From contig NZ_CP144913.1 in assembly GCF_037198315.1 (NCBI RefSeq), forward strand, positions 3,100,001 to 3,164,000: 64,000 nt of DNA, read 5' to 3'. The notes under the pieces are model-generated. The model was not told the DNA's origin, searched no databases, and worked only from the letters and a program-made list of their open reading frames with translations. This DNA comes from Janibacter sp. A1S7. GTDB taxonomy: Bacteria; Actinomycetota; Actinomycetes; Actinomycetales; Dermatophilaceae. Both the position numbers and the translations under genes were made by a program. Positions 1 to 64,000 of the stretch are shown here, piece after piece. Positions within the stretch are counted from its first letter, which is position 1, and each line of letters starts with the position of its first letter.

Positions 1-113
1 GCGAGCGCACCGAGCACGACGGTGCCCGTCACGAGCGGCGCGACGGGGTCCTTGTCCACGAGGCCGCTGAGGTGCGGCTCCTCACGGCGGAGCGGTCGAC
101 GCTTCGCAGTCAT
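1..113 (-). CDS. Hypothetical protein, N-terminus only (probable membrane protein)
   Basis: Only the first 37 or so codons lie inside the window; the gene runs off the left edge. It starts at ATG 113-111. The N-terminus is strongly basic (about six Arg/Lys in the first 11 residues) and then turns hydrophobic (VAPLVTGTVVLGAL), as at the first membrane segment of an inner-membrane protein. The family cannot be recognised from this much sequence. The gene lies downstream of fumC on the same strand, about 67 bp from its stop. The intervening gap contains a 22-codon frame that ends in an ATGA overlap with this start, so translational coupling is possible but unproven. Confidence 0.45.
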   Translation of the reverse strand, partial: MTAKRRPLRREEPHLSGLVDKDPVAPLVTGTVVLGAL

Positions 114-180
114 CGTCGGGTGGCTTCGAGGCTCACTGGCGCTCCCCGGACCTCACCCACCAGGTCGGCGGAGGCCATGG

Positions 181-1584
181 TCAGCCCGCGCTCGGGTGGG
201 TCATGTCGGCCGGCACCACCCAGGCGTCGAAGTCCTCGCCGCTGATGTCCCCGGAGGCGATGGCCGCCTCGCGCAGGCTCGTGCCCTCCTTGTGCGCCTT
301 CTTGGCGATCGCCGCCGCCTTGTCGTAGCCGATGTGCCGGTTGAGTGCCGTCACGACCATGAGGTTGCGCTCGAGGTTGCCCTCGATGGCCTCGGTGACC
401 GGCTCGATGCCGACTGCGCAGTGCTCGTCGAAGGAGACGCACGCGTCGGCGATCAGGCGGATCGACTCCAGCACCGCGTGCGCCATGACCGGCTTGTAGA
501 CATTGAGCTGGAAGTTGCCCTGGCTGCCCGCGAAGCCCACCGTCGCGTCGTTGCCGAAGACCCGGGTCGCGACCATCGTCAGCGCCTCGGCCTGGGTCGG
601 GTTGACCTTGCCCGGCATGATCGAGGACCCCGGCTCGTTCTCCGGGATGGCCAGCTCGCCGATGCCGTTGCGCGGGCCGGAGGCGTACCAGCGCACGTCG
701 TTGGCGATCTTCATCAACGCGCCGGCGAGGGTGCGAAGGGAGGCACTCACCTCGACGAGCGCGTCGTGCGCCGAGAGGCTGGCGAAGAGGTTCTCCGCCT
801 GGGTGAAGTCGTACCCGGTCTCCGCGCTGATCTTCGTCGCGGTGAGCGCGCCGAACTCCGGGTGGGCGTTCAGGCCGGTCCCGACCGCGGTGCCCCCGAT
901 GGCCAGCTCGCGGGCGCGCTCGTCGGCGTGCCGCACGGCGTCGAGAGCGAAGTCCATCTGGGCGACCCAGCCATCGATGACCTGACCGAGGGTGACCGGG
1001 GTGGCGTCCTGCAGGTGGGTGCGACCGACCATGACGACGTCGGCGTACTGCCGGGCCTTGTCGGCCAAGGTGTCGCGCAACTGCGTGACGGAGGGGTAGA
1101 GGCGCTCGTTGAGGTCGAGGACGATCGCGATGTGCATCGCCGTGGGGAAGGTGTCGTTGCTCGACTGGCCACGGTTGACGTGGTCGTTGGGGTGGACCGG
1201 CGTCTTCGTGCCCATCTGCCCGCCGGCGATCTCGATGCCGCGGTTGGAGATGACCTCGTTGGAGTTCATGTTCGACTGCGTGCCCGAGCCGGTCTGGAAG
1301 ACCACCAGCGGGAAGTGCTCGTCCAGCTCCCCCCTGATGACCTCGTCCGCGGCCTGCGTCACCAGGTCGGCCACGTCCTGCGGCAGCTCGCCGAGCTCGG
1401 CGTTGGCCAGTGCGGTCGACTTCTTCAGCGTGCCGAGTGCGCGGATCATCGAGCGGCCCCACACGAAGGTGTCGCGGCCGATGTCGAAATTGCCCAGCGA
1501 GCGCTGCGTCTGTGCGCCCCAGTACTTGTCCGCGGGCACCTCGATGGTGCCCATGCTGTCCTTCTCCGCACGCGTCTGAGTCAT
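181..1584 (-). CDS. fumC: Class II fumarate hydratase
   Basis: This is the iron-independent fumarase of the TCA cycle, interconverting fumarate and L-malate in the cytoplasm as a homotetramer. At 467 aa it has the usual class II length. It carries the fumarase/aspartase superfamily signature [15 protein letters not shown], which holds the mobile catalytic serine loop, the [12 protein letters not shown] segment with the substrate-binding His, and an early [11 protein letters not shown] block typical of FumC. I chose ATG 1584; a GTG three codons upstream (1593) is also open, and neither has a strong ribosome binding site. Argininosuccinate lyase and aspartase are related, but the N-terminal blocks fit FumC. 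Confidence in the function is high. Confidence 0.97.
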
Positions 1585-1686
1585 GTGGGCCACGCTACTC
1601 GGCCGCCCGTGGCATCCGGAGTGAGCCCTACGGCGATGTCCGCACCCGGCATGCGCAATTGCGGGACGCGCGTGCGCGCAACGCCG

Positions 1687-2262
1687 TCAGGTGCGGCCGG
1701 TGAGCATCCGCGTGCCGGTCCCCCGCGCCTCGAGCCCGGCGAGGGCCGACTCCAGGTCCGCCGCCACGACGACGTCCGCCAGGCTCGCCTCGGACAGGAA
1801 GCCCGCATCGGCGATCCCTCGCAGGGCGTCCAGCAGCGGCGTCCAGAATCCGTCCGCGTCGAGGAAGCCGACCGGCTTGTCGAGCAGCCCGATCTGGCGC
1901 CAGGTCCACACCTCGAAGACCTCCTCGAGCGTGCCCATCCCTCCCGGCAGCGCGAGGAAGGCGCTCGTCAGGTCGGCCATCAGCGCCTTGCGCTCGTGCA
2001 TGGAGGCCACGACGTGCACCTCGGTGAGGTCCCCCCTTCCCCACTCGCGGTCGACCATGAACTCCGGGATCACGCCGATGACCTCGCCGCCCCGCTCGAG
2101 CGCGCCCTGGGCGAGGGCACCCATCAGGCCGCTGCCCCCGCCTCCGTAGACGACCCCGATGCCGCGTCCGGCGAGGTCGGCTCCCACTGCGTGGGCGAGG
2201 TCGGTCCACCTGGGGTCCTTGCCGGGGGTGGAACCCGTGAAGCACGTCAGTCGCTTGATCAC
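1687..2262 (-). CDS. LOG family protein (TIGR00730 Rossmann fold, phosphoribohydrolase-like)
   Basis: This is a 191-aa protein of the LOG / lysine-decarboxylase-like family. Characterised members cleave cytokinin riboside 5'-monophosphates, or more generally nucleoside monophosphates, to free base plus ribose 5-phosphate. The family hallmarks are present: VYGGGGSGLMG for nucleotide phosphate binding and LPGGMGTLEE, the PGGxGTxxE active-site motif, followed by the conserved LLDKPVGFLD strand-turn. The start is GTG 2262, only 17 bp from the start of the divergent membrane enzyme, so the two promoters must overlap coding sequence or the transcripts have almost no leader. The physiological substrate in this organism is not deducible. 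Confidence 0.9.
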   Translation of the reverse strand: MIKRLTCFTGSTPGKDPRWTDLAHAVGADLAGRGIGVVYGGGGSGLMGALAQGALERGGEVIGVIPEFMVDREWGRGDLTEVHVVASMHERKALMADLTSAFLALPGGMGTLEEVFEVWTWRQIGLLDKPVGFLDADGFWTPLLDALRGIADAGFLSEASLADVVVAADLESALAGLEARGTGTRMLTGRT

Positions 2263-2279
2263 CGGTGAAGAATAGGCGC

Positions 2280-3449
2280 ATGCAGCGACCCGACCTGACC
2301 GTCCTGGCGATCCCGGCCTTCATCGGCGCCATGGGGGCGGAGTACTGGTGGCAGCGGCGTTCCCCCGCCGAGCCCGGGACGATCCGCGCCGGCGACTACG
2401 AGCTGAACGACACGATCGCCTCCCTGACGATGGGCGTGGGGAGCCTGCTCGCCCCCGTCGTCGCCGGTCCGGTGGTGCGTCGCCTCGCTCCCGGCAGGAC
2501 GAAGGGAGGCACCGCGCTCCTCGCGCTCGGCGCGGCCGCCGGGGTGGTCACCACCGTTGCCGACGTCCTGCGGCGACGCCGGGAGCACGGAGGGGAACTG
2601 CCGGAGGCGGGGGTCCTCCCTTCGCCCTCCGACCCGATCGTCGTGCGCTCGCGGGTCGACGCGCTCTCCCTGATGACCGCGGGGGCCGCCGTCGCCGCCG
2701 TGGGCTCCACGGCCGTCGCCGCCGCCTCCGTCTGGGCACTGGGCACGAGCGCGACGCGGTTGACGCGACTCGCCCCGATCCCGGCGCGCCGGGGGGCGCT
2801 GACGTACGTGGCCGCGATCGCCGGCTGGGACTTCATCTACTACTGGAACCATCGCCTCTCCCACGAGTCCCGGTGGCTGTGGGCGGTGCACGTCGTCCAC
2901 CACAGCAGCGAGCGGTACAACCTGTCGACCGCCCTGCGACAGCCGGTCGCCGAGGCCTTCACGATGGCGCTGCCGTACGGGATGCTCACCCTGGCAGGGA
3001 TCCCGCCGCGCTACGTCGAGGACGCCCGGGCGATCAACCTGATCTACCAGTTCTGGATCCACACCGAGGCGATCCGCTCGATCGGCCGGCTGGAGACGGT
3101 GCTCAACACCCCGAGTCACCACCGTGCCCACCACGGCAGCCAGCGGCAGTACCTCGACATCAACCACGGCTCGATCCTCATCCTCTGGGACAAGCTCTTC
3201 GGGACCTTCGAGCCGGAGGACGAGCCGGTGCGCTACGGGCTGACGCGCAACATCCACTCCACCAACCCCGGCGTGATCGCCACCCACGAGTGGCGGGACA
3301 TCGCCGCGGACGTGGCCAGCGCGTCGACGTGGTCGGACCGCGTCGGGTTCCTGCTGCGCGGGCCGGGGTGGGCCGCCCTGCGGCGGGCACAGCCCGCACC
3401 CTCCCCGGAGTCGACCTGCGCGCCGGCGGCGCTGCCCGTCATGGGCTGA
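2280..3449 (+). CDS. Sterol desaturase / fatty acid hydroxylase family membrane protein
   Basis: This is a 389-aa integral membrane di-iron enzyme candidate. The N-terminal half has several hydrophobic segments (VLAIPAFIGAMGAEYW; the Ala/Val-rich segment near residues 120-150). The C-terminal half holds the three His clusters of the family: HRLSH (HxxxH), HVVHHS (HxxHH) and HRAHHG (HxxHH). These ligate the two irons used for O2-dependent hydroxylation or desaturation of a lipid. A GTG five codons upstream is open, but ATG 2280 is the better start. The lipid substrate is unknown; actinobacterial members are rarely characterised. The gene stands alone between convergent and divergent neighbours. 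Confidence 0.88.
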   Translation: MQRPDLTVLAIPAFIGAMGAEYWWQRRSPAEPGTIRAGDYELNDTIASLTMGVGSLLAPVVAGPVVRRLAPGRTKGGTALLALGAAAGVVTTVADVLRRRREHGGELPEAGVLPSPSDPIVVRSRVDALSLMTAGAAVAAVGSTAVAAASVWALGTSATRLTRLAPIPARRGALTYVAAIAGWDFIYYWNHRLSHESRWLWAVHVVHHSSERYNLSTALRQPVAEAFTMALPYGMLTLAGIPPRYVEDARAINLIYQFWIHTEAIRSIGRLETVLNTPSHHRAHHGSQRQYLDINHGSILILWDKLFGTFEPEDEPVRYGLTRNIHSTNPGVIATHEWRDIAADVASASTWSDRVGFLLRGPGWAALRRAQPAPSPESTCAPAALPVMG

Positions 3450-3472
3450 CCCCGGCCTTCACCGCCGGCCGG

Positions 3473-4282
3473 TCAGCCGATCGGCTGCGCGAGGATCGCG
3501 CGCAGGCGCCGGGCGGTCTCCTCATCGCCGGTGACGGCGGGCTCGAAGGCGCCCGCGCGGTGCCACAGCCACAGGTCGAGTTCCTCGGCGGTACCGCTGA
3601 TGCGCAGGTCGACCGGGTCAGCGGACCGGCCGATGTACTCGCGAGCAAGCACCTGGACGTCGTCCTCGTCCTCGTCCCGGCCGGTGCGTGGGTCGGTCCC
3701 CGTGAAGCGCCCCAGACCGAGGACGATGCGGTGACCGGTGTCGGTGATGTCGACGGCGACGCGGCTGCCGTCGGGTGCGAAGCGACCCCACCCGGGCAGC
3801 GCGCCGTACATCACCTCGAGGCACTCGACGACGCCGTCGGCCGCCAGGTGCGGGTCGAGGGGGGTGCGTTCCCCCGCCGCGAGCTCGGCGTCGACGCGGT
3901 GGATGAGCGCCTCGTGCGCCTGACGCCGCATCGTGAAGGCGACCGTGTGCAGGACGGTGTCCGATGCCCAGGTCCAGCATCCGTCGGCCGGGTCGGCATT
4001 GCGCAACCGCAGCATGAGGTCCTCGTGGGCCCGGTCGAAGAGGGCGAGGATCCCGTGCCGGTCCGCCGGCCGGTCCGGCTGCGGGTACTCCTCGGGCCCC
4101 TCCGGTCGATGGGCGACGATCCATCCCCAGAAGTGCTGGACGTCCCCGCCGCCGAGGTGCCACAGCAGGTCGTCGACGTCCCAGCCGGGGCAGCTGGGCA
4201 CCGGGGTGCCCGCGGGCTGGTCGATCAGGACCTCTCGGAAGCGTCGCGACTCCCGCTCGATCGCCTCGAGGTAGGTGGCCAT
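3473..4282 (-). CDS. Maleylpyruvate isomerase family mycothiol-dependent enzyme (TIGR03083)
   Basis: The protein belongs to the DinB-like mycothiol-dependent enzyme family that includes maleylpyruvate isomerase and mycothiol S-transferases. The diagnostic N-terminal block is CPGWDVDDLLWHLGGGDVQHFW, in which a helix His binds the metal; two more His lie later (TVLHTVAFTMRRQAHEALIHRVDAE). I chose ATG 4282, giving 269 aa; a GTG at 4315 would add eleven residues, and neither has a clear ribosome binding site. Many genomes carry dozens of paralogues, so the name states a fold and cofactor rather than a reaction. Divergent neighbour: a PIG-L/MshB-type deacetylase, another family linked to mycothiol chemistry. 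Confidence 0.85.
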   Translation of the reverse strand: MATYLEAIERESRRFREVLIDQPAGTPVPSCPGWDVDDLLWHLGGGDVQHFWGWIVAHRPEGPEEYPQPDRPADRHGILALFDRAHEDLMLRLRNADPADGCWTWASDTVLHTVAFTMRRQAHEALIHRVDAELAAGERTPLDPHLAADGVVECLEVMYGALPGWGRFAPDGSRVAVDITDTGHRIVLGLGRFTGTDPRTGRDEDEDDVQVLAREYIGRSADPVDLRISGTAEELDLWLWHRAGAFEPAVTGDEETARRLRAILAQPIG

Positions 4283-4371
4283 GGGCAGCCAGTGCTGTTC
4301 TGGATGGGTTCGCACGCACCGACACTAGCGGCGCGCGATCGGGTGTCGCCGCGGGAAGGCAGGATGGTCCG

Positions 4372-5160
4372 GTGACGACCACCGTGTTCTTCCATGCCCA
4401 TCCCGACGACGAAGGGAGCGCCACCGCCGGGTCGATGATCCTCACCTCCCGCGCCGGCCACCGCGTCGTCCTCGTCTACGCGACCGGCGGCGAGCACGGC
4501 ACCCTGCCTGCGGACCTGCCCGAGGGGGTGACGCTCGCCGAGCACCGACGCACCGAGGCACTCGCCTCGGCAGCGGTCACCGGGACCGCGCGGGTGGAGT
4601 GGCTCGGCTACGCCGACTCCGGGATGGCCGGGTGGGAGGAGAACTCGCACGAGACCTCCTTCCACGCCGCCGACCTCGAGGAGGCGGCCGGTCGACTGGC
4701 GACCGTGCTGGACGAGGAGGACGCCGACGTCCTCGTCGGCTACGACTGGCACGGCGGCTACGGGCACCCCGACCACGTCAAGGTCCACCACGTCGCCCAC
4801 CGCGCCGCGCAGCTGGCCGAGCGGCGACCGCGCCTGCTGGAGTCGACGATGAACCGCGACCTCATGCGCTCCCAGATCGCCCTGGCCACCGAGCTCGGGG
4901 TCGAGGCACCGATGGACGCGGACGCTCCGATGGACGACGGCAACCCGATGGGACTGCCCGAGGCCGAGATCCACCACCAGGTGGATGTCAGCGACGTGCT
5001 CGACCTCAAGCGCGAGGCCCTGGCCTGCCACGCCTCGCAGGAGGACGTGCAGTGGATGCTCGCCATGCCCCCGCAGGTGTTCGCCGCTGCCTTCGGCGCC
5101 GAGCACTACGCGGAACCGGGCCGGCAACCGGGGATGGCCAGCGACCTCCCCTTCGCCTGA
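4372..5160 (+). CDS. PIG-L family zinc deacetylase (MshB/Mca-like)
   Basis: This 262-aa protein starts at GTG 4372 and opens directly with the zinc-binding AHPDDE motif (residues 9-14). A later HPDH supplies the third metal ligand (YGHPDHVKVHHVAH). These are the signatures of LmbE/PIG-L metal-dependent deacetylases, which in actinobacteria include MshB (GlcNAc-inositol deacetylase of mycothiol synthesis), Mca (mycothiol S-conjugate amidase) and numerous uncharacterised members. The C-terminal half, with CHASQEDVQWM, resembles the Mca/MshB branch, but I cannot assign either reaction. The gene is divergent from a mycothiol-dependent enzyme homologue with under 100 bp between the starts. Confidence 0.88.
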   Translation: MTTTVFFHAHPDDEGSATAGSMILTSRAGHRVVLVYATGGEHGTLPADLPEGVTLAEHRRTEALASAAVTGTARVEWLGYADSGMAGWEENSHETSFHAADLEEAAGRLATVLDEEDADVLVGYDWHGGYGHPDHVKVHHVAHRAAQLAERRPRLLESTMNRDLMRSQIALATELGVEAPMDADAPMDDGNPMGLPEAEIHHQVDVSDVLDLKREALACHASQEDVQWMLAMPPQVFAAAFGAEHYAEPGRQPGMASDLPFA

Positions 5161-5276
5161 TCGGCGCGGGCCGACCCACACCCTCCGACTCGACGTCCAC
5201 GAGGGAGGCTCCTCTCCGTGCCGGGAGACGCGGCGGCCGCCCAGCGAGCGGCTCCTGCAGGTGCCACGATGTCCCC

Positions 5277-5747
5277 ATGATCGACGCGACCGACCGACGT
5301 CACCTGGTGCGGGCCGTGGAACTGGCGGAGGAGGCGCTCGACGCCCACGACGAGCCCTTCGGCTCACTGCTGGTCACCTCCGACGGAGCCGTCCGCCTCG
5401 AGGACCGCAACCGCGTCTCGGGCGGGGACCACACACAGCATCCCGAGTTCGCCATCGCCCGGTGGGCGGCGCAGCACCTGACCCCGCACGAGCGCTCGGC
5501 GGCCACGGTCTACACCTCCGGCGAGCACTGCCCGATGTGCGCGGCTGCCCACGGTTGGGTCGGCCTGGGCCGCATCGTCTTCGCCAGCAGCTCGGCGCAG
5601 TTGGCGCAGTGGGCGGGTGAGCTGGGCCTGCCACCCGCACCCGTCGCGACGATCCCGATCACCACGGTCGTGCCCGGTGCCGTCGTCGACGGTCCGGACG
5701 ACGAGCTCGCCCAGCGGGTCCGCGCGCTGCACGCCCGTCGCACCTGA
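5277..5747 (+). CDS. Nucleoside deaminase (CDA-fold zinc deaminase)
   Basis: This 156-aa cytidine-deaminase-fold protein starts at ATG 5277. The zinc site can be read as His55-Pro-Glu57 (HPE, where most relatives have HAE or HPE) and CPMC (Cys85, Cys88), with Glu57 as proton shuttle. The N-terminal block HDEPFGSLLVTSDG is the usual substrate-loop region (PFGA in tRNA and guanine deaminases). Members deaminate guanine, cytosine, tRNA adenosine or small nucleobases. The length fits the nucleoside deaminase group rather than TadA, which normally has AAE/HAE and a longer tail. The exact substrate is unknown, and the gene appears monocistronic. Confidence 0.87.
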   Translation: MIDATDRRHLVRAVELAEEALDAHDEPFGSLLVTSDGAVRLEDRNRVSGGDHTQHPEFAIARWAAQHLTPHERSAATVYTSGEHCPMCAAAHGWVGLGRIVFASSSAQLAQWAGELGLPPAPVATIPITTVVPGAVVDGPDDELAQRVRALHARRT

Positions 5748-5819
5748 CTCCGGGCTGGGTCGAGGTACCCACGCGCGTCCAAGGGCGCCCGATCACCTCG
5801 CCCCAGTGAGACCGAGGGC

Positions 5820-6986
5820 TCACCCGCGCAGTGCGCGGTCGAGGTCGGCCCGGATGTCCTCGACGCCTTCCAGACCCACGGACAGACGCAGCAGGTCCTC
5901 ACCGGGCTTGGCGCTCGCCTCGACCGGGCGGTGCGTCAGCGAGGCCGGGTGCTGGATGAGCGTGTCCACCCCACCGAGGGAGACGGCGTGGGTGATCAGC
6001 TCGCAGCGGGTGACCAGCTCGGCCGCCGCGTCGGGTCCTCCCCGCGGGCGGAAGGCGATCATGGCGCCCGGACCACGCATCTGGCCCTCCGGCACACTCT
6101 GACCGACCAGACCCGGATAGCGGACCTCCTCGACGAGCTCGTGCTGCGCCAGCCAGTCCGCGAGCACCTGTGCGCTCTCCTGCTGGGCACGCACCCGCAC
6201 CGGCAGCGTCTGCAACCCGCGGTGCAGCTGGTAGGCGGCCATCGGGTGCAGCAGGCCACCGGTGAGTGCCCGTACCTGCCGCAGGCGACGTGCCCATGCG
6301 GCGCTGGTCGCGATGACCCCGCCCATGACGTCACCGTGGCCGCCGAGGTACTTCGTGGCCGAGTGCAGGGACAGGGCCGCACCCAGGTCGAGCGGCTGCT
6401 GCAGGACCGGGGTGGCGAAGGTGTTGTCGACGAGCACCGGCACCTCCCCGGCCGCCTCGGCGATCGCCCGCACGTCGACGAGGTCGAGCGAGGGGTTCGC
6501 CGGGGTCTCGATCACGACGAGGCCGGTGTCCTGCGGCCGGGTCGCGATGGCGGCTGCGACGCCGTCCGCGTCGGTCCAGGTGACCTCGGTCCCGAGCATC
6601 CCGGTGGCCAGCAGGTGGTCGCTGCCGCCGTAGAGCGGACGGACGGCCACGACGTGCGGGGTGCCGGCTGAGACGCAGGCGATGAGGGACGCGGTGAAGG
6701 CGGCCATGCCGGAGGCGAAGGCGACCGCCTCCTCGGCGTGCTCGAGATCGGCGAGCGCCCGCTCGAAACGGTCGACGTTGGGGTTCCACAGCCGTTGGTA
6801 GACCAGTGAGCTCACGCTCTCGTCCTCCGGGCGGCCGCCGGTCGCGAGGGTCTCGTAGGAACCCCCACCGGACCCGAGGTCGGTGACCGGGTAGGTGGAG
6901 GAGAGGTCGATCGAGGGCACGTGCACGCCGAGAGCCGCGAGATCCTCGCGTCCACCGTGCACCGCCGTGGTGTCCGGGTGTGTCAT
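5820..6986 (-). CDS. Trans-sulfuration PLP enzyme (cystathionine gamma-lyase / gamma-synthase / methionine gamma-lyase family)
   Basis: This is a 388-aa Cys/Met metabolism PLP-dependent enzyme. The Schiff-base lysine is Lys212 in SLHSATKYLGGHGD. The phosphate-binding and ring-stacking blocks are FASGMAAFTA and RPLYGGSDHLL, and VDNTFATPVLQQPL carries the PLP-pyridine Asp. The family catalyses C-S bond making or breaking on homocysteine, cysteine or methionine derivatives. An unusual Gly/Ser-rich stretch (residues 38-43) precedes the conserved YQRLWNPNVDRFE block. Reaction specificity cannot be read from these motifs. The start codon region is overlapped by a perfect 7-bp inverted repeat (6981-7002), a possible operator. 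Confidence 0.88.
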   Translation of the reverse strand: MTHPDTTAVHGGREDLAALGVHVPSIDLSSTYPVTDLGSGGGSYETLATGGRPEDESVSSLVYQRLWNPNVDRFERALADLEHAEEAVAFASGMAAFTASLIACVSAGTPHVVAVRPLYGGSDHLLATGMLGTEVTWTDADGVAAAIATRPQDTGLVVIETPANPSLDLVDVRAIAEAAGEVPVLVDNTFATPVLQQPLDLGAALSLHSATKYLGGHGDVMGGVIATSAAWARRLRQVRALTGGLLHPMAAYQLHRGLQTLPVRVRAQQESAQVLADWLAQHELVEEVRYPGLVGQSVPEGQMRGPGAMIAFRPRGGPDAAAELVTRCELITHAVSLGGVDTLIQHPASLTHRPVEASAKPGEDLLRLSVGLEGVEDIRADLDRALRG

Positions 6987-7002
6987 GTCTCACATCATGA
7001 CA
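6981..7002 (-). promoter_or_regulatory. Inverted repeat over the start of the trans-sulfuration gene (candidate operator)
   Basis: TGTCATG (6981-6987) and CATGACA (6996-7002) form a perfect 7-bp inverted repeat with an 8-nt spacer. It covers the start codon and immediate upstream DNA of the PLP enzyme gene, in a locally AT-rich patch. The position suits repression or promoter overlap. No regulator gene is adjacent, so the binding protein is unknown. Confidence 0.35.
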
Positions 7003-7151
7003 ATGGTTTGACGTCAGCGACTAATCGGCCCTCACCGCGGCGCCAGCCACCGACCCACTGTGCTCGTCCCCCGTGAGCGAACCGAGCCGGACCGGACGGG
7101 CGCCGATCCCGACGACCCGGCCACCGCCCTTCGCCTCCTGCGAGGACACCG

Positions 7152-7247
7152 CCCGAACGATGTGCTGCAGGCTCGAGTTCGTTGACCGGGCAGCAGCACG
7201 TAGTGCGGCTGGGTCAACCAAGTGCTGCCTGCAGCAGTTCGTTCGGG
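7152..7247. repeat. Long multi-arm inverted repeat upstream of fdhA
   Basis: The 335-bp gap between the PLP enzyme (start 6986) and fdhA (start 7322) is otherwise non-coding; this structure fills its middle. The outer arms 7152-7172 and 7227-7247 match at 19 of 21 positions (CCCGAACGA..TGCTGCAGGC against its complement). Inside, GTTGACC (7181-7187) pairs perfectly with GGTCAAC (7212-7218), and CAGCAGCAC with GTGCGGCTG (8 of 9) closes over a GTA loop. No U-run follows, so it is not a textbook terminator. It could be a REP/MITE-type element, a structured leader or a regulatory cruciform. Nothing else is visible in the rest of the gap. Confidence 0.7.
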
Positions 7248-7321
7248 GCATCCCGGGCGGCGAAGGGGGAAAGTGGCTAGGGTGAGCAGCGTCACCATCT
7301 GCGGCGAAGGGAGCGGCGGCC

Positions 7322-10300
7322 ATGGCCCCGAAGGATTCGACGTTCCTGGGCTGGCCGGTGCTGCGCCAGCTGGCCTCCGGGGACTTCCTCGGACGCGGTA
7401 GCTCAGTCACCTCCCGCAGGACGCGCGAGATCGAGCCGCGGACCTCGACGGCCGATCGCGTCGTGCAGAGCGTGTGCCCCTACTGCGCCGTCGGCTGCGG
7501 GCAGCGGGTCTTCGTCAAGGACGAGAAGGTCGTGCAGATCGAGGGCGACCCGGACTCGCCGGTGAGCCGAGGCCGGCTGTGCCCCAAGGGAGCCGCGAGC
7601 GAGCAGCTCGTCAACTCCCCCTCCCGCCAGACGCACGTGCTCTACCGCGCCCCCGGCGCGCGGGAGTTCGAGCGGATCGATCGCGACACCGCGCTGGACA
7701 TGGTCGCCGACCGCTACCTGGCGGCCCGCGCCAACAAGTGGCAGGAGGTCGACGACAAGGGTCGTCGGCTGCGGCGGACGATGGGGATCGCCTCGCTCGG
7801 GGGAGCCACCCTCGACAACGAGGAGAACTACCTGATGAAGAAGCTGTTCACGGCTTCGGGGGCGATCCAGATCGAGAACCAGGCGCGTATTTGACACAGT
7901 TCCACGGTTCCCAGTCTGGGATCCTCGTTCGGCCGAGGCGGCGCCACGCAGTACCTGCAGGACATGGCCAACTCGGACTGCATCATCATCCAGGGCTCCA
8001 ACATGGCCGAGTGCCACCCGGTGGGATTCCAGTGGGTGTCCGAGGCCAAGGCGCGGGGGGCCAGGGTCATCCACGTCGACCCCCGCTTCACCCGCACCTC
8101 GGCGATCGCCGACACGCACGTCGCGATCCGGGCGGGCACCGACGTCGTGCTGCTGGGTGCCCTGATCAACCACGTCCTGGGCAACGACCTGTACTTCCAC
8201 GACTACGTGCTCGCCTACACCAATGCCGCCACCCTGGTCAGTGAGGACTTCGTCGACACCGAGGACCTCGACGGCGTCTTCTCCGGGTACGACCCCGAGA
8301 CCGGCAAGTACGACACGAGCTCGTGGGCGTACCAGTCGGGCAAGGAGGGTGACAGCCACGAGATCGGCGACCCCACCGGTGGGCACGAGCACGGGGAGAA
8401 CGGCTCCCCCCGGGCGGCGGGTGACCTCCACGGCGCCGCGGGCCCGGCGCTCCAGCACGGCAAGGTCGTGCGGGACGAGACCCTGCAGCACCCGCGCACG
8501 GTCTTCCAGGTGCTCAAGCGCCACTACTCGCGCTACACACCCGAGATGGTGGCCGACGTCTGCGGCATCCCCGTGGAGCAATTCCACATCATCGCCGACG
8601 CCCTGACCAGCAACTCCGGCCGGGAGCGCACGACGTCCTTCGCCTACGCCCTCGGGTGGACCCAGCACAGTCTTGGCGCGCAGTTCATCCGCACCGCGGC
8701 CATCCTCCAGCTGCTGATGGGCAACGTGGGCCGCCCCGGTGGCGGGATCATGGCACTGCGCGGGCACGCGAGCATCCAGGGCTCGACCGACATCCCGACC
8801 CTGTTCCACCTCCTGCCCGGCTACCTGCCGATGCCGACCGTCGGCACGCACGACACCTACGAGGACTACCTGTCGAGCATCTACTCCCCGGACCAGAAGG
8901 GCTTCTGGACCGAGGCGCCCTCCTACACCGCGAGCCTGCTCAAGGCCTGGTGGGGTGACGCCGCGACGCCGGAGAACGACTTCTGCTACGACTACCTGCC
9001 CCGCCTGACCGGGGCCCACGGGACGTACCAGACCGTCATGGACATGCTCGAGGACGAGGTGGAGGGCTACTTCGTCGTCGGGCAGAACCCGGCCGTCGGG
9101 TCCGCCCACGGCAAGATGCAGCGGATGGCGATGACGCACCTGAAGTGGGTCGTCGTGCGCGACTTCCAGCTGCTCGAGTCCGCGACGTTCTGGAAGGACT
9201 CCCCCGAGATCGCCACCGGGGAGCTGACGACGGAGGAGATCGACACCGAGGTCTTCTTCTTCCCCGCTGCCACCCACGTGGAGAAGTCGGGCACCTTCAC
9301 CCAGACCCAACGCATGCTGCAGTGGCACCACCGGGCGGTGCAGCCGCCCGGGGACGCGCAGAGCGACCTGGAGTTCTTCCACGACCTCGGGGTGCGCATC
9401 CGCGAGCGACTCGCCGGCTCGACCGACGAGCGCGACCGACCGCTGCTCGACCTGACCTGGGACTACCCGAAGGACGAGTCCGGGGAGACCGACGCCGCTG
9501 CCGTCCTGCGGGAGATCAACGGCTACCACCTCACCGGCGACAAGGCCGGTGAGCTGCTCGAGAAGTTCGCCGACATGAAGGACGACGGCTCCACCTCCGG
9601 TGGCTGCTGGATCTACACCGGCGTCTTCGCCGGCGGGGTCAACAAGTCGGCCAACCGCGTGCCGGGCGCGCAGCAGGACGAGGTGGCCCTCGACTGGGGC
9701 TGGGCCTGGCCGATGAACCGCCGGATCCTCTACAACCGCGCATCCGCCGACCCGCAGGGGCGACCGTGGAGCGAGCGGAAGAAGTACGTCTGGTGGGACG
9801 AGAGCGAGCAGAAGTGGGTCGGCAAGGACGTCCCGGACTTCCCCGTCGACCGGGACCCGTCCTTGCGACCCGGCCCGGACGCGAGCGGACCGGCGGCACT
9901 GGCCGGCGACGACCCCTTCGTCATGCAGGCCGATGGCAAGGGATGGCTCTACGCCCCCAAGGGCATGGTCGACGGACCGCTGCCCACGCACTACGAGGCG
10001 CAGGAGTCACCCGTCGCCAACCCGCTCTACACCCAGCAGAGCAACCCGAGCCGGATGACCTACCCGCGCAAGGACAACCTGTGGAGCCCCTCCGGTGAGG
10101 AGCCGGGCGCGGACGTCTACCCCTTCGTCTTCACCACCTACCGACTGACCGAGCACCACACCGCGGGCGGCATGAGCCGCTGGCTGCCCTACCTCTCGGA
10201 GCTGCAGCCGGAGATGTTCTGCGAGGTCTCCCCGCAGCTGGCCGAGCAGCAGGGCCTGGTCAACGGCGGGTGGGCGACGATCATCTCGGCACGCAGCGCC

Positions 10301-10675
10301 ATCGAGGCACGTGTGCTCGTCACCGAGCGCATGACGCCGTTGGCGATCAAGGGACGCACCGTGCACCAGATCGGCCTGCCCTACCACTGGGGTGTCGGCC
10401 GGGACGCGGTCGTCGAGGGTGACGGGGCGAACGACCTGCTCGGGGTCGTCCTCGACCCCAACGTGCAGATCCAGGAGTCGAAGGTCGGATCCTGCGACAT
10501 CCGACCCGGCCGCCGACCGAGGGGCGAGGAGTTGCTGCGACTCGTCGCCGAGTACCAGTCGCGCTCGGGTACGACGGTTGCCACGGGCAACGAGCATGCC
10601 GACGAGGTCTCCCCCGAGATGCGCGAGCGTCGTGCCGCCACCCTGCACCAGGACCCGACCGAAGGAGACCACTGA
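7322..10675 (+). CDS. fdhA: Formate dehydrogenase catalytic subunit, selenocysteine-containing (UGA at 7892-7894 read as Sec)
   Basis: This molybdopterin (bis-MGD) oxidoreductase oxidises formate to CO2. The frame continues through an in-frame TGA at codon 191. The context NQARI-Sec-HSSTVPSLGSSFGRGG is the Sec site of FdnG/FdoG-type enzymes, and the frame runs unbroken to 10675 (1117 aa), the expected length. An N-terminal [4Fe-4S] site is visible as Cys52, Cys55, Cys59 and Cys87, followed by molybdopterin-domain blocks (GSNMAECHPVGFQW, DPRFTRTSAIAD). ATG 7322 follows a GAAGGGAG ribosome site. No twin-arginine signal or hydrophobic segment precedes the iron-sulfur site, unlike E. coli FdnG. 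The stop overlaps the start of the next gene (TGATG). Gene finders will tend to split this into 7322-7894 and 7964-10675. Confidence 0.96.
7906..7924 (+). promoter_or_regulatory. Bacterial SECIS hairpin for the fdhA UGA
   Basis: GGTTCCCA (7906-7913) pairs with TGGGATCC (7917-7924) around a GTC loop, with one U-U mismatch (7908/7922). The stem begins 11 nt after the UGA. The E. coli fdhF mini-SECIS also starts 11 nt downstream, has a GU-containing GGUC loop and needs an unpaired U in the stem; the AGUCU apex and the U-U mismatch here match that design. SelB should bind this hairpin during decoding. It lies within the coding sequence. Confidence 0.85.
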
Positions 10676-11793
10676 TGGGTTACCTGAGTCGCCAGCTCGC
10701 CGGTCGCACGGACCCCGCGAGCGACGCCGGGTGGCAGGACGCGCCCAGCCGCAAGGGCTTCTTCACCGACACCTCGATCTGCATCGGCTGCAAGGCCTGC
10801 GAGGTGGCGTGCAAGGAGTGGAACGGCATCCCGCTCGACGGGTTGACGATCTCGGGCAACTCCTACGACAACACCGGTGACCTCGGGGCGAGCACGTGGC
10901 GCCACGTCGCCTTCGTCGAGCAGAGCCAGGAGCGGATCGAGGCGGCCCGCGAGTCCGGTCAGCGTCTCGTCGATCTCGGGATGCCGAGCGTCGGAGCTCC
11001 TGACCCGGCACCGCAGCCGGAGCCGGCGGTTGCGCAGCCGGCCGGCTACGGCACCCTGCCTGCGCCGATCGAGGGGCACGGGCCCGCGCTGTCGGACATG
11101 CTCACCGAGAAGGCGTCCGTCGAGAACGGCGGGAGCGGCGCCTACGGCCTGACGGCGGACGGGGTCCCCATCGTCGGCCCGGTGCCGGAGCTCCGCTGGC
11201 TGATGTCCTCGGACGTGTGCAAGCACTGCACCCACGCCGGCTGCCTCGACGTCTGCCCCACCGGCTCCCTCTTCCGCACCGAGCACGGCACCGTCGTGGT
11301 GCAGGACGACATCTGCAACGGCTGTGGCTACTGCGTGGGCGCCTGCCCCTTCGGCGTCATCGAGCGGCGCACCGATGCCAGCGTCAGCGTCACGGCGGAC
11401 GACCACGTGCCCAATGTCGGTGTCGCCCAGAAGTGCACGCTCTGCTACGACCGGCTCACCCACGACCAGACCCCGGCGTGCGCCCAGGCCTGCCCGACGA
11501 CCTCGATCAAGTTCGGCACGCACGAGGACATGGTGACCAGCGCCCGGGAACGGGTCGTCCAGCTGCACGAGCAGGGGTTCACCGAGGCCCGGCTGTACGG
11601 CGCCAACGAGGACGACGGCGTCGGCGGGACCGGATCGGTCTTCCTCCTGCTGGACGAGCCCGAGGTCTACGGGCTCCCGCCGGACCCGATCGTGCCGACG
11701 GCGAAGCTGCCCGAGATGTTCCGCGCCGCCGGGGTGGCCGGTCTGGGCCTGCTCGGCGCCGCTGCCCTCGCCTTCGTCGGGAGCAGGTCGTGA
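10675..11793 (+). CDS. fdhB: Formate dehydrogenase iron-sulfur (beta) subunit, 4Fe-4S ferredoxin type
   Basis: This 372-aa electron-transfer subunit carries four cysteine clusters: CIGCKACEVACKEW near residue 37, CKHCTHAGCLDVCPTG, CNGCGYCVGACPFG, and CTLCYDRLTHDQTPACAQACPT. This is the four-[4Fe-4S] pattern of FdnH/HybA-type subunits. The last 20 or so residues are hydrophobic (GLGLLGAAALAFVG) and could anchor it to the membrane or the next subunit. Relative to E. coli FdnH there is a long insert of about 100 residues between the first two clusters. The gene overlaps fdhA by one base and the membrane subunit by four, so co-translation in a complex is likely. Confidence 0.94.
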   Translation: MGYLSRQLAGRTDPASDAGWQDAPSRKGFFTDTSICIGCKACEVACKEWNGIPLDGLTISGNSYDNTGDLGASTWRHVAFVEQSQERIEAARESGQRLVDLGMPSVGAPDPAPQPEPAVAQPAGYGTLPAPIEGHGPALSDMLTEKASVENGGSGAYGLTADGVPIVGPVPELRWLMSSDVCKHCTHAGCLDVCPTGSLFRTEHGTVVVQDDICNGCGYCVGACPFGVIERRTDASVSVTADDHVPNVGVAQKCTLCYDRLTHDQTPACAQACPTTSIKFGTHEDMVTSARERVVQLHEQGFTEARLYGANEDDGVGGTGSVFLLLDEPEVYGLPPDPIVPTAKLPEMFRAAGVAGLGLLGAAALAFVGSRS

Positions 11794-12929
11794 CGACCTC
11801 CCCCTTCGACAACTTCCGCCCCCCGGAGACCGCACGACGGCGTCGGCGCGCCTCCGGTGTCCGCGGCGCCGTCAGCGGTGCGGCCAAGGACGTGGCGAAG
11901 GGGGCCCGCCGCAACTGGATGAACCGCGAAGGGGGAGGCCAGCGCGAGGCGCCGGCCGTCCCGGACGCCGAGTTCTCCAGTTACTACGGGCAGCCGGTCG
12001 TCAAGCCCGTGCCCTGGGACCACAAGATCTCCGCGTACCTCTTCGTCGGCGGCATCGCGGGCGTGTCCGGGATCATCCAGGCCGGGGCTGCCGCGACGGG
12101 CAACGCTGTCCTGCAACGTAACTCGCGCCTGACCGCGATGGCTACCGTCGGCCTCAGCGGGGCCGCGCTCGTGGCCGACCTCGGTCGTCCCGAGCGCTTC
12201 CTCAACATGCTGCGCACGGTCAAGCTCACCTCGCCGATGTCGGTCGGCACATGGATCCTGTCGGGGTACGCGGCCTTCACCGGGGTGACCACCGCCACCG
12301 AGGTGCTGGGCCTGCTGCCGGCGCGCGGCCCCCTTCGCTCGCTGTCGCGGGTCCTCGCTCCGGTGGCGGCGCCCGCCACCGTCGGCCAGGCCCTGATGGG
12401 CGCGCCGTTGGCGGCCTACTCCGCCGTGCTGCTCTCGGACACCGCCCACCCGGTGTGGCACGAGAGCCGGCGACAGCTGCCCTTCGTCTTCGTCGGATCC
12501 GCCGCGCTGGCCTCCGGCGGGGTGCAGATGCTGCTCACCCCGCTGGCCCACGCCGGGCCGGCCCGACGGCTCGCGCTGCTCGGTGCGGGGACCGAGCTCG
12601 TGGCGATGCACCGGCTCGAGGGACACCTCGCGCAGCTGCGCATCGACGAGCCGATCACCTCGGGCACGGGGGCCGGCACGTTGCGGCTGGCCAGGGCCCT
12701 GACCCTCGCCGGTGGCGCCGGAACCCTGCTGTCCGGGCGGAGCCGACTCGCGGCGCTCGCCTCTGGCGCCGCGCTGGCCACCGCCTCCGCACTCACCCGC
12801 GTGGGGGTCGTCGAGGCGGGCATCGAGTCCGCGAAGGATCCCCAGTACACGGTCCGCCTGCAGAAGGACCGGCTGGAGGAGCGGCGCAGCCGCGGCGTCG
12901 TCGACGACAGCATCGTCACGGTCGGCTAG
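11790..12929 (+). CDS. NrfD/PsrC-type membrane subunit of the formate dehydrogenase complex
   Basis: The 379-aa protein starts with GTG 11790, overlapping the fdhB stop by four bases. After a charged N-terminal region of about 65 residues it enters roughly eight or nine hydrophobic segments (AYLFVGGIAGVSGIIQAGAA; ATVGLSGAALVADLGRPERF; MSVGTWILSGYAAFTG). The block DLGRPERFLNMLRT followed by SPMSVGTW is characteristic of NrfD/polysulfide-reductase membrane subunits, which lack heme and pass electrons to the quinone pool. E. coli FdnI, by contrast, is a diheme cytochrome. The subunit therefore probably anchors a formate:quinone oxidoreductase on the cytoplasmic side, consistent with the lack of a Tat signal on fdhA. 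Confidence 0.88.
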   Translation: MTTSPFDNFRPPETARRRRRASGVRGAVSGAAKDVAKGARRNWMNREGGGQREAPAVPDAEFSSYYGQPVVKPVPWDHKISAYLFVGGIAGVSGIIQAGAAATGNAVLQRNSRLTAMATVGLSGAALVADLGRPERFLNMLRTVKLTSPMSVGTWILSGYAAFTGVTTATEVLGLLPARGPLRSLSRVLAPVAAPATVGQALMGAPLAAYSAVLLSDTAHPVWHESRRQLPFVFVGSAALASGGVQMLLTPLAHAGPARRLALLGAGTELVAMHRLEGHLAQLRIDEPITSGTGAGTLRLARALTLAGGAGTLLSGRSRLAALASGAALATASALTRVGVVEAGIESAKDPQYTVRLQKDRLEERRSRGVVDDSIVTVG

Positions 12930-12973
12930 ACCCGCACCGACGCCTCGCATCACCCGAAGCAGTGGGAGGTTCC

Positions 12974-14266
12974 ATGAGCACGGTCGACACCGCACACCAG
13001 TCAGGGTCCAGCTCAACGGGAAACCGTTGGATCATCCTCGCCGGTGGTGTCCTCGTCCAGCTGACGATCGGCGCCGTGTACGCGTGGAGCACGATGGGCC
13101 GTGCGCTGAACGCCGAGGAATCGGCCTTCGACCTGTCGACGGTGCAGACGGCCATCCCCTTCGAGGTGGCCATCGGCATGCTCTTCCTCGGCACCTTCCT
13201 CGGGGGGCGGATCCAGGACCGCAAGGGTCCGCGGGTCGTGGCGCTCTCCGGTGTCGTCATCTACTCGATCGGCATCATCCTCGCCGGCTTCGCGCGGGAG
13301 ACCTCTGACCTGTGGCTGCTGATCCTCGGCTACGGCGTGCTCGGTGGGTTCGGCCTCGGCCTGGCCTACATCGTGCCGATCGCGATGCTGCAGAAGTGGT
13401 TCCCGGACAAGCGCGGCCTGATCACGGGGGTCGCCGTCGGCGGTTTCGGCTTCGGCGCCGTGATCACCTCACCGATGATGAACCGGCTCATCTCCGGGAT
13501 GGAGGGCTACCAGGCCGAGCCCACCAAGGCCTTCCTCTGGCTCGGCGGCGCCTACCTCGTCTTCGGGCTCATCGGCGCCTCGGTCTTCAAGAACCCGCCG
13601 GCGGACTACGTCCCGCCCGGTGTGGCCAAGGCCCACGAGGAGCACGACGCGGAGAAGGAGGAGCGGGCCACGCAGGCCGCCCGCAACTTCACCCAGCAGG
13701 AGGCACTGAGCACCCCGCAGTGGTACCTGCTCACCCTCATCCTCACGGTCTCGGTCACGGCAGGCATCTCCCTGATCTCCGTCGCCGCCGACGCGGCGAC
13801 GGACGTCGCCGGCTTCAGCGTCGCGGCCGCCGCGACCCTCGTCGGGGTCATGGGCCTGTTCAACGGTGCCGGCCGGATCCTGTGGGCTGCGGTCTCGGAC
13901 AAGATCGGCCGCAGGTCCGCCTTCATCGGCATCCTGGGCTTGCAGGGACTGGCGCTCCTGGCCATCCCGCACATCGGCAACGCGGTGATCTTCTACATCC
14001 TCGCCGCGATCATCTACACCTGCTACGGCGGCGCCTTCGGTACCCTCCCGGCCACCGCCGGTGACTTCTTCGGCGTCAAGTACTCCGGCGGCATCTACGG
14101 ACTGATGCTCATCGGGTGGTCCATCGGTGGGATCATCGGCCCGCTGCTCATCTCCTGGCTGATCGGCGCCGACGGGCGCTACACGCTGGGCTTCACCGTC
14201 ATGGGCATCATCGCGCTGGTCGGCGTCATCCTCCCGATCATCGCGCGGCCACCGAAACACGCCTGA
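12974..14266 (+). CDS. OFA family MFS transporter (oxalate/formate antiporter-like)
   Basis: This 430-aa twelve-segment major facilitator of the oxalate/formate antiporter family begins at ATG 12974, 6 nt after a GGGAGG ribosome site. The first segment IGAVYAWSTMGRALN and the loop GGRIQDRKGPR (MFS signature between TM2 and TM3) are typical of OFA members, as is the block QKWFPDKRGLITGVAVGGFGFGA. A central hydrophilic loop (residues about 205-240) is rich in Glu and His. Placed 44 bp after the formate dehydrogenase genes on the same strand, it most likely supplies formate to, or exchanges it for, the complex. Family members also move oxalate or other monocarboxylates, so the substrate is inferred from context. 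Confidence 0.88.
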   Translation: MSTVDTAHQSGSSSTGNRWIILAGGVLVQLTIGAVYAWSTMGRALNAEESAFDLSTVQTAIPFEVAIGMLFLGTFLGGRIQDRKGPRVVALSGVVIYSIGIILAGFARETSDLWLLILGYGVLGGFGLGLAYIVPIAMLQKWFPDKRGLITGVAVGGFGFGAVITSPMMNRLISGMEGYQAEPTKAFLWLGGAYLVFGLIGASVFKNPPADYVPPGVAKAHEEHDAEKEERATQAARNFTQQEALSTPQWYLLTLILTVSVTAGISLISVAADAATDVAGFSVAAAATLVGVMGLFNGAGRILWAAVSDKIGRRSAFIGILGLQGLALLAIPHIGNAVIFYILAAIIYTCYGGAFGTLPATAGDFFGVKYSGGIYGLMLIGWSIGGIIGPLLISWLIGADGRYTLGFTVMGIIALVGVILPIIARPPKHA

Positions 14267-14284
14267 GCTCTCCCTGCCCCTCGG

Positions 14285-15031
14285 TCATGCGGTGAGCGCG
14301 TGCAGGAGCCAGACGTGGCTGAGGAGGAGCACCGTCATCAGCGGCATGGCGACGACGGCCAGGAGCCGGCCACGCCGGCCATCACTCGGCCCCTCCCCCG
14401 GCGCGGTGATCTCACTCGCGTCGTCGCTCAGGTCGTACCAGGTCACCGCCGTGCCGACCACGAGCAGGAGGACACCGGCGACACCCAGCGGCACAGGGGG
14501 CACGGTGAAGAGTGGATCCGAGAGCAGGATGACGATCCCGACGAGGACCCCGATGACGAGCGCGGGGAGCAGCAGGGCCAGGCGGGGGTGCTCGACAATC
14601 ACCCGGAGCGTCTTGGGGACGAAGAGGGCCCCCACCAGCGCCAGGACCGCTGCCAGGCCCATCAGTTCGCCGGTGGTGACGCCGACGGGTCCGCCGGCCA
14701 ACCCGCCGGCGAAGGCTCCCGCCGTACCGAGCATCCCGAGCAGCCCCAGGACGTTTCCACCGATGGTCGCGGGGCCGACGCTCCCCCCGCGACCGGCCGC
14801 CCCGGTGGCCGCAGCGATCTCCCGCGCGTAGACCTTCGCCTCGCCGAAGGCCTGCACCGCGGGCTCGCCCGACTCGGCCACATGGGTCTCGACGGTCATC
14901 AACTCGTCCCCGATCTGGTCGCCGGGGACGGAGAGCAGTCGCAGCTCGACGATGAAGTCGTCGCGCCATGCCTTCTCGACACTCGGGGCGATACGGCCCG
15001 GATCGGCGAAGATGCTCCGGTTCTGCTTCAT
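14285..15031 (-). CDS. Membrane protein with N-terminal permease-prefix-like domain, PadR-linked
   Basis: A 248-aa protein starts at ATG 15031 behind a GGAGGA ribosome site. Residues about 20-90 form a soluble region (VEKAWRDDFIVELRLLSV..GDELMTVETHVAESGE) like the prefix domain found on proteins paired with PadR regulators, in which a short helical module precedes membrane segments. Five or six hydrophobic segments follow (NVLGLLGMLGTAGAFAGGL; LALLLPALVIGVLVGIVILL; LLAVVAMPLMTVLLLSHVWLL). It begins one base after the padR stop, so the two form an operon. Such pairs are thought to sense envelope stress or small molecules; no substrate can be proposed from sequence. Confidence 0.75.
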   Translation of the reverse strand: MKQNRSIFADPGRIAPSVEKAWRDDFIVELRLLSVPGDQIGDELMTVETHVAESGEPAVQAFGEAKVYAREIAAATGAAGRGGSVGPATIGGNVLGLLGMLGTAGAFAGGLAGGPVGVTTGELMGLAAVLALVGALFVPKTLRVIVEHPRLALLLPALVIGVLVGIVILLSDPLFTVPPVPLGVAGVLLLVVGTAVTWYDLSDDASEITAPGEGPSDGRRGRLLAVVAMPLMTVLLLSHVWLLHALTA

Positions 15032-15032
15032 G

Positions 15033-15389
15033 TCAGTTCCTCCCTGCTGCCGACCCGAGCGCACCGTCGGTGAGCCCCCGGGTGGTCGTCGTGAAGGCAG
15101 CCCAGCGGGCGGCCTGGTCGTGTGCGTACTCACGGCCGGCTGCCGTGAGCGCGAAGTACTTGCGGCCGGGGCCACCCTCGCCCGGCCGCCACTCGACCTC
15201 GACGTGGCCGGCCTCCTCGAGGCGTCCGAGAAGGGGGTAGAGGGTCCCGCCCTTGACCGCCCCCAAGCCCGCCCCGGAGAGTCGTCGGGTGATCGCGTAG
15301 CCGTAGCTGGGGCCGTCGAGCAGCACCCGCAGCACACACACGTCGAGCACGCCCCGTAGCCACTCGCTGGGCCAGTCGTGCTCGTTCAT
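15033..15389 (-). CDS. PadR family transcriptional regulator
   Basis: A 118-aa winged-helix repressor of the PadR subfamily-1 type. The recognisable features are LRVLLDGPSYGYAITRRLS (helices 1-2), GTLYPLLGRLEEAGHVEVEW (recognition helix and start of the wing) and GRKYFALTAAGRE (wing strand). PadR proteins bind palindromes as dimers and usually repress their own operon. Here a TGACTAG-N13-CTAGTCA repeat covers the start codon and promoter, and a further CAACTAGTGA half-site lies just beyond, which supports autoregulation of padR and the membrane protein gene downstream. Confidence 0.92.
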   Translation of the reverse strand: MNEHDWPSEWLRGVLDVCVLRVLLDGPSYGYAITRRLSGAGLGAVKGGTLYPLLGRLEEAGHVEVEWRPGEGGPGRKYFALTAAGREYAHDQAARWAAFTTTTRGLTDGALGSAAGRN

Positions 15390-15433
15390 GACTAGATGGT
15401 AGGCCTAACTAGTCAGCCACGGCAACTAGTGAG
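15389..15433 (-). promoter_or_regulatory. Candidate PadR operator
   Basis: TGACTAG (15389-15395) and CTAGTCA (15409-15415) are a perfect 7-bp inverted repeat with a 13-nt spacer. A third ACTAGT element lies at 15425-15430, about 20 bp further upstream. The repeat abuts the start codon of padR, exactly where an autorepressing PadR dimer would sit. Binding by this PadR is inferred from position. Confidence 0.55.
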
Positions 15434-15474
15434 CGGGTCAGGCTGCGTTGGGGATGACCACGACACCCTGGGGT

Positions 15475-15520
15475 GGCCGGGAAACCCGGTCATGACCGCG
15501 ACATGGCCCGGTCATGACCG
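15475..15520. repeat. Intergenic element with tandem GGTCATGACC palindromes; related copy near 31.3 kb
   Basis: CCCGGTCATGACCG occurs twice (15485-15498 and 15507-15520), each centred on the perfect palindrome GGTCATGACC, with a 22-bp period. The block begins GGCCGGGAAACC. The same arrangement, GGCCGGGAAACC then 20 nt then CCCGGTCATG, recurs at 31270-31311. It lies between the selD end and padR. It may be a dispersed extragenic repeat or a tandem operator two helical turns apart. Confidence 0.5.
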
Positions 15521-15577
15521 GAGTCTCCGGACACTCCAGATCATCCCGGACCGGAGGGCCGACCCGGTCGACCGCGC

Positions 15578-16579
15578 TCACATCACCTGCACGAGCGCAC
15601 CGCCGGGCAGCGATCCGGCAGCGACGGTCTCGCCGACGACCGGGGCGCCGGGGACCTCGCCGACGACGAGCAGCCCACCGGAGGTCTGGGCGTCGGCGAG
15701 CAGGATGAGCTCCTCCTGCGTGATGCCCTCGGCGGACAGGTGCGGACGCACCCAGTCGAGGTTGCGGCGGGACCCACCGGGGACGTATCCGGCGGCGAGC
15801 GCCTCGCGGGCCCCGGTGACGTATGGCACCGCAGCCGCGTCGATCCGCGCGGCCACCCCCGACGCCCGAGCCATCTTGTACAGGTGCCCGAGCAGCCCGA
15901 AGCCGGTCACGTCCGTGGCCGCGCGGGCCCCGCCATCGAGCGCCGCTCGGGCGGCCTCCCGGTTGAGGGCGACCATCGAGGCGATGGCCTCCTCGCTGCG
16001 CTCCCCCGTCGCCTTGTGCCGGTTGTTGAGCACACCGACGCCCAGCGGCTTGGTCAGGCTGATCGGCAGACCGGCCTCGGCGGCGTCGTTGCGCATCATC
16101 CGGCCGGGGTCGGCCGTGCCGGTGACCGCCATGCCGTAGATCGGCTCTGGGGCGTCGATGCTGTGCCCGCCGAGCACGGGGCAGCCGGCCTCGGTGGCCA
16201 CGTCGAGGCCGCCACGCAGCACCTCGCGCAGGCGGTCGGTCGAGATCAGCTCGCGGGGCCAGGCGACGAGGTTGATCGCCATGATCGGCTCGCCACCCAT
16301 GGCGTAGATGTCGGAGAGGGCATTGGCCGCCGCGATACGGCCCCAGTCGTAGGGGTCGTCGACGACGGGGGTGAAGAAGTCCGACGTCGACAGCACCGCC
16401 TGCCCGTCCCGGATGCGCACGACGCCCGCATCGTCACCGTCGTCGAGCCCGACCAGCACGTCCGCGCCGGGCGGCGCCGGGACCTGCAGACCGGCCACGA
16501 CCTGCTCGAGCTCCTCCGCGGGGATCTTGCAGGCGCACCCACCACCACGGGCGTACTGGGTGAGGCGAACGGGCTCCAT
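15578..16579 (-). CDS. selD: Selenide, water dikinase
   Basis: SelD makes monoselenophosphate, the selenium donor for Sec-tRNA synthesis, from selenide and ATP. At 333 aa it has the family length. The N-terminal active-site loop reads LTQYARGGGCACKIP, with Cys15 in the position of E. coli Cys17 (replaced by Sec in some organisms) and Lys18 as the partner lysine. Further marks are STSDFFTPVVDDPYDWGRIAAANALSDIYAMGG and GVGVLNNR. The gene is on the opposite strand to selA/selB, separated from them by a glycosylase-like gene and the Sec tRNA. Its presence supports true UGA decoding in fdhA. Confidence 0.96.
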   Translation of the reverse strand: MEPVRLTQYARGGGCACKIPAEELEQVVAGLQVPAPPGADVLVGLDDGDDAGVVRIRDGQAVLSTSDFFTPVVDDPYDWGRIAAANALSDIYAMGGEPIMAINLVAWPRELISTDRLREVLRGGLDVATEAGCPVLGGHSIDAPEPIYGMAVTGTADPGRMMRNDAAEAGLPISLTKPLGVGVLNNRHKATGERSEEAIASMVALNREAARAALDGGARAATDVTGFGLLGHLYKMARASGVAARIDAAAVPYVTGAREALAAGYVPGGSRRNLDWVRPHLSAEGITQEELILLADAQTSGGLLVVGEVPGAPVVGETVAAGSLPGGALVQVM

Positions 16580-16632
16580 GTCTGGAGGTTAGGCCACGGC
16601 ATGGCCCGAACGAACCCGGGTACGACGCACGC

Positions 16633-17262
16633 ATGAGCCACCGGGACACCGTCGATCGCCTGCTGCGCGAGCACGGCACCACCTACGCGGACGAGGCCGG
16701 GATCCGACTGCGGGACACGCCGGCTCCGCTCTTCCAGCTGCTCTGCCTGACCCAGCTCTTCGCGGCGCCCATCGGCGCCTCCGTCGCCGTGGCCACGATG
16801 CGCGAGCTGCTCGGGGCCGGGTGGACCACCCCGCAGCACCTTCTCGACTCGACGTGGCGGGAGCGGGTGGACGCGCTCGGTCGCGGGGGCTATCGCCGGT
16901 ACGACGAGAGCACGGCGACGTACCTGGCGCAGATGGCCCAGCTGCTGCAGGAGCGGTGGCGCGGCGATCTGCGCCGGCTGCACGAGACGGCCGAGGACGA
17001 AGGGAGCCTGCGTTCCCTTCTCGAGGAGTTCCCCCGCGTCGGCCCGACCGGGTCGGGGATCTTCTGCCGTGAGGTCCAGGCGGTCTGGCCCGACCTGCGA
17101 CCGCAGGTCGACGGCCGGGTGCGCCGGGGAGCCCGAGCGGTCGGCCTGCCCACCGACCCGGAGAACCTCGCCGCGCTCGTCGACGGTGACGACCTGGCCC
17201 GGTTGACCGCCGCGCTGGTCCGCGTCGACCTCGACGGCGGGCACGATGCCGTTCGGGCCTGA
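16633..17262 (+). CDS. HhH-GPD-like endonuclease III-related protein
   Basis: This 209-aa, mostly helical protein has blocks resembling the base-excision glycosylase fold: FQLLCLTQLFAAPIGASVAVATMRELL, an N-terminal helical pair, and FPRVGPTGSGIFCREVQAVWP, which sits like the helix-hairpin-helix and catalytic-helix region of EndoIII/MutY (LPGVGRKTA..V). The C-terminal four-cysteine iron-sulfur loop of EndoIII is absent, so if it is a glycosylase it belongs to the cluster-less group. A catalytic Lys/Asp pair is not obvious, so activity is uncertain. It is divergent from selD by 53 bp and precedes the Sec tRNA; no functional link is evident. Confidence 0.6.
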   Translation: MSHRDTVDRLLREHGTTYADEAGIRLRDTPAPLFQLLCLTQLFAAPIGASVAVATMRELLGAGWTTPQHLLDSTWRERVDALGRGGYRRYDESTATYLAQMAQLLQERWRGDLRRLHETAEDEGSLRSLLEEFPRVGPTGSGIFCREVQAVWPDLRPQVDGRVRRGARAVGLPTDPENLAALVDGDDLARLTAALVRVDLDGGHDAVRA

Positions 17263-17300
17263 AGGCGCACGCCCACCAGTGAGGTCCTATGGTTGGCCGT

Positions 17301-17396
17301 GGAGGCGTCTGGGTTCCTGGTGGTCCCCCCGGTCTTCAACACCGGTGAGGCCGAGCATCTCGGTCTGGCGGGTTCGATTCCCGTCCGTCTCCGCCA
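17301..17396 (+). tRNA. selC: tRNA-Sec (anticodon UCA)
   Basis: The 93-nt tRNA plus encoded CCA (17394-17396) folds as a selenocysteine tRNA. The acceptor GGAGGCG pairs with CGTCTCC. The anticodon arm is CCGGT-CTTCAAC-ACCGG with TCA at 17336-17338. A long variable arm GGCCGAG-CAT-CTCGGTC follows, then T-arm GCGGG-TTCGATT-CCCGT and discriminator G. The long variable arm and UCA anticodon match only selC. A possible -10 element TATGGT lies about 7 nt upstream. It sits 85 bp upstream of selA. Confidence 0.95.
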
Positions 17397-17403
17397 CACA
17401 CTG

Positions 17404-17451
17404 CCCGTGTCACGACGGGTGCGCTCGGGTGACACCCTGTTGTGACACGGG
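17404..17451 (+). terminator. Inverted repeat between tRNA-Sec and selA
   Basis: CCCGTGTCAC (17404-17413) and GTGACACGGG (17442-17451) are perfect 10-bp inverted arms. Between them GGGTGACACCC (17427-17437) is itself palindromic, giving three copies of GTGACAC/GTGTCAC in 48 bp. It can act as a terminator or processing hairpin for the tRNA, but no U-run follows. The repeated heptamer could equally be a binding site controlling selAB, 31 bp downstream. Confidence 0.5.
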
Positions 17452-17481
17452 AAGGGCCAGCCCCGACGAAGGGAGCACGAG

Positions 17482-18846
17482 GTGACCACGATCGACCCTC
17501 GTCGGGCGATACCCCGCACGGACGCGCTCCTGGCCGAGCCCCCCTTCGTCGCCGCCGCCGCGACCCTGGGTCGCGCCACGGTGCGCACCGCCGTCAACCG
17601 CGCCCAGGACCGCGCCCGGCGTGGGGAGATCCCCCCGGGCGACGTGGCCGCCACGGCCCTCGCCGGCCTCCCGAAGCGCGCCTCGTCCCTCACTGCCGTC
17701 CTCAACGCGACCGGCGTCGTCATCCACACCAACATCGGACGAGCACCCTTGTCTCCCAGTGCCGTCGAGGCCGTCGTCGATGCCGCCGGTCACGTGGACG
17801 TGGAGATGGACCTGACCTCCGGAGCCCGCGGTCGACGTGGTGCCGGAGCACTCGCCGCCCTGCGGGAGGCGGTGCCCGACGCCGGCGACGCGCTCGTGGT
17901 CAACAACGGCGCCGCCGCCCTGGTCCTCGCGACGACCGCGCTGGCCGCCGGCGCGGAGGTCATCGTCTCCCGCGGGGAGATGATCGAGATCGGGGACGGT
18001 TTCCGGCTGCCGGACCTCATCACCTCGACCGGCGCCCGACTGCGCGAGGTCGGCACGACCAACCGCACCCACGTGCGCGACTACCTGGAGGCGATCAGCC
18101 CCGACACCGGGTGCATCCTCAAGGCCCACCCGAGCAACTTCCGGGTCGACGGCTTCACCACGGCGGTGGGGTACGAGGAACTGCGCGGCGCCGTGCGTCC
18201 CGACGGTTCCCCCGTCCCGCTCGTCGCCGACATCGGGTCCGGCCTGCTCGCGCCCGACCCGCTGCTCCCGGACGAGCCGGACGCGAGCACCGCTCTGCGG
18301 CACGGGGCGACGATCGTCACCGCCAGCGGTGACAAGCTCCTCGGCGGGCCCCAGGCGGGCCTGGCCCTCGGTGCTGCCGAGATCGTCGAGACCCTGCGCC
18401 GCCACCCGCTCGCCCGGGCCCTGCGCATCGACAAGCTGACGATCGCCGCGCTCGAGGCGACCCTGCGGGGGCCGACCCCGCCGGCGACGAGGGCGCTGCA
18501 CGCGAGCGCCGTCGAGCTGAGACCCAGGACGCAGGCGCTGGCCGCCGCGCTGGGGCGGGGTGTCGTCGCGGTCGAGGGTCGCGTCGGAGGAGGCGGCGCC
18601 CCGGGAGTGCCCCTGCCGGGATGGGCCGTCGAGGTGCCCGTCGAGGTCGTCGAGCGCCTGCGGACGCCGCCCGCCGGCACGCCGGCCGTCCTCGCCAGGG
18701 TCGACGACGGACGCGGTCTGATCGACCTGCGCTGCATCCCCGCCGACCGCGACGCCGACGTCGGGGCAGCGGTGCGAGCCGCCCTCGGTGATGTGCCCGA
18801 CGTCCCCGGCGACGGGGCCGGGAGCGGAGAAGGGCTCCCTTCGTGA
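17482..18846 (+). CDS. selA: L-seryl-tRNA(Sec) selenium transferase
   Basis: SelA is the PLP enzyme that converts Ser-tRNA(Sec) to Sec-tRNA(Sec) using selenophosphate. The 454-aa product starts at GTG 17482 after a GAAGGGAG ribosome site. The Schiff-base lysine is Lys285 in TASGDKLLGGPQAGLA, matching the SGDKLLGGPQAG block of E. coli SelA. Other conserved blocks are LNATGVVIHTNIGRAPL, VNNGAAALVLATTALA, and ILKAHPSNFRVDGFT. The stop overlaps the selB start by four bases (GTGA), so the two are translationally coupled, as in many Sec-decoding bacteria. Confidence 0.97.
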   Translation: MTTIDPRRAIPRTDALLAEPPFVAAAATLGRATVRTAVNRAQDRARRGEIPPGDVAATALAGLPKRASSLTAVLNATGVVIHTNIGRAPLSPSAVEAVVDAAGHVDVEMDLTSGARGRRGAGALAALREAVPDAGDALVVNNGAAALVLATTALAAGAEVIVSRGEMIEIGDGFRLPDLITSTGARLREVGTTNRTHVRDYLEAISPDTGCILKAHPSNFRVDGFTTAVGYEELRGAVRPDGSPVPLVADIGSGLLAPDPLLPDEPDASTALRHGATIVTASGDKLLGGPQAGLALGAAEIVETLRRHPLARALRIDKLTIAALEATLRGPTPPATRALHASAVELRPRTQALAAALGRGVVAVEGRVGGGGAPGVPLPGWAVEVPVEVVERLRTPPAGTPAVLARVDDGRGLIDLRCIPADRDADVGAAVRAALGDVPDVPGDGAGSGEGLPS

Positions 18847-20693
18847 GGCGGGTGCTGGCCACGGCCGGGCACGTCGACCACGGCAAGTCCACCCTCGTGC
18901 GGGCACTCACCGGGCGCGACCCGGACCGGCTCGTCCAGGAGCGCAAGCGCGGCCTGACCATCGAGCTCGGCTACGCGTGGACGACTCTGCCGGGCGGGAC
19001 CGAGGTGGCCTTCGTCGACGTGCCGGGGCACCAGCGGTTCGTCGGGACGATGCTCTCGGGGCTCGGTCCGGCACCGACGGTGGTCTTCGTCGTCGCCGCG
19101 GACCAGGGGTGGCAGGAGCAGAGCAGGGAGCACCTCGCGGCGGTGCAGGCTCTCGGGATCACCGACGGGCTGCTCGTGCTCACCCGGTGCGACCTCGCCG
19201 AGGCCGGCCGGCGGGCGCGGGTGCGCTCGCAGGCCTCGCGTCGCCTCGCGGCTGCCGGGCTCGACGTGCCGGCCTACGAGGTCTCGGCCGTGACCGGTGA
19301 CGGTCTGGACGCGGTGCGCAGCGGACTGGACGCGCTCGTCACCCGGATGCCACCGCCCGACCCCGACGCGCCGGTGCGGTTGTGGGGCGACCGCTCCTTC
19401 ACGATCTCCGGGGCGGGCACCGTGGTCACCGGCACCCTCGGCGCGGGCACCCTGCACAGCGGTGACCGGCTGACCCTCCTCGACCACGGCACCACCCGCG
19501 AGGTGACCGTGCGCGGACTGCACAGCCAGGACAGCGCGCGCGACGAGGTCGGCCCGGTCTCCCGGGTCGCGGTCAACCTGCGCCGCACCGACGACGTCTC
19601 CCGCTCGGTCGCGCTGCTGACGCCGGGAGCCTTCCCGCTCGCCCGTGTCGTGGACGTCGCGCTGGTCCCCGTCGACGGGGACGAAGGGGGCTCCCCCGGC
19701 GACGGAGGCGCGTCACCCGAGGTGGCGACGCTGCACGTCGGGTCCGCGGACGTGAGCGTCCACGTACGCCCGCTCGGCACGGGCGCTGCACGCCTGACCG
19801 CTGACGCGGACCTGCCCTGGCGCGTGGGAGACCGTGCGATCCTGCGTGATCCCGGTAGCCGACGACTGTGGTCGGTGCGGGTGCTGGACGTCGACCCGCT
19901 GCCCTTGCACCGTCGCGGGGCCGCCGCCGCCCGGGGTGATGCCCTCGTCACCGCGGCGAGCGACCACTCGCTCGCCGACGTGCGCGTTCGCACGCGCAGC
20001 GCTGAGCACTCCGCGCTCCTGGAGCAGCTCGGGACCGGGTCACCCACCGACGCCGTCGCGGTGGGTCGGTGGTGGGTCGACAGCACGGCCCTGTCGACCT
20101 GGCGCGAGCGGCTCGTCGACCACATCACCGAGCACCACCGCCGGCAGCCGCTGAGTGCGGGAATCACCGTGGCCGAGGCGGCCCGAGCACTGAGGTTGCC
20201 GGTCCACCTGCGCACGCGGGACCACGGCGGCAACCTGCCGCACGAGATCCACCCCCCTGCGGGGGACCTCGTGCGTCACCTGGTCACGATCGCCGGACTG
20301 TCGATCACCGACGGTCGCGTCCATGCCCCCCGCGCCGCCGGCCTCGGCGAGGCCGAGGCCGGCATCCGGGCCGTGGAGGAGAAGCTGCGGCAGACCCCCT
20401 TCGTCACCCCGGAGCGCCGTGAGCTGGCCGACCTCGGGCTGGGAACCACCCAGCTCGCCGCGGCCGAGCGGTTGGGGCGGATCCTGCGGTTGCCCGACGA
20501 CGTCGTGCTGCTGCCCGACGGGCCGGCACGCGCGATGCGGGTGCTGGCCGGACTGGAGCAGCCCTTCACGCTCAGCGCCGCACGGCAGGCCCTCGGGACC
20601 ACCCGGCGCGTCGCGGTACCGCTCATGGAGCACCTCGACTCCCGCGGGTGGACCCGACGGGTCGACGGCAGTCTGCGCGAGGTCGTGCGCTGA
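18843..20693 (+). CDS. selB: Selenocysteine-specific elongation factor
   Basis: SelB is the EF-Tu-like GTPase that delivers Sec-tRNA(Sec) to ribosomes stalled at UGA next to a SECIS hairpin. The G-domain motifs are GHVDHGKST (residues 9-17), the effector region DRLVQERKRGLTIELGYAW and DVPGHQRFVGTM; the guanine motif reads TRCDLAE, with Cys at a position usually Lys. The C-terminal part after residue about 400 has winged-helix character (REVVR end; LEQPFTLSAARQALGTTRRVAVPLMEHLDSRGWTRR), the SECIS-binding domain. At 616 aa it has the usual length. A strong hairpin follows 18 bp after the stop. Confidence 0.96.
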   Translation: MRRVLATAGHVDHGKSTLVRALTGRDPDRLVQERKRGLTIELGYAWTTLPGGTEVAFVDVPGHQRFVGTMLSGLGPAPTVVFVVAADQGWQEQSREHLAAVQALGITDGLLVLTRCDLAEAGRRARVRSQASRRLAAAGLDVPAYEVSAVTGDGLDAVRSGLDALVTRMPPPDPDAPVRLWGDRSFTISGAGTVVTGTLGAGTLHSGDRLTLLDHGTTREVTVRGLHSQDSARDEVGPVSRVAVNLRRTDDVSRSVALLTPGAFPLARVVDVALVPVDGDEGGSPGDGGASPEVATLHVGSADVSVHVRPLGTGAARLTADADLPWRVGDRAILRDPGSRRLWSVRVLDVDPLPLHRRGAAAARGDALVTAASDHSLADVRVRTRSAEHSALLEQLGTGSPTDAVAVGRWWVDSTALSTWRERLVDHITEHHRRQPLSAGITVAEAARALRLPVHLRTRDHGGNLPHEIHPPAGDLVRHLVTIAGLSITDGRVHAPRAAGLGEAEAGIRAVEEKLRQTPFVTPERRELADLGLGTTQLAAAERLGRILRLPDDVVLLPDGPARAMRVLAGLEQPFTLSAARQALGTTRRVAVPLMEHLDSRGWTRRVDGSLREVVR

Positions 20694-20711
20694 CCCTGCG
20701 ACGTGCTGGCG

Positions 20712-20747
20712 TCGTGTGGCCAGCAGCGCGTGCTGCTAGCCACACGA
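20712..20747 (+). terminator. Hairpin downstream of selB
   Basis: TCGTGTGGCCAGCAGC (20712-20727) and GCTGCTAGCCACACGA (20732-20747) match at 15 of 16 positions around a GCGT loop. It starts 18 bp after the selB stop, so it probably ends selAB transcription, although no U-run follows. It shares CAGCAGC and GTGCGGCTGG vocabulary with the large structure upstream of fdhA, so the two may be members of one extragenic repeat family. Confidence 0.6.
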
Positions 20748-20786
20748 GGTGCGGCTGGCTCCCCTGCCGGGACGGAGCCGGGTCGC

Positions 20787-21272
20787 TCAGACGGGGGCCA
20801 GCTCGAGCGTCGTGCGCACGGGGACACCGTTGGTGAGGTTGTCCGCGACGGGGCAGTGCGTGGCCACGGCCTCCTCGAGACGGCGGTAGGACGCGTCGCT
20901 CTCCGGGCCGGTCAGGGTGACGGCCAGGTCAATGCCCTGGAAGCCGGCGCGGACCCCCTCGCCGGTGCCGAAGAAGCCGTTCAGGTCGATGTCGCCGGTG
21001 AGTGCCACATCGACGCCGTCGAGCGTGAGGCCCAACTTCTCCGCCCACACCTGGTAGGTGATGACGGTGCACGAGGCGAGCGCGGCCAGGAGGTGCTCGA
21101 CCGGGTTGGCGCCCAGGTCGGTCCCGCCGAGCCCGGCCGGCTCGTCGATGGTGAAGGTGTGCTGTCGCGCCGAGAGGGTGACCTCGGTGGCGGTGCCGCG
21201 CTTCAGGGCGCCGGTGACCGAGGTGGTCAGGCGGTTCGGGCTGATTGCGGTGTCGTCGATCGTCTGGCTCAT
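20787..21272 (-). CDS. OsmC family protein
   Basis: This 161-aa OsmC/Ohr-fold protein starts at ATG 21272. The conserved blocks GTDLGANPVEHLLAALASCTVITYQVWAEKLGL and the later THCPVADNLTNGVPV carry the two cysteines of the family active site, in LASC and HCPV. Family members reduce organic hydroperoxides or handle thiol adducts. The arrangement here (SCT..HCPV) resembles the YhfA/OsmC-like branch rather than OhrA, so a peroxidase role is plausible but not proven. The promoter is presumably in the AT-rich, palindrome-containing stretch around 21420-21460. Confidence 0.88.
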   Translation of the reverse strand: MSQTIDDTAISPNRLTTSVTGALKRGTATEVTLSARQHTFTIDEPAGLGGTDLGANPVEHLLAALASCTVITYQVWAEKLGLTLDGVDVALTGDIDLNGFFGTGEGVRAGFQGIDLAVTLTGPESDASYRRLEEAVATHCPVADNLTNGVPVRTTLELAPV

Positions 21273-21418
21273 GGCATGACTCTTTCGTCCAGGGCTCTGG
21301 TGAACCCGCGCTTGACGCGGCCGGTCGGCACGCGTCCAGGTCCTCACCCGGGGCACCCCACCGAGGGTGGAGGGTTGCCGCCCAGCCAGCCGGGGCTTCG
21401 CGCTGGGACTCATGACCA

Positions 21419-21460
21419 AGACATAACCTCACATAGGTGAAGACATAATGTCCAGTTATG
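21419..21460 (-). promoter_or_regulatory. AT-rich palindromic region upstream of the OsmC gene
   Basis: AGACATAA occurs at 21419-21426 and 21441-21448. GACATAATGTC (21442-21452) is a perfect 11-bp palindrome, and CATAAC (21422-21427) with GTTATG (21455-21460) is an outer inverted pair. This is the only notably AT-rich spot for several hundred bases. It lies about 150 bp upstream of the OsmC gene, immediately after the end of the upstream membrane protein gene. A MarR-like or other dimeric regulator may bind; none is encoded next to it. Confidence 0.4.
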
Positions 21461-22184
21461 TTTCGGTGGGTCCGCCATCCGGACGCGGCACCCGCAGGTC
21501 GACGGTGAAGAGCGGGAGGAAGAGCTGCGCGAGCGGACCGATCGCGACCGCGTAGAGCACCGTGCCGATGCCGACGACGCCGCCGAGGAACCAGCCGACG
21601 ACCACGACGCTGACCTCGATACCGGTGCGCACCACCCGCAGCGAACCACCGGTGACCCGCGCGAGGCCGGTCATCAGGCCGTCACGCGGGCCGGGGCCGA
21701 ACTGCGAGCCGATGTACATGCCGGTGGCGATGCCGTTGAGGACCACCCCGCCCAGGAGGAGCGCGACCCGCCAGCCGAGATCCTCCGGCGGCTCCAGGAC
21801 GGACAGCACGATGTCGGCGGAGGGCCCGATGAGCAGGGCATTGCCGATCGTGCCGATGCCCGGCTTCTGGCGCAGCGGGATCCATCCGAGGAGGACCAGC
21901 AGGGAGACCCCGATGACGATCGTGCCGAAGCTCAGTGGGACGTGCTTCGAGACTCCGACGTGCAGCACATCCCACGGGATCTGCCCGAGCGTGGCGCGGA
22001 TGACCATCGCCATCGACGCCCCGTAGAGGAAGAGCCCGACGAGCAGCAGCGGGAGCCGCAGGGCCAGCCGTCCGGCACGCAGCTGCGCGAGCGGGCCGAT
22101 GTCGGCGAGCTCTTGGCGACGACGGGGTGCACGGGCGGTGCGCGGTGAGGGCTCGGGAGTGGACACGGCCACAGTCTGCGCCAT
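21456..22184 (-). CDS. YczE/YyaS/YitT family membrane protein
   Basis: This roughly 242-aa integral membrane protein has about five hydrophobic segments (LALRLPLLLVGLFLYGASMAMVI; TIVIGVSLLVLLGWIPL; VALLLGGVVLNGIATGMYIG; VSVVVVGWFLGGVVGIGTVLYAVAIGP). The blocks ATLGQIPWDVLHVGVS and FGPGPRDGLMTGLAR are the recognisable marks of the YczE/YitT group, whose transport or regulatory role is not established. I chose ATG 22184; a GTG at 22214 would add ten residues. The first 30 residues are hydrophilic and Arg/Pro-rich. The gene lies downstream of the TetR gene on the same strand. Confidence 0.8.
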   Translation of the reverse strand: MAQTVAVSTPEPSPRTARAPRRRQELADIGPLAQLRAGRLALRLPLLLVGLFLYGASMAMVIRATLGQIPWDVLHVGVSKHVPLSFGTIVIGVSLLVLLGWIPLRQKPGIGTIGNALLIGPSADIVLSVLEPPEDLGWRVALLLGGVVLNGIATGMYIGSQFGPGPRDGLMTGLARVTGGSLRVVRTGIEVSVVVVGWFLGGVVGIGTVLYAVAIGPLAQLFLPLFTVDLRVPRPDGGPTET

Positions 22185-22223
22185 CGGTCGACCGCGCGGC
22201 ACCTGCGGCCGCACGGAGCATGC

Positions 22224-22877
22224 TCACCCCACGCGGACGAGAGCGAGGGTGTCGACCTGCCGATGGAGGAGCGCCGCGTAGAGGTGGTCAGCGGGATCGA
22301 CCGTCCCGACGAAGTGGCCGGCGAGCTCCAGGGAGACGAAACCGACGAGCGCCGCCAGCTCGGCGAGCACGGCGGCCGCGCCGCTGCCGGTGGCGCCACC
22401 GACGTCCGCGAGCCCGACCACCTGGCGGACCAACCCTCGATGGGAGAAGGAGGCGACCTCGGCCCCCTTCGCCGCCTGGAGGAAGTGGACTGCCACGGCC
22501 TCGGCGGCCGGGACGGTCTCCGCAGGAGCGACGTAGCCCGGGATCGGGGTGCCGTAGACCAGCTGGAACTCGTGCGGGTTGGCGACGGCCCAGCCACGAA
22601 AGGCGTGGCCGAGAGCCTTCCAACGCCTGTCGGGTCGTCGCGCCCGCACCTCGCCCAGGGCCGCGGCCAGCCCGTAGTAGCTCTCGACGATCATCGCGGT
22701 GAGCAGCGCCTCCCGCGTGGGGAAGTACCGGTAGACGGCCGAGGAGACCATGCCGACCTCGCGCGCGACCGCACGCATGGACAGGCCTCCTCCACCGCGT
22801 GATGCGATCTCCGCGCGTGCTGCCGCGAGGATCGCCGCCCTGGTGCGCTCTCGCGACTGCTCCCTGACTCCGCCCAT
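22224..22877 (-). CDS. TetR/AcrR family transcriptional regulator
   Basis: This 217-aa regulator starts at ATG 22877. The N-terminal helix-turn-helix is clear: RTRAAILAAARAEIASRGGGGLSMRAVAREVGMVSSAVYRYFPTREALLTAMI (about residues 10-62). The C-terminal half matches the WHG-type ligand domain seen in many actinobacterial TetRs (WKALGHAFRGWAVANPHEFQLVYGTPIPGY). It is divergently oriented to a membrane protein gene, and the region between them carries two copies of GAGAGC-N3-GCTCT, the expected operator form. It therefore probably represses itself and that membrane protein. Confidence 0.93.
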   Translation of the reverse strand: MGGVREQSRERTRAAILAAARAEIASRGGGGLSMRAVAREVGMVSSAVYRYFPTREALLTAMIVESYYGLAAALGEVRARRPDRRWKALGHAFRGWAVANPHEFQLVYGTPIPGYVAPAETVPAAEAVAVHFLQAAKGAEVASFSHRGLVRQVVGLADVGGATGSGAAAVLAELAALVGFVSLELAGHFVGTVDPADHLYAALLHRQVDTLALVRVG

Positions 22878-22897
22878 GCACCGATGATGACACAACC

Positions 22898-22912
22898 GAG
22901 AGCACTGCTCTT
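22898..22912. promoter_or_regulatory. TetR operator candidate 1
   Basis: GAGAGCACTGCTCTT is a near-perfect palindrome (GAGAGC-N3-GCTCTt) 21 bp upstream of the TetR gene start. The same motif recurs 52 bp away in front of the divergent membrane protein gene, so both promoters have one copy. Confidence 0.65.
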
Positions 22913-22949
22913 GCCAGGAGTCGCACCGTCATCCATACTCCACAAATAC

Positions 22950-22964
22950 GAGAGCACCGCTCTC
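22950..22964. promoter_or_regulatory. TetR operator candidate 2
   Basis: GAGAGCACCGCTCTC is a perfect GAGAGC-N3-GCTCTC palindrome 22 bp upstream of the membrane protein start at 22986. It matches the copy at 22898-22912, so one regulator, most simply the adjacent TetR, probably reads both. Confidence 0.68.
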
Positions 22965-22985
22965 TCACATGAAGGGACGACGACG

Positions 22986-23711
22986 ATGCGACCGACGACC
23001 ACCCGACACCTCGCCATGCCGGCCGCAGCATCCGGCCTGCTCATGGCCGCCTACCTGTTGCTGCGCCCCTACGGCGACGGTGGTTCGGCGACGACACCGC
23101 AGGCTGCCGCGGCCTTCGCCAGCTCGTGGTGGGTCGTCGCCCACCTCGCCGGAGCGCTGTCCCTGGTGCAGCTGGCCCGCGTCGGCCTGCGGATCAACGA
23201 CCTGCTGTCGACCACCACGACCCGGCTAGCCCGCTGGAGCGGTCTGGCCGGAGCGGTCCTGGTCCTGCCCTACTTCGGTGCAGAGACCTTTGCCCTGCAC
23301 GCCATCGGCCGACTCGGGCCATCCGATCCACAGGCGCTGTCGCTCGTCGACCAGGTACGCAACCACCCCGCCGCGCTGACCAGCTTCGGGCTCGGGCTGG
23401 CGCTGCTCGCGGTGTCCGCCCTGGCCACGGCACTGGCATGGCACGGTGCCGTGCGGGCCGGTCGGTGGACCGGCCCCACCTGGGCCGGGTGGCCCCTCGC
23501 GCTGACCGCGGCGCTCGTCCTGCCGCAGTTCTACCTGCCACCGACGGGACGGATGGCCTTCGGCCTGGTCTACGCGGCCGCCGCCCTGCTCCTGGCGGTC
23601 AGTGCGTGGCGGGCGCCGACGACCCGGGCTCAGTCACCGACGACCTTCTTTCCTCGCGCGACGACCTGCGCGTCCGGGGCGAAGACGATCGAGGGGTCCT
23701 TGCCCTCGTAG
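22986..23711 (+). CDS. Hypothetical six-segment membrane protein under TetR control
   Basis: A 241-aa protein starts at ATG 22986 after a GAAGGGA ribosome site. It has about six hydrophobic segments (AAASGLLMAAYLLLRP; WWVVAHLAGALSLVQLA; GLAGAVLVLPYFGAETFALHAIG; GLGLALLAVSALATALAW; PLALTAALVLPQFYLP; GLVYAAAALLLAVSAW). I do not recognise the family. The last 27 or so codons overlap the 3' end of the convergent ppk2 gene by 82 bp, so the true stop may be right but the tail is probably unstructured. The divergent TetR gene and paired palindromes suggest an inducible function, perhaps tied to membrane-active compounds. Confidence 0.7.
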   Translation: MRPTTTRHLAMPAAASGLLMAAYLLLRPYGDGGSATTPQAAAAFASSWWVVAHLAGALSLVQLARVGLRINDLLSTTTTRLARWSGLAGAVLVLPYFGAETFALHAIGRLGPSDPQALSLVDQVRNHPAALTSFGLGLALLAVSALATALAWHGAVRAGRWTGPTWAGWPLALTAALVLPQFYLPPTGRMAFGLVYAAAALLLAVSAWRAPTTRAQSPTTFFPRATTCASGAKTIEGSLPS

Positions 23712-24520
23712 TCGAACTGGTTGAGGAAGAAGCGCATCGCGTTGATCCGGCCACGCTTCTTGTCGTTGGACTTGATGACCATCCACGGGGCGCGCTTGGT
23801 GTCGGTCCGCTCGAACATCGCCTCCTTGGCCCCGGTGTAGGCGTCCCACTTGTCGAGGCTCTCCAGGTCGATGGGCGAGAGCTTCCACCGACGCACCGGG
23901 TCGATCTGCCGGATGGCGAAGCGGGTGCGCTGCTCCTGCTGGGTCACCGAGAACCACAGCTTGGTCACGTGCACCCCGGCCTCGGCGAGCATCCGCTCGA
24001 CCCTGGGCGCCTGGTCCATGAAGGTCTCGTACTCCTCGTCGGTGCAAAAGCCCATCACCCGCTCCACGCCGGCGCGGTTGTACCAGGACCGGTCGAAGAG
24101 GACGATCTCGCCGCTGGTCGGCAGGTGCTGGATGTAGCGCTGGAAGTACCACTGCCCCTCCTCGCGCTCGCTGGGCCTGGTCAGCGCGACCACCCGGGCA
24201 CCGCGGGGATTGAGGTGCTCGGTGAAGCGCTTGATGGTCCCGCCCTTGCCAGCGGCATCGCGCCCCTCGAAGAGGACGACGAACTTCCTGCCGGTGTCCT
24301 GCACCCAGTACTGGAACTTCAGCAGCTCGATCTGCAGCAGGTACTTCTCGACGTCGTAGTCGTTGCGCGTCATCAGCGTCTCGTAGGGATAGTTCTCCCG
24401 CCACGTCTCCACGGCCTTGCCGTCCGGCGCGATGAGCTGCGGGTCGTCCCCCTGGTCGTCGCGGACGGTGTAGCCCTCGGCCACCAGCCGGTCGATGTAC
24501 TCGCGGAGGTTCTGCTGCAT
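23630..24520 (-). CDS. ppk2: Polyphosphate kinase 2
   Basis: This 296-aa, single-domain PPK2 transfers phosphate between polyphosphate and nucleotides, usually making NTP/NDP from NDP/NMP. The Walker A motif is EGRDAAGKGGT (residues 85-95) and the Walker B/lid module is FDRSWYNRAGVERVMGFC. The N-terminal LLKFQYWVQDTGRKFVVLFEG and the later LWFSVTQQEQRTRFAIRQIDPVRRWKLSPIDLES are standard PPK2 blocks. Class assignment (I, II or III) sets nucleotide preference, and I cannot settle it from motifs alone. It overlaps its convergent neighbour at the 3' end. Confidence 0.94.
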   Translation of the reverse strand: MQQNLREYIDRLVAEGYTVRDDQGDDPQLIAPDGKAVETWRENYPYETLMTRNDYDVEKYLLQIELLKFQYWVQDTGRKFVVLFEGRDAAGKGGTIKRFTEHLNPRGARVVALTRPSEREEGQWYFQRYIQHLPTSGEIVLFDRSWYNRAGVERVMGFCTDEEYETFMDQAPRVERMLAEAGVHVTKLWFSVTQQEQRTRFAIRQIDPVRRWKLSPIDLESLDKWDAYTGAKEAMFERTDTKRAPWMVIKSNDKKRGRINAMRFFLNQFDYEGKDPSIVFAPDAQVVARGKKVVGD

Positions 24521-24605
24521 GAACGATCAATACCACGCCCGGGTGACGCGCGGGTGTCCGTCGCGCCATCGGGTGGCGCCCTGACGGTCCTGCTTCAATG
24601 GCGTC

Positions 24606-25268
24606 ATGGAGCAGCACCGCAGGTACTGGGAGGACACCTACCTCTTCGAGGTCGAGACCGAGGTCATCGAGGTGTGCGAGGAGCCGGCGCCCGGCATCGC
24701 CGTGCGCGACGGCATCGTCCACCCGAAGGGGGGTGGTCAGCCCGACGACGTCGCCACCGTGGACTCGCGACCGGTCTCCGTGAGCAAGGACCCCGGGGCC
24801 GTCTGGCTGCACCCCGAGGGCACGCTCCCCGCCGTCGGTGACCCGGTACACGTGGCGATCGACCCCGAGGTACGGCGCCGTCATGCGGCACTCCACTCCG
24901 CGGGGCACCTCCTCGATGCCTGCGTCCTGCCGCTCGGCTTCGTCAACGTCGGGCTGAGTCACACCCCGGGCCAGGCCTTCCTGCTGTATGACGTGGACGG
25001 TGGAACCCTCCCGGACGGGGAGGAGGCCAAGGCGTCGCTGATCGCGGCCGTCCTCGACCGGGCCCTCGAGCTCGTCGCCGCCGACCTGCCCTATGCCGCC
25101 GAGGTCGACGCGGACGGAGTACGCAGGGTCACGATCGAGGGTCTGCAGACCGACCCGTGCGGTGGCACCCACGTGCGCACCACGGGGGACCTCACCGACA
25201 TCGAGATCACTCGCGTGCGCACCAAGAAGGGCCAGCTCAAGTTGAGCTACACGGCCGAGCACGCGTGA
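24606..25268 (+). CDS. Alanyl-tRNA editing protein (AlaX-like)
   Basis: This 220-aa protein is related to the editing domain of alanyl-tRNA synthetase and hydrolyses mischarged Ser- or Gly-tRNA(Ala) in trans. The zinc ligands are readable as HSAGH (His97, His101) and CGGTH (Cys185, His189). The early block HPKGGGQPDD (residues 39-48) is the conserved GGGQP loop of AlaXp/AlaRS. The length fits a stand-alone type with an N-terminal beta-barrel. It precedes selO by 72 bp on the same strand; co-transcription is possible. Confidence in the fold is high; tRNA specificity is inferred. Confidence 0.9.
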   Translation: MEQHRRYWEDTYLFEVETEVIEVCEEPAPGIAVRDGIVHPKGGGQPDDVATVDSRPVSVSKDPGAVWLHPEGTLPAVGDPVHVAIDPEVRRRHAALHSAGHLLDACVLPLGFVNVGLSHTPGQAFLLYDVDGGTLPDGEEAKASLIAAVLDRALELVAADLPYAAEVDADGVRRVTIEGLQTDPCGGTHVRTTGDLTDIEITRVRTKKGQLKLSYTAEHA

Positions 25269-25340
25269 CCCGGCCCCGACCGGCGCGGCGGCGTCCCCGG
25301 GCGTGAGGCCAGCGTTGTCCGCGCGTGCGAAGGTGGATGC

Positions 25341-26801
25341 ATGAGGTGGCCCTTTGACAACACCTACGTCCGCGACCTCGGCTGGCTCGGGGCGCGGGTC
25401 GACCCGGTCCCGGTGCGATCTCCCGAGTTGCTCGCGCTCAACGAGGACCTCGCCGTCGAGCTCGGCCTCGACTCCGGCGGCCTCCGCTCGCCGGAGGGGG
25501 TGGCGGTCCTCGCGGGCAACGCCCTCGCCGAGGGCTCCGAGCCGATTGCCCAGGCCTACGCCGGGCACCAGTTCGGGCAGCTCACCCCGGTGCTCGGCGA
25601 CGGCCGCGCGCACCTGCTCGGCGAAGTCGTCGACACCCGCGGCCGACGCCGGGACCTCGCACTCAAGGGGTCGGGACGCACCCCCTTCTCCCGGGCGGGT
25701 GACGGACGCGCGGTCACCGGCCCGGTGCTGCGGGAGTACCTCGTCGCGGAGTTCATGCACGCGGTCGGTGTCCCGACGACCCGGGCCCTGGCGGCCGTGG
25801 CGACCGGCGAGCGAGTGCAGCGCGAGCGGCCGCTCCCCGGTGCCGTGCTCACCCGGGTCGCCTCCTCGCACCTGCGCATCGGCACCCTCGTGCTCCTCGC
25901 CACCCGGGGCAGCCGCGAGCAGCTCGCCGACACCGTCGAGTACGTCCGCGCCCGCCACTACCCCGATCTGGCACAGCACGACCCGATGGCCCTGCTGTCC
26001 GCGGTCGTCGAGCGCCAGGCCAGGCTCGTCGCGCGGTGGATGTCCCTGGGCTTCATCCACGGCGTGATGAACACCGACAACATGACCCTCTCGGGCGAGA
26101 CGATCGACTACGGTCCGTGCGCCTTCCTCGACGCCTACGACCCGGCGACCTTCTTCAGCAGCGTGGACGCCATGGGGCGCTACCGCTACTCCGCGCAGCC
26201 GGCGATGGCGATGTGGGGGCTGGCCCGCTTGGCCGAGTGCCTGCTGCCGCTGGCCGAGGGCGAGCCGGATGCGCTCATGACCGAGGCGCAGGAGCGCGTC
26301 CAGGCCTTCGCCGGGATCCACGAAGAAGCGTGGTTGGACGCCTTCCGGCCCAAGCTCGGGCTCGTCCGGGTGGGGACCGAGGACCGCGAGCTCGTCGAGG
26401 ACGTGCTGATGATCGCGAAGGAGGAGACGCTGGACTTCACGAATCTCTTCCGGGACCTGGCCCGGGTGCTGCGCCAGGAGCCGACGCCGACCCTGGACCG
26501 CATCGAGGACGTGCCGCGCTGGCAGCAGTGGCGGAAGCGGTGGCTGGACCGCCTCGAGAGCGAAGGAGAGCCGGTCGGGTCCCGCCACGCGCTCATGGAC
26601 GGGACCAACCCGATCCACATCCCCCGCAACCATCTCGTCGAGGAGGCCCTCGCCGCGGCCCACGCGGGGGACCTCGCCCCCTTCGCGCAGCTCCTGGAGG
26701 TGACCGGCTCACCCTTCGTGGAGCAGGAGGGGCGAGAGCGCTACGCCGAGCCCGCCGACTCAGACTTCACCCACGGCTACGTCACCTACTGCGGGACCTG
26801 A
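25341..26801 (+). CDS. selO: Protein adenylyltransferase SelO (YdiU/UPF0061), Cys form
   Basis: SelO is a pseudokinase-fold enzyme that transfers AMP from ATP to Ser/Thr/Tyr of redox proteins. The 486-aa length is typical. Hallmarks visible are AQAYAGHQFGQLTPVLGDGRAHLLGE, ALKGSGRTPFSRAGDGRAV (ATP-contacting block), SSHLRIGTL, and HGVMNTDNMTLSGETIDYGPCAFLD, which holds the metal-binding Asn/Asp. The C-terminus ends YVTYCGT, with Cys where eukaryotic SelO has Sec. The normal TGA stop comes two codons after that Cys, so this copy is not a selenoprotein even though the organism decodes Sec. Confidence 0.95.
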   Translation: MRWPFDNTYVRDLGWLGARVDPVPVRSPELLALNEDLAVELGLDSGGLRSPEGVAVLAGNALAEGSEPIAQAYAGHQFGQLTPVLGDGRAHLLGEVVDTRGRRRDLALKGSGRTPFSRAGDGRAVTGPVLREYLVAEFMHAVGVPTTRALAAVATGERVQRERPLPGAVLTRVASSHLRIGTLVLLATRGSREQLADTVEYVRARHYPDLAQHDPMALLSAVVERQARLVARWMSLGFIHGVMNTDNMTLSGETIDYGPCAFLDAYDPATFFSSVDAMGRYRYSAQPAMAMWGLARLAECLLPLAEGEPDALMTEAQERVQAFAGIHEEAWLDAFRPKLGLVRVGTEDRELVEDVLMIAKEETLDFTNLFRDLARVLRQEPTPTLDRIEDVPRWQQWRKRWLDRLESEGEPVGSRHALMDGTNPIHIPRNHLVEEALAAAHAGDLAPFAQLLEVTGSPFVEQEGRERYAEPADSDFTHGYVTYCGT

Positions 26802-26875
26802 CCCGCCGAGCCACCCCGCGGCCGACCCCGCTCGAAAGGGCCCCCTTCCCACCGCTGGTGGGGCAGGCTGTCCCC

Positions 26876-27382
26876 ATGGGCAGGAGGAGCAGGGCCGGTG
26901 GAGCCACACCCGCTGTGCGAGCGCTGGCGGCGGCCGGCGTCGAGTTCACCGAGCACCCCTACGAGCACGACCCGGCGGCGCAGTCCTACGGGCTGGAGGC
27001 GGCCGAGGCGATCGGTGTCGCGCCGGAGCGGGTGTACAAGACCCTCCTCGCGCAGACCGACCTGTCCGCGCACCACGGTCTCGTCGTGGGCATCGTCCCG
27101 GTAACCGGGCAGCTCGACCTCAAGGCGCTGGCGGCCGCGGTCGGCGCCAAGAGGGCCAGCATGGCCGACCCCGCCCTCGCTGAGAGGACGACCGGCTACG
27201 TCGTCGGCGGGATCAGCCCGATCGGACAGAAGCGCACCCTGACCACGGTCGTGGACACCACGGCCGGGCTCCACACCACGGTCTTCGTCAGCGGAGGGCG
27301 ACGCGGCCTCGACCTGGAGCTGCCCCCTTCGGACCTCGTGGCACTCACCTCGGCCACGGTCGCCGACATCGCCAAGGACTGA
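26876..27382 (+). CDS. ybaK: Cys-tRNA(Pro) deacylase YbaK/EbsC
   Basis: A 168-aa member of the YbaK/ProX editing family, which hydrolyses Cys-tRNA(Pro) formed by ProRS error. The key features are ATPAVRALAAAGVEFTEHPYEHD at the N-terminus, the conserved lysine in ERVYKTLLAQTD, and GYVVGGISPIGQKRTLTTVVD, the GGxSPxGxK block that lines the active site. I chose ATG 26876; a much longer in-frame extension overlaps selO in another frame and is not credible. With AlaX nearby, this makes two trans-editing factors within 3 kb. Confidence 0.93.
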   Translation: MGRRSRAGGATPAVRALAAAGVEFTEHPYEHDPAAQSYGLEAAEAIGVAPERVYKTLLAQTDLSAHHGLVVGIVPVTGQLDLKALAAAVGAKRASMADPALAERTTGYVVGGISPIGQKRTLTTVVDTTAGLHTTVFVSGGRRGLDLELPPSDLVALTSATVADIAKD

Positions 27383-27391
27383 CCGGCCGCC

Positions 27392-27721
27392 TCAGCGAAG
27401 GGGGGACACCTCGCCCACGCAGGCCACCGGCAGCTCGCCGCCGTAGACGTGCGGGAAGAGTTCGTCGACACCGGCTGCCGGTGGCTCCCAGCGCACGTCG
27501 AGGCCGTGGGCCACGAGCGCGGGCTCGTCCAGGGTGAGCAGGAGCAGTGGTTCGGTCACGTCGGTATAGAACCGCTCCCGGACCCCCGCCGTCTGCTCGG
27601 GTGAGCTGCAGTGCGTGAAGCCGACATCAGCGATGAGCTGCCCCCGTGTCGAGACCGGGTAGCTGCCCGTCTGCTGCGCGTGCAGCCAATCGGACTCGAG
27701 GGCGATGTGCTGGAGTGTCAT
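27392..27721 (-). CDS. DUF952 domain protein
   Basis: A 109-aa protein starts at ATG 27721. Blocks matching the DUF952 family are IALESDWLHAQQTGSYPVSTRGQ, DVGFTHCSSPEQTAGVRERFY and the final ELFPHVYGGELPVACVGEV. The family has an ADP-ribosyltransferase-like small fold without an established activity. The gene converges on ybaK with about 9 bp between the stops, so the two transcripts overlap or end within each other. Confidence 0.82.
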   Translation of the reverse strand: MTLQHIALESDWLHAQQTGSYPVSTRGQLIADVGFTHCSSPEQTAGVRERFYTDVTEPLLLLTLDEPALVAHGLDVRWEPPAAGVDELFPHVYGGELPVACVGEVSPLR

Positions 27722-27764
27722 GGCGCCATCCTGCCGTCTGAGCTGCACCGCTTTCCCAGAGTTT

Positions 27765-27805
27765 CCCCTGCTTCACCGGAGTCACAAACTCCTGCGAAGC
27801 AGGGG
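27765..27805 (-). terminator. Stacked hairpin terminator after the aldehyde dehydrogenase gene
   Basis: CCCCTGCTTC (27765-27774) pairs perfectly with GAAGCAGGGG (27796-27805), and GGAGT/ACTCC (27778-27782, 27788-27792) forms an inner stem over a CACAA loop. It lies between the DUF952 start and the aldehyde dehydrogenase stop (both minus strand), so it should end the dehydrogenase transcript. Read on the minus strand it is followed by a short T/A-rich stretch. Confidence 0.6.
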
Positions 27806-27812
27806 ATTAACG

Positions 27813-27844
27813 GGTCACCCGATAATCCTGGGGCCCAGGTGACC
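27813..27844 (-). terminator. Second hairpin immediately after the aldehyde dehydrogenase stop
   Basis: GGTCACC (27813-27819) and GGTGACC (27838-27844) are perfect inverted arms, and CCTGGGGCCCAGG (27827-27839) is a separate perfect palindrome within. The structure starts three bases after the aldehyde dehydrogenase stop. Together with the hairpin at 27765-27805 it forms a tandem terminator region. Confidence 0.45.
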
Positions 27845-27846
27845 TC

Positions 27847-29319
27847 TCACATCTTGACGCCGATGTACTTCATCTCCAGGAACTCGTCGATCCCGACGAA
27901 ACCACCCTCGCGGCCGACACCGGACTCCTTGATCCCGCCGAAGGGCGCGGCCGGGTTGGACACGACCCCCATGTTGAGGCCGACCATGCCCGCCTCGAGC
28001 GCCCGGCTGACCCGGAAGCCCCGGTCCAAGCCCTGGGTGAAGACGTAGGAGACCAGACCGAAGGGGGTGTCGTTCGCCAGTGCGATCGCCTCCTCCTCGG
28101 TGTCGAACTCGCCGATCGCGGCGACCGGACCGAAGATCTCGGTGCTGGCGAGCTCGGCGTCGGCAGGGACCCCGGTGAGGACGGTGGCCGGGTAGAAGTA
28201 GCCCTCCCGGTCGGACGGCTCGCCCCCGAGTTGTGCCGTGGCACCGCGCGAGACGGCGTCGCGGACGAGCTCGTCGACCTTGTCGACCGCCCCCTGGTTG
28301 ACCAGCGGCCCGACGACGACGCCCTCCTCGACTCCTCGTCCCATCCCGAGCGCACCCATCCGCTCGGTGAGCCGACGGGAGAACTCCTCGGCGACCGGAC
28401 GCTGGACGAGGATCCGGTTGGCGGCCGTGCAGGCCTGGCCGATGTTGCGCATCTTGGCCAGCATCGCCCCCTCGACGGCGGCGTCGAGGTCCGCGTCGTC
28501 GAAGACGATGAAGGGGGCATTGCCACCGAGCTCCATCGACGTGCGCATGACCGTCTTCGCGGCGAGCTCGAGCAGGTGCTTGCCGACCGGGGTGGACCCG
28601 GTGAAGGAGAGCTTGCGCGAGCGGGGGTCGAGGATCAGCGGAGTCATCACGTCGTCGGTCTTGCTCGTCGTCACGACGTTGACCACGCCCTTGGGCAGGC
28701 CGGCCCGCTCGAGGATCTCGACGAGCGCGAGCGTCGACAGCGGCGTCTGCGAGGCCGGCTTGATCACCGAGGTGCATCCGGCCGCGATGGCCGGGCCGAT
28801 CTTGCGGGTACCCATGGCCATCGGGAAGTTCCACGGCGTGATGAGGATGCACGGACCGACCGGCTCCTTCGACACCAGGAAGCGTGACCCGCCGGCGGGC
28901 GCCGTCATGAACCCGCCGTCGATGCGCACGGCCTCCTCGGCGAACCACCGGAAGAACTCGGCTGCGTAGGTGACCTCACCGCGGGCCTCGGCCAGGGGCT
29001 TGCCCATCTCGAGGGTCATGATCAGCGCCAGCCGCTCACTCTCCTCGATGAGCAGGTCGTAGGCGCGGGTGAGGATCTCGCTGCGCTCCCGGGGCGCAGA
29101 CGCGGCCCACCCGGGTTGCGCCTCGACGGCGGCGTCCAGGGCGGCCGAGGCCTCCTGGGGAGTCGCGTCGGCGATCTCGCACAGGACCGTGCCGGTGGAC
29201 GGGTCGATGACCGGCAGCGTGGCGGCAGTCGGGCGCCACTCCCCCCCGATGAAGAGGCCGGTGGGAACCGACTCGATGGCCTCCCGCTCGCGGTCCTGCG
29301 TGATCTGGGTGTCCTGCAT
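27847..29319 (-). CDS. NAD(P)-dependent aldehyde dehydrogenase (succinate-semialdehyde dehydrogenase type)
   Basis: A 490-aa ALDH superfamily enzyme starts at ATG 29319 after a GAAGGAG site. The catalytic thiol is Cys297 (RNIGQACTAANRI) and the general base Glu263 (SMELGGNAPF). PWNFPMAMGTRKIGPAIAAGC and SFTGSTPVGKHLL complete the cofactor site. The length and blocks fit the GabD/SSADH group, which oxidises succinate semialdehyde or similar omega-semialdehydes. It is divergent from a class III aminotransferase, with a shared GntR-type operator between them, so the pair probably converts an omega-amine to a dicarboxylate. A longer upstream frame (to 29694) overlaps the divergent gene and is rejected. 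Confidence 0.92.
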   Translation of the reverse strand: MQDTQITQDREREAIESVPTGLFIGGEWRPTAATLPVIDPSTGTVLCEIADATPQEASAALDAAVEAQPGWAASAPRERSEILTRAYDLLIEESERLALIMTLEMGKPLAEARGEVTYAAEFFRWFAEEAVRIDGGFMTAPAGGSRFLVSKEPVGPCILITPWNFPMAMGTRKIGPAIAAGCTSVIKPASQTPLSTLALVEILERAGLPKGVVNVVTTSKTDDVMTPLILDPRSRKLSFTGSTPVGKHLLELAAKTVMRTSMELGGNAPFIVFDDADLDAAVEGAMLAKMRNIGQACTAANRILVQRPVAEEFSRRLTERMGALGMGRGVEEGVVVGPLVNQGAVDKVDELVRDAVSRGATAQLGGEPSDREGYFYPATVLTGVPADAELASTEIFGPVAAIGEFDTEEEAIALANDTPFGLVSYVFTQGLDRGFRVSRALEAGMVGLNMGVVSNPAAPFGGIKESGVGREGGFVGIDEFLEMKYIGVKM

Positions 29320-29367
29320 CGCCTGGCTCCTTCGTCGTGTCCTTGCCGTTGCCACCATCCTAGAAGT

Positions 29368-29386
29368 ATTGTCAACAATCAGACAA
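29368..29386. promoter_or_regulatory. GntR-type operator, site 1 (aldehyde dehydrogenase / aminotransferase)
   Basis: ATTGTCAACAAT (29368-29379) is a palindromic 12-mer (ATTGT-CA-ACAAT), and TTGTC-N8-GACAA spans 29369-29386. It sits between divergent starts at 29319 and 29405. The identical 12-mer recurs at 33799-33810, and the TTGTC-N8-GACAA form recurs at 33761-33778. This resembles the TNGTNNNACNA-type sites of FadR/FCD regulators, and a GntR/FCD gene lies in the cluster. Confidence 0.7.
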
Positions 29387-29404
29387 CCAATCTGGAGGTT
29401 ATCG

Positions 29405-30646
29405 ATGACAGCGCTGTCCCCCCTTCTCAAGCAGGCCACCCCCGTGACCGTCGACCACGCACTCGGTTGCGAGGTCTTCGACTCGGACGGTCGTCGCTTC
29501 CTCGACTTCACCGCCGGCATCGGCGTCGTGAGCACGGGCCACTGCCACCCGAAGGTCGTCGCCGCCGCGCAGGAGCAGGTCGGCAAGCTCATCCACGGCC
29601 AGTACACCACCGTGATGCACAAGCCACTGCTGGAGCTCGTCGAGAAGCTGGACGGGGTCCTGCCCTCGCACCTGAACTCGCTCTTCTTCGCCAACTCCGG
29701 CAGCGAGGCGCTGGAGGCATCGCTGCGCCTGAGCCGTCAGGCCACCGGCCGGCCCAACGTCATCGTCTTCCACGGCGGCTTCCACGGCCGCACGGTCGCG
29801 ACGGCGACGATGACGACGTCGGGCACCCGCTTCTCGGCGGGATTCAGCCCGCTCATGGGCGGGGTGCACGTCGCCCCCTTCCCCACCGCCTACCGCTACG
29901 GATGGACCGAGGAGGAGGCGACCCGCTTCGCCCTCCAGGAGCTGGACTTCATCTTCGCGACGCTCACCTCCCCGGAGGAGACCGCCGCCTTCGTGGTCGA
30001 GCCGATCCTCGGCGAAGGGGGCTACATCCCGGGCAACACCGCCTTCTTCCAGGGGCTGCGCGAGCGTGCCGACAAGCACGGCATCGTCCTGGTCATGGAC
30101 GAGGTCCAGGCGGGCTTCGGCCGCACCGGCAGGATGTTCGGCCACCAGCACTTCGACGTGCAGCCGGACGTCATCACCCTCGCCAAGGGCATCGCCTCCG
30201 GCTTCCCGATCTCCGGGATCGCCGCGACCGAGGAGCTCATGGCCAAGGCCTGGGCCGGCTCGCAGGGCGGCACCTACGGCGCCAACGCCGTGGCCTGCGC
30301 CGCCGCCGTCGCCACCCTCGGGGTCATCGAGGAGGAGGGGCTGGTCGCCAACGCCGCCGAGCGCGGCCACCAGCTGCTCGACGGGGCGAAGTCCGCAGCA
30401 GTCGACGGCGTCGGCGACGTGCGCGGCCTCGGGCTGCTCGTCGGCAGCGAGTTCACCACCGCCGACGGCCAGCCGGACGCCGAGCGCGCCAAGGCGGCTC
30501 AGCAGCTCGCGGCGACCAAGGGCCTGCTCCTGCTCACCTGCGGCGCGTACATGAACACCGTGCGGATGATCCCGCCGCTCGTGGTCACGGCCGAGCAGGT
30601 CGACGAGGCCCTGGGCATCTGGTCCGAGGTCCTGGCGGAGGTCTGA
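29405..30646 (+). CDS. Class III aminotransferase (4-aminobutyrate aminotransferase-like)
   Basis: A 413-aa PLP enzyme starts at ATG 29405 after GGAGG. The PLP lysine is Lys261 (DVITLAKGIASGFPIS), the cofactor Asp is in LVMDEVQAGFGRTG, and NSGSEALEASLRLSR binds the phosphate. The family moves amino groups from omega-amino acids, ornithine-type or 4-aminobutyrate-type donors to 2-oxoglutarate. Position opposite an SSADH-like gene suggests sequential amine-to-semialdehyde-to-acid oxidation. The DUF3830 gene follows one base after the stop, so they are co-transcribed. The true donor in this cluster is unknown; the GABA label is only the nearest family. Confidence 0.9.
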   Translation: MTALSPLLKQATPVTVDHALGCEVFDSDGRRFLDFTAGIGVVSTGHCHPKVVAAAQEQVGKLIHGQYTTVMHKPLLELVEKLDGVLPSHLNSLFFANSGSEALEASLRLSRQATGRPNVIVFHGGFHGRTVATATMTTSGTRFSAGFSPLMGGVHVAPFPTAYRYGWTEEEATRFALQELDFIFATLTSPEETAAFVVEPILGEGGYIPGNTAFFQGLRERADKHGIVLVMDEVQAGFGRTGRMFGHQHFDVQPDVITLAKGIASGFPISGIAATEELMAKAWAGSQGGTYGANAVACAAAVATLGVIEEEGLVANAAERGHQLLDGAKSAAVDGVGDVRGLGLLVGSEFTTADGQPDAERAKAAQQLAATKGLLLLTCGAYMNTVRMIPPLVVTAEQVDEALGIWSEVLAEV

Positions 30647-30647
30647 G

Positions 30648-31145
30648 ATGGCAGCCCGGTACGTCACGATCACGCTCGAGTCGCGGGGGGTGACCGCCCG
30701 GGCGCGCCTGCTCGATGACGAGGCGCCGCTGACCTGCGAGGCGGTGTGGCAGGCGCTGCCGACGGGCAGCGACGCCTTCCACGCCAAGTACGCGCGCAAC
30801 GAGGTCTACACGCTCGTCCCACGGATCACGGCGGCGCCACACCGGGAGAACCCGACGATCACCCCGATCCCGGGGGACGTGTGCCTCTTCGACTTCGAGC
30901 CGTGGGAGATCGGCAACCCCGCCTACGGGTACGACCCGGGGTCGACGGCGCACGCGGAGCAGGGCGCGACCGACCTGGCGATCTTCTACGGCCGCAACAA
31001 CCTGCTCATCAACGGCGACCTCGGTTGGGTACCCGGGTCGGTCTTCGCCACGATCGAGGAGGGCCTGCCCGAGATGGCCGAGGCCTGCAACGACCTGTGG
31101 CGCAACGGCTTCGCCGGGGAACGGCTGACCTTCGCGCGGGCCTGA
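30648..31145 (+). CDS. DUF3830 family protein
   Basis: A 165-aa protein starts at ATG 30648, one base after the aminotransferase stop. The blocks RYVTITLESRGVTARARLLDDEAPLTCEAVWQALP, NEVYTLVPRI and NPTITPIPGDVCLFDF fit the DUF3830 family, predicted to have a cyclophilin-like barrel. The function is unknown. From my knowledge of the family (no search was run), members tend to occur beside amidase and Asp/Glu-racemase-fold genes, as here, so a role in the same pathway is likely. No catalytic residues can be assigned. A perfect 20-bp hairpin terminator follows six bases later. Confidence 0.75.
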   Translation: MAARYVTITLESRGVTARARLLDDEAPLTCEAVWQALPTGSDAFHAKYARNEVYTLVPRITAAPHRENPTITPIPGDVCLFDFEPWEIGNPAYGYDPGSTAHAEQGATDLAIFYGRNNLLINGDLGWVPGSVFATIEEGLPEMAEACNDLWRNGFAGERLTFARA

Positions 31146-31150
31146 GCACA

Positions 31151-31195
31151 GCGAAGGGGGTGACCCGCCGGTGATCGGCGGGTCACCCCCTTCGC
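31151..31195 (+). terminator. Perfect 20-bp hairpin after DUF3830
   Basis: The arms 31151-31170 and 31176-31195 are exact reverse complements (GCGAAGGGGGTGACCCGCCG) with a GTGAT loop. It starts six bases after the stop and should end aminotransferase-DUF3830 transcription. No U-run is visible. The stem base is the CGAAGGGGG motif that is frequent across the window. Confidence 0.8.
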
Positions 31196-31269
31196 CATGC
31201 CGTGGGCCGGGCGGTGGCGAAGACCGGCAACGCCGGACGACGGGCAGCTCGGCCCCGGTACCCCGCGAT

Positions 31270-31311
31270 GGCCGGGAAACCTCGCGACGGCCGCGCCACA
31301 ACCCGGTCATG
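31270..31311. repeat. Second copy of the GGCCGGGAAACC-N20-CCCGGTCATG element
   Basis: GGCCGGGAAACC (31270-31281) and CCCGGTCATG (31302-31311) are separated by 20 nt, exactly as at 15475-15516, although the 20 nt differ. It lies in the 270-bp gap between two convergent operons, between two terminator hairpins. This suggests a small dispersed extragenic repeat. Confidence 0.45.
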
Positions 31312-31351
31312 GCTCGCCGGCCCGGCCACGACGGGACGTCCCGGTCCACCA

Positions 31352-31397
31352 CACGCTGATCGGCCCCGCTGCTCGTGCAGTGGGGCCGATCGGCGTG
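31352..31397 (-). terminator. Hairpin after the amidase gene
   Basis: CACGCTGATCGGCCCC (31352-31367) and GGGGCCGATCGGCGTG (31382-31397) match at 15 of 16 positions with a 14-nt loop. It lies 18 bp beyond the amidase stop on the minus strand, so it is the likely terminator of the hydroxyacid dehydrogenase-amidase operon. Confidence 0.65.
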
Positions 31398-31415
31398 GAG
31401 AGGACCGGCGTGCTG

Positions 31416-32786
31416 TCAGGTGGTCAGCAGCCACTCCACGAAGCGCGCGACGGCCAGGACGAGGTCGTCGGAGTGGCGCGGCCCGATGATCTGCAGCCCG
31501 ACCGGCAACCCCGCAGAGGTGGTGCCGACGGGGATGCTGATCGCCGGCTGCTGGGTCATGTTGAAGGGGTAGGTGAAGGGGGTCCAGTCCGCCCAGTGGG
31601 TCATCCCGCTCCCCGGCGGCACGTCGTGGCCGGCCTCGAAGGCCGGGATCGGCATCGTCGGCGTGATGAGCACGTTGTGCTCCTCGTGGAAGGCTCCCAT
31701 CGTGATGCCGAGCGCTGCGGCCACGGCACGCGCCTCGAAGACATCGACGGCGCTCGCCGCCTCGCCCACGTCCCACGCCTGTCCCAGGCCGGGGTCGATG
31801 GTCTCGCGAACGCCGGGCATGGTCCGCAGCAGGGTTGCCGCACTGGCGCCCCACAGGAGCTTGAAGGGCTCGAGCGGGTCCTCGAAGCCGGGGTCGACAG
31901 CCGTGACGGGCATCCCCGCTGCATCGATCCTCGCGACGACCTCGTCGCAGATCCGCCCGACCTCCTCGTCGACCGACACGTACCCGAGCGTCTTGGAGTA
32001 GGCCACCGGGAGCCCGGTGACCTCGCGGTTGAACTCCCCCCGGAAGGTCAGCCGCGGTGGGGCGAGCGCGGTCGGGTCGCGATGGTCGGGCAGCGAGATG
32101 ATGTCCATCAGCAGCGCCGCGTCCTCGACGGTGCGCGTCATCGGGCCGGCGTGCGCCAGCGGCCCGAAGGGGCTCGCCGGGTACATCGGGACCCGGCCGT
32201 GGGTTGGTTTGAAACCGACGATCCCGCAGAACGAGGCCGGGATGCGCACGCTGCCACCGGCGTCGGTGCCCACGCAAACCGGCCCCATCCCCGCGGCGAT
32301 CGCCGCCGAGGCTCCTCCCGAGGAGCCCCCGGCGGTCGTCCGGGGGTCGACGGGGTTGCGGGTGACCCCCGTCAGCGGCGAGTCGGTGACGCCCTTCCAC
32401 GCCAGCTCCGGTGTCGTGTTCTTCCCGACGAAGACCATCCCGTCGGCGCGCAGCCGTGCGGTGACGGGGGCATCGACCTCCCACGGCTGGTCGGGGTCGA
32501 TCGCCTTGGAACCACGCAGCGTCGGCCAGCCCTTGGTGAGGAAGATGTCCTTGATCGAGGTCGGCACACCGTCCAGCAGTCCCTGGGGCGTCCCGGCCTG
32601 CCAGCGCGCCTCGGAGGCACGCGCCTGCTCCAAGGCGCTCTCCCGGTCGACGAGGCAGAAGGCGTTGATCTCGCCGTCGGCCTCCTCGATGCGGTCGACG
32701 ACCGCATTGGTCGCCTCGACGGGCGAGAGCTCCTTCGCGCCGTAGGCGGCGACGAGCTCGACGGCGGTCATCTCGGTTGGGTTCAT
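31416..32786 (-). CDS. Amidase signature family hydrolase
   Basis: A 456-aa amidase-signature enzyme with the Ser-cisSer-Lys triad readable: Lys79 in TSIKDIFLTKG, the cis-Ser in TAGGSSGGASAAIAAGM (Ser155/156) and the nucleophile Ser179 in TDAGGSVRIPASFCG. It hydrolyses a carboxamide to acid plus ammonia. The C-terminal block ISIPVGTTSAGLPVGLQIIGP is the usual family ending. The start is three bases after the D-2-hydroxyacid dehydrogenase stop, so it is the second gene of that operon and comes under the same GntR-type operator. Unlike GatA, there is no gatB/gatC here, so it is a catabolic amidase; the amide is unknown. Confidence 0.9.
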   Translation of the reverse strand: MNPTEMTAVELVAAYGAKELSPVEATNAVVDRIEEADGEINAFCLVDRESALEQARASEARWQAGTPQGLLDGVPTSIKDIFLTKGWPTLRGSKAIDPDQPWEVDAPVTARLRADGMVFVGKNTTPELAWKGVTDSPLTGVTRNPVDPRTTAGGSSGGASAAIAAGMGPVCVGTDAGGSVRIPASFCGIVGFKPTHGRVPMYPASPFGPLAHAGPMTRTVEDAALLMDIISLPDHRDPTALAPPRLTFRGEFNREVTGLPVAYSKTLGYVSVDEEVGRICDEVVARIDAAGMPVTAVDPGFEDPLEPFKLLWGASAATLLRTMPGVRETIDPGLGQAWDVGEAASAVDVFEARAVAAALGITMGAFHEEHNVLITPTMPIPAFEAGHDVPPGSGMTHWADWTPFTYPFNMTQQPAISIPVGTTSAGLPVGLQIIGPRHSDDLVLAVARFVEWLLTT

Positions 32787-32789
32787 CTC

Positions 32790-33770
32790 TCAGCTCCCGG
32801 TGGTCGGAACGTAGCCCAGCGACGTGTCGACGACGTTGTCCAGCGAACGACCCTCGACCCAGCGCACGAAGTTCTCGGCGAAGAGATCGACCAGTGCGTC
32901 ACGCCAGCCGACGAAGTCGCCGGAGTTGTGTGGGGTGATCATGACGTTCGGCAGGGTCCACAGCGGGTGGTCCCCCGGCAGCGGCTCCGGGTCGACCACG
33001 TCGAGGGCGGCGCCGGCGATCTGCTCGGAGCGGAGGGCGTCGACCAGGTCACCGGTCCGCACCAGCTCGCCACGGCCGACGTTGACGAAGCGGGCGTGCG
33101 GCTGCATGGCGGCGAAGGCGTGCGCGTCGAACATCCCTGCGGTCTGGTCGGTCAACGGCGCGATCGCGACCACCCAGTCCGCCTGGCCGAGCGCCTCGTG
33201 GAGGTCCTCGGTGGCGCTGACGTCGCCGAAGTCCGGGTCGCCGGTCCGCTCCCTTCGCCCGGATCCCGACACCTCGAGGCCGGCGGCACGCAGGAGGCGC
33301 GCGACGGCCCGGCCGATCGGCCCGGTCCCGACGACGAGCGCGCGCGTCCCCGCGACCCGCTCCGACTCGCGGTGCTGCCAGGTGGCCTCGTCCTGCAGTC
33401 GCAGCGAGCGAGGCAGGTCCTTGGCGAAGGAGAGGACCTGGCCCAGGACGTACTCGGCGATCGCGTCGTCGAAGACGCCGCGGGAGTTGGTGATGACGAC
33501 GTCGCTCTCGCGCACCTCGGGCGTCATCAGCGGGTCCACCCCGGCTGCCGCGATGTGCACCCACTGCAGCGACCCGGCCGCGTGCCAGGCCTCGGCGAGC
33601 GCCGTGCTGAGGAAGTCGTAGGCGAAGACGACATCGGCGCCGTCCATCGCCTCGGCGAGCCCCGGGGCCTGCGTGAAGCGGACATCTGCCCGCTCGGTCA
33701 CCGGCGCGAGGGCGTCCACGGACGGGCGATTCTCGTTGTGGAGGACCACGACGACGGGCGTTGTCGACAT
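32790..33770 (-). CDS. D-2-hydroxyacid dehydrogenase, NAD-dependent
   Basis: A 326-aa enzyme of the D-isomer-specific hydroxyacid dehydrogenase family, interconverting a 2-keto acid and a D-2-hydroxy acid. The NAD fingerprint is VVGTGPIGRAVARLL (residues 147-160). The catalytic residues are Arg233 (NVGRGELV), Glu262 (DVVDPEPLP) and His281 (MITPHNSGD). The start codon ATG 33770 lies inside a TTGTC-N8-GACAA palindrome, so repressor binding would block both promoter and ribosome entry. It heads the operon with the amidase and is divergent from the maleate-isomerase-fold pair. The substrate is unknown. Confidence 0.91.
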   Translation of the reverse strand: MSTTPVVVVLHNENRPSVDALAPVTERADVRFTQAPGLAEAMDGADVVFAYDFLSTALAEAWHAAGSLQWVHIAAAGVDPLMTPEVRESDVVITNSRGVFDDAIAEYVLGQVLSFAKDLPRSLRLQDEATWQHRESERVAGTRALVVGTGPIGRAVARLLRAAGLEVSGSGRRERTGDPDFGDVSATEDLHEALGQADWVVAIAPLTDQTAGMFDAHAFAAMQPHARFVNVGRGELVRTGDLVDALRSEQIAGAALDVVDPEPLPGDHPLWTLPNVMITPHNSGDFVGWRDALVDLFAENFVRWVEGRSLDNVVDTSLGYVPTTGS

Positions 33771-33778
33771 GTTGACAA
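33761..33778. promoter_or_regulatory. GntR-type operator, site 2
   Basis: TTGTC (33761-33765), 8 nt, GACAA (33774-33778). The right half reads TGTTGACAA, the reverse complement of TTGTCAACA found in sites 1 and 3. It overlaps the start codon of the D-2-hydroxyacid dehydrogenase (33770-33768). Confidence 0.65.
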
Positions 33779-33798
33779 CCTAGGAGCCCGCTCCCTAG

Positions 33799-33817
33799 AT
33801 TGTCAACAATCCGGCAA
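33799..33817. promoter_or_regulatory. GntR-type operator, site 3
   Basis: ATTGTCAACAAT (33799-33810) is identical to site 1, and TTGTC-N8-GGCAA (33800-33817) keeps the spacing. It is about 30 bp upstream of the isomerase-isomerase-gntR operon start, so that operon is probably autoregulated. Confidence 0.7.
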
Positions 33818-33847
33818 TCTCGCTGCCCGATGAGAGAGGGGCCCTGC

Positions 33848-34600
33848 GTGGAGCTGACAGACGTCGAGTTCGAGGGGCCGTTGGCCCAACGCGGGATCGG
33901 CATCATCGCGCCCTTCGACCTCGCCCTGGAGCGGGAGCTGTGGCGCTGGGCGCCGCTCGAGGTCAGCTTCCACCTGGCGCGGACCCCCTTCGAACCCGTC
34001 TCGGTCAGCCTCGAGCAGGCCGAGCTCGTCTCCGGCAAGGAGCACCTGCAGAAGGCCACCCGCGACGTCCTCGGCGTCGACCCCGAGGTCGTGGCCTACC
34101 TGTGCACCTCGGGCAGCTTCATCCACGGACCGGAGTACGAGGCCTCGCTGCGCCAGGCGATCCTCGACGCCGGCGCCCCCATGGCGGTCACCACCTCCGG
34201 CGCCCTCATCGAGGCCGTCGAGAGGCTGGGCCCACGACGGATGTCGGTGGTCACCCCCTACGACCAGGAGCTGACCGACCGACTCGGCTCCTTTCTCGCC
34301 GCGCTGGACGTCGAGGTGATCCACTCGCACTACCTCGGCCTCGGCGGCGGCATCTGGCGGGTCAACTACCGCACCGTCGTCGAGCAGATCCTCGCCGCCG
34401 ACGACCCCCAGGCGGACGCCATCTTCGTCTCCTGCACCAACCTGCCGACCTACGACATCATCACGCCACTCGAGCGCGAGCTCGGCAAACCCGTGCTCAC
34501 CGCCAACCAGCTCACCGTCTGGGCCTGCCTCGGGCGGATGGGGCTGCCGATGGTCGGGCCCGGGAAGTGGTTGCGCGACGTCTTCCAGGAGGAGCCATGA
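33848..34600 (+). CDS. Maleate cis-trans isomerase / arylmalonate decarboxylase-fold protein, two-Cys form
   Basis: A 250-aa Asp/Glu-racemase-superfamily protein. Counting from GTG 33848, which follows a GAGAGGGG ribosome site, the two active-site cysteines are Cys86 (YLCTSGSFIHGP) and Cys196 (FVSCTNLPTYD). This is the two-thiol arrangement of maleate isomerases and racemases; arylmalonate decarboxylase has only the second. GKPVLTANQLTVWACL is the typical C-terminal block. It may isomerise, racemise or decarboxylate a small dicarboxylate-like acid. The stop overlaps the next gene by four bases (ATGA), and that gene encodes a paralogue, so a hetero-oligomer is possible. Confidence 0.87.
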   Translation: MELTDVEFEGPLAQRGIGIIAPFDLALERELWRWAPLEVSFHLARTPFEPVSVSLEQAELVSGKEHLQKATRDVLGVDPEVVAYLCTSGSFIHGPEYEASLRQAILDAGAPMAVTTSGALIEAVERLGPRRMSVVTPYDQELTDRLGSFLAALDVEVIHSHYLGLGGGIWRVNYRTVVEQILAADDPQADAIFVSCTNLPTYDIITPLERELGKPVLTANQLTVWACLGRMGLPMVGPGKWLRDVFQEEP

Positions 34601-35316
34601 GCCACACGATCGGCATGATCTATCCCGACCACGCGGCCGAGGACGAGTACCCGTGGGCCGCCGAGCTGCTGGGGGTCGACCTCCCTGTGGCGCACATCTA
34701 CGGCACCGACCTGCACGCGGTCCCCCAGCTGCTCGACCTGGGCAGTCCGGAGCGGCTCGCCGGGGGCGCCGAGGAGCTGTCCAGACACCACCCCGACGCG
34801 GTCGTGTGGGCCTGCACATCCGGCAGCTTCGTCTACGGCCCGAAGGGGGTCGAGAGCCAGATCGCGGCCCTCACCCATGCCGCCGGTGTGCCGGCGTCGA
34901 GCACGAGCGCGGCCTTCGTCGCGGCACTGGCCCACCTCGGGGTGTCGAGGGTCGCCGTCGCCGCCAGCTACCCGCAGGAGGTCGCCTCCCTCTTCGTCGA
35001 CTACCTCGACGCGAACGGCACCCGGGTGGTGGCCCTGTCGAGCGCGGGAATCGACACGGCGGCCGAGGTCGGCACCCTCACCCCCGAGCAGGTCGTCGAG
35101 CTCGCCGCGGCCAACGACCACCCCGACGCGCAGGCCCTGCTCGTGCCGGACACCGCGATGCACACCCTTGCGGTCATACCGGAGCTGGAGACCCGGCTCG
35201 GCAAGCCGGTGCTCACCGCCAACCAGGTGACGATCTGGCAGGGACTGCGGCTGGTCGGAGCGACCCCCTCGGCCCCGCAGCTCGGCGCCCTCTTCCGGAC
35301 GGAGGCAGGCTCATGA
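34597..35316 (+). CDS. Maleate isomerase-fold paralogue lacking the second catalytic Cys
   Basis: A 239-aa paralogue of the preceding protein, with the same closing block GKPVLTANQVTIWQGL. The first cysteine is kept (Cys73 in WACTSGSFVYGP), but the second position reads LLVPDTAMHTL, with Asp185 where the neighbour has Cys. A two-base mechanism using two thiols is therefore impossible in this chain. It could be a one-thiol enzyme with reversed stereochemical roles, a different lyase, or the structural partner of its neighbour. It overlaps the upstream and downstream genes by four bases each, so all three are co-translated. Confidence 0.85.
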   Translation: MSHTIGMIYPDHAAEDEYPWAAELLGVDLPVAHIYGTDLHAVPQLLDLGSPERLAGGAEELSRHHPDAVVWACTSGSFVYGPKGVESQIAALTHAAGVPASSTSAAFVAALAHLGVSRVAVAASYPQEVASLFVDYLDANGTRVVALSSAGIDTAAEVGTLTPEQVVELAAANDHPDAQALLVPDTAMHTLAVIPELETRLGKPVLTANQVTIWQGLRLVGATPSAPQLGALFRTEAGS

Positions 35317-35990
35317 CACTCGAGGACCTCAAGCCTGTCCGACGGCGCTCCACGGTCGAGCACATCGCCGGCGAGCTCCGTGCGGCGATCATGTCCGGTT
35401 CGCTCGAGCCGGGTGACCAGCTCGGTGAGGCCGACCTCGCCGAGCGCTTCTCCGTCTCGCGGGGCCCCCTGCGTGAGGCGATGCAACGGCTGGTGTCCGA
35501 GGGGGTGCTGGAGGCGATCGCCAACCGTGGCGTCTTCGTCGCCGAGCTGACCCTCGACGACGTCCGCGACGTCTACCGCACCCGCTCGGTCATCGAGCGC
35601 GGCGCGATCGAGGTCGTCCTCCGGCAGCGCCGTCGTGAGCAGCTGCACCGGGCCGTCCAGCCGAGCATCGCTCGGATGCGCCGCGCCGCCACCCGCGCAG
35701 ACGGGCCCGGGGTGTCGGACGCCGACCAGGCCTTCCACGAGGCGCTCGTCGAGTGCTCGCACAGCCCCCGGCTCATCCGTGCGATGCGCACGCTGCTCGT
35801 CGAGACCCGCCTGTGCCTGGGTGAGCTGCGCACCACGTACCCCGACCTGGACACCCAGGTCCACGAGCACGAGGCCCTCGCCCGCGCCTTCCTCGACGAC
35901 TCTCCCGCCGCGGTGAAGGCCGCGCTGCTCGCGCACCTCGACGACGCCGTCGACCGGCTCGTCACGAAGCGCACCGAGCCGGTCGACTGA
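35313..35990 (+). CDS. GntR family transcriptional regulator (FCD domain)
   Basis: A 225-aa regulator. The N-terminal winged helix is VEHIAGELRAAIMSGSLEPGDQLGEADLAERFSVSRGPLREAMQRLVSEGVLE (about residues 15-68). The C-terminal all-helical FCD domain follows, with metal-ligand candidates in DADQAFHEALVECS, HEHEALARAF and KAALLAHLDDAV. FCD regulators bind small carboxylic acids and repress catabolic operons through TNGTNNNACNA-like palindromes. Three matching sites lie before the two divergent promoter pairs in this cluster, so this protein is the obvious local regulator. It is the last gene of the isomerase operon. Confidence 0.93.
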   Translation: MTLEDLKPVRRRSTVEHIAGELRAAIMSGSLEPGDQLGEADLAERFSVSRGPLREAMQRLVSEGVLEAIANRGVFVAELTLDDVRDVYRTRSVIERGAIEVVLRQRRREQLHRAVQPSIARMRRAATRADGPGVSDADQAFHEALVECSHSPRLIRAMRTLLVETRLCLGELRTTYPDLDTQVHEHEALARAFLDDSPAAVKAALLAHLDDAVDRLVTKRTEPVD

Positions 35991-36011
35991 CCTCGTCGCC
36001 AGCGGGGGAGG

Positions 36012-36548
36012 TCAGGACAGGGGACTTGCCACCTGCGTGGGGTCCGACGACAGCGGCAGCACCATGGCGACCTCGTCGACGTCCTTCTCGCTGGCGCCAT
36101 CGGGAACTCGCACCGGTCGGCGCTTCGCCGTCGGACGGAAGCCGAACCTGCTCGCGAAGCCGATCGCTGCGGCGTTGTCCGAGACAACCCAGAAGTAGAG
36201 GAGTCGCAGACCGTCCTCGGCGGCGTGGTCGCGGGCAGTCGACACCAGACGCCGGGCCACGTGCTGGCCCCGAACCGTCGGCGCGGTCCACAGGCCGAAC
36301 ACCTCGCCGGTGCCGGGATCGGCATCGTGCAGCCCCACGCTCGCGGTGCCCACCGGCTCGCCACCGCGCTCGGCGACGATGCGGTGGGCCCGGCGCATCC
36401 GTGCCCGCCAGAAGCTCTCGTCCTGGGCGGCCTCGTCCTCGACCCGGGCCACGAACGCACTCGGCGCCTCCCGCAGCGCCGCCAACCGGACGTCGCGGTA
36501 ATCACTCCACGCGTCCTCGTCGAGAACGCGAATGCCCACATCAACCAT
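36012..36548 (-). CDS. GNAT family N-acetyltransferase
   Basis: A 178-aa acetyltransferase starts at ATG 36548. The acetyl-CoA pyrophosphate loop is visible as APTVRGQHVARRLVSTARDHA (the R/Q-x-x-G-x-G/A type signature), preceded by the beta-4 strand EVFGLWTAP. FWVVSDNAAAIGFASRFGFRPT is the standard C-terminal GNAT block. The acceptor is unknown. It converges on the GntR gene and probably stands alone. Confidence 0.88.
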   Translation of the reverse strand: MVDVGIRVLDEDAWSDYRDVRLAALREAPSAFVARVEDEAAQDESFWRARMRRAHRIVAERGGEPVGTASVGLHDADPGTGEVFGLWTAPTVRGQHVARRLVSTARDHAAEDGLRLLYFWVVSDNAAAIGFASRFGFRPTAKRRPVRVPDGASEKDVDEVAMVLPLSSDPTQVASPLS

Positions 36549-36655
36549 GCTCCACACTCTCACAACGCTCGTCGGGGCCCGGCGGCCGACGCCGGAGGGG
36601 AGCCACGGACCGCATGGCTCCCCCCCTTCCCTGCCCGAGGCGTCGTGGCCCCGCG

Positions 36656-37936
36656 TCAGGGGACGGTGATCTCGGCCCCGGCGAGTCCGGCGTGGTTTGT
36701 CGATGCGATGACCCGACCGGTGTCGCGTGGCGAGACACCCATCCCCCGCCACTCGGCGAGCATGACGGCCACCTTGGAGCGCATCTCCGTCTTCAGCCGG
36801 GCGAAGGAGTCGTCCGGGTGGTCACCGACCTGCCCCTGGAGCAGCCACCAGGCCCATGCGGCCGCACCGGCGTTGGCGACGAAGTCGGGGATGACCGGGA
36901 CACCGTTGCCGATGAGCATCGCCTCGGCCTCGTAGGTGGTCGCCGCGTTGGCCGCCTCGACGACGACCTTCGCGGTGATCTCGGAGGCGTTCTCCTCGCG
37001 GATCGCGTACGAGATCGCCGCGGGGACGAAGATGTCGGCCCGGGCCGAGAGGACCGCCTCGCGCGGCAGCTGCTCGACGCCCTCGGGGATCCGCGCGCGG
37101 TCGATCTCGCCGTACTCGTCACGCAGCTCGAGCAGCGTCGGCACGTCCAGCCCCTCGGGGTCGGACAGGGTGCCGGCGGCGTCCGCGAGCGCCACGACCT
37201 TCACCCCTGCCTCGTGCAGGTAGAAGGCCGCGGCCCCGCCCATGGTGCCCACGCCCTGGATGGCGACGCTCGTCGTGCCGATCTCCCAGCCCAGGGAGTC
37301 GACGACACCGAGGCACGCCTCGGCGACACCGTAGCCACCGATGACCTCACCGAGCTGCAGGTCGTCGTCGGTTCGGGCGTCCATGCCGGCACGCACGCGC
37401 TGCAGGGTCTTGCTCGGTCGGGGCGAGCGCTCGATGGCTGCGTGGTAGGACTGACCGAGCCCGAGCCTGGCGAAGACCTCGTCGATGCGGGACTGCGCCA
37501 CACCGAGGTCCTCCGCGGTGACCCAGTGGCCGTCGAGCCACGGCAGCATCGCCGAGCAGAAGCGCTCGAGCACACCCACCGCTTCCGGGTCCCTGGGGTC
37601 GAAGTCGATGCCTCCCTTCGCCCCACCGACGGGCAGACCGAAGACGGCCGTCTTGGTGGCCATCCCCCGGGCGAGGTCACCGACCTCGGAGATCGTGCAC
37701 CCCGGCCGCATGCGGGTACCCCCGGTGGCGAGACCACCGACGAGGGTGTGCACGACGAGGTAGCCGCGGGCACCGGTGACCGGGTCGGTCCACGACACCT
37801 CGTGCGCCGGCGGGCCGTCGAGGAGGTCCGACCCGGGAGCGGTCTCGGTGGTCCACTCGATCTGCGGATCGTGCTGGCCGACGTACTGCTGCGTTTGCTT
37901 CGTCGAGTCCCAGTGCGGACTGTGCATGATCGTCAC
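36656..37936 (-). CDS. Glu/Leu/Phe/Val dehydrogenase family protein
   Basis: An amino acid dehydrogenase of about 426 aa, performing oxidative deamination with NAD(P). The catalytic lysine is in the block TAVFGLPVGGAKGGIDFDPRDP, and the Rossmann fingerprint is VAIQGVGTMGGAAAFYLHEAG. The end block AANAATTYEAEAMLIGNGVPVIPDFVANAGA fits the GDH group. I chose GTG 37936 because an AGAGG site lies 8 nt upstream; GTG 37945 and ATG 37927 are alternatives. It is divergent from a LysR regulator about 130 bp away, which probably controls it. Confidence 0.92.
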   Translation of the reverse strand: MTIMHSPHWDSTKQTQQYVGQHDPQIEWTTETAPGSDLLDGPPAHEVSWTDPVTGARGYLVVHTLVGGLATGGTRMRPGCTISEVGDLARGMATKTAVFGLPVGGAKGGIDFDPRDPEAVGVLERFCSAMLPWLDGHWVTAEDLGVAQSRIDEVFARLGLGQSYHAAIERSPRPSKTLQRVRAGMDARTDDDLQLGEVIGGYGVAEACLGVVDSLGWEIGTTSVAIQGVGTMGGAAAFYLHEAGVKVVALADAAGTLSDPEGLDVPTLLELRDEYGEIDRARIPEGVEQLPREAVLSARADIFVPAAISYAIREENASEITAKVVVEAANAATTYEAEAMLIGNGVPVIPDFVANAGAAAWAWWLLQGQVGDHPDDSFARLKTEMRSKVAVMLAEWRGMGVSPRDTGRVIASTNHAGLAGAEITVP

Positions 37937-38012
37937 GTCAACCACCTCTTTCTGCAGGTTCCTGTCCTCTCAGCGTGGGCCCGGCCGCAGCGGGGCGTCC
38001 AGCGCGTGAACC

Positions 38013-38028
38013 TGCACGATCATGTGCA
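38013..38028. promoter_or_regulatory. Inverted repeat between the dehydrogenase and LysR genes
   Basis: TGCAC (38013-38017) and GTGCA (38024-38028) form an inverted repeat, TGCAC-N6-GTGCA, in the gap between the divergent dehydrogenase (start about 37936) and lysR (38068). It has the size of a LysR recognition site (T-N11-A type). It lies 40 bp before the lysR start. Confidence 0.45.
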
Positions 38029-38067
38029 CTTCCCCTTAAACATGGGAATCACCCCTACATTGGGTCA

Positions 38068-39006
38068 ATGGAGTTGTCCTTGCGTCGGTTGCAGATGCTG
38101 CGCGAACTTCATCGCCGCGGCACGGTCACTGCTGCGGCGGCAGCACTCCACTACAGCCCGTCAGGGGTCTCCCAGCAGCTCGCCCAGCTCGAGCGGGAGG
38201 TCGGCGTCACCCTCGTCGAGCGCTTCGGCAGACGGGTCCAGCTGACCGACCTCGGGCTGGTGCTCCTCGAGCACGCCGAGGAGATCCTCGGCGCGGTCGA
38301 GCGCGCGACGACGGCCCTCGAGCAGGCCCAGGAGGGCGTCACCGCCAGGCTGACGGTCGGGGTGTGGGCCTCGGTGGCCGCCGGCCTGCTGCCCCGCTCC
38401 CTGACCACGCTGGCGGCCAACCACCCGGGGATCGAGGTGCACACGACCGAGCTGGTCCCCGAGCAGAGCGCCGCCGCGGTTCTGGAGGGGAAGTTCGACG
38501 CCGCCTTCGTCATCGACTACTCGGACCACGAGATGGACTGGGACCCGAGCCTGACCCGGACCGTGGTCGCCGTGGAGCGGCTGCACGCAGCCGTCCCCGC
38601 GGAGACGCTGCTCGGCGACACCGTCTCCCTGCTCCAGCTGGCGGACCACCCGTGGATCCTGTCCGGTCCGCGCTCGCACTTCGGTCGGGCGGTGCGCATC
38701 GCCTGCCACAAGCAGGGTTTCGCGCCGCGGATCGCGCACACGGTCGAGGAGCAGCCGACGGCGCTGGCCCTGGCGGCCGCCGGTCTCGGGGTCACCCTCG
38801 TCTCGGACCTCGCGCTGGCCATGAAGCCGGAGGGAGTGGACATCGTCGCCCTGGACAAGCCGGTGATGCGCACGATCTCGCTCGCCCACCGCGCGTCCTC
38901 GGCACCGCGACGCTCGATCGACCTCTTCATCGACGCGGTGCGCACCACGGCGGCCGAGCAGGGACTCGGGGCCAGCACCTCGCTACCGCTGGCCGCGAGC
39001 GACTGA
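38068..39006 (+). CDS. LysR family transcriptional regulator
   Basis: A 312-aa regulator starts at ATG 38068. The N-terminal HTH is MELSLRRLQMLRELHRRGTVTAAAAALHYSPSGVSQQLAQLEREVGVTLVER (1-53), followed by the helical linker and a two-lobe effector domain (TVGVWASVAAGLLPRSLTTL; ALALAAAGLGVTLVSDLAL). It is divergent from the amino acid dehydrogenase, the usual layout for a LysR regulating its neighbour, so an amino-acid-related inducer is likely but not shown. A longer in-frame extension from 37975 has no ribosome site. Confidence 0.93.
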   Translation: MELSLRRLQMLRELHRRGTVTAAAAALHYSPSGVSQQLAQLEREVGVTLVERFGRRVQLTDLGLVLLEHAEEILGAVERATTALEQAQEGVTARLTVGVWASVAAGLLPRSLTTLAANHPGIEVHTTELVPEQSAAAVLEGKFDAAFVIDYSDHEMDWDPSLTRTVVAVERLHAAVPAETLLGDTVSLLQLADHPWILSGPRSHFGRAVRIACHKQGFAPRIAHTVEEQPTALALAAAGLGVTLVSDLALAMKPEGVDIVALDKPVMRTISLAHRASSAPRRSIDLFIDAVRTTAAEQGLGASTSLPLAASD

Positions 39007-39705
39007 TCAGCCGGGCGGTCCCGTGCGCGGTCGACCGAGGACGATGGCGATACCGGCGAGGACCTGCCACACGAGGACCGAGTAGACGGCGATCCGCTCG
39101 ACGAGACCGAAGCCACCGATCCCCAGCACACCGCAGACGCTGCCGGTCAGGGAGAGCAGACCCAAGGCCGCCGTGATCAGCGACATCCGCCGGTGGCTCC
39201 CGGACAGCGACACCGCCAACGCCAGCAGGAGCAGGCTCCCGCCGAGGATGGTCAGGACGGCGCCGACTCCGTGCACGTCCGCGCGAGCCGAGGGCATCCC
39301 GGTCGGGAAGAGCCCGACGATCACCGTGCCCAGGCCGTAGGCGATGACGAGGCCGAGCACGCTCCGCCGTGCCCGCCGGGGGACGAAGGGGGCCAGGACC
39401 AGCCCCGCGATGAGGACCCGCAGGCCGGTGGCCACGAAGGTCGCGTTCATCACCGCGTGCTTGGTCGCGGCGAAGGGATCGCCTCCCGCGGACCGCGTCT
39501 CCGGGACGCCGAGCTCGCTGATCGCGTCGACCGTCCAGCGGTAGGGGCGCCCCTCCCAGCCGGTGGCCGCCCAGGCCTCCCCGACGAAGTACAGACCGGC
39601 GAGCAGCAGGAGGACACCGCCGAGGCGGTACCGGGTCGTCCCGTGCCGTCGATCGGGGTCGGTGGGGGTGTGCGGGTCAGCGACGCGGCCGGGTCCGGGG
39701 CTCAC
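39007..39705 (-). CDS. DUF998 family membrane protein
   Basis: A 232-aa protein with six hydrophobic segments (LGGVLLLLAGLYFVGEAWAA; ATFVATGLRVLIAGLVLAPF; VLGLVIAYGLGTVIVGLFP; VLTILGGSLLLLALAVSLS; LITAALGLLSLTGSVCGVL; IAVYSVLVWQVLAGIAIVL). The YRWTVDAISELGVPETR and FPTGMPSARADVHGVGA blocks are typical of DUF998. The GTG start at 39705 overlaps the hydrolase stop by four bases, so the two genes form an operon. Function unknown. Confidence 0.82.
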   Translation of the reverse strand: MSPGPGRVADPHTPTDPDRRHGTTRYRLGGVLLLLAGLYFVGEAWAATGWEGRPYRWTVDAISELGVPETRSAGGDPFAATKHAVMNATFVATGLRVLIAGLVLAPFVPRRARRSVLGLVIAYGLGTVIVGLFPTGMPSARADVHGVGAVLTILGGSLLLLALAVSLSGSHRRMSLITAALGLLSLTGSVCGVLGIGGFGLVERIAVYSVLVWQVLAGIAIVLGRPRTGPPG

Positions 39706-40631
39706 GCGGGGAGATGGTCGTCGAACCACCGGATGACGTCGGCCATGACCTCGTCGCGGTTGGTCTCGTTGAGGATCTCGTGACGGGCCCCGGGGTAGAG
39801 CGTCACCGTCACGTCGCGCACTCCCGCCGCGACGAAGGCGTCGGCGACCTCCCGCACGCCCTGACCCCCCTTGCCACCCACCGGGTCACGGTCGCCGGAG
39901 ACGAAGTACACCGGCAGGTCGACGGGCACCAGCTGCGCCTTCTTCGGCAGGCTGTTGATCCCGCCGAGCATGTCCGCGAAGAAACCGGCCGTGAAGACCT
40001 CACCGCAGCGCGGGTCGGCGACGTACTTCGCCACCTCGTCGGCGTCCCGGGAGAGCCAGTCGAACTTCGTCGTCGTCGGACGGAAACCGAGGTTGAACTG
40101 CCCGAAGGTCAGCGTGTTCATCAACGGTGAGGTGGCTCGTCGGCCGCGCACCCGGGACTCGAGGGTGGCGACGGCCTGCCCCACCGTGCCGAGCAGCCCC
40201 TGGTCGCCGCCGGTGCCGCTGAGGACCGCACCGTCGAGGTGCTGCCCGTAGCGGGTGATGTGGTCGCGCCCGAGGAAGGAGCCCATCGAGTGCCCGAAGA
40301 AGAAGAACGGCAACCCGGGGTGCTGAACGCGCGCGGCCGCGCCGACGGCGTGGATGTCCTCGACGGCAGCGTCCCAGCCGTGCTCGTCGGCGTAGACACC
40401 ACGGTCCTCCGGTCGTCTCGCGGTCTCCCCGTGGCCACGGTGGTCGTGGGTCCAGACCGCGTACCCGGCATCGGTGAGCGCCTGCGCGAAGCGCTCGTAG
40501 CGGCCGGAGTGCTCGGCCATGCCGTGGGCCAGCTGCACGACCCCCTTCGCCTCGCCGTCGGGGAGCCAGGTCCGCACGAAGAGGGGAGAACCATCGTGGG
40601 GGGAGGCGATGGTCGTGGTGTCGGGGCGCAT
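39702..40631 (-). CDS. Alpha/beta hydrolase, monoacylglycerol lipase-like
   Basis: A 309-aa serine hydrolase of the Hydrolase_4 / monoglyceride lipase group. The nucleophile elbow is FFGHSMGSF (Ser116), the acid is in YFVSGDRDPVGG, and the catalytic His in LYPGARHEILNE. The early VVQLAHGMAEHSGRYERFAQAL is diagnostic of MAG-lipase-like enzymes (HGxxEHxxRY), and THDHRGHGET completes the fold. It starts at ATG 40631 and is followed, with a four-base overlap, by the DUF998 gene. It may hydrolyse monoacylglycerols or lysophospholipids; no signal peptide is present. Confidence 0.9.
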   Translation of the reverse strand: MRPDTTTIASPHDGSPLFVRTWLPDGEAKGVVQLAHGMAEHSGRYERFAQALTDAGYAVWTHDHRGHGETARRPEDRGVYADEHGWDAAVEDIHAVGAAARVQHPGLPFFFFGHSMGSFLGRDHITRYGQHLDGAVLSGTGGDQGLLGTVGQAVATLESRVRGRRATSPLMNTLTFGQFNLGFRPTTTKFDWLSRDADEVAKYVADPRCGEVFTAGFFADMLGGINSLPKKAQLVPVDLPVYFVSGDRDPVGGKGGQGVREVADAFVAAGVRDVTVTLYPGARHEILNETNRDEVMADVIRWFDDHLPA

Positions 40632-40725
40632 GAGGACAGGGTAACGACGGCGGCCGCTCAGGAGACCTTCAGACGCCGATGTCATACTCTCCCCGCCTCT
40701 CCACCGCCCCCGACCCGAGGGACCC

Positions 40726-41364
40726 ATGAGCAAGAAGACGAAGCCGACGTCCGCCCGCGATGCCCGGCTCGCCCAGGCACGTCAGGAGCAGCAGGCCAAG
40801 GAGCGTCGCCGGACCTTCCTCCTCGTCGGAGTCACCGCCGTGATCATCGTCGCGATCGTCGCCATGGTCGGCTACGCGATCGTCAGCGAGGCCGACGAGC
40901 GGGAAGCAGCCGGCAACCTCGAGGCGGTCAAGGAGTACGAGTACCAGGGCGGCAACCACGTCCAGGGCGAGATCGACTACGCGGAGTCGCCACCCGTCGG
41001 CGGCGAGCACAACCCGATCTGGCTCAACTGCGGGGTCTACGACGAGCCGGTGCCGAGCCAGCACGCCGTCCACTCCCTCGAGCACGGCGCCGTCTGGGTC
41101 ACCTACGACCCCGACCTGCCGGCGAGCGAGGTCGAGACGCTCGAGGCGACCCTCCCCGACACCTACACCCTGCTCTCCCCCTACGAGGGCGAGATGCCCT
41201 CGAAGATCGTCGCCAGCGCCTGGGGCCACCAGCTGGCGCTGGACTCGGCGGACGACCCCCGGCTCAAGGGATTCATCAAGGAGTACCGCGAGGGGCCCCA
41301 GACCCCGGAACCGGGAGCGGCGTGCACCGGCGGTGTTGACGCGTCCGGGACCGTCTCCCAGTGA
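40726..41364 (+). CDS. DUF3105 family membrane-anchored protein
   Basis: A 212-aa protein with a charged N-terminal arm of about 30 residues, a single membrane segment (FLLVGVTAVIIVAIVAMVGYAI), and an extracytoplasmic domain. The block YAESPPVGGEHNPIWLNCGVYDEPVPSQHAVHSLEHGAVWVTYDP contains the conserved His-rich core of DUF3105. Cys in WLNCGVY and in GAACTGG may form a disulfide. The family has no proven role. It overlaps the DUF305 gene by four bases, a common pairing in actinobacteria that suggests a shared metal-related surface function. Confidence 0.85.
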   Translation: MSKKTKPTSARDARLAQARQEQQAKERRRTFLLVGVTAVIIVAIVAMVGYAIVSEADEREAAGNLEAVKEYEYQGGNHVQGEIDYAESPPVGGEHNPIWLNCGVYDEPVPSQHAVHSLEHGAVWVTYDPDLPASEVETLEATLPDTYTLLSPYEGEMPSKIVASAWGHQLALDSADDPRLKGFIKEYREGPQTPEPGAACTGGVDASGTVSQ

Positions 41365-41993
41365 CGCCGAAGGCCATCGTCGCGGTCGTCGTCGCGCTCG
41401 CCCTCGGGCTCGTCGGAGGCCTCGCGCTGAGTGGCGTCGGCGGCGAGGAGATGCCGGCCGACGACAGCGTCGCGGCCGGTTTCGCCCGGGACATGAAGAC
41501 CCACCACGACCAGGCCGTCGAGATGTCGTGGATCGTGCGCGACCGCACCGAGGACGACCTCGTGCGCTCGCTCGCCTACGACATCGCCCGCACCCAGGAG
41601 AACCAGTCCGGGCGGATGGCCGGCTGGCTCGCGGTCTGGGGCCTGAGCCCGACCGGGTCCGAAGAGAAGATGGCGTGGATGCAGGGGTTGGGGCACGACC
41701 ACGAGGACGACCCGGACGCCCAGCTGACCGATGACGGCACGATGCCGGGGATGGCCTCGCCCGAGGAGCTGGAGCGGCTGACGTCGCTCCGCGGCGAGGA
41801 GGCCGAGGTCTTCTTCCTGCAGCTGATGATCCGTCATCACCAGGCCGGCGTGCCCATGGCGCAGGTGGCCCTCGACTACTCGCAGAACGAGCCCGTCGAG
41901 ACCCTGGCACAGTCGATCATCACCTCCCAGACCGCCGAGGTGGAGACGATGACGCAGATGCTCGCCGAGCGTGGCGCGGAGCCGCTCGACTGA
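41361..41993 (+). CDS. DUF305 family protein
   Basis: A 210-aa protein with GTG start 41361 and an N-terminal membrane anchor or signal segment (AIVAVVVALALGLVGGLALSG). The exported part has two ferritin-like DUF305 repeats: FARDMKTHHDQAVEMSWIV and FLQLMIRHHQAGVPMAQVAL. The MxxHHxxAxxM motifs, rich in His and Met, suggest copper or other soft-metal binding. It is translationally coupled to the DUF3105 gene. Metal binding is inferred from the residues; no substrate is known. Confidence 0.87.
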   Translation: MTPKAIVAVVVALALGLVGGLALSGVGGEEMPADDSVAAGFARDMKTHHDQAVEMSWIVRDRTEDDLVRSLAYDIARTQENQSGRMAGWLAVWGLSPTGSEEKMAWMQGLGHDHEDDPDAQLTDDGTMPGMASPEELERLTSLRGEEAEVFFLQLMIRHHQAGVPMAQVALDYSQNEPVETLAQSIITSQTAEVETMTQMLAERGAEPLD

Positions 41994-42007
41994 CGCACGA
42001 TGGGTCC

Positions 42008-42976
42008 ATGACCTTCGGCATCGAGACGATCAGGGACGCGGCGCGGCGCCTCGAGGGACGGGTGCGCACCACCCCCCTGCTCTCCGTGCCGATGCTCGAT
42101 GAGCTCACCGGCGCACGGGTGCTCGTCAAGGCCGAGTCGCTCCAGCTGACCGGTTCGTTCAAGATCCGCGGCGCGCTGAACACCCTGCTGTCGCTCACGG
42201 ACGCCGAGCGGGAGGCCGGGGTGCTCGCCTTCTCCACCGGCAACCACGGTCAGGCGGTCGCGGCGTCGGCGCGGATGACGGGCGCCCGCGCGAGCGTCGT
42301 CATGCCGCAGGACGCCCCCCGGATCAAGGTCGAGGGGGTGCGCTGGTGGGGCGGCGAGGTCGTCTTCTACGACCCGGCGACGCAGGACCGCGAGGAGGTC
42401 GGGCGCGGCCTCGTCGAGGAGCGCGGGACGACCCTGGTGCACCCCTACGACGACGTCCGCGTGATGTCCGGTCAGGGGACGGTCGGTCTGGAGATCGTCG
42501 ACCAGCTGCACGAAGGGGGCCACTCCCCCGACGCGATCGTCCTCCCCTGCAGCGGTGGCGGGTTGTCGTCGGGGACGATCGAGGCGGTGCGCTCGACGTA
42601 CCTGGGGGTCACCCCCTTCGTCGTGGAGCGGGACGGCTACCCGAAGATGGCGCGCTCGCTGGCCTCCGGCCGGGTGGAGACGGTGCCGGCGGTGCCGGTC
42701 TTCCTCGACGCGATCGGCTCGCCGACGGTCGGGCAGCACACCCTGACAGCCCTGTCCCGGCACCCGGTGACGCCGCTGACGGTCACCGACGACGACGCCC
42801 GGGTGGCCATGCGTGCGGCCTTCCGCACGCTCAAGCTGGTCCTCGAGCCGGGAGGGTCAGCGGCGCTCGCAGCGGTCATCGCGCAGCGGGAGCGCTTCGC
42901 CGGGCAGAGCGTGGTCGTCGTGGCCAGCGGGGGCAATGTCGACGCCTCGGTCTTCGCCGAGGTGCTCGCCGGCTGA
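42008..42976 (+). CDS. Threonine/serine dehydratase (PLP, fold type II)
   Basis: A 322-aa enzyme that deaminates serine or threonine to the 2-keto acid, or racemises serine. The Schiff-base lysine is Lys52 in QLTGSFKIRGALN. FSTGNHGQAVAASAR binds the substrate carboxylate, and the Gly-loop CSGGGLSSG holds the PLP phosphate. There is no C-terminal ACT regulatory domain, so it resembles catabolic TdcB or serine racemase-type enzymes rather than biosynthetic IlvA. It starts 14 bp after the DUF305 stop on the same strand, perhaps read through from that operon. Confidence 0.9.
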   Translation: MTFGIETIRDAARRLEGRVRTTPLLSVPMLDELTGARVLVKAESLQLTGSFKIRGALNTLLSLTDAEREAGVLAFSTGNHGQAVAASARMTGARASVVMPQDAPRIKVEGVRWWGGEVVFYDPATQDREEVGRGLVEERGTTLVHPYDDVRVMSGQGTVGLEIVDQLHEGGHSPDAIVLPCSGGGLSSGTIEAVRSTYLGVTPFVVERDGYPKMARSLASGRVETVPAVPVFLDAIGSPTVGQHTLTALSRHPVTPLTVTDDDARVAMRAAFRTLKLVLEPGGSAALAAVIAQRERFAGQSVVVVASGGNVDASVFAEVLAG

Positions 42977-43005
42977 GCCGTCCTCCGTGGCACCTCCGCG
43001 CACAC

Positions 43006-43560
43006 TCAGCGCAGAGTGGCGGCCAGCTGCTCACCGTCGAGGTCTCGGTCCGCGTAGACCAGGCGCACGGCGTCCGGATCGGGGTTGCAGAAGTCCTGCC
43101 CCCGCTGCTGCAGAGTCAGGCCGAGCTTCTCGGCGACACGCCGGGAGGCGACGTTGTGCTCGAGCAGGTAGGCGACGACGGGCGCCTCCGGGCGGACGGC
43201 GACGGCTGCCTCGAGCCCCGCCCGTGCGGCCTCGGTGGCCAGGCCACGCCCGTGGGTCTCGGCAGCGAAGCGGTACCCGAGGTTCCACCACCCGGCCGGT
43301 CGCAACGAGCACCCCGCGTGACCGAGGACGGCGTCGTCGTCGGGCGCCCGGACGATCCACTGCCCCAGGCCGTCCCGGTCCCAGGCATCGATCCACCCCT
43401 CGAGCATGGACCGGGTCCGCTGCGCGTTGGTGTGGCGCATCACGGGGAAGTGCGTCCAGACCCTCGGGTCGCTGTAGATCTCGTGGAGCGCGCCGAGGTC
43501 GTCGATGGTCGGAGCATCCAGGCGGAGTCGCTCGGTGCGGTGGTGACGACGGTCGGTCAT
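43006..43560 (-). CDS. GNAT family N-acetyltransferase (RimJ/RimL-like)
   Basis: A 184-aa acetyltransferase of the RimJ/RimL group, starting at ATG 43560. It opens with TERLRLDAPTIDDLGALHEIYSDPRV, the standard N-terminus of this subfamily. The CoA-binding loop is YRFAAETHGRGLATEAARAGLEAA, and LEHNVASRRVAEKLGLTLQQRG is the C-terminal block. Acceptors in this group include ribosomal proteins and small amines. It converges on the dehydratase gene and is divergent from recC by about 100 bp. Confidence 0.89.
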   Translation of the reverse strand: MTDRRHHRTERLRLDAPTIDDLGALHEIYSDPRVWTHFPVMRHTNAQRTRSMLEGWIDAWDRDGLGQWIVRAPDDDAVLGHAGCSLRPAGWWNLGYRFAAETHGRGLATEAARAGLEAAVAVRPEAPVVAYLLEHNVASRRVAEKLGLTLQQRGQDFCNPDPDAVRLVYADRDLDGEQLAATLR

Positions 43561-43658
43561 GCGCTGATCCTGTCAGGCGCCGCGGACGATGTCGGGACGG
43601 CCACGCTCCTGTGGACGGGTGAGCCCACGCTGTCACCGGGCACGGATACGGTCTGACC

Positions 43659-46600
43659 GTGGCACTTCACCTCCACCGCGCGCAGCGGACCGACCTCCTC
43701 GCCGAGGACCTCGGCGAGCTGCTGTCGACCCCGCTGCCCGACCCCTTCGCCGAAGAGGTCGTGGTCGTGCCCGAGCAGGGCATCGAGCGGTGGCTGGCCC
43801 AGCGACTCTCGCACCGTCTGGGCACGGGCGAGCGGGGTGGTGACGGAGTATGCGCCGGCGTCCGCTTCATGCGACCCCGCTCCCTGGTCACGATGCTCAC
43901 CGGCCGCGACGAGGACGACCCGTGGCTGCCGCAGCACCTCGTGTGGCCCCTGCTGGAGGTCATCGATGCCGCGATCGGCGAGCCCTGGTGCGCGGCCCTG
44001 GGCCGGCACCTCGGCCACGGCTCGGGCGATGCGGACCTCTTCGAGGTGCGGGCCGGTCGTCGCTACTCGGTCGCGCTGCGTCTCGCACGCCTCTTCCACC
44101 GCTACGGGCAGAGCCGTCCGACGATGCTCACCGACTGGAGCGAGGGCCGCGACACCGGCGGCGGCACCCGCGTCCTCGACGACGACCTGACCTGGCAGCC
44201 GGAGCTGTGGCGGCGCCTCGTGACGCGCATCGACGCGCCACCGCCGGACGTGCGGCACCGCGAGACGGTGGCACGGTTGCAGGCCCTGGGCGAAGGGGGC
44301 ACCGCCACGGCTCCCGCAGACGGCCGTGACGCGCCGGACCTGCGGCTGCTTCCGCACCGGCTCTCCCTCTTCGGGCACACGCGGCTCGCGGTCACCGAGG
44401 TCGAGCTGCTCGAGGCGCTCGGGCTCTCCCGTGACGTGCACCTGTGGCTGCCGCAGCCCTCGCCCGTGCTGTGGGAGCGGCTCGCCGACTCCGGCGCGAC
44501 CGGGGTGGTGCCGCGGTCGCAGGACCGCACGAGCGACCTGGTCCACCACCCGCTGCTCGCCTCGCTCGGCCGCGACTCCCGCGAGCTCGGGCGGGTCCTC
44601 GGTGACCGGGCCGAGGACGCCACCGCCCCGGCGACGGCCCCGACCTTCCCGCAGACCGTCCTGGGCTGGCTGCAGTCGGACCTGCGCGAGGACCACGTCC
44701 CCGATGCCGCCGAGCAGGCGACCCGCGCCGTCCCCGACGCCGATCGGTCGATCCAGGTCCACGCCTGCCACGGTCCCGCCCGCCAGGTCGAGGTGTTGCG
44801 CGAGGTGCTCGTCGGCCTCCTCGAGGACGACCCGAGCCTCGAGCCGCGGGACGTGCTCGTCATGTGCCCGGACGTCGAGACCTACGCGCCACTCATCGGG
44901 GCGGCCTTCGGCCTGGGCGACCACGGCACCGATGCCGAGGGCGTCGACACGCACCCCGCGCACCGGTTGCGGGTGCGTCTGGCCGACCGTTCGCTCCGGG
45001 CGACCAACCCGCTGCTCGATGTCGCCGACCGGATCGTCGCCCTGGCGGGTGGACGGCTCACCGCGAGTGAGGTGCTCGACCTGGCCGCGACGGATCCGGT
45101 GCGTCGCCGCTTCGCGCTCGGCGACGACGACCTGGAGACGTTCACCGGGTGGGTCGGCGACTCCGGCATCCGGTGGGGCTATGACCAGGTGCACCGCGCC
45201 CCGTTCCGCATGGAGGTCGAGCACCAGGGGACCTGGCGATTCGGACTCGACCGGCTCCTCCTCGGGGTTGCCGTCTCCGCCGACGGTCCCCTCCAGGTGG
45301 GTGAGGTCATGCCCCTCGACGACGTCGGCAGCGGCTCCGTCGACCTCGTCGGCCGCGTCACCGAGTTGCTCGAGCGGATCGGCTCCGGCCTGGACGCGCT
45401 GGAGGGCGCCGGCACGGCCGGCGAGTGGATGAGCGCGTTGACCGAGGTCGTGCTGTCCCTGACCGACGTACCGCTGCGCGAGCGCTGGCAGGTCGGGGAC
45501 CTGCAGCGCACCCTCACCCGCGCCGCCCGGCACGCCGACGACAGCGTGCCGCTGCGGCTGGCGGACGTGCGTGTCCTGCTCGCCGACCAGCTGGCCGGAC
45601 GTCCGAGCCGGGCGAGCTTCCGCACCGGCGGGTTGACCGTCTGCACGATGACCCCGATGCGCTCGGTGCCCCACCGCGTCGTGTGCCTGCTCGGCATGGA
45701 CGACGACTCCTTCCCGCGCCAGCAGACGGTCGACGGCGACGACGTCCTGGCCCGGGTGCCGCTCACCGGCGAGCGCGACGCGCGCAGCGAGGATCGGCAG
45801 CTGCTGCTCGACGCCGTCCTGGCCGCCCGCGAGCGACTCGTCATCGCCTACACCGGTTCCGACGAGCACACCGGCGAGCACTGCCCGCCGGCGGTGCCGC
45901 TCGGCGAGCTCATCGACGCCGCCCGAGAGACGACGAGCGCGCCGCTCGAGGTGGTCCAGCACCCGCTGCAGCCCTTCGACACCCGCAACCTCGCTCCGGG
46001 TGCGTTGGTCGGTGCCGCGGCCACGTCGGGCAGTTCAGCGGCGCCCGCCACGCCCTTCACCTTCGACCGCTCCGCCCTGGCTGCCGCCCGCGCGAGCCTC
46101 GGCGAGCGCACCGAGCCGGGCCGGCTCCTCACGAGGCCGTTGCCCGGCCGGGCCGTCGAGGACATCGCGCTGGTCGACCTCATCGCCTTCTTCGAGAACC
46201 CCGCGCGGGGATTCCTGCGGGACCGGCTGCACGTCGGGGTCTCGCGAGAGGCCGAGGAGGTCAGTGACCGGCTGCCGATCGACCTCGACGGCCTGCAGAA
46301 GTGGGCCATCGGCGACCGTGCCCTGCGCGCCCGGTTGGCCGGCGACGACGCGCGCGAGATCTACCGGGCCGAGCTGCTGCGCGGGGAGCTGCCGCCGGCC
46401 GGACTCGGCGCCATCACCCTCGAGGAGATCGGCCGGCAGGTCGAGCAGCTGATGGCCCAGGTGGCCAGCGGCCCAGCCGAGCCGACCCGGTCGGTCGATC
46501 TCGAGGTCGGCCTGCTCGGCGACCGCCGGCTCACCGGAACCATCGACGGGGTCCGTGGGCTGCACCTGGTCGACGTCACCTACTCCCGCCTCGGCCCCAA

Positions 46601-47090
46601 GCAGGAGATCGGCTCGTGGATCCGGCTGCTCGCCCTGACCGCCGTCGGTGGCGACGCCGAGCCGTGGCAGGCATCGGCGCTGGGCAAGGGTGCGCGGGGG
46701 TCCGTCGCCCGCACCACCCGCGGACCGTTGCCGCGCGAGGCCGCCCGCTCTCACCTGTCCGCCCTCATCGACCTCTACGCGCTCGGCCTCAGCGCGCCCC
46801 TGCCCCTGCCGGTCAAGACGGCCCACGCCTGGGCCCGGGTCGTCGAGCGCAACCCGACGATGACCCGGGTCGCGACCACCAAGGGCCGGAGCGAGTGGGA
46901 GCCGACCCGGATGCGCAACGGCGGCGTCATCCCCGGCGAGCAGGACGACGCGTGGTGGCAGCTCGTCCACGGGAGCGAGGCTCCCTTCGCCGTCCTGCTG
47001 GACGACGTCGCCGGACCCGACACCAACCTCGCCGCCCTCGCGCCGACGGTGTGGGGTCCGGCCCTGACCAACATCACGGGGAGCGCATGA
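43659..47090 (+). CDS. recC: Exodeoxyribonuclease V gamma subunit
   Basis: The 1143-aa RecC subunit of RecBCD starts at GTG 43659. It is the helicase-fold scaffold that splits the duplex and recognises Chi during double-strand-break processing. Family blocks are DPFAEEVVVVPEQGIERWLAQRLSHRLG, FMRPRSLV, LFGHTRLAVTEVELLEALG, VQVHACHGPARQVEVLREVLV-like VHACHGPARQVEVL, and PHRVVCLLGMDDDSFPRQ. The usual SF1 motifs are degenerate, as expected for RecC. It overlaps recB by four bases; recD follows likewise, so the three are one translational unit. Many actinobacteria rely on AdnAB instead, so a full recCBD operon is informative for phylogeny. Confidence 0.95.
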   Translation: MALHLHRAQRTDLLAEDLGELLSTPLPDPFAEEVVVVPEQGIERWLAQRLSHRLGTGERGGDGVCAGVRFMRPRSLVTMLTGRDEDDPWLPQHLVWPLLEVIDAAIGEPWCAALGRHLGHGSGDADLFEVRAGRRYSVALRLARLFHRYGQSRPTMLTDWSEGRDTGGGTRVLDDDLTWQPELWRRLVTRIDAPPPDVRHRETVARLQALGEGGTATAPADGRDAPDLRLLPHRLSLFGHTRLAVTEVELLEALGLSRDVHLWLPQPSPVLWERLADSGATGVVPRSQDRTSDLVHHPLLASLGRDSRELGRVLGDRAEDATAPATAPTFPQTVLGWLQSDLREDHVPDAAEQATRAVPDADRSIQVHACHGPARQVEVLREVLVGLLEDDPSLEPRDVLVMCPDVETYAPLIGAAFGLGDHGTDAEGVDTHPAHRLRVRLADRSLRATNPLLDVADRIVALAGGRLTASEVLDLAATDPVRRRFALGDDDLETFTGWVGDSGIRWGYDQVHRAPFRMEVEHQGTWRFGLDRLLLGVAVSADGPLQVGEVMPLDDVGSGSVDLVGRVTELLERIGSGLDALEGAGTAGEWMSALTEVVLSLTDVPLRERWQVGDLQRTLTRAARHADDSVPLRLADVRVLLADQLAGRPSRASFRTGGLTVCTMTPMRSVPHRVVCLLGMDDDSFPRQQTVDGDDVLARVPLTGERDARSEDRQLLLDAVLAARERLVIAYTGSDEHTGEHCPPAVPLGELIDAARETTSAPLEVVQHPLQPFDTRNLAPGALVGAAATSGSSAAPATPFTFDRSALAAARASLGERTEPGRLLTRPLPGRAVEDIALVDLIAFFENPARGFLRDRLHVGVSREAEEVSDRLPIDLDGLQKWAIGDRALRARLAGDDAREIYRAELLRGELPPAGLGAITLEEIGRQVEQLMAQVASGPAEPTRSVDLEVGLLGDRRLTGTIDGVRGLHLVDVTYSRLGPKQEIGSWIRLLALTAVGGDAEPWQASALGKGARGSVARTTRGPLPREAARSHLSALIDLYALGLSAPLPLPVKTAHAWARVVERNPTMTRVATTKGRSEWEPTRMRNGGVIPGEQDDAWWQLVHGSEAPFAVLLDDVAGPDTNLAALAPTVWGPALTNITGSA

Positions 47091-50000
47091 GCACACTGAC
47101 CCCCTTCGACGTGACCGCGGACCTGCCGACCGGCACGGTCCTGCTCGAGGCGAGCGCCGGCACCGGCAAGACGTGGACGATCGGCGCCCTCGTCGCCCGC
47201 TACATCGCCGACGGCACGCCGCTGGAGGAGATGCTCGTCATCACCTTCGGGCGCGCGGCCTCCCGGGAGATGCGCGAACGCGTCCGCGAGCACCTGCGCG
47301 ACGTCCACCGACACCTGGCCGACCCCACCCTGACCAGCGGCGACGAGGTCGTCGGGCTGCTGCGGGACGGCTCTCCCGAGGAGGTCGCGCTGCGGGAGCG
47401 TCGCCTGCGCGACGCACTGACCCACTTCGACGCGGCGACGATCGCGACCACCCACCAGTTCTGCCAACTCGTGCTGCGCGGGCTCGGCGTGGCCGGCGAC
47501 TCCGACCCGCACTCCCGACTCGTCGAGGACCTGTCCGACCTGCGCGACGAGGTCGTCGACGACCTGTACGTGCGCGGCTTCGCCGGTGGGGGCACGCCTG
47601 CCTTCACCCGGGCGCGCGCCGGCGAGATCGCCCGGGCCGTCACCGAGAACCCGCACGCCACCCTCGACCCGCACTCGCTCGACGACGGGTCCGCAGATGC
47701 GCGGATGCTGGCCTTCGCCCACCTCGTGCGCACGGAGATGGCCCGGCGCAAGCGCCGCCTCGGCGTGCTCGGCTACGACGACCTGCTCTCCCACCTGGCG
47801 ACCGCTCTCGAGGCCGAGGACTCCCCCGCCCGCGAGCGGATGCGCCAGCGCTGGAAGGTCGTGCTCGTCGACGAGTTCCAGGACACCGACCCGGTGCAGT
47901 GGCAGGTGCTCGACCGGGCCTTCACCGGGCACAGCACACTCGTGCTCATCGGCGATCCGAAACAGGCGATCTACGGTTTCCGCGGCGGTGATGTCGACAC
48001 CTACCTCACCGCCTCCGCCACGGCAGCAACCAGGCACACGCTCGGCGTCAACCACCGCTCCGACGGACCGCTCGTACGCAGCCTCGGGGTGCTGCTCGGT
48101 GGCTCCCGGCTCGGCGACCCCGAGATCGTCGTCCACCCGGTGAGCGCGGCGAAGGGGGGCTCACGCCTGGGCACGATCGACGGCACCGCCCCGGAGGGGA
48201 TGCTCGCCCCGGTCCGACTGCGGACCATCACGACCGAGCGGGTCCTGCCTCCCGGGGACAGGTCCGTCGCCATCTCGGTGGTGCGTCCCCTCGTCGCCGC
48301 CGACTGCGCCGCCGAGATCACCCGACTGCTGGCACGGGGTACGACCTTCGAGGGACGGCCGCTGCGCGCGGGGGACGTCGCCGTCCTCGCGCACACCCGC
48401 AACCAGCTCGACCACGTGCGCCAAGCGCTCACGGCCGTCGGGCTGCGCTCGGTGATCGTCTCCAGCGACAGCATCTACTCCTCCCCCGCCGCCGCGGCCT
48501 GGCTGACCCTGCTCGAGGCGATGGAGCTGAGCCACCGCCCCGAGCGGGTGCGCGCGGCGGCGCTGACCCCCTTCGTCGGCGCCTCTGCCGCCCAGCTCGA
48601 CGAGCGTGGCGAGGACCTCACCGAGGAGGTCGCCCACCGGATGCGGACGTGGGCGGGCCTGCTCGGACGTCGCGGTGTCGCCGCGGTGCTCGCGGCAGCC
48701 AGCGCCGACGGGCTCGATGCGCGGGTGCTCTCCCGGACCGACGGCGAGCGCCTGCTGACCGACCTGCGCCACGTCGGCGAGACGCTCCACCAGCGGGTCG
48801 TCACCGAGAGCGACGGTCTGGCCTCGCTCACCGCGTGGCTGCGCGAGCGGATCGGCGCCGCCCGCAAGGAGGAGCGCGCCCGCCGCCTGGACAGCGACGC
48901 GGACGCCGTGCACCTCGCGACGATCCACTCGAGCAAGGGGCTGCAGTACCCGATCGTCATGCTGCCCTTCGTCGCCGATCGGTGGTTGCCGACCCCGGAC
49001 GTGCTGCACTTCCACCGCGAGGACCGCACCCGCTGCCTCGACATCGGGATCCACTCCGACGAGGGGCGGGCCGACCGGCTCGCGCGGGCCGCCACCGAGG
49101 AGAGCGGGGAGTCGCTGCGGCTGTTGTACGTCGCGATGACGCGCGCGCAGAGCCAGGTGGTGACGTGGTGGTTCCCGTCGGCGAAGAACACCGGCCCCTC
49201 CCCCCTGCATCGCGTGCTGCTCGGACGGCGCGAGGGCCAGGGCGAGGTCCCCGCCAACCACCCCGTCCCCGGCGACGAGACCCTGATGAGCCAGCTCCAG
49301 GAGTGGGAGCGGCGCGGGGCGCTGCGCGTCGAGCTCGTCGACCAGCCCACCCCGATGACCGTCCCGGCGACCGCGCCGATGACGGACCTGTCCGTGCGCT
49401 CCTTCACCCGCAGCGTCGACACGCAGTGGCGCCGCACGTCGTACACGGCGCTCACCCGCCCGCTGGACGAGGCACCCCGCCCGGCCGAGGAGCTCGTCGT
49501 CAGCGAGCCGGACGTCACCGACCGTCAGGACGACGAAGGGAGTACCCCGCTCGCCGGCGCACGTGGAGCCACGTTCGCCCCCTCCGCGGGGGGCGAGGGG
49601 GGCGACGTGCCGGCCCCCCTCGCAGACGACCAGAGCATCTTCGACGCCTCGGCTTCCTCCCCCGACGAGGGGGACGGCCGTCACCTCCCCTCACCCATGG
49701 CCGACCTGCCCGTCGGGGCCGGCTTCGGCTCCCTCGTGCACGCGGTGCTGGAGGAGGCGGACGTCTCGGCGCCGGACCTGCTCGCGGAGCTGCGGGAGCA
49801 CATCGAGGACCAAGTCATCCACTGGCCGGTGCCCGACCTCGACCGTGATGCCCTCGCCGAGGCACTCGTCGAGGTGGTCGACACCCCGCTCGGTCCGCTC
49901 GCGCCAGGCACGTCCCTGCGCGACATCGGCCGTGGCGACCGGCTGTGCGAGATGGACTTCGAGCTGCCGCTCGGGGGCGGCGACGCCGCGAGCGATGCCG

Positions 50001-50554
50001 CCGACCAGGCACTGCTCGGCGACCTCGCCGCGCTCATGCGCGAGTACCTGCCCGAGGGCGACCCCGTGCTGCCCTTCGCCGAGGTGCTCGACGACCCGCT
50101 GCTCGGGGACCAGGCCCTGCGCGGGTACCTCACCGGCTCCGTCGACATCGTTCTGCGCGTCGGCGGACGCCACCTCGTCGTCGACTACAAGACGAACTGG
50201 CTCGGCCCCGTCGACGCCCCCCTGACCACCGGGCACTACGCCCCGGACGCCCTGCGCGAGGCGATGAACCACTCGTCCTACCCGCTCCAGGCGATCCTCT
50301 ACGGGGTGGTGCTGCACCGCTTCCTGCGCTGGCGCCAGCCCGACTACGACCCCGGGGAGCACTTCGGCGGGGTGCTCTACCTGTACCTGCGCGGCATGGC
50401 CGGTGCGCAGACGCCCATCGTCGACGGCCACCCCACGGGCATCTTCTCCTGGCAGCCGCCGATCGCCCTGATCGAGGCCCTCTCCGATCTGCTCGACGGG
50501 CGTCGGCCCGTCACGACGGACGGACGGCGACCCGTGACGCAGGAGGCACGATGA
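47087..50554 (+). CDS. recB: Exodeoxyribonuclease V beta subunit
   Basis: The 1155-aa RecB subunit is a 3'-5' SF1A helicase fused to the single nuclease domain of the complex. The helicase motifs include Walker A EASAGTGKTWT (residues 22-32), VLVDEFQDTDPVQW (motif II), LIGDPKQAIYGFRGGDV (motif III) and VHLATIHSSKGLQYPIVMLP with LLYVAMTRAQ (motifs V-VI). The C-terminal nuclease core is YLTGSVDIVLRVGG..LVVDYKTNW, with the catalytic D..DYK near residue 1030. ATG 47087 overlaps the recC stop (ATGA). A linker of low complexity, rich in Asp/Ser/Pro, lies around residues 800-870. Confidence 0.96.
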   Translation: MSTLTPFDVTADLPTGTVLLEASAGTGKTWTIGALVARYIADGTPLEEMLVITFGRAASREMRERVREHLRDVHRHLADPTLTSGDEVVGLLRDGSPEEVALRERRLRDALTHFDAATIATTHQFCQLVLRGLGVAGDSDPHSRLVEDLSDLRDEVVDDLYVRGFAGGGTPAFTRARAGEIARAVTENPHATLDPHSLDDGSADARMLAFAHLVRTEMARRKRRLGVLGYDDLLSHLATALEAEDSPARERMRQRWKVVLVDEFQDTDPVQWQVLDRAFTGHSTLVLIGDPKQAIYGFRGGDVDTYLTASATAATRHTLGVNHRSDGPLVRSLGVLLGGSRLGDPEIVVHPVSAAKGGSRLGTIDGTAPEGMLAPVRLRTITTERVLPPGDRSVAISVVRPLVAADCAAEITRLLARGTTFEGRPLRAGDVAVLAHTRNQLDHVRQALTAVGLRSVIVSSDSIYSSPAAAAWLTLLEAMELSHRPERVRAAALTPFVGASAAQLDERGEDLTEEVAHRMRTWAGLLGRRGVAAVLAAASADGLDARVLSRTDGERLLTDLRHVGETLHQRVVTESDGLASLTAWLRERIGAARKEERARRLDSDADAVHLATIHSSKGLQYPIVMLPFVADRWLPTPDVLHFHREDRTRCLDIGIHSDEGRADRLARAATEESGESLRLLYVAMTRAQSQVVTWWFPSAKNTGPSPLHRVLLGRREGQGEVPANHPVPGDETLMSQLQEWERRGALRVELVDQPTPMTVPATAPMTDLSVRSFTRSVDTQWRRTSYTALTRPLDEAPRPAEELVVSEPDVTDRQDDEGSTPLAGARGATFAPSAGGEGGDVPAPLADDQSIFDASASSPDEGDGRHLPSPMADLPVGAGFGSLVHAVLEEADVSAPDLLAELREHIEDQVIHWPVPDLDRDALAEALVEVVDTPLGPLAPGTSLRDIGRGDRLCEMDFELPLGGGDAASDAADQALLGDLAALMREYLPEGDPVLPFAEVLDDPLLGDQALRGYLTGSVDIVLRVGGRHLVVDYKTNWLGPVDAPLTTGHYAPDALREAMNHSSYPLQAILYGVVLHRFLRWRQPDYDPGEHFGGVLYLYLRGMAGAQTPIVDGHPTGIFSWQPPIALIEALSDLLDGRRPVTTDGRRPVTQEAR

Positions 50555-52419
50555 CCACGATCGAGGCCGACCGGTACGACCGGCGACTGGCCCTCGGCGC
50601 CACGGGCGATCTCGCCACCCTCAACTCCGCCGGAGTCGTCGAGGCCGCCGACGTGCACGTCGCCACCCGCTTGGCGCAGCTCGTCGACGAGGCGGACCCG
50701 CTCGTGCGCGTGACGCTCGCGCTCGTCGTGCGGGCTGCCCGCGAGGGGTCGACGAGCCTCGACCCGGAGCATGCCCGCGAGCTGCTCACCGAGTCCGGGG
50801 GCGCGTGCGAGGACGCGGTCACCGCGTCTGACCCCGCCGCCTCCATCGATCTGCCACCGACCGAGGAATGGCTGCAGCGGGTCAGCAGCAGTGCCCTCGC
50901 GAGGACAGGAGTGCTGTGCGTCGAGCACGCCCTCGTCTACCTCGACCGCTACCACCGCGAAGAGGTGCAGGTCGCCGAGGACCTCGCCCGCCGCGCCGCC
51001 ACCCCCGCGCCGACGGTGGACGAGGCGATCCTCGGGGCCGGACTGGAGAGGGTCTTCCCCTCAGCTACCTGGACCGAGCAGCGGGAGGCCGTGCGCACGG
51101 CAGCCACTCGCCTGACCACGGTGCTCGTGGGTGGCCCCGGCACCGGCAAGACGTCGACCGTCGCCGGGCTGCTCACCCTGCTGCTCGAGCAGGCCGAGGG
51201 CACCGACCGCCGACCACGCATCGCCCTCGCCGCACCGACCGGCAAGGCCGCGGCCCGGCTCCGCGAGTCGGTCATCGAGTCCCTCGCGCGGCTCTCCCCC
51301 GGGGACCGGACGCGTCTGGGTACGGACATCGAGGCCGTGACCGTCCACCGCTTGCTCGGGTGGCGCCCCGACAGCGGCAACCGCTTCCGACGTGGCCGCG
51401 GCAACCCCCTGCCGCACGACATCGTCGTCGTCGACGAGGCGTCGATGCTCTCGCTGACGCTGACCGCCCGGCTGCTCGAGGCGTTGCGTCCCCACGCACG
51501 CCTGGTGCTCGTCGGCGACCCCGACCAGCTGGCGTCCGTCGAGGCGGGCGCGGTGCTCGCGGACCTCGTCGCGGGCTACGGCGAAGGCGGTGCCCGCACC
51601 TGCGGGGAGGAGGGGCCCACGCCCCGCACGGTCACTGCGACGCACATCCCGAGGAGGGACGACAGCCCGATCGCACGACTGGAGACATCGCACCGCTTCG
51701 GCGCGGAGATCGGTTCGCTCGCGGAGGCAGTACGGGTTGGCGACCCCGACACGGCCCTGTCGATCCTCGACGCCGCGACACCGGGCGGTCCCGTGCACCA
51801 CGTCCCGGTCGACGACGTCCTCGAGGCCGACGAGGCGCTGCGACCCCGGCTGCTAGAGCACGCCCTGCGGATGCGTCGTCGCGCGCTCGACGGGGAGCAC
51901 GCGGCGGCCCTGCACGAGCTCGGCGCGCACCGGTTGCTCTGCGCACACCGCGACGGCCCGTGGGGGGTCGGCCCGTGGAACCAGCGCGTCGAGCGCTGGC
52001 TCGGCGAGGCGACCGACTACCACGGTCGTCAGCAGGTGGGAAGGCCACTGCTCGTGACCGCGAACGACCGCGGCCTGGGTCTTTTCAACGGCGACACCGG
52101 TGTGCTGTCGCTGCGCCAGGACGGACGCGTGGTGGGGGTCTTCGGTGAGCCGAACGCGCCGCAGGTGCATGCCGCGACATCGCTCGCGGACGTCGACACC
52201 GCGTACGCGATGACGATCCACAAGAGCCAGGGCAGCCAAGCGACGTCGGTGACCGTGCTCCTGCCCGACGCCGACTCACGGTTGCTCACCCGCGAGTTGC
52301 TCTACACCGCGATCACCCGAGCGCAGAGGTCGGTGGTGCTCGTCGGCTCGCGGGAGGCGATCCGTGCCGCGATCACTCGTCGGACCCAGCGCGCGACGGG
52401 CCTGCGCCACCGCGTCTGA
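50551..52419 (+). CDS. recD: Exodeoxyribonuclease V alpha subunit
   Basis: The 622-aa RecD subunit is the 5'-3' SF1B helicase of RecBCD. Walker A is LVGGPGTGKTSTVAGLLTLL (near residue 192), motif II is VVVDEASMLSL, and motif III is LVLVGDPDQLASVEAGAVLADL. The C-terminal TIHKSQGSQATSV and LLYTAITRAQRSVVLVGS are motifs V and VI. The N-terminal region of about 170 residues is the RecC-interacting domain. It starts at ATG 50551 with a four-base overlap with recB. Some coding runs inside it are unusually rich in GC and charged residues, but no frameshift is seen. Confidence 0.95.
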   Translation: MTTIEADRYDRRLALGATGDLATLNSAGVVEAADVHVATRLAQLVDEADPLVRVTLALVVRAAREGSTSLDPEHARELLTESGGACEDAVTASDPAASIDLPPTEEWLQRVSSSALARTGVLCVEHALVYLDRYHREEVQVAEDLARRAATPAPTVDEAILGAGLERVFPSATWTEQREAVRTAATRLTTVLVGGPGTGKTSTVAGLLTLLLEQAEGTDRRPRIALAAPTGKAAARLRESVIESLARLSPGDRTRLGTDIEAVTVHRLLGWRPDSGNRFRRGRGNPLPHDIVVVDEASMLSLTLTARLLEALRPHARLVLVGDPDQLASVEAGAVLADLVAGYGEGGARTCGEEGPTPRTVTATHIPRRDDSPIARLETSHRFGAEIGSLAEAVRVGDPDTALSILDAATPGGPVHHVPVDDVLEADEALRPRLLEHALRMRRRALDGEHAAALHELGAHRLLCAHRDGPWGVGPWNQRVERWLGEATDYHGRQQVGRPLLVTANDRGLGLFNGDTGVLSLRQDGRVVGVFGEPNAPQVHAATSLADVDTAYAMTIHKSQGSQATSVTVLLPDADSRLLTRELLYTAITRAQRSVVLVGSREAIRAAITRRTQRATGLRHRV

Positions 52420-52506
52420 CCTCCTGCCCGCACGGGTCGATGTACCACCGCGCCTGCCGCCCCACCCGGCTGCACCGGCCCGCTGGACACGTCGGCCGGG
52501 CAGGCC

Positions 52507-53004
52507 TCAGGCGGGAGCGGGCTCCGCGTGCAGGACGCGGAAGCGCTCGAGGACGACGGGCATGTCCCGTGCGAAACCCTTGTCGTGGCTCGCGTGCTCG
52601 GTGAAGAAGTCCTCGTGCACCCGACGCCAGTGCGCGAGGGACCGGTCGCCCTCCCCCTCGGCGCGGGCGTGCTCCTCGTCGACCTCGTCGAAGGGCACCG
52701 TGCGCACCTCCGTCGTGACGACCAGGGCCCGCGGCGTCCCTGCGCTGTCGACGACGATGCCCAGCGTGCCGACGTCGGGCAGGTCCTCGCTCTCCGCCTC
52801 GTAGTCCCACAGGGCCGACGACGTCGCAGTCTTGGTCCCCTCGAGCACGAGACCGACCAGCTCATCGGCCTGCTCGGGCGTCGCGCCGAACGCCCACGCC
52901 GGAGGTCTCAGTGCCGCGATGATGCTCTCGCCCATGTACGACCTCACGGTCGCCAGATCGGCGTGCTGCTGCGCGCGCTCCCAGAAGGCCTCGATGTCAT
53001 CCAT
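52507..53004 (-). CDS. ASCH domain protein
   Basis: A 165-aa protein starts at ATG 53004. The ASCH/PUA-like fold is recognised by the block LVLEGTKTATSSALWDYE (the GxKxxT motif with substrate-contacting Lys and Thr), followed by the strand ALVVTTEVRTVPFDEVDEEHARAEGEGDRSLAHWRRVHEDFF. Characterised relatives include an N4-acetylcytidine amidohydrolase and RNA-binding regulators; this protein matches the longer bacterial ASCH group of unknown role. It is convergent with recD and upstream of nothing obvious. Confidence 0.85.
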   Translation of the reverse strand: MDDIEAFWERAQQHADLATVRSYMGESIIAALRPPAWAFGATPEQADELVGLVLEGTKTATSSALWDYEAESEDLPDVGTLGIVVDSAGTPRALVVTTEVRTVPFDEVDEEHARAEGEGDRSLAHWRRVHEDFFTEHASHDKGFARDMPVVLERFRVLHAEPAPA

Positions 53005-53068
53005 GCACCCATCCTGCCCTGCCGGCACCCCGTGATTCGCGGGCAGGGCGTCCCCCGTCGCGGGGCAG

Positions 53069-53896
53069 TCAGCGCAGGACGGTGCGCTGGTAGGTCCGGA
53101 TCGACAGCGGCACGAAGACCACGAGGATCAGCAGCACCCACGCGAGGGTGTAGATCTCCGCGTGCTGCAACGCCCACGTGTACTCGGCCGCGTCCCGAGC
53201 AGCCTGCCCACTCATCCCCTGGGCCGCGAGGGCATCGAGGTTGCCGAAGTTGTCCCGGGCAGCGTGCGCCAGGGTCGAGACGGGATTCCAGCCGGCGAAG
53301 GTCCGCAGCACCGACGGCAGGTTCTCGGACGGGACGAAGGTGTTGGCGATGAAGGTCAGCGGGAAGATGACGATGAACGAAGCATTGCCGACCACCTCGG
53401 GGGTGCGGACCTTGAGCCCGACGAAGGCCATGATCCAACTGATCGCGTAGGCGAAGAGGAGCAGCAGCACGAACCCGACGACGATCTCGACGATCCCTGC
53501 GTGGATCCGCCAACCGATGACAAGCCCCGTCACCGCCATGACCACGAGCGAGATGGTGTTGTTGACCACGTCCGAGAGGGTCCGACCGATGAGGACCGCA
53601 CCCGGGTGCATCGGGAGCGTGCGAAAGCGATCGATGACCCCCTTCTGCATGTCCTCCGCCATCCCGAATCCGGTGTAGGTGCCGCCGAAGACGACGGTCT
53701 GCGCGAAGATGCCGGCCATCATGAACTCGCGATATCCCTCGGCGTTGCTGCCGACGAGGGACCCGAAGACGAAGCCGAAGAGCAGCACGAACATGATCGG
53801 CTGCAGCGTGGTGAAGACGATCAGGTCGGGCACCCGCTTGATCTTGATCAGGTTGCGCCGCACGATCGTCCAGGAGTCGCTGACGAGGTGGTTCAT
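53069..53896 (-). CDS. ABC-2 type transporter permease (DrrB-like)
   Basis: A 275-aa permease with six hydrophobic segments (IVFTTLQPIMFVLLFGFVFGSLVG; MMAGIFAQTVVFGGTYTGFGMA; TISLVVMAVTGLVIGW; VEIVVGFVLLLLFAYAISWIMAF; NASFIVIFPLTFIANTF; LAWVLLILVVFVPLSI). The blocks EDMQKGVIDRFRTLPMHPGAVLIGRTLSD and IFPLTFIANTFVPSENLP are typical of DrrB-family daunorubicin/lipid exporters. It overlaps the ATPase gene by four bases. It probably exports a hydrophobic drug or a lipid. Confidence 0.92.
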   Translation of the reverse strand: MNHLVSDSWTIVRRNLIKIKRVPDLIVFTTLQPIMFVLLFGFVFGSLVGSNAEGYREFMMAGIFAQTVVFGGTYTGFGMAEDMQKGVIDRFRTLPMHPGAVLIGRTLSDVVNNTISLVVMAVTGLVIGWRIHAGIVEIVVGFVLLLLFAYAISWIMAFVGLKVRTPEVVGNASFIVIFPLTFIANTFVPSENLPSVLRTFAGWNPVSTLAHAARDNFGNLDALAAQGMSGQAARDAAEYTWALQHAEIYTLAWVLLILVVFVPLSIRTYQRTVLR

Positions 53897-54876
53897 GCGC
53901 TCTCCTCCTGGATGGCGTCCTCGTCATCGGCCCGGTGACCGGTGAGGGAGAGGAAGGCGTCGTCGAGGGTGGGGCGGCGGATGCCGATGTCCTGGACGGT
54001 GATGCCCTCGCCGCCCAGCCGACCCACCGCGTCGACGAGTGCGCTCGTCCCGGTGTCGATGGGGATGATGATCGTTCGCGTGTGCTGGTCGACGTCGGCG
54101 TCCCCGATGCCCACCGGCTCCAGAAGGGTGACGGCATCGCCGATGCGGTCACCGTCGGTCACGGTGACCGTCAACCGCTCACCCCCGACCTTCGCCTTGA
54201 GCTGGTCGGCGGTGCCCTGCGCGATGATCCGGCCCTGGTCGATGACGACGATGTCGTCGGCGAGGTAGTCGGCCTCCTCCAGGTACTGGGTCGTCAGCAG
54301 CACGGTGGTGCCACCACGCACCAGGTCGCGGATGACCTCCCACATGTCTCCGCGCGAGCGCGGGTCCAGCCCGGTCGTCGGCTCGTCCAGGAAGACCACC
54401 GGTGGGCGGGTGACGAGCGCGCCGGCGAGGTCGAGGCGTCGGCGCATGCCACCGGAGTAGGTCTTGGCCGACCGGTCGGCGGCGTCCTCGAGACGGAAAT
54501 CGGCGAGCAGCTCCGTGGCCCGCCCCCGGGCAGCCGCTCCGCCGAGGTGGTAGAGCCGACCGATCATCTCGAGGTTCTCCCGACCCGAGAGGTACTCGTC
54601 GACGGCGGCGTACTGGCCGGCGACCCCGATCCGCGAGCGGACGGCGAGCGGATCGGCGACGACGTCGATCCCGGCGACGGTCGCTCGGCCCGAATCCGGC
54701 TTGATGAGGGTGGAGAGGATACGTACTGCGGTCGTCTTGCCGGCCCCGTTGGGCCCGAGCACGCCCAAAACGCTCCCCGTCGGCACGGACAGGTCGATGC
54801 CCCGTAGGGCCCGGACCTCCCCGTAGTTCTTCGTCAGGCCCTGGGCCTCGATCGCTGCATCGCTCACGATCGGCAA
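53893..54876 (-). CDS. ABC transporter ATP-binding protein (DrrA-like)
   Basis: A 327-aa ATPase with Walker A LGPNGAGKTTAV (residues 40-51), signature YSGGMRRRLDLAGAL and Walker B PVVFLDEPTTGLDPRSR, then the switch TTQYLEEAD. The C-terminal extension of about 100 residues after the nucleotide domain ends with the DrrA-type block RPTLDDAFLSLTGHRADD, which packs the dimer. These identify the DrrA/NodI export subfamily. It pairs with the permease gene through a four-base overlap. Substrate unknown; daunorubicin resistance is only the prototype. Confidence 0.94.
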   Translation of the reverse strand: MPIVSDAAIEAQGLTKNYGEVRALRGIDLSVPTGSVLGVLGPNGAGKTTAVRILSTLIKPDSGRATVAGIDVVADPLAVRSRIGVAGQYAAVDEYLSGRENLEMIGRLYHLGGAAARGRATELLADFRLEDAADRSAKTYSGGMRRRLDLAGALVTRPPVVFLDEPTTGLDPRSRGDMWEVIRDLVRGGTTVLLTTQYLEEADYLADDIVVIDQGRIIAQGTADQLKAKVGGERLTVTVTDGDRIGDAVTLLEPVGIGDADVDQHTRTIIIPIDTGTSALVDAVGRLGGEGITVQDIGIRRPTLDDAFLSLTGHRADDEDAIQEESA

Positions 54877-54935
54877 GGCTATGCCAGACCACCGACGGAC
54901 CCAACACGATTTCGGCGGGAACCACGACAGAGCCG

Positions 54936-54978
54936 GCCGCCTCCCCGGGGGGTGGAGGAGAACCCGCGGGGAGGCGGC
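54936..54978 (-). terminator. Hairpin after the metalloprotease gene
   Basis: GCCGCCTCCCCG (54936-54947) and CGGGGAGGCGGC (54967-54978) are perfect 12-bp arms. It lies about 50 bp beyond the metalloprotease stop and before the DrrAB operon, both on the minus strand. It separates the two transcripts. Confidence 0.65.
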
Positions 54979-55027
54979 GGTCGGCCCCCTTCGCCTGGGA
55001 GGTGGGATCAGGCGACGGGGGCGGTCG

Positions 55028-55828
55028 TCACGACCCGTAGACGGACTGGATGCCCTGTCGGTCCCAGTCGGTCATGGTCAGGCTCCCGTCGGAGCCGTTG
55101 CACTGCGGGTAGTGCATGATCGACGACGAGTCGTAGGGGGTCAGCGGACGCCAGTTGTCGTCCTCGAAGCAGGTACCGGCCTCGGGGCGCGTGTGCTCGT
55201 GGCGGAACCCGAGGGTGTGCCCGAGCTCGTGGGCCATGACGTTGTCCGCAGCCCACCCCGAGGTGAAGATCTGGCTGGTGTTGACCAGGACGTTCATGTA
55301 CCGGTCCGACGAGCTGGGGAAGAAGGCCCGGGCGATGTAGTCGGCCTGCGTGACCGGCTCGACGGAGAAGAGGACGTTGCTGTTGCGGGTGGTGCACCGA
55401 CCGTCCTGGCTCGCGTCGTGCACGAAGTCGACCCCGGAGCTGGCCGACTCCCACTGGGCCGCGCCGGACGCCATCGCCGCGGCGACCGCGTCGTGGTCGC
55501 CGCGGAACCGTGTGCTGACGCAGTAGGTGAGGTTCCTGGCCTCGCCGGCGCTCCACACGTCGTCCTGACCGTAGACCTGGTTGACGACGAGGTTGGTGCT
55601 GTTGCCCTGCCCGGTCATCGCATCGTAGAAGTCGCGCAGGTCGGCCTGCGTGCTGACCGGGATGTCACCGTCCACGATGTACTGCCGGTCGGCGTCCCGG
55701 TAGGTGTCGGCGCGGAACTCCTGGTACGAGGGCGGGTCGACGTCCTCGGCCTGGACGGCCGTCGCCGCCCCCAACGAGACGGAGGCCGCGATGGCGAGGA
55801 TGCCGGCAGCGCGGGTGGTACGCGTCAT
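55028..55828 (-). CDS. Secreted metzincin-type zinc metalloprotease
   Basis: A 266-aa exported protease. The signal peptide is clear: TRTTR, a hydrophobic core AAGILAIAASVSLGAATA, and likely cleavage after VQA at residue 27. The zinc site is HELGHTLGFRH (His200, Glu201, His204, His210), the HExxHxxGxxH metzincin motif. The Met-turn follows at SSIMHYP (Met238). Cys103, Cys145, Cys220 and Cys243 may form disulfides. The start of the mature region has no recognisable propeptide family, and the protein looks most like matrixin/astacin-like bacterial M10/M12 peptidases. It is the only extracellular enzyme in the window. Confidence 0.9.
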   Translation of the reverse strand: MTRTTRAAGILAIAASVSLGAATAVQAEDVDPPSYQEFRADTYRDADRQYIVDGDIPVSTQADLRDFYDAMTGQGNSTNLVVNQVYGQDDVWSAGEARNLTYCVSTRFRGDHDAVAAAMASGAAQWESASSGVDFVHDASQDGRCTTRNSNVLFSVEPVTQADYIARAFFPSSSDRYMNVLVNTSQIFTSGWAADNVMAHELGHTLGFRHEHTRPEAGTCFEDDNWRPLTPYDSSSIMHYPQCNGSDGSLTMTDWDRQGIQSVYGS

Positions 55829-55848
55829 GTGGTTGTCCCTTCCCTGTG

Positions 55849-55878
55849 GCGAAGGGGGTGCGGTCGCACCTCCTTCGC
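55849..55878 (-). terminator. Hairpin between the LLM oxidoreductase and metalloprotease genes
   Basis: GCGAAGGGGGTGCG (55849-55862) and CGCACCTCCTTCGC (55865-55878) match at 13 of 14 positions with a two-base turn. It lies downstream of the LLM gene (stop 56005) and 21 bp upstream of the metalloprotease start on the same strand. It may terminate the former or act as a structured leader of the latter. The stem base repeats the CGAAGGGGG motif. Confidence 0.5.
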
Positions 55879-56004
55879 CCGACGGTAGGGCGCCCGCCTC
55901 CCTCGAATCTGCCAGCCGTGAGTACGGGAAGAGCCACGACGTCTCGCGATTTGGTCAGGACATCTGACGACCGGCGCGTGGATCCGACGGAGATCCTGCG
56001 TCGC

Positions 56005-57009
56005 TCAGGCAGTCCTGCCGGCTGCTTCGGCGACGATCTCCAGGGTGCGCACCCGCTGCTCGAGACCGGGTGCCGGGTTGGTCAGGATCAGCTCGTCCGC
56101 ATCGGCGAGCGTCGCGAAGCCCGCGAGCCCGGCGGCGACCTCGTCGCGGTCACCGGCGACGGTGTGGGTGAGCATGTGCTTGGCCTGGGCGCCGACCTGC
56201 GTGTCCAGGAGCGCGACGACCATGTCGTCGTCGATGCGCCCGGAGCCGACGCGACCGGCGAGCATCCGCACCCGGGCGTGCAGGACCTTCTCCTGCGCGG
56301 CCTGCGCCGCGGCGGAGTCGTCGGCGGCGATGACGTTCACCGCAGCGATGACGTGGGGCTGCTCGAGCTGCTCACTCGGGGTGAACCGCTCACGGTAGAC
56401 GCGCACCGCCTGCTCGAGCGCGTCCGGCGCGAAGTGGCTGGCGAAGGCGTACGGCAGCCCGTAGGCCGCAGCCAGCTGGGCGCCGAAGAGGGAGGACCCG
56501 AGGATGTAGAGCGGCACATTCGTCCCACGCCCCGGGTACGCGTGGATGCCCTCGATCTGCGTCTCCCCGGTGAGGTAGCCCTGCAGCTCGCGCACGTCCT
56601 GGGGGAAGGCCTCGGCAGCACGCGGGTCGGTGCGCAGCGCCCGCATGGTCGCACCGTCGGTGCCGGGCGCACGCCCGAGGCCGAGGTCGATGCGATCGGG
56701 GTGCAGCTCGGCCAGGGTGCCGAACTGCTCGGCAATGACCAGCGGTGAGTGGTTGGGCAGCATGACGCCACCGGAGCCGACGCGGATGCGCTCGGTGCGG
56801 GCCGCGACGTGGGCGATGAGCACCGAGGTCGCCGCCGAGGCGATCCGCGGCATGTTGTGGTGCTCGGCGAACCAGAGGCGTTCGAAGGCACCGAGGTCGT
56901 CGGCCGTCCGGGCGAGCGTGACCGTCTCCTCCAGCGCCTCGGCGACCGGGCGATCGCGGCCCACGGTGGCCAGGTCGAGGAGGGACAGGGGTGGCAACGG
57001 GGCAACCAT
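56005..57009 (-). CDS. LLM class flavin-dependent oxidoreductase
   Basis: A 334-aa bacterial luciferase-like monooxygenase-fold protein. The diagnostic opening is [52 protein letters not shown]; the AEHH segment contacts flavin. The next block [48 protein letters not shown] is the standard MsnO8 signature (VGSGG..LPNH..). These FMN or F420 enzymes are mostly uncharacterised. The gene stands alone between a metalloprotease and a divergent SprT-like gene. Confidence 0.93.
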
Positions 57010-57104
57010 GTCCTCATCGTCTCACCAGTCGGGTGCGCGCCGGACGCCCACCCACCACCCACCGGTGGGCCGCGTCGTCAGGGGTGGCGCCTACTCTCTG
57101 GCGC

Positions 57105-57611
57105 ATGGACATCGGGGACGCACGACTGCTGGCGAGGGAGCTGATGGACGAGCACGGCCTCGGGGACTGGACGCTGGTCCTCGACCGTGCCAAGAGACGC
57201 GCGGGGGTGTGTCGGTACTCCGACCGGGCGATCGGCCTGAGCGCACACCTGACGCGTCTGCACACGCCGGACCAGGTCCGCGACACCGTCCTGCACGAGA
57301 TCGCGCACGCGCTCGCGGGGCCCCGAGCCGCCCACGGGCCGCGGTGGCGGGCGAGGGCGGTCGCCATCGGCGCCAGTCCCGATCGGTGCCTGCCCGAGGA
57401 CGCCGCCCGGATCCCCGGTAGCTGGCTCGGCACCTGCCCACGCGGGCACACCGTCGATCGGCACCGCCGTCCGTCGAGGGTCCTGTCCTGCCGCCGGTGC
57501 GGCCCCGGCTTCAGCGTCGACTCGATCTTCACCTGGACCCACCACGGAGTACCGACCGACCCGGGTCCGGGCTATCGTCGCGAGCTGGCCGGCATCCTCG
57601 CGGGCCGCTGA
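57105..57611 (+). CDS. SprT-like zinc metallopeptidase-fold protein
   Basis: A 168-aa SprT-domain protein starts at ATG 57105. The active site is readable as HEIAHAL (His64, Glu65, His68), with His77 (AAHGPRWR) as the third metal ligand. This is followed by a zinc ribbon of CPRGH..CRRC type (Cys111, His115, Cys129, Cys132). The domain is shared with SPRTN-type proteases that remove DNA-protein crosslinks. Bacterial members are often annotated as SprT or conserved hypothetical, and a proteolytic role is not proven here. It is divergent from the LLM gene and upstream of the mycoredoxin gene by 51 bp. Confidence 0.87.
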   Translation: MDIGDARLLARELMDEHGLGDWTLVLDRAKRRAGVCRYSDRAIGLSAHLTRLHTPDQVRDTVLHEIAHALAGPRAAHGPRWRARAVAIGASPDRCLPEDAARIPGSWLGTCPRGHTVDRHRRPSRVLSCRRCGPGFSVDSIFTWTHHGVPTDPGPGYRRELAGILAGR

Positions 57612-57661
57612 CCGTGGGGCCGGGGATGGATTTCGGGCCCCGGCATGGTTGGCTGGTGGGT

Positions 57662-57943
57662 GTGAACGTTCGTGAGATCCTGCCCCCCGGCGTCGACCTG
57701 CCCTCCCCGGGCACGGTGACGATGTTCTCCACGACCTGGTGCGGCTACTGCCGCCGGCTGAAGTCGCAGCTGGATCGCGAGGGCATCGGTTACACCGAGA
57801 TCAACATCGAGAACACTCCCGGCACCGCCGAGCTCGTCGAGACGATCAACGGCGGAAACCAGGTGGTGCCGACGCTGCTCTACCCCGACGGGTCCTCCGC
57901 CACCAACCCGTCGCTGCCCGACGTGAAGAAGCACCTGGGCTGA
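57662..57943 (+). CDS. mrx1: Mycoredoxin
   Basis: A 93-aa glutaredoxin-fold protein starts at GTG 57662. The dithiol active site is FSTTWCGYCRRLK (Cys27, Cys30), and the closing blocks are INGGNQVVPTLLYPDGSSATNPS. The CGYC motif and the NGGN..VPT block match mycobacterial mycoredoxin-1, which reduces mycothiol-mixed disulfides. This supports a mycothiol-based redox economy, in line with the mycothiol-dependent enzyme homologue at 3.5 kb. The upstream start region has only a weak ribosome site. A GTPase gene follows two bases after its stop. Confidence 0.91.
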   Translation: MNVREILPPGVDLPSPGTVTMFSTTWCGYCRRLKSQLDREGIGYTEINIENTPGTAELVETINGGNQVVPTLLYPDGSSATNPSLPDVKKHLG

Positions 57944-57945
57944 CC

Positions 57946-58725
57946 ATGGCCAAGCTGTCCCAGCCGACCAAGGCCGCGATCGGCACCAGCCTCGCCGGTG
58001 GCGCCTTCTCGGCCCTGTCCAGTGCTCCACTGCAGTTCGGGCACCTCTTCCGGGGGCGCTTCCCGACGGTGGCCGTGACGGGCATGACCGGTGTCGGCAA
58101 GACCCGCTTGGCCGACCGTCTTGCCCGGCGGGCCTCCGTCGAGGCCACTCTCGACGACGGCTCGGCGACGATGGAGCGACGTACGCGCAAGACCGCCAAG
58201 GGTCGCGGCTTCCGTTTCCGGGTCGTCCCGGGTGACAACGCCGCGACGCGGCTGTCCGCGCTCGACGAGGTCTTCCACGACGACCCGGTCGACGGCGTGC
58301 TGCACGTCGTGGCCAACGGCCACGCCACACCGCGCGGGTCCATGTCGACAGACGCCACCCGCGAGGAGCTCCTGGCGACCGAGCTGGAGGACTTCGCGAT
58401 CACCGCGCACCGGATCGCCTCGATGGCCGTGCGGCGCGACCGACCGATCTGGGTGGTCATCGTCGTGACGAAGGCCGACCTCTTCACCGACGACGTGGAC
58501 GACGCCGTCAGGTACTACTCCCCCGGCAGCGGCACCCCCTTCGGCGCCAAGGTCGACGAGCTGCGCTCGCTCGCCGGCAGCGCCCGCCTCTCCGTCGACG
58601 TCCTGCCGATGTTCACCGAGGCCGAGACCGTCACCGGCAGGGAGAAGAAGCAGGCCGACCGCGGCTCCGCGGAGCTGATCAGCCGCCTCGAGTCCCGGAT
58701 GGCCCAGCTCAGCGGCCACGTCTGA
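57946..58725 (+). CDS. Predicted P-loop GTPase of unknown function
   Basis: A 259-aa protein starts at ATG 57946, immediately downstream of the mycoredoxin gene. It has a Walker A TGMTGVGKTRLADRL (G46-T53 core), a presumed switch region, and VTKADLFTDD as guanine-specificity motif (TKAD in place of NKxD). The protein ends in a charged helix. I do not recognise the family beyond a TRAFAC-like GTPase. The N-terminal 30 residues (MAKLSQPTKAAIGTSLAGGAFSALSS) are weakly amphipathic, perhaps membrane-touching. Coupling to mycoredoxin is suggestive but unexplained. Confidence 0.7.
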   Translation: MAKLSQPTKAAIGTSLAGGAFSALSSAPLQFGHLFRGRFPTVAVTGMTGVGKTRLADRLARRASVEATLDDGSATMERRTRKTAKGRGFRFRVVPGDNAATRLSALDEVFHDDPVDGVLHVVANGHATPRGSMSTDATREELLATELEDFAITAHRIASMAVRRDRPIWVVIVVTKADLFTDDVDDAVRYYSPGSGTPFGAKVDELRSLAGSARLSVDVLPMFTEAETVTGREKKQADRGSAELISRLESRMAQLSGHV

Positions 58726-58789
58726 CCCTCCGGGCGCCCACGGTCCGCAGGACGACCGGTGCACCAGACCCTCTCGACCAGCGGGCCAC

Positions 58790-60058
58790 TCAGAAGGTGT
58801 GCCGCAGCGGGTAGCTGCTGACCCCCTTCGCGTCCGTGCGGGTCGCGAGCACGTGGGAGAGCTCGAGCTCGTGCCGCTCGAAGGCGATCCGGGAGCCGGT
58901 CATGTACAGCCCCCACACGCGGGCAGTGCCCTCGCCGACCTCCGCGACGGCCTCGTCCCAGTGCGCCTCGAGGTTGCGGTTCCATCCGGCGAGGGTCATG
59001 GCGTAGTGGGGACGCAGGTTCTCGGCGTGCTGCACCTCGAGACCGACGTCCTGGGCCGCGCCGAGCACCGTGCCCATCCCGATCAGCTCCCCGTCGGGGA
59101 AGACGTACCGGTCGATGAACGCACCGGTCTGCTGACGCCGGTTGTCCGGCCGGGTGATGCAGTGGTTGAGCAGTCGTCCCCCGGGACGCAACTTGTCGCG
59201 CAGGGTGGTGAAGTACGCCGGGTAGTTGCGCACGCCGATGTGCTCGGTCAGGCCGATCGAGCTCACCGCGTCGAAGTCACCCTCCGGCACGTCGCGGTAG
59301 TCCATGAACCGCACCTCGGCGAGGTCGCCGAGCCCGGCGCGGTCGATGGCCTCCTTGGCCCAGTCCGCCTGTGCGCGCGAGAGGGTCACGCCGAGCGCCT
59401 TGACCCCGTACTCGCGAGCGGCGTGCATGACCATCCCACCCCAGCCGCAGCCGACGTCGAGCAGCCGCTGACCGGGCTGCAGGTCGAGCTTGCGGGCGAT
59501 CAGGTCGTACTTGGCGAACTGTGCCTCCTCGAGCGAGGACGCCACCGTCGGGAAGAGGGCGCAGGTGTAGGTCATCGACGGACCGAGGACCAGCTCGTAG
59601 AAGCGGTTGGAGACGTCGTAGTGGTGGCTGATGGCCTCCGAGTCGCGGTGCTTGCTGTGCCGCACGCCCTCGAAGACGCGCCGCCAGCGCGGGAGGGTCT
59701 CCTGCGGCGGCACCGGCGGCGGGTCGAGGTGGCGCCAGCCGAGCCCGCGCACGAGCTCGAGCGCCTCGCGCGGACCGGGCATGTTCCAGCGCTCCTGGTT
59801 GCGCATGGCGTTCATCAGCGGGTACGGGTCGCCGGGGTGGAACCCGGTCGCCACGAGGTCCCCCATGATGTAGGCCCGCGCCACGCCGAGGTCGCCGGGC
59901 GCCGTCAGCAGATAGGACAGACCACGCTCGGTGCGCAGGTCCATGGTGAAGGGCGCGTCCGGCGGCCCGGCCGAGCTACCGTCGTACGCCGTGATGTGCA
60001 CCGGGAGTTCCTCCGGCACGAAGGATGCCAGCGCCTCAGCGATCGCGATCCTGCTCAT
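58790..60058 (-). CDS. Cyclopropane-fatty-acyl-phospholipid synthase family methyltransferase (probable 10-methylene fatty acid methyltransferase)
   Basis: A 422-aa SAM-dependent methyltransferase of the CFA synthase family. The AdoMet site is LLDVGCGWGGMVMHAAREYG and the substrate block is HYDVSNRFYELVLGPSMTYTCALFP (conserved HYD..NDFY/YELVLGxxMxYSCA). It overlaps the FAD-oxidoreductase gene by four bases. In actinobacteria this exact gene pair (Tms/Bfa system) makes 10-methyl fatty acids such as tuberculostearate: this enzyme adds a methylene at the double bond of oleoyl chains and the flavoenzyme reduces it. That assignment is from the neighbourhood; sequence alone also allows cyclopropanation. 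Confidence 0.9.
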   Translation of the reverse strand: MSRIAIAEALASFVPEELPVHITAYDGSSAGPPDAPFTMDLRTERGLSYLLTAPGDLGVARAYIMGDLVATGFHPGDPYPLMNAMRNQERWNMPGPREALELVRGLGWRHLDPPPVPPQETLPRWRRVFEGVRHSKHRDSEAISHHYDVSNRFYELVLGPSMTYTCALFPTVASSLEEAQFAKYDLIARKLDLQPGQRLLDVGCGWGGMVMHAAREYGVKALGVTLSRAQADWAKEAIDRAGLGDLAEVRFMDYRDVPEGDFDAVSSIGLTEHIGVRNYPAYFTTLRDKLRPGGRLLNHCITRPDNRRQQTGAFIDRYVFPDGELIGMGTVLGAAQDVGLEVQHAENLRPHYAMTLAGWNRNLEAHWDEAVAEVGEGTARVWGLYMTGSRIAFERHELELSHVLATRTDAKGVSSYPLRHTF

Positions 60059-61440
60059 TTCCTGCCCACCGCCTTCTCGTAGAGGCCGGTCAACCGGCCG
60101 TCCGGGTCGTACTCGTCTCGTACTCGGGTGAGGTTCTCGCCATCGTAGAGACGGTCGAAGACCTCTCGCTCGTAGTAGGCCTCGGAGTAGAGGGACTTGT
60201 GCCCGCCCAGCTCATGCACCGTGGCCTCGATGGCGCGGTTCAGCGGGCCCCTGGGTGCCTCGTCGCCGACGGGCACCGTGCCCCAGAACCCGACGTTGAC
60301 GTAGGTGACCCCCGGACGAAGGGGGTAGGTGGGCCAGGTGCGCACCCGGCCGTCGACCTCCCGGAGGCGAAGGGGGCACAACCACACCGGACGCATACCC
60401 ACCTCGGCGTCGAACCACGCGAGGAACTCCGGCAGCCGGTCGAGGGTCACCTCGACGTCCTGGATGACCCGCTCGCGCCGCGGCCGCCCCGCACGGGCGT
60501 CGAGGCGGTCGATGACATCGAAGCGCCGGTCGAGGCCGATGATCGTGTGGTAGACGTCCGACCGCCGCCAGCGGCGGGGCCAGACGCGGCGCACCCAGGG
60601 GTTCTGCACGCCGAAGGCGCCGGAGCACCAGAACCAGTCGGTGTCCCAGCGCCAGAGGTAGTCGTGGGTGGTGAGCAGGTCGGTGGTGCGCTCCCGGAGG
60701 GAGCGGTAGTAGATCTGCTGCCCGGTGTAGTCACTCGTCGGGCGGGCGTCATCGGTCCACGTCCCGAGCGTCAGGTAGAGCTCGTCCGGGGAGAAGGCGA
60801 CCCCGTCCAGCGCGTCGACCCGAGTCCCCTCGTGCTCGCCATCGGCGACGATCGCCTCCACCGCCTCGACGAGCGACCGCGCGTCGTCGAAGCGCAGGTG
60901 CCGCAGAGCCACCCGGGAACGCACCGGCTCGAGCTCGATCTGCAGCCGGGTGGCGTACCCCAGCGATCCGTAGGAGTTGGGGAAGGCAGCGAAGAGGTCG
61001 GCGTGCTCACCGTCCGGGGTGGCGGTGACGACCTGACCGGAGCCGGTGAGGACGTCCATCTCGAGGACGGACTCGTGCGGCAGGCCGTTGCGGAAGCTCG
61101 TCGACTCGATGCCCAGCCCGGTGACCGCTCCGCCGAGGGTGATCGTGCGCAGCTGCGGCACGACGAGCGGGATGAGGCCGTACGGCAACGTGGCCGCGAC
61201 GAGGTCCTCGTAGGTGCACATGCCCTGCACCTGTGCGGTGCGGTGCCGGGCGTCGACCTCGATGACGCCGGTCAGGCCGGAGACGTCGAGGCCGGGTGCG
61301 TGGGTGCCAGAGCGGGGCCGGAAGAGATTGGAGGTCTTCTTCGCCAGGCGCACCGGTGCGCCGCGGGGGATCGCGTCGTGGGACCGCACGAGGCGGTCCA
61401 CGGCCTCGGCGTGCGAAGCCCAGCCAACTGTCTGCGCCAT
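60055..61440 (-). CDS. FAD-linked oxidoreductase paired with the CFA-type methyltransferase (10-methyl fatty acid reductase candidate)
   Basis: A 461-aa FAD-binding oxidase/reductase of the PCMH/VAO (D-lactate dehydrogenase-like) fold. LTGVIEVDARHRTAQVQGMCTYEDLVAATLPYGLIPLVVPQLRTITLGGAVTGLGIESTSFRNGLPHESVLEMDVLTGSGQVV is the classical FAD domain of this group. ATG 61440 is the start; a much longer upstream frame to 61794 is not credible. It precedes the methyltransferase in the same operon, so the pair likely builds 10-methyl-branched phospholipid acyl chains, as in the TmsAB/BfaAB systems. The reductase role is inferred from that pairing. Confidence 0.87.
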   Translation of the reverse strand: MAQTVGWASHAEAVDRLVRSHDAIPRGAPVRLAKKTSNLFRPRSGTHAPGLDVSGLTGVIEVDARHRTAQVQGMCTYEDLVAATLPYGLIPLVVPQLRTITLGGAVTGLGIESTSFRNGLPHESVLEMDVLTGSGQVVTATPDGEHADLFAAFPNSYGSLGYATRLQIELEPVRSRVALRHLRFDDARSLVEAVEAIVADGEHEGTRVDALDGVAFSPDELYLTLGTWTDDARPTSDYTGQQIYYRSLRERTTDLLTTHDYLWRWDTDWFWCSGAFGVQNPWVRRVWPRRWRRSDVYHTIIGLDRRFDVIDRLDARAGRPRRERVIQDVEVTLDRLPEFLAWFDAEVGMRPVWLCPLRLREVDGRVRTWPTYPLRPGVTYVNVGFWGTVPVGDEAPRGPLNRAIEATVHELGGHKSLYSEAYYEREVFDRLYDGENLTRVRDEYDPDGRLTGLYEKAVGRK

Positions 61441-61583
61441 ACACAGAACACTATCCCTCGTCCGGTGGACCGCCACACCCGGTTTTCGAGCACCGGACAC
61501 CGCCCGCACCCCCCCGTCGCACCTGCCCGGGCTCCCGCGCCCGGACACGAATCGCCGCAGCACGTTCGACGGGAGCGAGCCGG

Positions 61584-62288
61584 TCAGCCAGCGAAGTCGA
61601 CGATGACGTCGAGGCACTCGCTCGGCGCCTCCCACAGCGTGTTGTGGTCGCGCCCCTCGACCAGGACGCGGCGAGCATCCGGGATGACCGACCCGAGGAC
61701 CGCGCTCATCTGCGGGGGGACGAGAGAGTCCTGCGCGCCGTGCACGAGCAGCGTGGGCACCGTGACCCGGTCGGCGAGCGCGTCGGTCTCCCACCGGTCC
61801 GGCACGAGGAGGCGCGGGAAGGCGCGCACCACCCGACGCACCATCGCGGTCATCGAGATGAAGGGCGAGACGAGGACCAGGCGGCCGCCCCCTTCGCCGT
61901 CCTGCAGGTGCCCGTCCGCGGCGAGGTGGGCGGCGACCGCGGATCCGAGCGACTCACCCACCAGCAGCGTGTCAGCGGCGGCGAGCCCGCCCTCGCGCAG
62001 GTGGTCGAGGCCGTCCGCGGCGGCTGCGAGGATCCCCGCCTGCGAGATCCGCTGACCGGCAGCCGGGCCGTACCCGGGGTACTCGATCGCTGCGAAGCCG
62101 AGACCGTGCCGGGCGAAGAGCTCCGCGAGCGGGGCGATGGAGGCGAGGTCGGACCCGTTGCCGTGCAGGTAGACCACGGTGCGCCCGCCCCGGGGCGCGG
62201 GGCGATGGAGCAGGTGGGTCCCGCCCGTCGTCGTCTCGTGCTCGGTACCGGCGTAGTCGGGCACCGGGTAGATCAGGCGACGCAGCAT
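61584..62288 (-). CDS. Alpha/beta hydrolase
   Basis: A 234-aa serine hydrolase with nucleophile elbow VGESLGSAVA (Ser113), acid in LLVHGAQDSLVPP and His in EGRDHNTLW. The early VVYLHGNGSDLASIAPLAELFARHG is the oxyanion-loop block of the ABHD13/BEM46-like group. Its ATG directly abuts the glutaminase stop (TAG then ATG with no gap), so the two are co-translated. Substrate unknown. Confidence 0.9.
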   Translation of the reverse strand: MLRRLIYPVPDYAGTEHETTTGGTHLLHRPAPRGGRTVVYLHGNGSDLASIAPLAELFARHGLGFAAIEYPGYGPAAGQRISQAGILAAAADGLDHLREGGLAAADTLLVGESLGSAVAAHLAADGHLQDGEGGGRLVLVSPFISMTAMVRRVVRAFPRLLVPDRWETDALADRVTVPTLLVHGAQDSLVPPQMSAVLGSVIPDARRVLVEGRDHNTLWEAPSECLDVIVDFAG

Positions 62289-63551
62289 CTAGATGGCCAT
62301 CGGCGGCGGGCCGAGCAGGATGCCGTCACCGGGATCCGGATCGGGGAGGACGTCCCCGCTGTCGACGATGTGCACGACGTAGCCGTCGAGGCGCATCCGT
62401 CGCATCCCCTCGAGCAGCATCCTGCGGGCGACGCTCTCGATGTCGTGGACCTCGGTCAGGTCGACGACGACGGTGCGCTCCGGCGGCGGGTCCTCGCTGA
62501 GCCACTGCAGGACACGCTCGGCGGCGGTGAAGCCGATCAGGCCGGACAGCTCGAAGACGCGCACGGCGTCCTCTCCCTCGCCGACGACACGGACTGCGTG
62601 GACGACCGAGCGCGCCGGCGGGGCGACCTCCATCAGGTGCAGCCCCATGTCGGCGGACAGGCGCTCGAAGGTCTCGATCCCGCGCACGCTGTTGCCGTGC
62701 TGGTCCAGGCGCGGGGAGAAGGTCGAGATGCCGAGCTGCCCCGGCAGGGAACCGATGATGCCGCCGCCGACACCGCTCTTGGCGGGGATCCCGACGGTGG
62801 AGACCCAGTCGCCGGCGGAGTCGTACATGCCGCAGGTGAGCATGACCGAGAGCAGCTGGCGCACCTGCTCACCGGAGAAGACGCGCTTGCCGGTCACCGG
62901 CTGCACGCCGCCGTTGGCCAGGGTCGCCGCCATCACCGCGAGGTCACGTGCCGTCACGAGCACCGCGCACTGGCGGGAGTAGGCGCTGATGACCTCCTCC
63001 GCCGGGTCGGTGATCAGCCCCTTGCTGCGCAGCATGTGGGCGATCGCGAGGTTGCGGTCGCTCGTGTGCACCTCGGACTGCCAGACCTCCTCGTCCACCC
63101 CGAGCTCTCGACCGGCCAGGTCGCACAGGAGGCGGTGGATCAGATCGAACCGCTCACCGGCGTCGATGCCGTCCCTCCCGACGAGCGTGTGGGCCGTGAT
63201 GGCACCGGCATTGATCATCGGGTTGCGGGGTCGCCCGGTGCTCGCCTCGAAGGAGAGCTCGTCGTAGGGGTCGCCCGAGGGCTCGACATCGACCTTCTCC
63301 AGGACGGCGGCCAACCCCCGCTCGCGGATCGCCAGACCGTAGACGAAGGCCTTGGAGATCGACTGCATCGTGAATTCGACGTCGCCATCGCCCACCGAGT
63401 AGATCGAGCCGTCGACCGTGGCCATGGCCAGACCGAAGTACCTCGGGTCCACCCTGGTCAGCTCGGGGATGTACGAGGCCAGCTCGCCACCGGTCGACGA
63501 CGCGCACGCATCGGCGACCTCCGCCAGGTAGTCCGGGACGGGAGTATGCAT
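62289..63551 (-). CDS. glsA: Glutaminase A with C-terminal STAS domain
   Basis: A 420-aa protein: residues 1-300 are a serine-dependent beta-lactamase-fold glutaminase, which hydrolyses glutamine to glutamate and ammonia. The nucleophile pair is QSISK (Ser64, Lys67), with the further blocks GRPRNPMINAGAI and GGIIGSLPGQLGISTFSPRLDQHGNSVRG. From about residue 320 a STAS-type module follows (VFELSGLIGFTAAERVLQWLSEDPPPERTVVVDLTEVHDIESVARRML). Such glutaminase-STAS fusions occur in actinobacteria and some other phyla; the STAS part may control oligomerisation or a partner. It ends in direct contact with the hydrolase start. Confidence 0.95.
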   Translation of the reverse strand: MHTPVPDYLAEVADACASSTGGELASYIPELTRVDPRYFGLAMATVDGSIYSVGDGDVEFTMQSISKAFVYGLAIRERGLAAVLEKVDVEPSGDPYDELSFEASTGRPRNPMINAGAITAHTLVGRDGIDAGERFDLIHRLLCDLAGRELGVDEEVWQSEVHTSDRNLAIAHMLRSKGLITDPAEEVISAYSRQCAVLVTARDLAVMAATLANGGVQPVTGKRVFSGEQVRQLLSVMLTCGMYDSAGDWVSTVGIPAKSGVGGGIIGSLPGQLGISTFSPRLDQHGNSVRGIETFERLSADMGLHLMEVAPPARSVVHAVRVVGEGEDAVRVFELSGLIGFTAAERVLQWLSEDPPPERTVVVDLTEVHDIESVARRMLLEGMRRMRLDGYVVHIVDSGDVLPDPDPGDGILLGPPPMAI

Positions 63552-63586
63552 GCGGCGATCCTGTCATGGCCGACCCTGCGTCCGGT

Positions 63587-63859
63587 TCAGGCGAGCGGCA
63601 CGCACACCTCGGTGAGCAGGTCCTCCGGTGCGGTCTGGCTGGGGTCACTCAGGGAGCGGTTGAAGCCGAGCCGCTCGATCGGGTCGTCGAGACCGTGGCG
63701 CTCGGCGGGCACCGGGCCCTCCGCCGCGACGAACTCCTCGATCCCGGCGTGCGCCCCGACGATGAGCGTGAAGGGACCCTCGACCCTGGCCATGACGACC
63801 TGCTGCTCCGGGACCTCGTGCACCTCGAGCGGGGCCTCGACGGCGGTGCCGGCGGGCAC
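63587..63859 (-). pseudogene. GyrI-like effector-binding domain, 5' end damaged or truncated
   Basis: The visible 90 codons end a GyrI/AraC-effector-like domain: LEVHEVPEQQVVMARVEGPFTLIVGAHAGIEEFV... and PIERLGFNRSLSDPSQTAPEDLLTEVCVPL, the closing strand of such domains. The coding character clearly continues upstream of the only start (GTG 63859): the in-frame codons read RPVGEYREGDPTLSIWLPV, a typical GyrI middle block, and then hit a TGA at 63916-63914. No start lies between that TGA and the block. So either a base was lost or gained near 63905-63920 or a nonsense mutation split the gene. No SECIS-like hairpin follows this TGA, so Sec readthrough is unlikely. Confidence 0.5.
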
Positions 63860-64000
63860 GGGGAGCCAGATGGACAGGGTCGGGTCGCCCTCGCGGTACT
63901 CCCCGACGGGCCGTCAGCCGCTGCTGGACCCGTCAGGTCGGCTCGACCCGCCCAGGACGGGCGGCGCAGGCGCGGCCGCCCTCGCCCGGTCCCGTGCCTC

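Follow-up and report, generated by a model that had tools for sequence, protein, structure and literature searches.

What is the function of a block of eight genes in Janibacter sp. A1S7 in which an aminotransferase, two dehydrogenases, an amidase, a DUF3830 protein and two isomerase-fold proteins are encoded together with a GntR-type regulator? We addressed this question in a window of 64,000 nucleotides (the whole stretch of DNA analyzed), to which all feature coordinates refer. All eight open reading frames (ORFs) and family assignments were confirmed, as were two further statements of the first-pass annotation, namely that the genes diverge from two promoter regions and that the block contains no transporter gene. 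In the first half, a minus-strand aldehyde dehydrogenase gene of the succinate-semialdehyde-dehydrogenase type (Ssd/DoeC-like; 27847..29319, PF00171 at 536.6 bits) diverges from plus-strand genes for a class III aminotransferase of the 4-aminobutyrate/diaminobutyrate type (Atf/DoeD-like by role; 29405..30646, PF00202 at 371.2 bits) and for DUF3830 (30648..31145), a candidate ring-opening or imine-handling protein with a cyclophilin-like fold. Where the DUF3830 and amidase genes converge, a long inverted repeat (31153..31196), read by eye, is a probable shared terminator. The second half comprises, on the minus strand, an amidase-signature hydrolase as candidate deacetylase (31416..32786, PF01425 at 339.5 bits) and a D-2-hydroxyacid dehydrogenase (32790..33770, PF02826/PF00389). 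These diverge from three plus-strand genes encoding ISO1, an AMDase/EutA-fold protein with both catalytic-position cysteines (33830..34600, PF17645 at 91.9 bits), its paralogue ISO2 with a Pro-Asp-Thr motif replacing the second cysteine (34597..35316, PF17645 at 103.4 bits), and a GntR-family regulator with an FCD domain (35313..35990, PF00392 and PF07729). The true start of ISO1, judged by eye, may be the GTG at 33848, and overlapping ATG/TGA codons at 34597-34600 and 35313-35316 point to translational coupling.

A predicted operator palindrome, ATTGTCAACAAT, lies at 29368..29379 in promoter region P1, between the aldehyde dehydrogenase and aminotransferase genes, and again at 33799..33810 in P2, between the hydroxyacid dehydrogenase-amidase and isomerases-gntR arms. 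Exact matches to ATTGTCAACAATC number two in the 3.36-Mb genome, both at the divergent promoters of the block, and one more genomic site matches with one mismatch. Within the window, allowing up to two mismatches gave three matches against 0.10 expected, two of them being one site on both strands. The core TTGTNNACAA was present in 64/64 testable orthologous P1 regions and 64/64 testable P2 regions; overall, 148 operator core sites were counted in 1.48 Mb compared to 1-4 in five first-order Markov simulations. On its own, the short core carries little weight, since it occurs at 12 places in the own genome versus 7 for a reversed-pattern control. We rejected further regulon members in this genome: among the 10 TTGTNNACAA sites outside the block, three (L111, L113 and L119) fall inside long ORFs, and the outer A and T are present only in the one at 1818631, with a different center. 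The two exact genomic sites and their orthologous counterparts uphold the view of one block with two operators of one kind. The block thereby displays the hallmark of a GntR/FCD-controlled regulon, a shared palindromic operator at its promoters that is conserved in orthologues, and both operators are apparently read by its own, presumed cognate, GntR/FCD regulator, whose binding we infer from these sequences. Outside the block proper, a minus-strand gene of the Glu/Leu/Phe/Val dehydrogenase family (36656..37945, assigned by Pfam) is a possible accessory for glutamate recycling; a scan of the window found no operator at this gene, and in locus L158 a 52% identical homologue adjoins the block with an operator core just upstream.

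To follow the eight genes through other genomes, we used 80 named loci found via the DUF3830 alignment, each with a 10-kb flank on either side. All eight lay within the fetched stretch in 51 of the 80, in 50 of these in the order and orientation of the window; many, not all, of the other 29 are cut by contig ends or by the 10-kb flank. The aldehyde dehydrogenase was absent beside the aminotransferase in 14 loci with >7 kb upstream (L033, L038, L044, L047, L051, L059, L074, L077, L079, L085, L088, L094, L096 and L098), and the amidase-to-gntR half was absent in five with the full 10 kb downstream (L039, L052, L063, L065 and L067). The eight genes form one co-inherited unit in many relatives across the phylum, and the single-block reading survives the co-conservation check. 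Genes inserted between the block halves, in at least 12 loci, differed between genera, and we found no common partner among them. Two Hoyosella loci (L041 and L081) have three gene families in common among these inserts. In a short or divergent DUF3830 class (eight stretches, L175-L182), the other core genes were absent, except for weak GntR matches in L178.

Both ISO1 and ISO2 match the arylmalonate decarboxylase Pfam model and solved maleate isomerases, and ISO1 has in common with this family its two active-site cysteine positions. They differ from arylmalonate decarboxylase in scoring below the cut-off of 225 of the NCBIfam model NF052327 (77.4 and 105.9 bits, respectively) and, for ISO2, in the missing second cysteine. 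Their best-scoring NCBIfam model was still TIGR02990 (EutA), at 104.5 and 118.6 bits against a cut-off of 318. The Cys-Cys pair of ISO1 was found in 65/66 named loci (the exception, L081, is cut by the stretch end) and 25/25 distant loci, the Cys-then-PDT pattern of ISO2 in 64/65 named and 23/25 distant loci; the stretches of the ISO2 exceptions L042 (a 32% match), L168 and L169 contain no separate ISO2 gene. The two proteins are not equivalent, ISO2 being without the second catalytic-position cysteine. On plasmids, ISO1 has its best homologue (41%) in Sinorhizobium, in the company of ehuD and ehuA, two ehuB genes and genes for a diaminobutyrate transaminase, for an aldehyde dehydrogenase and for a hydroxyacid-dehydrogenase-like protein; the next distinct plasmid context also carries ehuBCDA. 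Ehu was missing from three of the five plasmid contexts examined. A homologue of ISO1 is not by itself a sign of ectoine and was discarded as a marker because the plasmid homologues H10, H11 and H16 have hydantoinase, UbiD and Xaa-Pro peptidase genes as neighbors. No ectoine genes were seen in the incomplete gene table of a further homologue, H35; the block was not found at the sole DUF3830 plasmid match (H1), and a Bradyrhizobium hypothetical protein adjoining Ehu matched no Pfam family.

Among the remaining enzymes, the aldehyde dehydrogenase scored 570 bits with TIGR01780, under the cut-off of 646.35, and was 50% identical over 466 residues to Leisingera Ssd, compared to 36% and 33% for two other aldehyde dehydrogenases. 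At the level of the broad family, it belongs with Ssd/DoeC. The aminotransferase reached 31% to Leisingera Atf and likewise 31% to a Sinorhizobium diaminobutyrate transaminase, its nearest solved structures being GABA aminotransferases. For the amidase, NF004815 gave 728.8 bits, above its cut-off of 506, with a model name that says only 'amidase'; the Ser-cisSer-Lys triad was retained in 68/68 named and 24/25 distant loci (one with Arg for Lys). Similarly, the Arg-Glu-His positions of the D-2-hydroxyacid dehydrogenase were present in 67/67 named and 25/25 distant loci. DUF3830 has 1,943 clustered homologues at E ≤ 0.001. Its predicted model (mean pLDDT of 72, alignment of 17 sequences) provides a fold match only. 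The likeness to the Pictet-Spenglerases McbB and KslB is confined to the fold, at 17-20% identity and over one domain of a larger chain. A literature search, with most subscription papers outside its scope, recognized no paper naming DUF3830 or describing this gene set.

We then looked for ectoine genes in the genome of the window and in 45 genomes bearing the block. EutD/DoeA (TIGR02993) had no match in the own genome and was above the cut-off in 0/45 bearers; seven bearers contain a DoeA-like M24 protein at 391-434 bits versus a cut-off of 613. EutE/DoeB (TIGR02994) likewise lacked a match in the own genome and exceeded its cut-off of 402.7 in 0/45 bearers, five of which match at 77-98 bits. 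Neither EutB nor EutC is encoded among the eight genes. The own genome carries an ectoine synthase (179.6 bits) and an EhuB that barely passes (191.0 versus a cut-off of 190.9 bits), in which Ser replaces the third ligand-cage aromatic. This Ehu system is unlinked, ~0.55 Mb from the block if the contig is circular, and has no operator. A ProP-like importer was dismissed for this genome, the best match reaching just 32 bits.

Importers are linked to the block in relatives. An Ehu, ProP-like or BCCT transporter adjoins it in 13 of 27 distant loci (Ehu six, ProP-like MHS four, BCCT three), with none of these in the stretch of the other 14; a screen of the 80 named loci for Ehu and MHS found neither in 79. 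The ProP-like and BCCT carriers score under equivalog cut-offs, and their cargo is not fixed by these matches. In L151, EhuB, EhuC, EhuD and EhuA adjoin the block, all above NCBIfam equivalog cut-offs, and second loci of two of the distant genomes (L226 and L228) place Ehu beside ISO genes. The operator core precedes ehuBCDA, an MHS (ProP-like) gene, gntR/ISO2 and ISO1 in L226; in L158-L160, MHS or BCCT genes have it ahead of them or at their start. The Ehu-adjacent loci L149, L151, L154 and L155 lack gntR, aminotransferase, aldehyde dehydrogenase and operator in the stretch. All eight block-adjacent EhuB proteins tested retain the ectoine-pocket residues Glu, Arg, three aromatics and a further, aligned Glu, with residues for comparison from the available text of PMC6915088. 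Among EhuB-positive genomes without DUF3830, 5/5 Streptomyces-like ones have ISO2 beside Ehu, joined in 4/5 by the hydroxyacid dehydrogenase, and two other non-bearers (L234 and L235) have no block genes there. With kinship ignored, EhuB was above the cut-off in 29/45 bearers versus 7/39 non-bearers, and ectoine synthase (EctC) was present in 36/45 versus 12/39, leaving nine bearers without EctC. Genes near the block include a DoeA-like M24 protein, an M20 deacylase-family protein and a class I aminotransferase within its region in seven genomes, a threo-3-hydroxy-L-aspartate ammonia-lyase next to DUF3830 in L169 and, in 29 loci of Nocardia, a tartrate-dehydrogenase-family gene adjoining that for the aldehyde dehydrogenase.

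Taken together, the block is probably a catabolic cluster for ectoine and/or 5-hydroxyectoine, with a GntR/FCD regulator reading one palindrome at both promoters. The substrate would be imported or would be the cell's own ectoine. As matches to EutD and EutE are absent in the own genome, the amidase and DUF3830 are candidates for ring opening and deacetylation; they may, in either order and with either division of roles, open and deacetylate the cyclic amidine in place of these two enzymes. The aminotransferase would then convert the terminal amine to a semialdehyde, which the aldehyde dehydrogenase would oxidize to aspartate or hydroxyaspartate, while the hydroxyacid dehydrogenase and the two EutA-fold proteins may handle a hydroxy/keto branch and stereochemistry. 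We propose only tentatively, at somewhat less than even chances, a wider version: Actinomycetota would degrade ectoine/5-hydroxyectoine by a widespread route independent of EutD and EutE, in which DUF3830, with its McbB/KslB-like cyclophilin fold, would open the amidine, the amidase would remove the acetyl group, ISO1, ISO2 and the D-2-hydroxyacid dehydrogenase would process the hydroxylated branch, and the GntR/FCD protein would act as repressor.

Several observations count against an ectoine substrate: the own genome yields no EutD or EutE match and no ProP-like gene, and its Ehu is unlinked, has no operator, barely passes the cut-off and carries the Ser substitution; ISO1 and ISO2 score far under the EutA cut-off and the aminotransferase has just 31% to Atf; there are transporter-less loci, Ehu-free ISO1 plasmid contexts, the two non-bearers L234 and L235, the incomplete blocks of L149, L151, L154 and L155, bearers without EctC and carriers under cut-off. 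The linkage to three unrelated transporter families, two of them represented by such sub-cut-off carriers, the lack of an above-cut-off EutD match in all 45 bearers and of ectoine synthase in 9/45 would also fit degradation of another nitrogenous osmolyte or an acetylated diamino acid, with ectoine merely a structural analogue. We regard this as unlikely in view of the intact ectoine pocket in every block-adjacent EhuB tested, the excess of ectoine synthase among bearers and the DoeA-like gene in seven of them. A variant of the ectoine reading, not exclusive of it, is that the block serves to recycle ectoine made by the cell itself, once salt stress is over, and needs no importer. The own genome does encode ectoine synthase, has the exact operator nowhere else and contains an unlinked Ehu with an altered pocket, but importers are linked to the block in several relatives, operator-bearing in L226, and the nine bearers without the synthase have to be accounted for; such recycling is a minority prospect, if a better one than a different osmolyte.

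The first-pass annotation had favored an unnamed amide or malonate/maleate pathway with no relation to ectoine. The match of the EutA-fold pair to the arylmalonate decarboxylase Pfam model and solved maleate isomerases, and an amidase model that names no substrate, speak for it, but both proteins fall under the NCBIfam decarboxylase cut-off, and the associations with transporters, operator and ectoine synthase oppose it. Maleamate or malonates fit less well than an osmolyte because the block is accompanied in relatives by transporters of the Ehu, ProP-like or BCCT kind, and we consider this pathway very improbable. The accompanying statement that the gene set matches no named pathway overlooked its eut/doe parts, and the claim that Eut lacks these partners was wrong for two of them, the aminotransferase and the aldehyde dehydrogenase, as seen in the Leisingera cluster and the 50% identity to its aldehyde dehydrogenase.

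Ectoines commonly serve as protectants against salt stress and are also a source of dissolved nitrogen. If the ectoine assignment is true, actinobacteria could account for part of the turnover of ectoine via a route unseen by EutD searches, and DUF3830 and the unexplained EutA step would gain a testable role.

Ectoine clusters of the eut/doe type are known from Ruegeria, Sinorhizobium and Halomonas, and their EnuR is a MocR-type GntR protein with an aminotransferase-like domain. The block has in common with them a class III aminotransferase, a succinate-semialdehyde-type dehydrogenase and a EutA-fold protein, which in an annotated Leisingera cluster (L236) stand beside doeA and doeB, and their Ehu linkage is paralleled in relatives of the block. 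It differs in the lack of EutD/DoeA and EutE/DoeB matches in its own genome, in a GntR/FCD instead of a MocR-type regulator, and in three additions, namely DUF3830, the amidase and a further EutA-fold paralogue that lacks the second cysteine. In the available parts of a 2018 review (PMC5924519), ectoine consumers are placed in Proteobacteria only, and the hydroxyacid dehydrogenase gene hdhD is listed among the unexplained genes of some ectoine clusters. A 2026 paper, as far as its available text goes, calls its Gram-positive ectoine clusters provisional (PMC13188858). These differ from the block in a PucR-type regulator in Bacillota and in having been found via EutD and EutB searches, which would be expected to miss a block that lacks EutD. 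Shared with the block, in the same portion of that paper, are the proposal of ectoine catabolism in Actinomycetota, amidohydrolase and aldehyde dehydrogenase partners and, in some clusters, an Ehu or BCCT transporter.

Open reading frame and profile analysis upheld the coordinates and families of the eight genes that the first-pass annotation had recognized at 27847–35990 of the window, namely an aldehyde dehydrogenase gene divergent from a class III aminotransferase–DUF3830 pair and a hydroxyacid dehydrogenase–amidase pair divergent from ISO1, ISO2 and gntR; its remark that the block lacks a transporter gene also held in the window. Start and stop codons of ISO1 (33830–34600, +) and ISO2 (34597–35316, +), encoding AMDase/EutA-fold proteins, overlap, as do those of ISO2 and gntR; judged by eye, ISO1 may start at GTG 33848 instead of ATG 33830. 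The genome is a single contig of 3.36 Mb. Elsewhere in the window, we located a selenocysteine tRNA gene (17301–17396, +; ARAGORN, Rfam RF01852), a SAM-IV riboswitch (21303–21417, −; 106 bits) and a Glu/Leu/Phe/Val dehydrogenase gene (36656–37945, −) with a divergent regulator-like gene (37975–39006, +), a pair seen again next to the block in loci of Janibacter and Georgenia within L026–L029 (L numbers denote DNA stretches around DUF3830 or Ehu genes).

Counting the window's own genome in each set, DUF3830 is encoded by 24 of 117 relatives and by 43 of 396 genomes sampled from the phylum. Of 570 confirmed candidates, the best 80 form the set of named loci, which therefore leans to close relatives (Janibacter, Georgenia, Occultella, Rhodococcus, Nocardia, Hoyosella and Yaniella); Janibacter supplies the best named relatives of DUF3830. 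All eight genes occur in 51 of these best 80, with the window's order and orientation in 50, while the aldehyde dehydrogenase is missing in 14 and the amidase-to-gntR half in five despite available sequence. In Nocardia sp. CDC159 (L058:11140–17867), the two halves are parted by inserted genes that by eye resemble those for a PucR regulator, DUF917, hydantoinase A-type and cytosine-permease-like carrier proteins. Another 35 stretches around DUF3830 matches in other genomes comprised 27 full-length, distant loci (L148–L174), of which 24 are new because L153, L156 and L174 are the same DNA as L069, L088 and L072, and eight short or divergent ones (L175–L182). At a 30% identity floor, the 27 distant loci contained all eight families in nine cases, five to seven in 16, four in L157 and two in L163; the weakest matches, to the aminotransferase in L158–L161 (32–34%) and the aldehyde dehydrogenase in L157, L162, L164 and L165 (36–37%), may be non-orthologous. 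Gene order in distant loci is often shuffled, and the retention of partners despite this argues for functional coupling over mere descent of one stretch. Around the eight short or divergent matches, no other core genes were found except weak GntR matches in L178, which carries three consecutive DUF3830 copies; these stretches represent a second DUF3830 class in the phylum, with the block absent.

The proposal that one regulator reads the whole block was strengthened by a putative operator palindrome, ATTGTCAACAATC, present in exact form in the own genome only at the two divergent block promoters (window 29368 and 33799), with one further site at one mismatch. Allowing up to two mismatches, three matches were found in the window (two being the same site on both strands) against 0.10 expected. 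In the own genome, there are 12 places with the shorter core TTGTNNACAA versus seven for a reversed-pattern control, and the outer A and T are present at one of the ten core places outside the block. Among the named loci (best 80 of 570), the core was detected in 64/64 testable aldehyde dehydrogenase/aminotransferase regions and 64/64 testable hydroxyacid dehydrogenase/ISO1 regions (128/128 together), the latter count excluding L035 with its inverted second half; these loci contain 148 cores in 1.48 Mb versus 1–4 in five first-order Markov simulations. Twenty-one of the 27 distant loci have the core anywhere in the stretch; it was not found in the stretches of L149, L151, L154, L155, L161 and L163, even though gntR is present in L161. 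The sites are presumably read by the GntR/FCD protein of the block itself.

Carriers adjoin the block in several relatives. In L151, genes for the ectoine/hydroxyectoine importer Ehu lie beside it, all scoring above NCBIfam cut-offs (EhuB 277.1, EhuC 223, EhuD 279.2 and EhuA 357.1 bits). Similarity searches with queries from L151 and L150 identified Ehu genes in six of the 27 distant loci (L149, L151, L154, L155, L163 and L164, the last with EhuA above and EhuC below its cut-off) and ProP-like MHS carriers in four (L148, L150, L152 and L158). BCCT carriers were present in all three stretches tested (L159–L161), and neither Ehu nor MHS was found in the stretches of the remaining 14. A second locus in the L157 genome, L226, contains an amidase gene end, MHS, gntR, ISO2, ISO1, a RidA-family gene and ehuADCB, with cores before MHS (2223), between gntR and ISO2 (3216), before ISO1 (4937) and before ehuB (8653); L228, a second locus in the L163 genome, unites ISO1 with ehuBC. 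The core also precedes the MHS gene in L158 and lies at BCCT reading-frame starts in L159 and L160, between BCCT and a divergent Glu-dehydrogenase-family gene. A dehydrogenase gene related to that of the window (52% for L158) adjoins the core in L158–L160.

For the named loci (best 80 of 570), the gene search was confined to Ehu, MHS, M24, M20 and class I aminotransferase; ehu genes appeared in one, L097 from Nocardia pseudovaccinii, downstream of aldehyde dehydrogenase and tartrate dehydrogenase genes. As a control, we inspected all seven genomes without DUF3830 but with EhuB over the cut-off from the non-bearer screen: in five Streptomyces-like genomes (genus inferred), Ehu is accompanied by ISO2 (5/5) and hydroxyacid dehydrogenase (4/5), and neither was found beside Ehu in L234 and L235. 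Among plasmid homologues of ISO1, the best (41%, from Sinorhizobium sp. CCBAU 05631) neighbors ehuD, ehuA, two ehuB, diaminobutyrate transaminase, aldehyde dehydrogenase and amidohydrolase genes, as well as one for an oxidoreductase that is 29% identical to the block's hydroxyacid dehydrogenase. The next distinct plasmid context (Bradyrhizobium) contains ehuBCDA; no ehu genes were found in three others. Separately, DoeA-like M24, class I aminotransferase and M20 deacylase-family genes accompany the block in seven genomes (L157, L166–L169, L172 and L173), between ISO1 and ISO2 in four; in six of the seven, the class III aminotransferase was not seen in the stretch, whose edges may hide it.

EhuB exceeded its cut-off in 29/45 bearers of full-length DUF3830 versus 7/39 non-bearers (Fisher p ~2e-5, kinship ignored), and ectoine synthase was present in 36/45 versus 12/39 (p ~7e-6, kinship ignored), or 12/20 versus 8/29 when counted by genus. 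Both sets are non-random: bearers are 40 genomes from the relative and phylum screens plus five named-locus genomes, leaving out the fragmentary G015 and short-form genomes, and non-bearers are the 39 listed individually in these screens. The own genome encodes ectoine synthase; profile searches of it found no DoeA-type (EutD) or EutE match. Ligand-pocket positions named for EhuB in PMC6915088 were transferred by alignment to 2q88, the last Glu column being alignment-dependent. The Glu, three aromatics, Arg and aligned Glu are kept in all eight block-adjacent EhuB proteins tested (L097, L149, L151, L154, L155, L164, L226 and L228). Streptomyces-like L229–L232 keep the aromatics, with Gln for the last Glu in two. 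The third aromatic is Ala or Ser in L233 and in five unlinked proteins (L223, L224, L225, L234 and L235), including that of the own genome, whose Ehu is, by this change, a weak importer candidate.

The first-pass annotation had matched the block to no known pathway; in place of that view, we regard an ectoine-type osmolyte pathway as the probable function. In a hypothetical alternative route, the ring would open to gamma-ADABA, followed by C2 transamination and reduction by the hydroxyacid dehydrogenase; the amidase would then deacetylate, and terminal transamination and oxidation would yield D-malate. Tartrate dehydrogenase-family enzymes are known D-malate oxidants. If true, only DUF3830 and the two isomerase-fold proteins would lack a place in this route.

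A 2018 review (PMC5924519) restricts ectoine consumers to Proteobacteria and counts a hydroxyacid dehydrogenase among unexplained genes of some ectoine clusters; a 2021 paper considers the exact EutABC activities uncertain; a 2016 regulon paper describes EutR as a MocR-type ectoine regulator and cites the AsnC/Lrp-type DoeX of Halomonas; and a 2026 paper (PMC13188858) reports provisional Gram-positive clusters detected via EutD and EutB. The block would work like the eut/doe ectoine pathway, yet we do not class it as a member because tests for EutD, EutE, EnuR (in the block) and a EutA score above cut-off were all negative. New here are a gene set without EutD and EutE, its regulator, the DUF3830/amidase pair and an unequal pair of EutA-fold proteins, of which ISO2 lacks the second catalytic-position cysteine.
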